Positions 1-23,585 of a stretch of 23,585 bases of DNA are shown piece after piece. A model generated the notes under the pieces. That model had not been told where the DNA came from. It saw only the letters and a program-made list of their open reading frames with translations, and did no database searches. The stretch is from Oscillospiraceae bacterium (GTDB taxonomy: Bacteria; Bacillota; Clostridia; Oscillospirales; Oscillospiraceae), in contig JAFYCQ010000033.1 of NCBI GenBank assembly GCA_017539635.1, positions 1-23,585 of the forward strand, in the 5' to 3' direction. Numbering within the stretch: position 1 is the stretch's first letter; every line of letters starts with the position of its first letter. Both the position numbers and the translations under genes were made by a program.

Positions 1-894
1 CAGGACAGGGACAGGAAGCTCACACTTATGACCACCACCTTCATGCCCTGCGGAGCCAAGCTCCCCATAATAGCCCTCTTCGCCGGGGCTCTCTTCGGAG
101 GGTCCGCCATCGTGGCCGTATCTGCCTACTTCATCGGCATTGCCTCCATAATCGTCTCCGGCATAATGCTCAAGAAGTTCAAGGCCTTCTCCGGCGACCC
201 GGCCCCCTTCGTCATGGAGCTGCCCTCCTACCATGTGCCCAGCGCAAGGAACGTACTGCGGGCCACCTGGGAACGGGGCTGGTCCTTCATAAAGAGAGCG
301 GGAAGCGTCATACTTCTCAGCTCCATAGTCCTCTGGTTCCTCCAGGGCTTCGGAGTAGTTGACGGCGTATTCGGCATGGTCGATGACAACAACGACTCCA
401 TTCTGGCCGCCATAGGTCACGCCATCTCCTTCATCTTCGTGCCTCTGGGCTTCGGCTCCGGCGAGCTGGGCTGGAAGGCAACCGTCGCCACCATCACCGG
501 CCTCATCGCCAAGGAAGAGGTCGTCAGCACCATGGGCGTCCTGTTCCCCGGAAACCTGACGCAGGAGATCGCCATGGCCTTCGGCGCCGGCATCACCGCT
601 TACAGCTTCATGCTCTTCAACCTCCTGTGCGCCCCCTGCTTCGCCGCCATGGGAGCTATCAAGAGAGAGATGAACAACGCAAAGTGGACCTGGGCCGCCA
701 TCCTCTACATGTGCGTCTGGGCCTACGCCATAGCCCTCATAGCCTACAATATCGTCGGATTGTTCTTGGGCGTGGCCTTCAGCGTGTGGTCCGTCATAGC
801 TATAATCGTCCTGGCGCTCCTCATCTACCTCGTTGTCAGGAAGAACCCCTATGACGACACCCGCCTCGCCGTAAGAGAGAAGGCGCTGGCATGA
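1..894 (+). CDS. feoB: Ferrous iron transporter FeoB, C-terminal part (5' end outside window)
   Basis: This is the C-terminal ~297 residues of FeoB, the inner-membrane Fe(II) importer; its N-terminal G domain and first membrane segments lie upstream of the window. The frame is open from base 1, so the ATG at 28 is an internal Met and not a start. The segment TTTFMPCGAKLPIIALFAGA is the conserved second gate-type motif of FeoB with its metal-ligand Cys. Further along come several hydrophobic helices, the motif GLIAKEEVVSTMGVL, and the Cys-containing helix LLCAPCFAAMGAIKREM, all typical of the FeoB permease half. The last helix (around residues 255-280) ends in a short charged tail. The stop codon overlaps the next start (ATGA), so the two products are probably translationally coupled. 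The identification is firm; only the upstream extent is unknown. Confidence 0.95.
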   Translation, partial: QDRDRKLTLMTTTFMPCGAKLPIIALFAGALFGGSAIVAVSAYFIGIASIIVSGIMLKKFKAFSGDPAPFVMELPSYHVPSARNVLRATWERGWSFIKRAGSVILLSSIVLWFLQGFGVVDGVFGMVDDNNDSILAAIGHAISFIFVPLGFGSGELGWKATVATITGLIAKEEVVSTMGVLFPGNLTQEIAMAFGAGITAYSFMLFNLLCAPCFAAMGAIKREMNNAKWTWAAILYMCVWAYAIALIAYNIVGLFLGVAFSVWSVIAIIVLALLIYLVVRKNPYDDTRLAVREKALA

Positions 895-1049
895 TTCCCT
901 GGCTCATTGCCTACTGGCCGTCCATCATAGCCGGACTCGTCATCCTGGCAATAGTTCTTATCTGCCTGCGAAATCTCTTCGGAAAGCACAAGGTCACCTG
1001 CTGCGGCAACTGCGCAAATTGCGGCGGCTGCCCGGGACATAAAAAGTAA
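891..1049 (+). CDS. FeoB-associated Cys-rich membrane protein (52 aa)
   Basis: This is a 52-residue protein too short for most ORF callers. Its ATG overlaps the feoB stop (ATGA at 891-894), implying translational coupling. It has one N-terminal transmembrane helix (about residues 8-26), a basic stretch (RNLFGKHK) and a Cys-rich tail, CCGNCANCGGCPGHKK, with five cysteines plus a His. This matches the family annotated as FeoB-associated Cys-rich membrane proteins, encoded directly after feoB in many Firmicutes. The tail could bind Fe(II) or support delivery to or from FeoB; its biochemical role is not established. The identification rests on size, topology, Cys pattern and position. Confidence 0.88.
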   Translation: MIPWLIAYWPSIIAGLVILAIVLICLRNLFGKHKVTCCGNCANCGGCPGHKK

Positions 1050-1052
1050 AGC

Positions 1053-1088
1053 TTCGCCGCCTGTTGAGAAATCTCGACAGGCGGCGAA
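1053..1088. terminator. Long hairpin after the feo operon, terminator-like
   Basis: A nearly perfect inverted repeat: TTCGCCGCCTGT pairs with ACAGGCGGCGAA, and the stem continues inward with GAG/CTC. It starts four bases after the stop of the Cys-rich peptide. No U-run follows on the + strand (ATACTTAAG), so it may stabilise the 3' end or end transcription inefficiently rather than act as a classical intrinsic terminator. Confidence 0.55.
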
Positions 1089-1094
1089 ATACTT

Positions 1095-1215
1095 AAGACT
1101 GAAGACTTGAGAATGAAGAATTGTTGTATTCCGCTAAAGGCGGAATAAATTAAAATCGTCGCCTCCGGCGACACCTCAATTATTAATTTTTATTTTTTCA
1201 GTTTTCAGTATTCAT
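1095..1215. repeat. MITE-like AT-rich intergenic repeat with two internal hairpins
   Basis: The ends are imperfect inverted repeats: the left contains AAGACTGAAGACTTGAGAAT and the right, read in reverse complement, contains AATACTGAAAACTGA. Inside are two short perfect hairpins: TATTCCGC/GCGGAATA at 1127-1147 and GTCGCC/GGCGAC at 1158-1172. AT-rich arms alternating with short GC hairpins suggest a non-autonomous mobile or structured repeat. No ORF is seen, and no second copy occurs in this window. Confidence 0.45.
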
Positions 1216-1247
1216 TAGCTCCCCCAAGGGTGGGAGTCTCAAAGCTC

Positions 1248-1276
1248 TTGACCTCTTGCATAAACAAATGTATAAT
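1248..1276 (+). promoter_or_regulatory. SigA-type promoter of the EamA exporter gene
   Basis: TTGACC (1248-1253), a 17-bp spacer and TATAAT (1271-1276). Transcription would start near 1283, about 30 bases before the ATG at 1313, with GGGAG as ribosome binding site. Confidence 0.8.
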
Positions 1277-1312
1277 CATCCGTAGTTTTTTCAACGACAC
1301 GGGAGACAGCGC

Positions 1313-2227
1313 ATGAAGAACAAGAAGCTATTGGGCAGCGGGCTTTTACTGTTCACCGCCCTCATCTGGGGAACGGCCTTCGTCGCCCAGCGGGTGGGCA
1401 TGGAGACGATAGAGCCCATAACCTTCAACGCCGCCCGCATGCTTTTGGCGGCTGTGGCCGTGGGTCTCGTCTCCCTGCTTTTGCGTCGGAAAGAGAAGAA
1501 GTCCCCCGACGCCCGATCCCCCGAGGAACGGAAAAGCTGCAATAAAAACACGGTTTCAGGCGGTGTCTTCTGCGGCATTTTCCTGTCCGTCGCCAGCATT
1601 TTTCAGCAGATGGGGCTGGTTTACACATCAGCCGGCAAGGCAGGCTTTATTACCGCCATGTATATGCTGCTGGTGCCCATAATCGGCTTTGTATTCTTAA
1701 AACGGAAAAACACCTGGCTGGTCTGGCTGGCGGTTTTGCTGGGAGTCGCCGGTATGTACCTCTTGTGCGTGACGGAGACCTTCACCCTCACCCACGGGGA
1801 CACCCTCGTCTGCCTGTGCGCCCTGTTTTTCAGCTTTCACATCCTGTGCTGCGACCACTTCGTAAAAAAGGGCGACCCAATCCGCATGTCGGCCATACAG
1901 TTTCTGACGGCCACCGTGATTTCCGGCGCCGTGGCCGCCTATACCGAGGAGCCCACCTGGGCGAAGCTGCATTCCGCCCTAATACCCATTTTATACTGCG
2001 GCATAATTTCCGGCGGCGTGGGCTACACTCTCCAGATAGTCGCGCAAAAATTTACCGACCCCACCATAGCGTCGCTGCTCATGAGCATGGAGTCGGTATT
2101 CGCCGTTATTGCCGGGGCGCTTCTGCTCCGGGAACACATGACAGGCCGGGAGCTTATGGGCTGCGCCGTTATGTTCCTGGCCATCATCCTTGTACAGATC
2201 CCCCTGCCGGGGAGAAAACGGGAATGA
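1313..2227 (+). CDS. EamA/DMT-family transporter
   Basis: This 304-aa polytopic membrane protein is of the drug/metabolite transporter superfamily, with two EamA repeats and about ten helices. The first repeat opens with LLFTALIWGTAFVAQRVGME followed by TFNAARMLLAA, the usual start of a first EamA domain. A charged loop (RRKEKKSPDARSPEERKS) separates early helices. The second repeat carries ASLLMSMESVFAVIAGALLLRE, the characteristic EamA end segment. The start at 1313 is supported by GGGAG about nine bases upstream and a consensus promoter. Members export small metabolites or amino acids, but the substrate cannot be read from sequence. The gene is monocistronic, and its stop lies inside the hairpin that terminates the convergent lysR. 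Confidence 0.88.
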   Translation: MKNKKLLGSGLLLFTALIWGTAFVAQRVGMETIEPITFNAARMLLAAVAVGLVSLLLRRKEKKSPDARSPEERKSCNKNTVSGGVFCGIFLSVASIFQQMGLVYTSAGKAGFITAMYMLLVPIIGFVFLKRKNTWLVWLAVLLGVAGMYLLCVTETFTLTHGDTLVCLCALFFSFHILCCDHFVKKGDPIRMSAIQFLTATVISGAVAAYTEEPTWAKLHSALIPILYCGIISGGVGYTLQIVAQKFTDPTIASLLMSMESVFAVIAGALLLREHMTGRELMGCAVMFLAIILVQIPLPGRKRE

Positions 2228-2240
2228 ACAGTCATTCCCG
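2215..2240 (-). terminator. Intrinsic terminator of lysR, inside the 3' end of the EamA gene
   Basis: CGGGAATGA/TCATTCCCG form a 9-bp stem with a 4-base loop (2219-2240). On the minus strand this is followed by TTTT (2218-2215), giving a compact intrinsic terminator for lysR. The last codons of both convergent genes lie in the stem, with only four bases between their stop codons. The + strand lacks a U-run here. Confidence 0.65.
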
Positions 2241-3098
2241 TATCCCGAAATAATCAAGCACGAAGCTCCTGAACCTCAGCCCGCCTGAAGAGAGGAGCTT
2301 TTCTCTTTTAAAACATACGTTCATGTCCCGGCAGAAGTCGTCTTCCCAGATATGGGCGAGGTGGATATTCGGGTCGTCGGCGAAAATGCCGCTCTCGCTC
2401 TCCGGCAGCACGCACTCCCCTATCCCGGCGGAAACAAACTCCTTCTGCATTATGAGGCTGTCAACCAGGGCGGCGGTGTGCAGTACTACCCCTGCCCTGC
2501 GGCAGAGGGCATCCAGCTCCTTAGCCGGCTCCAGCCTGATGAATCTCAGCTTTTCCATGTCAGATGCCTCGGCAAAGGCCGCGTCCCCCATGTCGCTGCT
2601 TCTGTGGACGGCCAGCACATACCGCTCCTTTGCCACCCGGAAGCCCCGATATTTCTTATAGCTCTCGTCATTGCCGGAATAGAGCAGCGCGTCAAAGTCG
2701 CTTATATCTATCCTGGTGTTCTCTATCCCGCTTTTTATCTCCACCGCCACGTCGGGGTTCTGCTCCATAAATTCCCGGACGCAGCCGGTGAGCAGATTGC
2801 TGCTGCCCCATATGCCCACGACTATCCGCTCGCGTCTGCGGGAGAGCTCGCGGAAGCTCTCGCTCACCGTCTCCACCTCCGTTAGTATGGGGCGGATGCG
2901 GGCGAAAAAGGCCTTTCCCTCGGAATTAAGGACCACGCGCCGGCCCAATCGGTCGAAAAGGGGAGTATTGAGCTCCTCCTCCAGCTTCCGAATGGCCTTG
3001 GTGAGTGAGGGCTGGGAGATGTGCAGATTCTGCGCCGCCTTTGAGAGGTTCTCCGTCTTCGCCGCCTCGGCGAAATACTTTAACTGTGTAAGTTCCAT
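2232..3098 (-). CDS. LysR-family transcriptional regulator
   Basis: A 288-aa LysR-type regulator of normal family length. Residues 1-60 form the winged helix-turn-helix (LTQLKYFAEAAKTENLSKAA, then ISQPSLTKAIRKLEEELNTP LFDR), and the rest is the periplasmic-binding-like effector domain. The start is fixed by AAGGGG (complement of 3107-3112) eight bases before the ATG. The gene is divergent from the aldehyde:ferredoxin oxidoreductase gene with a 151-bp gap, the classical layout in which a LysR protein controls its neighbour and itself. By inference it regulates the redox locus; the effector is unknown. Its leader contains a hairpin built from a repeat that recurs at 15901-16061. Confidence 0.93.
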   Translation of the reverse strand: MELTQLKYFAEAAKTENLSKAAQNLHISQPSLTKAIRKLEEELNTPLFDRLGRRVVLNSEGKAFFARIRPILTEVETVSESFRELSRRRERIVVGIWGSSNLLTGCVREFMEQNPDVAVEIKSGIENTRIDISDFDALLYSGNDESYKKYRGFRVAKERYVLAVHRSSDMGDAAFAEASDMEKLRFIRLEPAKELDALCRRAGVVLHTAALVDSLIMQKEFVSAGIGECVLPESESGIFADDPNIHLAHIWEDDFCRDMNVCFKREKLLSSGGLRFRSFVLDYFGIRE

Positions 3099-3110
3099 TT
3101 ATTTTTCCCC

Positions 3111-3141
3111 TTAAGGCGAGGGGAGTTGAACCCCTGCCTTA
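3111..3141. repeat. Solo copy of the element-A terminal repeat, forming the lysR leader hairpin
   Basis: The 26 bases 3111-3136 match the left end of the element at 15901 and the inverted right end ending at 16061, with one mismatch to each. Here the unit is complete as a hairpin: TAAGGC (3112-3117), one bulged G, AGGGG (3119-3123), a 7-base loop, CCCCT (3131-3135) and GCCTTA (3136-3141). On the minus strand it begins at the predicted lysR start of transcription and ends next to the ribosome binding site AAGGGG. The minus-strand arm resembles a tRNA T-arm (GGGGTTCAACTCCCC), but no tRNA body is present. Confidence 0.7.
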
Positions 3142-3146
3142 TGCAT

Positions 3147-3191
3147 ATTATCTATAAGTGACGTATTGCCACAATTCATCCGTTATGGTAA
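3147..3191 (-). promoter_or_regulatory. lysR promoter with overlapping candidate LysR-binding dyad
   Basis: On the minus strand TTGTGG (complement of 3169-3174), a 16-bp spacer and GATAAT (complement of 3147-3152) make a plausible promoter starting near 3140. TTGCCA (3166-3171) and TGGTAA (3186-3191) form an imperfect dyad over the -35 box, a possible site for LysR autorepression and activation of the divergent gene. No consensus + strand promoter is visible before 3250, consistent with activator dependence. The dyad assignment is inference. Confidence 0.4.
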
Positions 3192-3249
3192 ATTCAAGAC
3201 ACTGAATGACGCAAATAATTGAAAACTATTTGAAAAGGAATGATTCAAT

Positions 3250-5118
3250 ATGTACGGCTTTGCCGGAAAAATGCTTTTCATCGACCTGACGAACAAGACC
3301 TACAACGTGGAGGAGCTGTCCGAGCAGGACGCCCGCAACTTCCTCGGCGGACACGGCCTGGGCGCAAAGGTCCTGTTTGAAAGAATGCCCGCCCACACTC
3401 CCGTTTTCGCTCCCGAGAGCATGCTGGGCTTCTGCACCGGACCGACAAACGGCAGCGCCGCACTCTTCGGCGGACGCTACACCGTCGTCTCCAAGAGCCC
3501 CGTAACAGACGGCTGGAACGACGCCAACTCCGGCGGCAACTTCGGCCCCCAGCTGAAAAAGGCCGGCTATGACGCCGTGTTCTTCTCCGGCATCTCCGAA
3601 AAGCCCGTTTACGTCTTTATAGACAACGGCGCCGTGGAGTTCCGCGATGCCTCCGCCATCTGGGGCAAGACCGTTATCGACACCGAAAACGCCATCCGCG
3701 CCGAACTGGGCGACGACAAGGTGGGCATCGCCATGATCGGCCCCGCCGGCGAGCGCATGAGCCACATGGCCGCCATTATGAACGACACCCACAGAGCTGC
3801 CGGCCGCGGCGGCACGGGCGCCGTTATGGGCTCCAAGAAGCTGAAGGCCCTCGTGGTGAGAGGCAAGACCCCCATTCAGGTCTTCGACCGCGCCAAGATG
3901 CTGGAGGTCAGCAAGGAGGCCGTTGAGTGGCAGAAGGGCCCCGTGGCTCCCATTTTCGATCTGTTTTACAATTACGGCACCGCCAGCACCTATGAGTCCC
4001 AGGTCTATTCCGGCGACACCAGCGTCCACAACTGGGACGGCACCTGCAAGGATCTGACCGACGAGGAGATAAAGGCCCTGGCTCCCCAGGCCCTTGACCC
4101 CAAGTGGCGTCAGAAGAAGTACGCCTGCAACGCCTGCCCCTTAGGCTGCGGCTCCATTTACAAGATCCTCGAGGGCAAGTATCCCATGGAGGAGACCGGC
4201 CGCCCCGAGTATGAGACCGTCGGCGCCTTCGGCCCCATGATGATGAACAAGGATCCGCTGGTAATTAATCAGTGCAACTTCCTCTGCAACGAGTACGGCT
4301 TTGACACCATTTCCGCCGGCGCCACCATCGCCTGGCTCATGGACGCCTACAACAAGGGCGAGTTCACCAAGGACGAGATAGACGGCATCGACCTTGCCTG
4401 GGGCAACGGAGACGCCATCCTCCAGGTCATGGAAAAGATGTGCGCGGGCGAGGGCATCGGCGCTGTTTTACAGAACGGCTCCAAGTACTCCGCCGAGTAT
4501 TATAAGAAGGGTGAAGACTGCCTGGTAACTGCCGGCGGCATCGAGCCTCCCCAGCACGACTCCCGCTTCTCCACTCAGCTCACCCGTACCTATAAGTACG
4601 ATCCCACCCCGGGACGCCACACCAAGGGCGGCTTCGGCGGCACCTACGGCAACGAGCCCCCCGAGGTCAAGTTCAACTATTCCAACACCGGCGAAAAAGA
4701 CGTCGCCGCTACCGAAAATCAGGAGATCGTGGACTCCGCCGGCTTCTGCCTCTTCGGCGGCTCCGCCTTCGGTCTGCCCCAGGGCGCAGTCCTCAAGTAT
4801 CTGAACGCCATCACCGGCTTCAACTACACCGAGGAAGAGTGGCACAGAATGGGCCAGAGGCTCTTCGCCATCCGTCACGCCTTCAATCTGCGCGAGGGCT
4901 TCCGCCGCAAGGACTGCTACATCACTCCCAAGCTGGAGGGCAAGCCTCCCATGAAAGACGGACCTCTTGCCGGCGTCACTGTTGACACCGAGCAGATGGC
5001 TGACAACTTCTTCCGTGTCCTCAAGTATGATGTGGAGACCGCCATGATACCCAAGGATGTCCTTGAGTGGTACGGCGGCATGGAGAAGGTCATCGAGGAT
5101 CTCTATCCGGAGAAATAA
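3250..5118 (+). CDS. aor: Aldehyde:ferredoxin oxidoreductase (tungsten/molybdenum pterin enzyme)
   Basis: A 622-aa protein of the AOR family, which oxidises aldehydes to acids (or runs in reverse) with ferredoxin, using a bis-pterin tungsten or molybdenum centre and one [4Fe-4S] cluster. The Fe-S ligands are visible: C293-x2-C296-x3-C300 (YACNACPLGCG) and C500 (GFCLFGG), almost the spacing of the structurally known archaeal enzyme. N-terminal AOR motifs include FLGGHGLGAKVLFE, the pterin-contact segment NDANSGGNFGP and GRGGTGAVMGSKKLKALVV. Length is normal. The start is supported by AAAAGGA ten bases upstream. The gene is divergent from lysR and convergent with a minus-strand operon containing a MoaD-like protein and two flavoproteins, which suggests a multi-component system. 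The actual aldehyde substrate and the metal cannot be determined here. Confidence 0.93.
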   Translation: MYGFAGKMLFIDLTNKTYNVEELSEQDARNFLGGHGLGAKVLFERMPAHTPVFAPESMLGFCTGPTNGSAALFGGRYTVVSKSPVTDGWNDANSGGNFGPQLKKAGYDAVFFSGISEKPVYVFIDNGAVEFRDASAIWGKTVIDTENAIRAELGDDKVGIAMIGPAGERMSHMAAIMNDTHRAAGRGGTGAVMGSKKLKALVVRGKTPIQVFDRAKMLEVSKEAVEWQKGPVAPIFDLFYNYGTASTYESQVYSGDTSVHNWDGTCKDLTDEEIKALAPQALDPKWRQKKYACNACPLGCGSIYKILEGKYPMEETGRPEYETVGAFGPMMMNKDPLVINQCNFLCNEYGFDTISAGATIAWLMDAYNKGEFTKDEIDGIDLAWGNGDAILQVMEKMCAGEGIGAVLQNGSKYSAEYYKKGEDCLVTAGGIEPPQHDSRFSTQLTRTYKYDPTPGRHTKGGFGGTYGNEPPEVKFNYSNTGEKDVAATENQEIVDSAGFCLFGGSAFGLPQGAVLKYLNAITGFNYTEEEWHRMGQRLFAIRHAFNLREGFRRKDCYITPKLEGKPPMKDGPLAGVTVDTEQMADNFFRVLKYDVETAMIPKDVLEWYGGMEKVIEDLYPEK

Positions 5119-5188
5119 TCGGACAGAGCCTCCAATTTAATTCGGGTACCACGGAGTATTCCGTTTGTTACCATCTTTTTTCCACGGG

Positions 5189-5217
5189 AAAGGGTCTGCG
5201 AAAGCAGACCTTTTCTC
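5189..5217. terminator. Bidirectional terminator between aor and the convergent flavoprotein operon
   Basis: GGTCTGC-GAAA-GCAGACC (5193-5210) is a 7-bp stem with a GNRA-type loop, flanked by A-rich and T-rich tracts (TTTTCTCGTTT on +, CTTTTCCC on -). The stop codon of the minus-strand gene begins at 5222, inside the + strand U-tract region. It should end transcription from both sides. Confidence 0.85.
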
Positions 5218-5219
5218 GT

Positions 5220-6476
5220 TTAAAAAGACTTGCAGGCAACAAGAGCGAAATCGTCTCCGGAATATATCACGTCTCCGGCCCTTACCGGCCCTTTCACCGG
5301 TTTGTTTTTGAGCTCCTGAAAGAGCGCTGCCACGGCGGCAAATGTCGCCGGTCTGTCTGTGCGCACGGGCAGGGCTCCCTCCGCCCCCTCAACAGGCAGG
5401 GCGAGGGAATAGTATCTCTTCCCCTGATCCCTGCGGAAAAACTCCTCGCCCCTGGGGCATTTGGCGCCCGTGACGGCGCCGTTTTCACTTTTCATCACGC
5501 ACCCGTTGTGGCACAGGGGGCAGGCCTTTTCGCCGTCACGGAGCTTCACCCTTTGTGGGGCGGTGTAATTATCGCTCCTCTCCGGCCGGACGCCGGTTTT
5601 TATATAGGATACCGCGGCGGCGGCGGCTTGTTCCGCATCACGCCTCACTTTCTCCACGCTGGGGCATATATGCTTTGCGTTGCCGCAGACGAAGATGTTT
5701 TTTTCTCCGGTGTCAAGCTCGTCGTCCGGGACAAGGCCCGCGGCTATTATGAGAGCGCCGCACCTTTCCTCCCGCTTTTCTCCCGTTTGGAGATTTTTGA
5801 GGGTGACGGAGCTTATCCGGGGGCTGCCGTGGACGGAGGCCGCTATGCTGCCCGTAATGAGCGGGATACCCAGCTCTCTTTGGCAGAGCATCTGGTTTTT
5901 CGGCATTGCGCCGCATTCCTGCGCCGCCTCAACTATGCAGACCACGTTTTTGCCCAGGAGCCTGAGCCTCCTGGCGATTATCATGCCGATGTCTCCCCCG
6001 CCGACTATTACGAAATCGTCCCCGATGTCCAGTCCCCGGAGATTCAGCAGCTTCTGCGCCTCGCCGCCGGTGTATATACCGGCAGAGCGGGAGCCCAGGA
6101 TGCCCAGCTCACCGAAATGCTTCTCCCGGCAGCCGGAGGCGAGGATGAAGGCCCGGGCCGCAGCTCTCTCCTCCCCCGCCGCCGTCAGAAAAGCGGCGGT
6201 ATCGCCCTCAATACCGGTCACAAAGGCGCCGAAGCGGAATCGGACGCCCTTTTCTTTTGCCTTTTCATACAGATAAGAAGAGTACTCCGGCCCCGTTTTC
6301 TGCAGCTCCTCCCCGAAAAAGCCGGGGTGGATGCACTGATCCAAAACGCCGCCGGGGGTCTTTTCGTACTCCAAAACGAGTATGCTGTCTGTTTCTTCTG
6401 CGGCACGAATGGCGGCGGAGAGCCCCGCCGCCCCGGCCCCGATTATAATAAGGTCGTATTTTTCCGCGTCAGCCAT
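5220..6476 (-). CDS. NAD(P)/FAD-dependent oxidoreductase with C-terminal DUF1667-type Cys domain
   Basis: A 418-aa flavoprotein. Residues 1 to about 305 form a class II pyridine-nucleotide-disulfide-type oxidoreductase: FAD-binding GAGAAG near residues 13-18, the motif ASGCREKHFGE, a second Rossmann motif (VIVGGGDIGMIIARRLRLLG) for NAD(P), and a closing GLVPDDELDTGEKNIFVCG. The last ~110 residues carry CPLCHNGC and CPRG, four cysteines in the DUF1667 arrangement. In many anaerobes a GlpA-like dehydrogenase, this type of flavoprotein and a DUF1667 protein are separate neighbours; here the last two are fused. The start overlaps the upstream gene by 34 bases, implying translational coupling. Inferred role: electron transfer between NAD(P)H and Fe-S partners, possibly serving the convergent AOR. 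Confidence 0.88.
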   Translation of the reverse strand: MADAEKYDLIIIGAGAAGLSAAIRAAEETDSILVLEYEKTPGGVLDQCIHPGFFGEELQKTGPEYSSYLYEKAKEKGVRFRFGAFVTGIEGDTAAFLTAAGEERAAARAFILASGCREKHFGELGILGSRSAGIYTGGEAQKLLNLRGLDIGDDFVIVGGGDIGMIIARRLRLLGKNVVCIVEAAQECGAMPKNQMLCQRELGIPLITGSIAASVHGSPRISSVTLKNLQTGEKREERCGALIIAAGLVPDDELDTGEKNIFVCGNAKHICPSVEKVRRDAEQAAAAAVSYIKTGVRPERSDNYTAPQRVKLRDGEKACPLCHNGCVMKSENGAVTGAKCPRGEEFFRRDQGKRYYSLALPVEGAEGALPVRTDRPATFAAVAALFQELKNKPVKGPVRAGDVIYSGDDFALVACKSF

Positions 6477-7882
6477 GAGCCCTTTTCTCCCTTTAACACT
6501 TCATCTGTCGGGATGCCCAGCTCCCGGGAAATGATCTGGACTATCCTGTCGGTGCACCTGGCTCCCTGGCAGACGCCGAGGCACGCGCCGGTCCTGCGCT
6601 TTACTCCGTCCACGGTCACGGCTCCGGGACAGGTCTTGATCGCCCTTACTATCTCCCCCTCCGTGACCTTCTTGCAGCGGCAGACTATCTCTCCCCCCGC
6701 CTTATCCTCCGGGGGATTTTTCGGGTCGAAGTCCGGGTTTTTCCCGGCGTCAAGATATTCAGCGCACCTTTTCGCCGCCAGGGCTCCCAGCATATCGGCG
6801 CAGGTCATGCCCGGTGTCTTTATCCCGGCAAAGCTTATATAGCCGGGGCAGGCCTCCGGCATCATAATTAGGGCAAAGTCCTTTATGCTCTCGTCGCTTA
6901 TGCCCCAGGAGCCGTCGGGCAGCCTCTCCCTGCGAAAAGGGTTTGGCCGCAGCCCGGCGAAGGCCCGGATCGTTTTTCCCAGATCAAGCCCAGGCAAAAC
7001 GAGGGCCGCGCACTCCCGGACGAAGTCTATCCCCTCTTTCCGGGTCTCAGGGTCAGGCGTCCCCTCCACCGGTTTTTCCGAGGGGCCGATGAGCAGGTTC
7101 CCCTCCGTTGTGGGGACCAATGTCAGCCCCTTTCCCTTGTTCTCCGTCTCGTAGAAAATGACGCGGCTTATTAATCTCCCCTGGCTGTCGTCCGTGACGA
7201 TGTAATCGGCCCTTGTGGGGACTATGCCTATATCGTTCACGCCCAGGGTGAAATTGAGTCTGTCGGCGCTCAGTCCCGCGCAGTTTACGACGCACCGGGC
7301 GGTGAAGTCTCCGTTTTCGCATAGCACCCTGAAAAAGCCCTTTTCCCGGATTATTTCCCTGACGGCGGTGTTCATCTTAAAGACAGCGCCGTTTTCAGTA
7401 GCGTTTTCCGCCGCCTTTACGCATAAACGCCAGGGATCGACGGTGCCGGTGTTCTCCGCGTAAAGCGCCCGTTAAACCAGGGGATTGATATTCGGCTCCA
7501 AAGCGAGTATTTCGTCCCTTTCGATTATCCGCAGGCCCTTTACGCCGTTTTCATTTCCCCGGGAAAGGCACCTCTCCAGCTTTTTCAGGCCTCCGTCCCC
7601 GAAGCAGAGCATGAGAGAGCCGCAGCGGTGAAACTCCACCCCCAGATCGCCGCACAGCCCGTCAAAGCCGTCGCTGGCCCTCTTGCACAGGTCGGCTTTC
7701 AGCGTCCCGGGCATATTGTCCTGGCTGCCGTATATAACGGCGGTGTTCGTCCTGGAAATGCCGGTGCAGATGTCGCTCTGCTCCTCTAAAAGGGCGCAGG
7801 AAAGGCGGTAGCGGGTGAGATTTCTTGCTGCAAAGCAGCCTAAAAGTCCCCCGCCTATAACTATAACGTCATAATCCGTCAT
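6443..7882 (-). pseudogene. GlpA-like FAD-dependent dehydrogenase with BFD [2Fe-2S] domain, interrupted by in-frame TAA
   Basis: Read through one stop, this is a full-length (479 codons) FAD-dependent oxidoreductase of the anaerobic glycerol-3-phosphate dehydrogenase subunit A type. The N-terminus has the dinucleotide fold (VIVIGGGLLGCFAARNL) and the family segment ALEPNINPLV. Codon 137 (minus strand 7474-7472) is TAA. The same frame then continues without a shift as RALYAENTGTVDPWRL and so on. The C-terminus has a BFD-like domain with cysteines in IVCRCKKVTEGEI and TGACLGVCQGARC. The first in-frame ATG after the stop is codon 170 (7375), without a good ribosome binding site. Cause could be a nonsense mutation, sequencing error or unusual readthrough. 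It sits between the moaD-like gene (nine bases upstream) and the flavoprotein gene (34-base overlap). Confidence 0.8.
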
Positions 7883-7891
7883 GTTTTTCTC

Positions 7892-8137
7892 TCAGCCGCC
7901 GTAAACGCGCATGAGCACCTTAAGCTCGTCCCCGTCTTTAAGGACAGTTTTCCCCGTTGCGGGCGCGCCGTTGCATACGAAAATGGTAAAGCCCATGTAG
8001 TCCTTTACGAAGGTGCCGTTTTCCTCGGCGGCTATGGCCATGAAGCCCGCAACGTCCGTGCCCTCGGGGAGCTGATATTCTCCGTCTCTGGCCTCCCCCA
8101 CCACGGCGCGGCACAAAAATCTGGCGCTTATCTTCAT
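7892..8137 (-). CDS. MoaD/ThiS-like sulfur carrier protein
   Basis: An 81-aa beta-grasp protein ending in VLMRVYGG. The C-terminal Gly-Gly is the hallmark of MoaD/ThiS carriers, which are adenylylated and thiocarboxylated there to donate sulfur; MoaD supplies the dithiolene sulfurs of the pterin cofactor. Internal features fit the family: FVKDYMGFTIFVCNGAPATG and the DGDELKVL segment just before the tail. The ribosome binding site AAAGGATG lies about eight bases before the ATG. It is first in a minus-strand operon with two flavoproteins and faces the AOR gene, as MoaD-like genes commonly neighbour aor genes. It is probably a dedicated carrier for the tungsto/molybdopterin of that enzyme; no MoeB/ThiF partner is encoded here. 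No strong promoter could be recognised upstream. Confidence 0.82.
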   Translation of the reverse strand: MKISARFLCRAVVGEARDGEYQLPEGTDVAGFMAIAAEENGTFVKDYMGFTIFVCNGAPATGKTVLKDGDELKVLMRVYGG

Positions 8138-8171
8138 AGTATTTCATCCTTTATAATCAATTTGAATAACA

Positions 8172-8211
8172 AAAGCCCGAAATTACCGGTCAAACGGTGA
8201 TTTCGGGCTTT
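8172..8211. terminator. Strong bidirectional terminator between the envelope operon and the moaD-like operon
   Basis: A 17-bp stem with one wobble pair: AAAGCCCGAAAT...ATTTCGGGCTTT outside, ACCG/CGGT inside, and a 6-base loop (8189-8194). On the minus strand it follows the rhodanese gene and runs into CTTTTGTTATT, so it should stop that operon before the moaD-like gene. Confidence 0.9.
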
Positions 8212-8244
8212 ATTATATAACGCCGATGAATAAATTGCAACTGA

Positions 8245-9471
8245 TCAAAATGAAATGTAATCCGCCACGTCGTTGGCGGTGAACACCTCGTCCTCCGCCT
8301 CGTCCTGCGTCACTCTGGTGTCAATCAGGGTGCCGCTCTTATCCGGCAGGTATTCGGGATCGAAAATATAGCCGTATTCGTCATAGGAAAGCGTGGCGAA
8401 CATGGGGCCGAAGGCGTAGTACATAAGGTCGTAGGCGTCGAAATCGAAGTCTATGCCCCTCTCCGTAAGGTTCCAGCAGAGGCTTCCGCTTTCAATCATG
8501 TCCCGGAGCCTGGTCTTTATCTCGTTCTGCTCGGCTTCGGAGTACTCATAGCCGTCCGTCACGTCCTGGAGATTGTCGAAAATGTTCTTCTCCAGATCCT
8601 TTTCCCCCTGGTCGCTGAGGACGTCTTCAACGTCGAGCACTTTTCCCGTCCGGGCGTCGAAGGTCACGGCCTCGTAGTCCACAAAGGGGTGGGGCCCGTT
8701 GAAGAAGGAGTCGATCATTATCGAAAAGCTCACCGTCTTACCGTCTCCCCTGGTGGGGTAAAGCGTTATCTCCTGGGAGTCGGAGGTAAAGCGCCAGGAG
8801 TCATCCTCCTCGGTGTCGGCGTCTAAATACTCCTGGGCCATCATGGTATATACGCGGCTCCTCATATCCTCGTTGAAGGCGGAAATGGCCGCTGCAAGCT
8901 CGTCGGTTCCCCCGGCGGTAACGGTCACCTCCGGATATGAAGCACGGGCCAGAGGCCTGGCGCTGCCGTCCGCGGCGGTAAACTGCGCCTCCGTGACGAT
9001 ACTGTGGGTCGTTATCGTCAGTTCGATCTCCTCATTCTCTTCCGGCCCGGGCTCCGGCGAGGCAGCGGGCGATGTCTCGATCTCCCCCTCCCAGGTCTCG
9101 ATGCCGCCGAACTCCACGATGGCGGTGTAGCCCATGTTGAAGAGCTTTTGGGAAGCCTCCTTTGAGCGGTGGCCGGCCCGGCAATAGACAAAGATAAGCT
9201 GATCCTTGTCGGGGAGCTGGGGTATCTCCGTTTCCTCGTCGATCTCCTCATTCGGAATGTTGATCGCACCCTTTATGTGTCCGCTGTCGAACTCGTCCGG
9301 TCTGCGGACGTCAAGGATGATATAGTTTTTCTCCGAAGCCATGAGCCGCGCCGCCTCCTCCTGGGAAACGGAACGGTAGGAGGAGAACACCATGCCGTCT
9401 CCGTCCAGCACCTGGCAGGAGCAGAGCAGCAGGGCCAGTATAAGTAAAAGGGGCAGCAGCGCTTTTTTCAT
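8245..9471 (-). CDS. Lipoprotein with rhodanese domain fused to a DUF3298/RsiV-like domain
   Basis: A 408-aa predicted lipoprotein. Residues 1-18 are a signal peptide ending in a lipobox-like LCSC with C19 as the lipidated Cys. Residues ~33-130 are a rhodanese domain: ILDVRRPDEFDSGHIKGAIN and the active loop VYCRAGHRS with catalytic C97. After a Pro/Glu-rich linker (about 133-148), the C-terminal ~240 residues resemble DUF3298-type domains of RsiV-like extracellular proteins (SFFNGPHPFVDYEAVTFDA, TGKVLDVEDVL). The fold would place a sulfurtransferase-type module outside the membrane; substrate and role are unknown. The start overlaps the stop of the SGNH hydrolase gene (ATGA), so it is the last gene of the envelope operon. 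Confidence 0.85.
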   Translation of the reverse strand: MKKALLPLLLILALLLCSCQVLDGDGMVFSSYRSVSQEEAARLMASEKNYIILDVRRPDEFDSGHIKGAINIPNEEIDEETEIPQLPDKDQLIFVYCRAGHRSKEASQKLFNMGYTAIVEFGGIETWEGEIETSPAASPEPGPEENEEIELTITTHSIVTEAQFTAADGSARPLARASYPEVTVTAGGTDELAAAISAFNEDMRSRVYTMMAQEYLDADTEEDDSWRFTSDSQEITLYPTRGDGKTVSFSIMIDSFFNGPHPFVDYEAVTFDARTGKVLDVEDVLSDQGEKDLEKNIFDNLQDVTDGYEYSEAEQNEIKTRLRDMIESGSLCWNLTERGIDFDFDAYDLMYYAFGPMFATLSYDEYGYIFDPEYLPDKSGTLIDTRVTQDEAEDEVFTANDVADYISF

Positions 9472-10034
9472 TTTGCCTCATTCCTCCTTATAGTCTCGGC
9501 TATTGTCTCGGCGGCTATCCGGGAGCCCTCGACACTGGGGTGGTGGTCGTCCTCGGTGTAGAGGTCAAGGGTCTTGGGGGCGTTATAAAAGCTCTCCCCC
9601 ACGAAAGCCACCGGGGCCCCGTTTGCCTCCCCGGCCTCCCGGTAGGCGTCAAATAGCCTTTCCCGCATTTCCTCATAGGAAAGCCCCGTGCTTTTGAGCT
9701 TTTCGCTGCCCTCTCTGAAGGGCCAGGTCTCGTACAAAACCGGCGTCGCCCCGTTTTCCCGGGCGGCAGCGCACAGCCCCGCCACAGTTTTCATAAAGGC
9801 CTTTCTGTGGCGGAAGGAACCGGTGCTGTCCTCCTGTAAGACGATATAATCCCAGCTTTGTTCCTTTAGGGCTCTCGCCGTTTTGCCCCCCAGTTCCGTT
9901 TCCGGATTGAGCTGCTCCGCCAGCGTCGCCCCGCCCCGGGCGTGGGCCTCCACATGAGCGTCAAGCAGTTTTGCAAGAGTACCCGGCAGGTCGTTTGCGT
10001 TTGTAAAGCTGTTTCCCAGCATAAGGATTTTCAA
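9468..10034 (-). CDS. SGNH/GDSL-like hydrolase (DUF4886-like), TTG start
   Basis: A 188-aa predicted hydrolase beginning with MKILMLGNSFTNANDLP, where the Ser of GNSF would be the nucleophile. The block WDYIVLQEDSTGSF and a C-terminal DDHHPSVEGSRIAAETI, supplying the Asp and His, complete the SGNH pattern; overall it resembles DUF4886-type proteins. The frame is open much further upstream, but that sequence is low-complexity and runs through a hairpin. A TTG at 10034, six bases after GAGGTG, gives a product starting exactly at the conserved strand, so TTG is chosen. No signal peptide is seen. Its stop overlaps the start of the lipoprotein gene. Likely an esterase or deacylase; the substrate may be a cell-wall glycan or lipid, which is inference from the operon. 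Confidence 0.82.
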   Translation of the reverse strand: MKILMLGNSFTNANDLPGTLAKLLDAHVEAHARGGATLAEQLNPETELGGKTARALKEQSWDYIVLQEDSTGSFRHRKAFMKTVAGLCAAARENGATPVLYETWPFREGSEKLKSTGLSYEEMRERLFDAYREAGEANGAPVAFVGESFYNAPKTLDLYTEDDHHPSVEGSRIAAETIAETIRRNEAK

Positions 10035-10049
10035 AGCATACACCTCATA

Positions 10050-10081
10050 ATGACGCGGCGGCTTTATTGCCGCCGCGTCAT
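10050..10081. terminator. GC-rich hairpin between the SLH gene and the SGNH gene
   Basis: ATGACGCGGCGGC/GCCGCCGCGTCAT is a perfect 13-bp stem with a 6-base loop. On the minus strand only TTATGAGG follows, which includes the ribosome binding site region of the SGNH gene. It may act as a partial terminator or RNA stabiliser within the operon rather than a complete stop. Confidence 0.55.
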
Positions 10082-10099
10082 ATATCTGAATCTTACTGC

Positions 10100-11587
10100 T
10101 CAGCGCTGCGGCAGTATTCCCTCGTAGATACCGACCGTTATGCCGGAGCCCGTAAGCCAGCCTTCCAGCTGACCCTTCATGGCGTTTAAGTCGGAGGCCA
10201 GGAACGGGGGATTGCCCCGGGCCACGTCCTCCGCCGCAGAGTCGTAAACAAAAGCCTTTCCGCTGCCGGAGACAGAGCCCATATTGGAGAACCACATATC
10301 CTCACGGATGACCTCCTGCGGCTCCTCGCCCTCCTTTTCCGGCGGTATTACTGCCTTATATCTTACGCAGCCGCAGTAGAAATCGCCGTCGAGAATTATC
10401 TTGCCGGTTATATCGTTTACTATCTCGCTGCCGAAGCGGCTGCGCATTTCAGCGCCTTTTGCAATGGTTATGGTGCCGAGATTGACGGCGGCGACGCCCT
10501 GGCTGGTACGGTAGTAGCCGCCGGACTCAACGGTCACGGTGCCGTTGTTCCCTATGCAGCAGACGGCCTGAGCGCCGTCCTTTACGATTATCGTGCCGTT
10601 ATTAACGGTAAATTCTCCGTCGGTCTTTCCTCCCTTTTCGATGACGACGGTACCGTCGTTTATCAGCTTTGCGTTGGGACCGTTTATATCCCAGCTCTCC
10701 TCGTCCCCCTCGTAGGTGTACCAGGCGACGCCCAGCTCTCCTCCGGAGGCAACGGTAATGGTGACTCCCCTGGAGATCGTCAGCTCGGTGCTTCTGTAAT
10801 ATTCCAGCTTTTCGGCGCCAAACTCCACGTAGGATGCGGCGTTTACGGCAAAGTCCTTTACAAGCTTTATTTCCTTGACCGGGCTTTTCTGATTGAGAGC
10901 TGCGGTCAGCTCCTCCTGGCTTGTGACCTCGATTATGAGGCCTCTGTCCGTCTCGGTTATACTGCCGGTCTGGGGTTTTACTGCCCCCGATTCGGTCAGC
11001 GTCTCAAGGAGAGTTTTGTCCTCGCCCTTGTATTTGCTGTCCAGGGCGTCGTTGGAGATTATGGCCACGTCGCCTCTGTTTATATCGTTGTGATTTTCGC
11101 TGTACTCGCCGTCAGTAAGGCCTATCTCGTCGGAGAGCTCCCAGGCGGCGTTCCATTTAAAGTCCTTGCCGCTCTCATAGCCCAGCGCCCTTAAAACGAA
11201 GGTTATGTACTGGGTGGCGTTTACCGGGTCTGCGCTGCTGAAGGTTGTGTCGCCCGTGCCGTTTGTGAGGCCGTTTTTATAGGCGAAGCCCACGTAAGGG
11301 GCGGCCCACTCGGGCACATCGGTAAAGGGCGTCTCCCATTTGCCCGCCAGAGCCTCGGCCTCCTTGCCCAAAAGGCGCACCAGCATGACAAGGGCCTGAG
11401 CCCTGTTTGGGGTGCTGTTCAGGTCGAAGTTCGGCGTACCGTCGGCATTGTCGCCCACTCCCCTGAAAAGCCCCAGGTCATAAAGGGCCCGGGCCGCCTC
11501 CTCCGCGCTGTCGGCGGCCAGAGCCGCGCCGCCCAGCGCAAAGAGCAGGCACAGGATAAGAAGCAGGCTGAGTATCCGTGTCGTCAT
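10100..11587 (-). CDS. SLH-domain surface protein with beta-helix-like repeats
   Basis: A 495-aa exported protein. Residues 1-25 are a Sec signal peptide (LLLILCLLFALGGAALA, then ADSAEE). Two S-layer-homology repeats follow at about 26-85 (ALYDLGLFRGVGDNADG, TPNRAQALVMLVRLLG) and 86-145 (FTDVPEWAAPYVGFAYKNGL, NATQYITFVLRALGY), with a degenerate third (INRGDVAIISNDAL). SLH units bind pyruvylated secondary wall polymers. From ~220 onward the protein is built of short repeats such as NDGTVVIEKGG, NNGTIIVKDGA and NNGTVTVESGG, with the spacing of a parallel beta-helix. No catalytic site is recognised. The ribosome binding site AAGGAGGT lies seven bases upstream of the ATG. It follows the membrane protein gene by 33 bases and is probably cotranscribed with it. 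Confidence 0.88.
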   Translation of the reverse strand: MTTRILSLLLILCLLFALGGAALAADSAEEAARALYDLGLFRGVGDNADGTPNFDLNSTPNRAQALVMLVRLLGKEAEALAGKWETPFTDVPEWAAPYVGFAYKNGLTNGTGDTTFSSADPVNATQYITFVLRALGYESGKDFKWNAAWELSDEIGLTDGEYSENHNDINRGDVAIISNDALDSKYKGEDKTLLETLTESGAVKPQTGSITETDRGLIIEVTSQEELTAALNQKSPVKEIKLVKDFAVNAASYVEFGAEKLEYYRSTELTISRGVTITVASGGELGVAWYTYEGDEESWDINGPNAKLINDGTVVIEKGGKTDGEFTVNNGTIIVKDGAQAVCCIGNNGTVTVESGGYYRTSQGVAAVNLGTITIAKGAEMRSRFGSEIVNDITGKIILDGDFYCGCVRYKAVIPPEKEGEEPQEVIREDMWFSNMGSVSGSGKAFVYDSAAEDVARGNPPFLASDLNAMKGQLEGWLTGSGITVGIYEGILPQR

Positions 11588-11620
11588 GCTGTTTACCTCC
11601 TTATTTTACCTTATTCAGTT

Positions 11621-12409
11621 TTATTTGTCCTCTGCCGTCTCCCCGGCAGAGGCGTTCTCTTTTGTAAGGGGTGTAGCAATGACTGCAGCATGGATGATGA
11701 CCGCCCCCAGCATGATGAGCTTTAAGGGCATGATCATGTCGCTTCCCAGGGAGGTGATGCCGAAATACAGAGCGGTGAGAGAGGAGAAAACGCATCTTCC
11801 CGGCTTGTTTATCTTAAAGGCGTAACCGGCAGCGCAGTAGGCGGCGAAGGCCATGGCCGCCGTGGCGAGCACCTCATAGCAGTATTCCAGTATTTCCGGC
11901 TCCGTGGCCTTGGTGCGAAAGCCCGCTATCAGCCAAAGGCAGAACATTAAAGCCGGGATTACGGCGAAAACGCCGACGGCGTAATCTCCGCCCTTTTTCC
12001 GGCCGTTTAAGGGCAGCCAGACGAAAGCCACGCCGGAGGCTATGGCGAAAAGGGCGAAAATGAGCGTGGTGGCGCTCCAGGTGAAAAGGGGCCCCATAGC
12101 ATAGCTCATGGCCCCGCCGACTATCGTGAGGGCGGCGCCCACATAAAAGGGTATCGTCCCCGCCTGGCTCTTCGGCAAAACGGCGTCCAGACCGTTGGGG
12201 CAGGAGAGCTTTTTCATCGAAATCCCTATAACGAGGGCGGCTATCACCACCGCTATCGAGAGGATCATCAGGGCTGTGGAGACGGGGGCGTAGTGAACGG
12301 CAAGGCCGTTGTCGTTAAAAATAGTTGCAAGCTCCCTCCGTCTCAGAAAGAATCCCGCAATACCTGCGGCGCAGAAGGTTATGGGTAATATCAATAAAGT
12401 TTTTCGCAT
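11621..12409 (-). CDS. Hypothetical polytopic membrane protein (about eight helices)
   Basis: A 262-aa hydrophobic protein that I do not recognise. It has an N-terminal helix followed by FFLRRRELATIF, about seven more predicted helices (roughly 43-65, 88-105, 110-130, 145-163, 178-198, 207-221, 227-245) and a short acidic C-terminus (KENASAGETAEDK). No transporter, enzyme or sensor motif is visible. It is the first gene of the minus-strand envelope operon, with a consensus promoter at 12449-12477. A weak AGGTCGAT precedes the ATG as ribosome binding site. A hairpin at its 3' end (CCTCTGCC/GGCAGAGG, 11629-11652) has no U-run, so transcription probably continues into the SLH gene. Confidence 0.75.
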   Translation of the reverse strand: MRKTLLILPITFCAAGIAGFFLRRRELATIFNDNGLAVHYAPVSTALMILSIAVVIAALVIGISMKKLSCPNGLDAVLPKSQAGTIPFYVGAALTIVGGAMSYAMGPLFTWSATTLIFALFAIASGVAFVWLPLNGRKKGGDYAVGVFAVIPALMFCLWLIAGFRTKATEPEILEYCYEVLATAAMAFAAYCAAGYAFKINKPGRCVFSSLTALYFGITSLGSDMIMPLKLIMLGAVIIHAAVIATPLTKENASAGETAEDK

Positions 12410-12448
12410 AATATCGACCTGCTGAAAATATAGTTTATCGTGTTTTTG

Positions 12449-12477
12449 ATTTTACACCATTTAGCCTGCCGCGTCAA
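12449..12477 (-). promoter_or_regulatory. SigA-type promoter of the minus-strand envelope operon
   Basis: On the minus strand: TTGACG (complement of 12472-12477), a 17-bp spacer and TAAAAT (complement of 12449-12454). Transcription would begin about 30 bases before the ATG at 12409. It lies in the gap shared with the divergent spoIID, whose own sporulation promoter I could not resolve. Confidence 0.72.
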
Positions 12478-12499
12478 TACAAAGGAGATGCAGTCGTCC

Positions 12500-13516
12500 A
12501 TGAAAAAAATAGTCCTTACATCGCTTTTTCTGTCCCTGGCGGTATTCATTTTTTCTCTTCTTTCCCCCCTTCTGCGCCCGCCGGAAAGTGTTTTTCCGCC
12601 GCCGCCTGACGGCGAGGAGCTGCCCTACGCCGGAAAGCTGACGGGGACCGATGACGCGGGCATCACGGTCCGGGCGCTCATTGGCGGAGAGACGGAAACC
12701 ATGAACATGCACGACTATCTTGTGGGCGTTCTGGCGGCGGAGATGCCCGCCTCCTTCGAGACGGAGGCGCTGCGCGCCCAGGCGGCAGCGGCCAGGACCT
12801 ACACCCTTTACAAAATGCTTTACGGCCCCTCGGATAACCACCCGGAGGCCGACGTCTGCGACGACATAAGCTGCTGCAAGGCCTATGCCTCCGATGACGA
12901 CATGCATAATAACTGGGGAGAGGATTATGAGAAATACAGGGCGAAAATGGAAAACGCCGTGGCTTCCACCGACGGCGTTTGCATAACATATTCCGGGCAG
13001 CCCGCTTTGGCTGTCTTCCACTCCTTCTCCCCGGGGATGACGGAGTCCAGCGAAAATACCTGGGGAGGGTATCTGCCCTATCTGCGCTCGGTATTCAGCC
13101 CCGAGACCGAAAACGACGTGCCGGAATACTTTTCCGGCCTCACCGTGCCGATTTCGGATTTTGAAAGTGCCGTCGAGGCCGTTCATCCGGAGGCGGTGTT
13201 TTCAGAGGGAGCCTCCCCCTTTTCCGACGACGCGGTTTACTCCGAATCCGGGCGGCTGATGTCTGTTACGGCAGGCGGCGTCTCCCTCTCCGGGACGGAA
13301 ATACGCTCTCTTTTCGGACTGCGCTCCGCCGCCTTTACCATGGAATTTACGGGGGACGCGGTGGTGTTCACCTGCCGGGGCTCGGGCCACGGGGTGGGCA
13401 TGAGCCAGTACGGCGCCAACGTCTATGCGAAAGAGGGCTGGGACTACCGGGAGATACTGCTCCACTATTACGAGGGGGCGGAGCTCAAAACCATCGGAGA
13501 AATGAATCTCAGATAG
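12500..13516 (+). CDS. spoIID: Stage II sporulation protein D, SpoIID/LytB-domain lytic transglycosylase
   Basis: A 338-aa membrane-anchored peptidoglycan lytic enzyme needed in spore formers for forespore engulfment, where it degrades septal peptidoglycan with SpoIIP and SpoIIM. Residues 5-25 are a single N-terminal helix, with the rest outside. The active-site region is LAAEMPASFETEALRAQAAA (E81 corresponds to the known catalytic Glu). A Cys cluster (DVCDDISCCKAY, near 118-129) matches the zinc-binding region of clostridial SpoIID. The C-terminus has the signature GSGHGVGMSQYGA and ILLHYYEG. The open frame extends 60 bases upstream, but AAAGGAG at 12481-12487 points to the ATG at 12500, which starts the signal anchor. 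The 3' end overlaps the convergent membrane gene by 49 bases. No spoIIR, spoIIQ or murA is adjacent. Confidence 0.9.
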   Translation: MKKIVLTSLFLSLAVFIFSLLSPLLRPPESVFPPPPDGEELPYAGKLTGTDDAGITVRALIGGETETMNMHDYLVGVLAAEMPASFETEALRAQAAAARTYTLYKMLYGPSDNHPEADVCDDISCCKAYASDDDMHNNWGEDYEKYRAKMENAVASTDGVCITYSGQPALAVFHSFSPGMTESSENTWGGYLPYLRSVFSPETENDVPEYFSGLTVPISDFESAVEAVHPEAVFSEGASPFSDDAVYSESGRLMSVTAGGVSLSGTEIRSLFGLRSAAFTMEFTGDAVVFTCRGSGHGVGMSQYGANVYAKEGWDYREILLHYYEGAELKTIGEMNLR

Positions 13517-15135
13517 CCTATGCCGTTTTCCTCCCAGGCGGTGGCGGCCACGCTGCCGTTTTTGTCCAGCACCAGAAAGCTGCCGTCGGCCTGCTTTACC
13601 GCCGTAACGGGGCTGAGTGTCTCGTCCCCGTCGTAAACGTACAGGACGTCGAAGGTATCAAGCTGCATGGCGTCTCTGTTCCAGGCGGCGTACATCTCCC
13701 CGGCGGGTATGGGGGTCACCGTGGGGGAATCTGTCATTTCCAGCCTGTACCGCACAGCGCCCGTCAGGGCCCAGTCGCTCTCCGTTACGCCGTGGATATG
13801 CTCGTGGAAATAGCAGTTCTGCTCCTCCAGATATGTGGGACTGAGATTGAGAACGCCGATCTTCAGCTCCTCGCCGGTGTTCCTGTCAGCCGTAAGTCTT
13901 CTTGCTATGGCCTCGGAGACAACGGCGTCCTTTTCCGTTGTCAGCTTGTAGTCGTGTATCTCGGATATGGAGCAGATGCAGCACCACATGGCGAAAAGCG
14001 TCGTAATTACGGCGACAATAAGCATTCCGCTCCTCACGCGGGAGAATATGAGCCTTAAGACCGTGTCGGCTATGAGCGCCGTGCCGCAGAGGGAGCAGAC
14101 GGTGCACCGGAAGGAAAACCAGGTACTCTCCGCGATGAAAAACGGGAAAAGCGGGGCAAGGGCCAGAAGCAGGCCCACGATCACGGCGGTAAGCGGCTTT
14201 TTTACTTCTCTTCTGCCGAAGCCCACGGCCATGAAGAAAAGGAGTATCGCCAGCACCAGGAGCACAAAGCCGTAGATCCACAGCCCGTCGGAGCTTAAAA
14301 GACCGAGTCCCCTCACGCCGGCCTTCGTCAGGGTTTTGAAGCCCCCGCCGAAAAAGGCGCTTTTCATCTGGGACAGGGCCCCGGGCAGGAACGTATCGAA
14401 ATAATAAGCGCTGTTCGGCAGGATATACCCGGTCTTTGCCCCGTAAAGGGGGCTTTCCCCCCGGGTGGAAACGAAGAGGAAATACAAAACGGCGGCGGCA
14501 AAGCTCCAGAGACACGCAAGGCCGCGCCATTTTGCCTTTTTCCGGCTTATTACCGCAAGCAGGATGACCGCCGCGGCGGAAAAGGGCATCATCTGCTCGT
14601 AAAAGCCGTAGGATATCAGCTGGCATACCGCGTATAAAACGGCAAAGCCCGCCCCGTCCTTGTGCAGAAATTTGTCAAAGCTCCAGACGGCTATGGAGGC
14701 GAAGAAAAGCCCCGTAACTATCCTGGTGGAGGCGGACATCCAGTAGGTGCCCTCCAGCCCCAGAGGCAGCAGGGCGAAAAACACGGCGAAAAACACGCCG
14801 GTATTGAAATGTCTTCTGAAAACGGAGAAAAGGAAACACACGGCGGCGGAGAACATAAGTGATACGACAGCCGTGCCAATGAGCATCACCGGGAAAAACC
14901 TGGACCAGACATATACGTCGGCAAGCCCCGCCAAGGGTCTTGCCGCCAAAAGGCCCAAACGGACGACGACATCCACCCACACGCTGTCTGTACCGAACGT
15001 GTAGTTGTGATACTGGATATAGTCGTCCAGCTGATACCAGTACTCAAAGCCGTAGCAGCAGTACCGCGCCATTACAAGGGCGAAAACCACGGCGAAGAGC
15101 GCTAAATATCTCTTGTTTTTACCGATGTATTTCAA
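13468..15135 (-). CDS. Polytopic membrane protein, GT-C-like glycosyltransferase candidate
   Basis: A 555-aa protein with about ten to twelve predicted helices in the first ~400 residues and a ~150-residue soluble C-terminal domain. The first extracytoplasmic loop contains YQLDDY (D37-D38), the position where GT-C enzymes that use polyprenyl-phosphate sugars keep catalytic acidic residues. An aromatic segment (LEGTYWMSASTR) follows. It overlaps the upstream GT2 gene by 17 bases, a pairing seen in systems where one protein loads a sugar onto polyprenyl phosphate and a polytopic partner transfers it outside. I cannot assign a named family. Its last 49 bases overlap spoIID on the opposite strand, and no terminator is visible there. 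The acceptor might be a wall polymer or surface protein (inference). Confidence 0.7.
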   Translation of the reverse strand: MKYIGKNKRYLALFAVVFALVMARYCCYGFEYWYQLDDYIQYHNYTFGTDSVWVDVVVRLGLLAARPLAGLADVYVWSRFFPVMLIGTAVVSLMFSAAVCFLFSVFRRHFNTGVFFAVFFALLPLGLEGTYWMSASTRIVTGLFFASIAVWSFDKFLHKDGAGFAVLYAVCQLISYGFYEQMMPFSAAAVILLAVISRKKAKWRGLACLWSFAAAVLYFLFVSTRGESPLYGAKTGYILPNSAYYFDTFLPGALSQMKSAFFGGGFKTLTKAGVRGLGLLSSDGLWIYGFVLLVLAILLFFMAVGFGRREVKKPLTAVIVGLLLALAPLFPFFIAESTWFSFRCTVCSLCGTALIADTVLRLIFSRVRSGMLIVAVITTLFAMWCCICSISEIHDYKLTTEKDAVVSEAIARRLTADRNTGEELKIGVLNLSPTYLEEQNCYFHEHIHGVTESDWALTGAVRYRLEMTDSPTVTPIPAGEMYAAWNRDAMQLDTFDVLYVYDGDETLSPVTAVKQADGSFLVLDKNGSVAATAWEENGIGYLRFISPMVLSSAPS

Positions 15136-15838
15136 GCTCCGTACCCGCCACCCGTTTTTTTATGCGGAAAATGTCCCGCGCCATTTTAAGGCCGTCTCTT
15201 ATAACGTTTACCTTAGAGCCCTTGTGGTTTATTATCCTCACCGGCAGTTCTTCGATTTTCATGCACAGCCTTTCCGCCAGCAGCATGATTTCGAAGTCAA
15301 AGGCGAAACGTTCCTCCCGGCACCTTGAAAAAAGCTCCCGCGCCGCCTCTCTTTTATAGCCCTTGAAGCCGCACTGGGTGTCGTAGCTCATTCCGGTGAG
15401 CACCCTGGAGGCCAGGGAAAAGCACTCCGAGGTGAGCTTTCTTACGAAGGGATAGCTCCTGTACGCCTCCCTGTCCTTTTTTCGGCTGCCGGCTAAAATA
15501 TCCGCGTCTGTCTCTCGTAAGAGCTGCGCTGCGTTTTTTATGATCGCAAGGCCGTAGGCCAGGTCCGCGTCCGTGCAGAAAAGGAGCTCTCCCCGGGCCT
15601 CAATAACGCCTGTTCTCACGGCGTACCCCTTGCCCCGGTTTTTCTCGTACCGCACCACCCGTACAGGGTGTCCCGCCCCGGCTTTTTCGGCGGTGTCCGC
15701 CGTGTTGTCACAGCTTCCGTCGTCAACTATTATAAGCTCCCAGTCCTCCCCCAGCGTGGGAAGCACCCGGAGGGCTTCTCTGACGGTATTTTCGATTACC
15801 GCGCCTTCATTGTAGGCGGGGATGATAAGGGAGAGCAT
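15119..15838 (-). CDS. Glycosyltransferase family 2, polyprenyl/dolichyl-phosphate glycosyltransferase type
   Basis: A 239-aa GT-A fold enzyme. It begins with SLIIPAYNEGAVIENTVREA, followed by ELIIVDDGSCDNT (nucleotide-sugar binding, D39-D40) and the metal-binding FCTDADLAYGL with the DxD-like T89-D90-A91-D92. The block MSYDTQCGFKGYKREAA is typical of enzymes loading a hexose onto a polyprenyl phosphate (dolichyl-phosphate glucosyl/mannosyltransferase relatives). It lacks the C-terminal membrane helices of GtrB-like proteins, so it is probably peripheral. The ribosome binding site AGAGGTC and a consensus promoter are upstream. It is the first gene of a two-gene operon with the GT-C-like protein, overlapping by 17 bases. 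Confidence 0.88.
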   Translation of the reverse strand: MLSLIIPAYNEGAVIENTVREALRVLPTLGEDWELIIVDDGSCDNTADTAEKAGAGHPVRVVRYEKNRGKGYAVRTGVIEARGELLFCTDADLAYGLAIIKNAAQLLRETDADILAGSRKKDREAYRSYPFVRKLTSECFSLASRVLTGMSYDTQCGFKGYKREAARELFSRCREERFAFDFEIMLLAERLCMKIEELPVRIINHKGSKVNVIRDGLKMARDIFRIKKRVAGTELEIHR

Positions 15839-15870
15839 AGAATCTAGACCTCTTTTGCCTTAATTGATAT

Positions 15871-15898
15871 ATTGTATCACAAATCGGCATTTTGTAAA
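15871..15898 (-). promoter_or_regulatory. Promoter of the glycosyltransferase operon
   Basis: On the minus strand: TTTACA (complement of 15893-15898), a 16-bp spacer and TACAAT (complement of 15871-15876), with transcription starting about 25 bases before the ATG at 15838. It ends three bases before palindromic element A. Confidence 0.65.
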
Positions 15899-15900
15899 GG

Positions 15901-16061
15901 TTAAGGCGAGGGGAGTTGAAACCCTGCCGCCCGTGAGCGCCCCTGTTCGGCGCTTTTTGCCCCGTCTCGCTTGGTGGTGGCGTATTGTCAAGGAGCTCAA
16001 CGCCGTATCGGCGGAAACGAGCCCGTAAAAACCGACAGGGGTTCGACTCCCCTCGCCTTAA
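15901..16061. repeat. Palindromic TTAA-ended element A (161 bp)
   Basis: This fills part of the 577-base gap between the GT2 and MATE genes, together with element B. Terminal inverted repeats of 26 bases (15901-15926 and 16036-16061) start and end with TTAA and differ at two positions. Each end also folds on itself (for example AGGGG/CCCCT around TTCGACT), and the right end looks like a tRNA T-arm plus acceptor strand; no tRNA body exists. Inside are a hairpin AGCGCC/GGCGCT (15936-15954) running into TTTTT, and an arm with GGCGT/ACGCC. Bases 15982-16034 align with 16257-16309 of element B (42 of 53 identical by my count). The element shares its final TTAA with B. Reading frames here look spurious. 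Confidence 0.75.
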
Positions 16062-16335
16062 GCTTGCGGTACCTATACGAACACGCCTCACAGCGGCTCT
16101 TTTCGGTGCTTTTCGCCCCTTGTCACTCATCGGGCGCAAGCCAGCTATCGCTTCGCGTGACGAAAATCCCTCGAAAATCTCTCGCTGTGAGGTGCTCGCA
16201 GTTTTGACGGAGCCATTTTTTGTCAAGACAAGAAAGACGCCGCAGGGAATACTGTCGTATTTTCAAGGCGCCTGACGCAGTATTGGCGGAAAATGGCCCG
16301 TCAAAACCGTGTTCGTATAGGTTCCGCCAGCTTAA
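16058..16335. repeat. Palindromic TTAA-ended element B (278 bp), predicted three-way junction
   Basis: Terminal inverted repeats of 28 bases (16058-16085 and 16308-16335) match at all but two positions and begin and end with TTAA. Directly inside, CCTCACAGCG (16086-16095) pairs with CGCTGTGAGG (16183-16192), closing a first arm with inner pairs TTTTCG/CGAAAA (twice) and GTCAC/GTGAC. After an 8-base linker, GTTTTGACGG-GCCATTTT (16201-16219) pairs with AAAATGG-CCGTCAAAAC (16290-16307), closing a second arm with AATACTG/CAGTATT inside. The whole element can therefore fold as a Y. Its terminal repeats are unrelated in sequence to those of element A, while the inner core is shared. No convincing ORF is present. 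Confidence 0.78.
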
Positions 16336-16348
16336 AGGCCTGTTTGAA

Positions 16349-16377
16349 TTGACGCGGAAATGACAATAATGTATAAT
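16349..16377 (+). promoter_or_regulatory. SigA-type promoter of the MATE exporter gene
   Basis: TTGACG (16349-16354), a 17-bp spacer and TATAAT (16372-16377), with AGAGGT as ribosome binding site before the ATG at 16416. It begins 14 bases after the end of element B. Confidence 0.85.
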
Positions 16378-16415
16378 GCATTATGTTACTTTTTTCTTAA
16401 GAAAGAGGTCATTTT

Positions 16416-17777
16416 ATGACGCTTGAGCTTAAAAACCGGGCTTTTTACCGCAAGACTCTGCATCTCATGCTCCCGGTGGTGCTCCAGCAGCTTATAACGA
16501 TAGGCATAAACTTTCTCGACAACATAATGGTGGGCGGCTTCGGCGAGACCCAGATCTCCGCCGTCTCCTTCGGCAATCAGTTTTACTCCTTCTTTCAGTT
16601 TATATGCATGGGTCTGGGCTCGGGAGCCATCGTGATGTCCTCCCAGTTCTGGGGCCGGAAGGAGACTGAGCCCATGAAGGTGGCGGCCGCCATGGCCCTG
16701 CGGCTGACGGCGGTGCTTTGCGCGGTATTCACCGCAGTCTGCGTCATATTCCCCGGCCTTGTCCTGCGGCTCTTCACCGCCGACGGGAACATCCTCTCCG
16801 TGGGCGCTCCCTATGTGCGGCTTATAGGCGTAACCTTCATTTTCGCCGGTCTTTCCTCCACCGCCACCTACCTTTTGCGCAGCATCGGCCAGACGAGGGT
16901 GCCTCTCATCGGCTCTCTCATCGCTTTTTTCCTGAACCTGTTCTTCAACTGGGTGTTCATATACGGAAAATTCGGCGCGCCGAGGCTGGAGCTGGTGGGC
17001 GCCGCCGTGGGCACCATTATCGCCCGTCTCTTTGAGTTCTGCTTCGTCTTCGGGTATTTCATTTTCAAGGACGGCGGCTTCGGCTTCCGCCCGAAGCACC
17101 TGGCGCTGTCGGGCAAAACCCTCCGGGGGCAGTATATAAAATACAGCATACCCGTGCTTATAAGCGACACCTCCTTAGGGCTTAGCCTTACCATAACCAC
17201 CATGATAATAGGCCACTTGGGAGAGGAGATCTCCGCTGCCAACGCCATAGTCCTCTCCGCCATGCAGATTCTGACCGTTCTGAACATGGGCATGTCCGGC
17301 GCCTCCGCCATAACCGTCGGCAACACCATCGGCGAGGGGGACATCCCCAGAGCAAAGCGGGAGGGTGCGACCTACGTAATAATCGCCTTTATCCTGGGCC
17401 TTATCGCCGTGCCCCTGTTCCTGCTGCTGGAAAACCCGTATCTGTCCCTTTACAACATCGGCGGCGACACCCGCACGATAGCCCACGGCATGATAGTAAT
17501 AATCTGCTGCATGATGCCGGTGCAGACCGTGGCCTACGTCACCTCAAAGGGAATACTGAGAGGCGGCGGCGACACCCGCTTCCTGCTCATCGCCGACAGC
17601 AGCCTTATCTGGCTTGTGTCCATCCCCTTGGGAGCCCTGGCGGCCTTTCTATGGCACATGTCCCCCCTGTGGGTGTTCTTCCTCATAAGGGTGGAATACC
17701 CCTTGAAGGGCATAGTGTGCTTCATCCGCTTCTGCACGGGAAAATGGATACGGGAGATTAAGGCGGCGCAGGATTAA
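16416..17777 (+). CDS. MATE-family multidrug/metabolite efflux transporter
   Basis: A 453-aa, twelve-helix MATE transporter of normal length, exporting drugs or metabolites by Na+ or H+ antiport. The two homologous halves are visible: LHLMLPVVLQQLITIGINFLDNIMVGGFGE starts the first (shown in pieces here as LMLPVVLQQLITIG and NFLDNIMVGGFG), with QFWGRKE as the family loop; the second starts at KYSIPVLISDTSLGLSLTI. GILRGGGDTRFLL is the conserved C-half loop. The start is fixed by AGAGGTC and a consensus promoter. No terminator lies directly after the stop; the next promoter begins five bases later, so MATE transcription may run into the small-RNA module and end at its hairpin. Substrate unknown. 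Confidence 0.92.
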   Translation: MTLELKNRAFYRKTLHLMLPVVLQQLITIGINFLDNIMVGGFGETQISAVSFGNQFYSFFQFICMGLGSGAIVMSSQFWGRKETEPMKVAAAMALRLTAVLCAVFTAVCVIFPGLVLRLFTADGNILSVGAPYVRLIGVTFIFAGLSSTATYLLRSIGQTRVPLIGSLIAFFLNLFFNWVFIYGKFGAPRLELVGAAVGTIIARLFEFCFVFGYFIFKDGGFGFRPKHLALSGKTLRGQYIKYSIPVLISDTSLGLSLTITTMIIGHLGEEISAANAIVLSAMQILTVLNMGMSGASAITVGNTIGEGDIPRAKREGATYVIIAFILGLIAVPLFLLLENPYLSLYNIGGDTRTIAHGMIVIICCMMPVQTVAYVTSKGILRGGGDTRFLLIADSSLIWLVSIPLGALAAFLWHMSPLWVFFLIRVEYPLKGIVCFIRFCTGKWIREIKAAQD

Positions 17778-17781
17778 ACTC

Positions 17782-17809
17782 TTGACATACGCCTGAATAT
17801 CGATATAAT
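17782..17809 (+). promoter_or_regulatory. Consensus promoter of the antisense RNA
   Basis: TTGACA (17782-17787), a 16-bp spacer and TATAAT (17804-17809): both hexamers are perfect consensus. Nothing protein-coding follows on this strand before a hairpin terminator at 17871, so it should produce a short RNA starting near 17816. Confidence 0.85.
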
Positions 17810-17815
17810 GATAAT

Positions 17816-17910
17816 AGAAAAAAGGCGTTGCCGAAAAGCGGCTCCGCCCGATTAGGTTATCTTGTTTCTAAGAAACCGTCACTGGTCAGGAGTGGCGGTT
17901 TCTGCTTTTC
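17816..17910 (+). ncRNA. Candidate antisense RNA (about 95 nt)
   Basis: The transcript is bounded by a perfect-consensus promoter (17782-17809) and an intrinsic terminator: AGAAACCGTCACT (17871-17883) pairs with AGTGGCGGTTTCT (17891-17903) through 13 bp with one wobble, followed by GCTTTTC. It contains no ATG and no ORF. It is antisense to the 3' half of the convergent minus-strand transcript, including the last codons of the 25-aa ORF and that transcript's own terminator. Its 5' end holds AGGCGTTGCC (17823-17832), the same sequence that begins the opposing mRNA. Boundaries are inferred from promoter and terminator positions. Confidence 0.7.
17818..17848 (-). terminator. Terminator of the 25-aa-peptide mRNA
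   Basis: On the minus strand GGCG-GA-GCCG, loop CTTTT, CGGC-AA-CGCC (complement of 17848-17824) is followed by six T (complement of 17823-17818). This is a compact intrinsic terminator that would end the peptide mRNA just where the antisense RNA starts. Confidence 0.7.
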
Positions 17911-18023
17911 ACACGTATCGTTACCGTCCAGAACAGGACGTGGAACGTCAATGTAATCGGCATGGCAGCACCCCCTTTCGTGTGGTGTGGCTTAAACCGC
18001 CTTTTTTCACTTTGGCAACGCCT
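17823..18023. repeat. Inverted repeat flanking the peptide module
   Basis: AGGCGTTGCC at 17823-17832 and its exact reverse complement at 18014-18023. On the minus-strand transcript these are the first ten bases and the 3' terminator region, so the mRNA ends can pair with each other. Confidence 0.75.
17886..17963 (-). CDS. 25-aa peptide, candidate type I toxin
   Basis: The product is 25 residues: a hydrophobic stretch rich in Thr, Val, Leu, Phe and Trp (ITLTFHVLFWTVTIRV) followed by a basic tail (KSRNRHS). This shape, a membrane-active stretch plus positively charged end, is common among type I toxins. The ATG at 17963 is preceded by AGGGGG with seven-base spacing. A promoter (ATGACA, 17 bp, TAAAAT; 18057-18029) places the transcript start near 18022, giving a ~60-base leader. 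The stop codon lies in the loop of the antisense RNA's terminator hairpin, and a separate minus-strand terminator lies at 17848-17818. I do not recognise a named family. Alternatives are a leader peptide or an orphan small protein; neither explains the convergent antisense RNA. Confidence 0.65.
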   Translation of the reverse strand: MPITLTFHVLFWTVTIRVKSRNRHS

Positions 18024-18028
18024 GTTTC

Positions 18029-18057
18029 ATTTTACTGAAAAATACCGGACTTGTCAT
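18029..18057 (-). promoter_or_regulatory. Promoter of the 25-aa-peptide mRNA
   Basis: On the minus strand: ATGACA (complement of 18052-18057), a 17-bp spacer and TAAAAT (complement of 18029-18034). The predicted start is at 18022-18023, the first base of AGGCGTTGCC. Confidence 0.7.
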
Positions 18058-18112
18058 ATCAAAGAATATTAAACAGCTCAGCGCGGATTGCGGAAATTAA
18101 GGCCTCCGGCGC

Positions 18113-18141
18113 TTGACAATCCGGCAAAGCCCATATAAAAT
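18113..18141 (+). promoter_or_regulatory. SigA-type promoter of proS
   Basis: TTGACA (18113-18118), a 17-bp spacer and TAAAAT (18136-18141). The leader is only about 30 bases, too short for a T-box. Confidence 0.82.
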
Positions 18142-18177
18142 ATTTATTTGCCGATATTTGTTAAGGGAGAAAGAAAA

Positions 18178-19614
18178 ATGGCTAAAGATAAACAGGTAAA
18201 TCAGATAACCGACATGGAGGTGGACTTCGCCCAGTGGTTCACCGACGTATGCACGAAAGCCGAGCTGGTGGACTACTCCGGCGTCAAGGGGCTTTTCATC
18301 CTGCGCCCCTACGGCTACGCCATCTGGGAAAACATAATGAACTATCTCGACCGGCGCTTTAAAGAGCTGGGTCACACCAACGTCTCCATGCCGCTTTTAA
18401 TACCGGAAAGCCTTTTGCAGAAGGAGAAGGACCACGTTGAGGGCTTCGCCCCCGAGTGTGCCTGGGTCACCCACGGCGGCGAGGAGGAGCTCTCGGAAAA
18501 GCTCTGCATCCGCCCCACCAGCGAAACGCTCTTCTGCGACCATTGGAGCCACATCGTCCACTCCTGGCGGGATCTGCCCTGCCTCTACAACCAGTGGTGT
18601 AGCGTACTGCGCTGGGAGAAGACCACAAGGCCTTTCCTCCGGGGCCGTGAGTTTTTATGGCAGGAGGGCCACACTCTCCACGCCACCGCCGAGGAGGCCA
18701 TTAAGGAGACCGAGCAGATGCTGGAGGTCTATGCCGACTGCCTGGAAAACTTCATGGCAATGCCGGTGGTAAGAGGCAGAAAGACCGACAAGGAGAAATT
18801 CGCCGGGGCCGAGGCCACCTACACCGTGGAGTGCATGATGCACGATAAAAAGGCCCTCCAGAGCGGCACCAGCCACTATTTCGGCGACGGCTTCGCCAAG
18901 GCCTTTGAAATAGCCTACATGGACAAGGACAATCAGCTAAAGGCCCCCCATGAGACCTCCTGGGGCTTCTCCACCCGCGTCATAGGCGGCCTTATCATGA
19001 CCCACGGGGACAATTCCGGCCTTGTGCTGCCGCCCCGCGTCGCCCCCATTCAGGTGGTGGTGATCCCCATCGCCTCTCACAAGCCCGGCGTACTGGAAAA
19101 GGCCGAGGAGATCACTAACCGCCTCAAAGCCGCCGGCATCCGGGTAAAGTGCGACGTTTCCGACAACTCCCCCGGCTGGAAGTTCGCCGAGTACGAGATG
19201 AAGGGCGTGCCCCTGCGCATCGAGCTGGGCCCCAAGGACATCGAAAAGGGCGTTTGCGTGGCCGTTTCCCGCGCCGACCGCTCCAAGACCGAGGTGTCCC
19301 TGGACGGCTTGGAGGCCGCCGTTCCCGGCCTTCTGGACGATATACACAACGCTCTTTACGAGAAGGCCGCCAAAAACCTTCGGGAGAACACCTTCGACGC
19401 CAAGACCCTTGATGAGGCCAAGGGCATAATCGAGGAGAAGGGCGGCTTCATCCGCGCCATGTGGTGCGGAGACCTGGAGTGTGAAATGAAGATGAAGGAT
19501 GCTGCCGGCGTTTCCTCCCGGTGCATCCCCTATGACCAGGAAAAGCTCTCCGACACCTGCGCCGTCTGCGGAAAGCCCGCCGACAAAATGGTGATCTGGG
19601 GCGTGGCATATTGA
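18178..19614 (+). CDS. proS: Prolyl-tRNA synthetase (short, eukaryote/archaea-like type)
   Basis: A 478-aa class II aminoacyl-tRNA synthetase that charges tRNA-Pro in the cytoplasm. Motif 2 region: [12 protein letters not shown] (from R112) and [20 protein letters not shown] (around 145-163). Motif 3 region: [12 protein letters not shown] (from G281). The editing insertion of bacterial-type ProRS is absent, and the C-terminus carries a Cys-rich zinc-type domain (C430, C435, CAVCGKPAD) ending in Tyr, all features of the short ProS type found in many Firmicutes. The ATG at 18178 is chosen because AAGGGAG lies upstream and the protein then starts [17 protein letters not shown]; the in-frame ATG at 18148 lies before that site and close to the promoter. 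Probably monocistronic. Confidence 0.96.
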
Positions 19615-19624
19615 CGAAACAACT

Positions 19625-19652
19625 CGCGGCGCCGGCTATTACCGGCGCCGCG
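19625..19652. terminator. Perfect GC-only hairpin between proS and the HD-domain gene
   Basis: CGCGGCGCCGG (19625-19635), loop CTATTA, CCGGCGCCGCG (19642-19652): 11 perfect pairs. No U-run follows on either strand, so termination may be weak or factor-dependent. It could instead be an RNA-stabilising or processing element before the TAAGGAGG ribosome binding site of the next gene. Confidence 0.5.
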
Positions 19653-19672
19653 TCCGGATATAAGGAGGCCTT

Positions 19673-20332
19673 ATGCTCACCTACAAGGACATAAAGAAAA
19701 ACGAAGAGATAAACACCTATATCCGCAAGGCGGACGAATCTCTTATTGAGCTGGGCTATACGGAGCACAGCTTTGCCCATGTCACCCGCGTCGCCTCCGA
19801 CGCAAGCTACATACTGGAGACTATGGGCTACCCGGCGCGGGAAGTGGAGCTGGCGAAGATCGCCGGTTACCTCCACGACATCGGCAATCTCCTAAACCGC
19901 ATCGACCATTCCCAGAGCGGCGCGGTCATGGCCTTTGAGATACTCCACGACCTGGGTATGGCCCCCGAGGAGATAGCCACCATAACAACGGCCATAGGAA
20001 ACCACGACGAGGGCACCGGCGTTCCGGTAAACGCCATTTCCGCCGCGCTTATCCTGGCGGACAAATCCGACGTGCGCCGGTCCCGTGTGCGAAACAGAGA
20101 CATACCAAGCTTCGATATCCACGACCGGGTGAACTACTCGGTCAGGCGGTCGAAGCTCAGCATTGACGACGATAAGAAAACAATAACGCTGACGCTGGAC
20201 ATCAGCACCAGATACAGCTCGGTGATGAACTATTTCGAGATTTTCCTGGGCCGCATGGTCATGTGCCGCAAGGCCGCGGAAAAGCTGGGCCTGAAATTCA
20301 AACTCATAATAAACGATCAGCGGCTGATGTAA
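19673..20332 (+). CDS. HD-domain phosphohydrolase-like protein
   Basis: A 219-aa cytoplasmic protein with an HD metal-binding fold: H36 (SFAHVTRV), H68-D69 (YLHDIGN), H111-D112 (GNHDEG) and D130 (LADKSD). This arrangement suits a metal-dependent phosphohydrolase acting on nucleotides or signalling nucleotides; the substrate is unknown. The C-terminal ~80 residues (VNYSVRRSKLSIDDDKKTIT) are not a recognised catalytic domain. A strong TAAGGAGG site lies seven bases before the ATG. It follows proS with a hairpin in between and ends in a strong terminator, so it may be cotranscribed with proS by readthrough. Confidence 0.85.
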   Translation: MLTYKDIKKNEEINTYIRKADESLIELGYTEHSFAHVTRVASDASYILETMGYPAREVELAKIAGYLHDIGNLLNRIDHSQSGAVMAFEILHDLGMAPEEIATITTAIGNHDEGTGVPVNAISAALILADKSDVRRSRVRNRDIPSFDIHDRVNYSVRRSKLSIDDDKKTITLTLDISTRYSSVMNYFEIFLGRMVMCRKAAEKLGLKFKLIINDQRLM

Positions 20333-20351
20333 GCCTTTCCCGAAACGCCGG

Positions 20352-20393
20352 AACGAGTTCTGAGGCAAATCGTCTCAGAGCTCGTTTTTATTT
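20352..20393 (+). terminator. Intrinsic terminator after the HD-domain gene
   Basis: AACGAGTTCTGAG (20352-20364) pairs with CTCAGAGCTCGTT (20374-20386) over 13 bp with one wobble and a 9-base loop, followed by TTTATTTG. Classical intrinsic terminator. Confidence 0.9.
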
Positions 20394-20416
20394 GCGCAAG
20401 CCTGCCCTTTTATACA

Positions 20417-20470
20417 TTGACAAACCTCGGCTGCCATGTTATAATTCGCGCAAAGTGTCCCATTTGGCAC
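20417..20470 (+). promoter_or_regulatory. Promoter and candidate operator of the Crp/Fnr-ABC operon
   Basis: TTGACA (20417-20422), a 17-bp spacer and TATAAT (20440-20445), all consensus. Just downstream, GTGTC-N6-GGCAC (20455-20470) is an imperfect dyad with Crp/Fnr-like half-site spacing. Located after the -10 box, it would suit repression, possibly autorepression by the first gene product. The promoter is well supported; the operator role is inference. Confidence 0.72.
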
Positions 20471-20486
20471 ATTTTCGAGGTGCGGC

Positions 20487-21152
20487 GTGGATATTTCTCT
20501 TTTAACCGAAAAGGAAGCCGAGCTGGTAGCCCGGTGCTTTCTCTTTGAAAGCGCCCCGGAGGCGGTGCCCTTTGCCCTTCAGTCCGACCTTTGTCGGCTG
20601 GGGGATTTCAAAAAGGGCCAGGTCATTTTCGACAGCGCGGTTTTTGACAGGAGCTTAGGGCTTCTGCTCTCGGGAGCCGTGGTGGTGAAAAAGCCCCGGG
20701 AATACGGGGACTACGTCATGCGCAGGCTGTCGCCCGGAGGCATTTTCGGCGCGGCGGCGCTTTTCTCCGACGAGCCCTATGTTTCCGAGCTGACGGCGGC
20801 AAAGCCCTGCCGGGCGGTGTTTTTCCCCCAGGAGCTTTTAGGCGGGCTTCTGCGTAAATACCCGGAGACCGCCATAAACTATATCCGCTTCCTCTCCGGC
20901 CGGGTGCGCTACTTAAACGGCAAGATTTCCGGCCTGGTATCCGGCAGCGCCGAAAGCGCCGTAGCCGGGTATCTGCTCTCGGCGGGAGCAAATCCCGTCC
21001 GGTGCGAAAGCCTGAAGGAGCTGTCCGCCCGGCTGAACATCGGCCGCTCATCCCTCTACCGCGCCCTCGGAAGCCTCTGCGACAGGGGCATGATAAAAAA
21101 AGACGGCAAGAGTATTTACATACTCGACGCCGCACAATTAAAAGCATTATAA
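20487..21152 (+). CDS. Crp/Fnr-family transcriptional regulator, GTG start
   Basis: A 221-aa regulator with an N-terminal cyclic-nucleotide-binding-like beta-roll (about 30-125; FKKGQVIFDS, LLSGAVVVKK, LSPGGIFGAAALFSDEPY), a dimerisation helix (125-150) and a C-terminal helix-turn-helix (175-205; LKELSARLNIGRSSLYRALG). There is no N-terminal Cys cluster of the Fnr Fe-S type, so oxygen sensing of that kind is not supported; the effector is unknown. The GTG at 20487 is preceded by CGAGG with six-base spacing. It is the first gene of an operon: the ABC substrate-binding gene starts 12 bases after its stop. It therefore probably controls this importer and itself. Confidence 0.9.
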   Translation: MDISLLTEKEAELVARCFLFESAPEAVPFALQSDLCRLGDFKKGQVIFDSAVFDRSLGLLLSGAVVVKKPREYGDYVMRRLSPGGIFGAAALFSDEPYVSELTAAKPCRAVFFPQELLGGLLRKYPETAINYIRFLSGRVRYLNGKISGLVSGSAESAVAGYLLSAGANPVRCESLKELSARLNIGRSSLYRALGSLCDRGMIKKDGKSIYILDAAQLKAL

Positions 21153-21163
21153 GGAGTAAAAAA

Positions 21164-22234
21164 ATGAAAAAGCTGATTGCCATTCTTCTCTGCCTGATGC
21201 TGGTCTTCTCACTGGCCGCCTGCGCAGAGCAAGCCCCGAAGCCCGAGCCTGCTCCCGAGCCCGACACCGGCACGGTGACCGAGCCCGAAAACAACGCCGA
21301 GCCCGAGCCTGAGCCCGAACCCGAGCCCGCTCCAGAGCCCGCCGGGCACGTCTCCGTTGGCTTTTTGAAGGGCCCCACCGGCATGGGCGCCGCCTACTTT
21401 ATGGAGCAGGTTGAAAACGGAGATTACGGCGACACCTACAAGGTGACGCTGGACACCGACCCCTCTGCCGTGGCCAGCGCTCTCGTCTCCGGCGAGCTGG
21501 GCATCGCCAGCCTTCCTACCAACGCCGCTCTAACCCTCTACAACAAGACTTCCGGCAAGGTGAGGATAGCCGCCATAAACACCTTAGGCGTGCTTTACAT
21601 CCTTGAAAAGGGAGATACAGTCAATTCCGTCGCCGACCTCTCCGGAAAGACCCTCTACGCCACCGGCCAGGGCTCCAACCCGGAATATGTGCTCAACTAC
21701 ATCCTCTCCGCCAACGGCCTTGTCCCCGGCGAGGACGTGACCATCGAATATCTGCCCTCCGACGAGCTGTCCACGAAAATGGCCGCGGGGGATATCGACC
21801 TCTGCATGCTCCCCGTCCCGGCAGCCACCGGCGTGCTCATGAAGAACAGCGAGGTGCGGGAGGCTCTCGACCTCACCGAGGAGTGGAACGCCGCCGCCAC
21901 CGACGGCAGCATCCTCACCCAGGGCTGCGTCGCCATCGGCCCGGACGTAACCGACGAGCAGGCGGCCGCCTTCCTGGAGGCTCTGGGCGAGTCCATAAAC
22001 TTCATGACCGATGAGGCCAACATCGACGAGGCCGCCGCCCTGGCCGAAAAGCACGGTATTGTGGGCGCTGCCGCCGTGGCGAAGGCCGCCATGCCCAAAT
22101 GCGGCATGACCCTCATCACCGGCGCCGACGCCATGCGGGATTACCTCACCGGCTACTTCTCCGTACTGTACAGCGCCAATCCCGATTCAATAGGAGGCAG
22201 CATGCCCGACGACGGCTTCTACTGGGGTGAGTAA
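21164..22234 (+). CDS. ABC transporter substrate-binding lipoprotein, NitT/TauT (SsuA/ThiY-like) type
   Basis: A 356-aa lipoprotein. Residues 1-19 are a signal peptide with lipobox LAAC and C20 as lipid anchor. Residues ~22-58 form a Pro-Glu-rich linker (EPEPEPEPEPAPEP), encoded by tandem GAGCCC-like hexamers. From ~60 the type II binding fold begins (VSVGFLKGPTGMGAAYFME), with LVSGELGIASLPTNAALTLY, the hinge segment SVADLSGKTLYATGQGSNPE and DIDLCMLPVPAA. Such proteins bind sulfonates, taurine, pyrimidine precursors or similar small anions; the ligand is not readable. The ATG at 21164 is chosen over upstream in-frame codons because AAGGAG lies nine bases before it and the signal peptide starts there. 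Permease and ATPase genes follow directly. Confidence 0.9.
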   Translation: MKKLIAILLCLMLVFSLAACAEQAPKPEPAPEPDTGTVTEPENNAEPEPEPEPEPAPEPAGHVSVGFLKGPTGMGAAYFMEQVENGDYGDTYKVTLDTDPSAVASALVSGELGIASLPTNAALTLYNKTSGKVRIAAINTLGVLYILEKGDTVNSVADLSGKTLYATGQGSNPEYVLNYILSANGLVPGEDVTIEYLPSDELSTKMAAGDIDLCMLPVPAATGVLMKNSEVREALDLTEEWNAAATDGSILTQGCVAIGPDVTDEQAAAFLEALGESINFMTDEANIDEAAALAEKHGIVGAAAVAKAAMPKCGMTLITGADAMRDYLTGYFSVLYSANPDSIGGSMPDDGFYWGE

Positions 22235-22240
22235 CACTTT

Positions 22241-22975
22241 TTGAAGAAGAGCTTTAAAAACATAGGCGCACTTATCTTCTGGCTCGCGGTATGGGCTCTG
22301 GCGGCATATTTTGCCGGCTCAGAGCTCATTTTCCCCGGGCCTCTGGCCGTTTTAAAGACTCTTGCCGTCCTCGTTAAGACCGGGGGATTCTGGATATCCG
22401 CCCTGTTGTCTTTAGCGCGGATCTTCGGGGGCTTTGCCCTGGGGCTCATCTGCGGCACGCTTCTTGCCGCCGCCTCGGAAAAATGGGAGATAGTGGGGGC
22501 GCTTTTATCCCCCTTTATGCGGGTGGTGCGCTCAACTCCCGTGGCCTCCTTCATCATTCTGGCGCTGCTGTGGATCGGCAGGGCCTATGTCCCTTTATTC
22601 ATTTCCGCCCTCATGGTGGCGCCGGTCATATTCGGCACCGTCTGCGCCTCGGTAAAGGCCACTGATCCCGGCCTTCTTGAAACTGCCGAGGCCTACCGGT
22701 TTTCCGGGGCGAGAAAGCTTAAGTTTATCTACATCCCCTCCGCCTATCCCGCCTGGCGGGCCTCGGCCATAACCGCCATGGGCCTTGCCTGGAAATCCGG
22801 CGTGGCGGCGGAGGTCTTATGCCAGCCCAAGACCTCCATCGGTACGGAGCTTTACTACTCGAAGCTATATCTCGAGACGCCGTCCCTTTTCGCCTGGACG
22901 GCGGTGGTGATAATACTGAGCTTCCTTTTGGAGCGGGGCTTTTCCCTGCTGGCGGGAGAAAGGCGGCGGCCATGA
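22241..22975 (+). CDS. ABC transporter permease, NitT/TauT (SsuC/TauC-like) type, TTG start
   Basis: A 244-aa integral membrane protein with about six helices. The cytoplasmic coupling (EAA) loop is ETAEAYRFSGARKLKFIYIP followed by SAYPAWRASAITAMGLAWKS, the normal BPD-transporter permease pattern and the docking site for the ATPase. The start codon is TTG at 22241 (MKKSFKNIGALIFWLAVWA as translated), with GGGGTGAG nine bases upstream inside the end of the preceding gene; no ATG fits better. It begins six bases after the substrate-binding gene ends and overlaps the ATPase start (ATGA), indicating tight translational coupling. Confidence 0.9.
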   Translation: MKKSFKNIGALIFWLAVWALAAYFAGSELIFPGPLAVLKTLAVLVKTGGFWISALLSLARIFGGFALGLICGTLLAAASEKWEIVGALLSPFMRVVRSTPVASFIILALLWIGRAYVPLFISALMVAPVIFGTVCASVKATDPGLLETAEAYRFSGARKLKFIYIPSAYPAWRASAITAMGLAWKSGVAAEVLCQPKTSIGTELYYSKLYLETPSLFAWTAVVIILSFLLERGFSLLAGERRRP

Positions 22976-23523
22976 TTACGCTGAATAACGTGACCTTCCG
23001 TTTCCCGGAAAGGCCGGTTTTTGAAAACCTGTCCATTACGCTGCCGGACAAATGCGCCCTAATGGCCCCCTCTGGCCGGGGCAAGACCACCCTTTTGCGG
23101 CTGGCGGCGGGACTTTTGCTCCCTCAGGCGGGAGAAATAAAATCAGACCACGAAAAATACGCCTTTCTCTTTCAGGACGACCGCCTCATGCCCTGGCTGA
23201 CGGCAAAAGAGAACGTTGAGACCGTTCTGCCCCGGCACCGGCGGCAGGAGGCGGCATATTTCCTCAGCCGGGTGGGGCTTTCGGAGCACTCAGACGCCCT
23301 GCCGGAAAACCTCTCCGGCGGCCAGCGGCGAAGGGTATCCATAGCCAGGCTCCTGGCCTACGGCGGCGACCTGTTCATCCTGGACGAGCCCTTCCGGGGC
23401 CTTGACCGGGAAACGGCTGACGCCGTGGCGGACGTTCTGAGATCCGCCGCACCGAAAATACTCATGGCAGTCCACTCCCTCCGGGAGGCGGTGATCATGG
23501 GCTGCGAGATAGTCGATTTATAA
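22972..23523 (+). CDS. ABC transporter ATP-binding protein, short form
   Basis: A 183-aa ATPase, shorter than the usual 230-260 residues of this transporter class, with essentially only the core domain. Walker A is APSGRGKTT (residues 32-40), where the first conserved Gly is Ala. The Q-loop is LFQDDRLMPWLTAKENV (Q68), the signature LSGGQRRR (114-121), Walker B LFILDEP with catalytic E139, the D-loop GLD and the H-switch H168. All functional elements are present, so it is probably active. The ATG at 22972 overlaps the permease stop and starts MITLNNVTFRFP; a longer in-frame extension would run antiparallel to nothing useful and through the permease, so it is rejected. A strong terminator follows at once. 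Confidence 0.92.
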   Translation: MITLNNVTFRFPERPVFENLSITLPDKCALMAPSGRGKTTLLRLAAGLLLPQAGEIKSDHEKYAFLFQDDRLMPWLTAKENVETVLPRHRRQEAAYFLSRVGLSEHSDALPENLSGGQRRRVSIARLLAYGGDLFILDEPFRGLDRETADAVADVLRSAAPKILMAVHSLREAVIMGCEIVDL

Positions 23524-23526
23524 AAC

Positions 23527-23560
23527 ATTACCCTCCGGCGCTGCCGGAGGGTAATTTTTA
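23527..23560 (+). terminator. Intrinsic terminator of the ABC importer operon
   Basis: ATTACCCTCCGGC (23527-23539) pairs perfectly with GCCGGAGGGTAAT (23543-23555), loop GCT, followed by TTTTAT. It lies three bases after the ATPase stop. Confidence 0.92.
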
Positions 23561-23585
23561 TATCCTGTTTTTCAGTATATCTGTC

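Follow-up and report, generated by a model that had tools for sequence, protein, structure and literature searches.

A probable type I-like toxin-antitoxin family with a short basic peptide and an antisense RNA in Oscillospiraceae

Introduction

A segment of about 275 bases (positions 17782-18057) in a contig of an Oscillospiraceae bacterium (GCA_017539635.1, JAFYCQ010000033.1; the 23,585 nucleotides analyzed are called the window) carries two promoters facing each other around a reading frame of 25 codons, matches no known family, and raises the question of what so small a pair of transcription units may do. An initial annotation, made from the letters alone, took it for an undescribed type I toxin-antitoxin system with a hydrophobic peptide. 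We followed the module through related genomes, viral contigs and plasmids, and we consider it quite likely to be a type I-like toxin-antitoxin module, with a candidate toxin and an antisense antitoxin, which probably represents a new family of this type.

Results

Layout of the module

Both promoters lay face to face where the initial annotation had placed them, with scores of 12/12 on the plus strand and 10/12 on the minus strand, and the 25-codon reading frame with AGGGGG upstream was present (Table 1). The plus-strand hairpin had the 13 bp claimed for it (17871-17903, including one G-U) with only four T after it. The minus transcript has its six T (17823-17818). The plus transcript is free of ORFs for ATG starts only, as two TTG ORFs overlap it and extend beyond the terminator. 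Within 17300-18600, four promoter-like sites were found against 0.9 in shuffles, and the simple terminator scan found none against 1.5 in shuffles, so that neither transcript end was scored. The same arrangement recurs in other surroundings, and judged by this recurrence the module is beyond chance. The predicted antisense RNA is the complement of the mRNA from its 3' UTR into the last peptide codons and leaves the ribosome site uncovered.

Upstream, the module is flanked by a plus-strand gene ending at 17777, which we take to be a MATE-type efflux protein, and downstream by a plus-strand gene from about 18178, presumably prolyl-tRNA synthetase. A leader peptide or attenuator for a neighbour was considered and rejected, the flanking genes being on the plus strand and the ORF on the minus strand, and the downstream gene having its own promoter-like site at 18113. 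The MATE efflux gene adjoins the module here (16416-17777) and lies about 1.7 kb away in Vescimonas (L126:1-1253), which may be coincidence.

Table 1. Predicted features of the module in window coordinates
Feature	Position	Strand	Basis or remark
Antisense RNA promoter, TTGACA-16-TATAAT	17782..17809	+	12/12 score
Predicted antisense (antitoxin) RNA, ~95 nt, ends estimated	17816..17910	+	From promoter and terminator; fold z -3.69
Antisense terminator, 13-bp stem then GCTTTT	17871..17909	+	Overlaps last codons of the peptide ORF, opposite strand
Linker, centre of sense/antisense overlap	17845..17870	.	Hypervariable among close copies
Peptide mRNA promoter, ATGACA-17-TAAAAT	18029..18057	-	10/12 score
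Predicted peptide mRNA, ~207 nt, ends estimated	17816..18022	-	Fold -76.3 kcal/mol, z -4.71
P1 5' arm, GGCGUUGCC	18014..18022	-	Partner 17824-17832
P1 3' arm, GGCAACGCC	17824..17832	-	Fold and pair counting
P2 5' arm, AAAGGCGGUUU	17994..18004	-	Partner in family structure 17834-17844
P2 3' arm, GAGCCGCUUUU	17834..17844	-	Partner 17979-17964 in window minimum-energy fold
Ribosome-binding site AGGGGG (17976-17971) within GAAA-loop hairpin	17969..17987	-	-6.6 kcal/mol
Candidate toxin peptide ORF, 25 codons	17886..17963	-	ORF list, family profile, coding selection
Six-T tract at mRNA end	17818..17823	-	Sequence

Occurrence and sampling

A search for conserved copies in Clostridia genomes had been proposed at the outset, and such copies were indeed found. 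By DNA search, the window's own genome contained a second, diverged copy (75% over ~105 bases), 7 of 60 genomes of relatives matched (own genome counted), and the peptide pattern was identical in kind throughout the first eight loci (nine copies). The peptide profile matched 67 of the 300 genomes drawn from the window's taxonomic family, with up to 11 matches per genome and several tandem module pairs about 290-350 bases apart. In wider draws it matched 12 of 295 genomes at the level of the order, a sample that takes in members of the family, 2 of 391 for the class and 5 of 398 for the phylum, the window's own genome being counted in every tally. When named genomes were scanned, 221 relatives emerged, and among the best 80 of them are Oscillibacter, Dysosmobacter, Flavonifractor plautii, Pseudoflavonifractor, Agathobaculum massiliense and many Lachnospiraceae MAGs.

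The module was also present in 20 viral contigs of IMG/VR, flanked in L193 (~3001-3075) by a tail-fibre gene and a holin and located in L202 (~3001-3075) after a major tail protein plus one further gene. The plasmid collection held one matching record, from Vescimonas fastidiosa, where no gene was listed at the copies viewed, the gene table of that collection being incomplete. Of two peptide types searched against the annotated phage collection, one had no match; the other matched two faecal records, both unannotated, with E 5e-5 and 0.1.

For the counts below, 148 distinct profile matches were reduced to 113 by filters on score, start codon, length and flanks, and to 107 without near-duplicates, and a second extraction, deduplicated by position, yielded 124 distinct module copies from 69 genomes or records.

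The peptide

The peptide was 25-28 aa long in 114 of the 123 modules with flanks, had a net charge of +2 to +7, and followed the pattern M-(R/P)-I-T-L-(T-F)-H-I-x-x-(F/Y/W)-T-V-T-I-x-V-K with a basic tail behind it. With the last eight codons excluded, 84% of the codons with a single difference were synonymous among 37 distinct ORFs and 75% among 47 ORFs, versus about 25% expected; the dN/dS-like ratio was 0.07 and 0.11, respectively, values that are lowered by collection through the peptide profile or pattern, which is biased toward conserved peptides. By these codon comparisons the peptide is under purifying selection.

The basic tail of the initial annotation was present, but the peptide has an alternating strand pattern in place of a typical hydrophobic membrane helix. 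AlphaFold2, applied with 20 family members to a 30-aa relative from a phage contig, not to the window peptide, returned a beta-hairpin (strands 2-7 and 10-15; pLDDT 93, 83 and 53 by ten-residue blocks; pTM 0.32) and no alpha-helical transmembrane domain of the kind found in membrane-associated type I toxins. For this relative the predicted fold is a beta-hairpin with a basic tail, unlike that of the reviewed membrane-associated type I toxins.

Read-through or recoding at a TGA in genome G065 was rejected, the profile having extended beyond the stop of a 22-aa subfamily. The C-terminal NRHSAK is doubtful as a protein motif, because other subfamilies end earlier and the longer peptides of genome G196 (L162-L164, L188) read the conserved terminator hairpin in a different frame; the conserved stretch looks to be mainly the antisense terminator.

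That the family could not be named was borne out by Pfam, NCBIfam and Rfam, in which nothing reached the curated cut-offs: 27 members had no such match in Pfam or NCBIfam, and neither the window nor 10 relatives had one in Rfam at gathering score (best sub-threshold L20_leader, 20.6 of 58.7 bits). The best sub-threshold protein family was Bac_small_YrzI, matched by 4 of 27 members in Pfam (E 0.034) and by 2 of 27 in NCBIfam (E 0.017); for the window peptide the scores were 14.7 bits in Pfam (cut-off 23) and 15.2 bits in NCBIfam (cut-off 47). A relation to YrzI was set aside since the matches were sub-threshold only; among the papers listed by a literature search nothing pointed to antisense control. 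PHROGs gave no match with E below 0.01, PADLOC gave none, and the profile search of PDB chains gave none at E <= 10. Five peptide strings were not printed in the literature searched, which leaves out most subscription journals and T1TAdb, where the family may be listed.

Promoters, terminators and solitary antisense genes

As for the antisense side of the proposed comparison between peptide and antisense conservation, the antisense promoter scored at least 10/12 in 105 of the 107 non-redundant modules (shuffles 0.8%). The mRNA promoter did so in 66 of 107 (shuffles 0.5%), leaving 41 without a score of at least 10, and a full 12/12 was reached by 65 antisense promoters versus 5 mRNA promoters. 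In the second set of 105 peptides, 17/19 viral and 83/86 genome copies had the antisense promoter, 14/19 and 54/86 had the mRNA promoter, and 11/19 and 78/86 had the terminator motif. In the antisense terminator (helix 4), 97.7% of the cells were paired and both-side changes occurred in 7 of 12 pairs. Promoter and terminator of the gene for the RNA antisense to the peptide mRNA are thus conserved in sequence.

The two modules below the antisense promoter threshold were L010 and L081. L010 (G153:C24), among the few toxin-like copies that lack an antisense promoter, has the peptide ORF and leader, with the antisense gene lost on the 3' side. At L081:1910-2400 a toxin module is followed in tandem by two more units with terminator hairpins, and the only antisense promoter lies at the far end; by its layout this is an array of antisense units.

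An ORF-blind search with the terminator pattern matched 74 of the 300 family genomes, and a reversed control pattern matched 13 of 300, once each. We also read 36 further places, which either matched the pattern but not the peptide or were weak peptide matches; three of them had no hairpin and three more resembled chance matches. The script classified 161 distinct hairpin places as 123 with peptide and antisense promoter, 24 with antisense promoter and no recognised peptide, 12 with neither, and 2 in which the peptide has no antisense promoter nearby, both of them in the L081 array. On reading, the peptide was present in four of the 24 (L047, L162, L174, L191), two were set aside (the truncated locus L114 and the last unit of the L081 array), a further solitary copy, assigned by the script to the neighbouring one, came from L157, and L186, whose promoter scored 9, was moved over from the neither class. 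This resulted in 20 solitary antisense loci (18 in the 300-genome draw, L126 and L213), counted among the pattern places read, a subset of all terminator-pattern places, and some of them retain a remnant of the 3' half of the ORF.

Peptide modules without a good antisense promoter numbered 2 of 107, and 5 of 105 in the second set, two of these scoring 9. Loss of the toxin half would accordingly appear commoner than loss of the antitoxin, as expected for a peptide harmful without its antisense RNA, although the two counts come from different searches and their ratio is indicative only. The initial annotation had held that loci with a broken ORF and persisting RNA structures would refute a toxin-antitoxin system. 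Taken literally, this was found in part, at the 20 antisense-only loci; what is gone there is the mRNA 5' half while the antisense gene survives, which is the direction that a toxin-antitoxin pair predicts.

mRNA folding and the ribosome site

The mRNA leader paired with its own 3' end at a mean of -47.9 kcal/mol versus -35.5 for mismatched partners (permutation z -25, the permutation ignoring relatedness among modules), and the own 3' end was better than the mean of the others in 102/107 modules; the pairing of the window module ranked only 16th and 44th among the 107. For pair counting, we aligned 55 mRNAs, namely the window and 54 of 78 candidates; these 78 were what was left once 11 named loci had been set aside, together with near-duplicates and modules with a low score, a short P2 or a long linker. 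With a structure predicted from the same alignment, 95.2% of the cells were paired, both-side changes occurred at 18 of 29 pairs, including all 6 pairs of P1 (helix 1), and 114 cells had both-side changes versus 30.7 in shuffles (0/500 shuffles). Sliding the partners brought pairing down to 34-52%. Pairing between the mRNA 5' leader and its own 3' end is thus supported by covariation.

A hairpin at the ribosome site was contiguous in 73/107 modules (shuffles 121/2140), and by eye about 20 of the remaining 34 had a bulged form. In a folding test, the ribosome site was locally paired in 71/105 modules versus 46% with shuffled upstream letters, a modest excess, and the mean folding energy was -14.6 versus -8.9 kcal/mol. 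The hairpin of the window is weak (-6.6 kcal/mol versus the family mean of -14.6), and in the window's minimum-energy fold the ribosome-site stretch 17979-17964 pairs with the 3' end at 17833-17848, replacing the P2 5' arm. Long-distance 5'-3' mRNA pairing with a hidden ribosome site, as in aapA/IsoA, was therefore found in this family.

One subfamily (L044, L045, L101, L113, L118, L120, L122, L210, L211, L294) has GGAGG in the 3' UTR beside the P2 arm, and several of its members have a ribosome-site hairpin resembling GCGAAAGC. L076 has N letters in part of the leader, upstream of the module and in the P1 arm region.

The linker

The linker adjoins the antisense terminator, was 20-50 nt long in 116/123 modules, and in the 103 of 123 modules that qualified its openness exceeded that of the remaining RNA in 89/103 mRNAs and 96/103 antisense RNAs. 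In 17 close same-genome pairs, which are not independent (three come from copies of G411), leader identity averaged 96% and fourfold sites were identical at 123/135, whereas linker identity was 0.44-0.70 in 11 pairs, 0.73-0.87 in 3 and 1.0 in 3. Low linker identity beside such agreement of fourfold sites shows that the linker is replaced faster than silent sites. Random linkers had a mean identity of 0.50 and a 95th percentile of 0.645, within which only 5/17 close pairs fell; the script-set linker borders take in part of P2 in several pairs, and P2 is misplaced in L050/L056. Identical linkers within a genome were seen for L078 (tandem), L014/L066 and L048/L055, which are very recent duplications or assembly duplicates.

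At similarity of at least 0.90, the median linker identity was 0.68 in 16 different-genome pairs versus 0.69 in 19 same-genome pairs. With turnover equal between and within genomes, the data fit a fast-changing recognition region and do not single out selection for separate antitoxins in one cell. Gene conversion of the flanks is a possible alternative source of the linker pattern.

Discussion

Proposed function and alternatives

We propose that the minus-strand mRNA encodes a basic peptide of 25 aa, which would be toxic to the producing cell when its synthesis is unchecked, and that the full-length mRNA would be inert through leader-3' end pairing and a hidden ribosome site. The plus-strand RNA, made from the better promoter, would probably first contact the mRNA in the open linker, after which the duplex could be cut or could block use of the mRNA, and the fast turnover of linkers suggests that the linker sequence may set which antitoxin acts on which mRNA.

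At the level of sequence, we found selection on the coding frame, a convergent pair of units each with promoter and terminator, pairing of the mRNA 5' and 3' ends, structure at the ribosome site and a variable linker. The type I-like reading of the initial annotation gains comparative support, being favoured by purifying selection on the peptide, conservation of the antisense promoter, cognate 5'-3' pairing, the ribosome-site hairpin, variable linkers, 20 solitary antisense genes, phage-borne copies and the second peptide set. It is weakened by the 41/107 modules without an mRNA promoter of at least 10, the three identical-linker pairs, the mere 5/17 random-like pairs, equal linker divergence between and within genomes, the modest excess of ribosome-site pairing (71/105 versus 46%), and the window copy itself, with its weak hairpin and its pairing rank of 16th and 44th. 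We also count against it the non-helical predicted fold, the position of the antisense RNA away from the ribosome site and the antisense-only loci, and with all of these weighed we still regard it as quite likely.

The peptide could instead be harmless, with a signal, stress or regulatory role, and the antisense RNA and mRNA fold would then set its level. Peptide conservation is compatible with any function, and toxicity is itself our deduction; however, solitary antisense genes, hypervariable linkers, multicopy genomes and phage carriage are what a toxin-antitoxin system predicts, though not proof of one, and we hold a harmless peptide to be rather unlikely. We give still less credence to the view that the locus serves mainly to make the plus-strand RNA, which would act in trans as a small RNA on other targets, with the peptide mRNA as its regulator or decoy. 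The better promoter of this RNA and the 20 loci that carry it alone would suit such a role, but conservation is lowest in the linker, where the RNA is most open, which fits poorly to fixed trans targets, and the peptide is under strong purifying selection. A non-autonomous mobile repeat with P1 and P2 as terminal inverted repeats would account for dispersed and tandem copies with inverted ends. We rejected it as very improbable, because the inverted repeats do not include the conserved promoters, which are located outside them, the arms vary in a compensatory way instead of holding to one sequence, and the peptide is under selection.

Beyond the type I-like reading itself, a broader one is possible, which we advance tentatively and with more doubt than belief: a large undescribed class in gut Clostridia, with a beta-hairpin cationic toxin, the last toxin codons doubling as antitoxin terminator, antitoxin specificity located in a hypervariable linker with fast turnover following duplication, and solitary antitoxins that could be antidotes. 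Solitary antitoxins of a host could then counter phage-borne or other incoming copies with a matching linker, and they make anti-addiction testable. Should the peptide prove toxic, its fold would set it apart as a toxin, and the linker pairs could serve as natural experiments on antisense RNAs acquiring new specificity. According to a 2019 review, type I knowledge in Clostridia is restricted to experimentally validated C. difficile modules (PMC6563280). The present family extends beyond these, to the commensals Oscillibacter, Flavonifractor, Dysosmobacter and Agathobaculum and to phage contigs.

Relation to known systems

The initial annotation had txpA/RatA and bsrG/SR4 as models, in which convergent genes overlap at their 3' ends as in this module; this likeness stands, but aapA/IsoA is closer in layout. 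In the par locus (Fst/RNAII) of plasmid pAD1, face-to-face promoters surround a small peptide gene whose ribosome site is hidden by structure, as here, and repeats make the two RNAs complementary. Unlike par, the end repeats of our module are inverted, which gives the two RNAs a common 5' sequence and lets the mRNA fold back on itself. SymE is larger than the peptide of this family.

Among the systems compared, aapA/IsoA of Helicobacter pylori has the closest layout, sharing a small peptide mRNA, long-distance 5'-3' pairing, hairpins hiding the ribosome-binding site, a cis-overlapping antisense RNA and several copies per genome, and it requires 3' trimming for mRNA activation (PMC6733600). It belongs to another phylum, and AapA1 is listed with a validated alpha-helix (PMC8309996), whereas a beta-hairpin is predicted here; the AapA peptide was compared with this family only through PDB chains (no match at E <= 10). 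The txpA/RatA and bsrG/SR4 systems of Bacillus subtilis are alike in prophage residence, but for them toxins of 28-60 aa with a transmembrane domain are given (PMC6563280), and our peptide has no family match. The type I systems of Clostridioides difficile, such as CD2517.1-RCd8, share with this module the occurrence in Clostridia, convergent overlap, prophage copies and antitoxins mostly specific to their own toxin, and by description their toxins differ, with 34-59 aa, a transmembrane region and demonstrated toxicity (PMC6563280; PMC7699646). The SymE-like type I toxin in Clostridium clostridioforme prophages is likewise predicted and from gut Clostridia prophages (PMC11318856), and SymE, a cytosolic type I toxin (PMC8309996), is set apart from our peptide by description. 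Taken together, these comparisons suggest a type I layout whose peptide is unrelated and appears to have a different fold.
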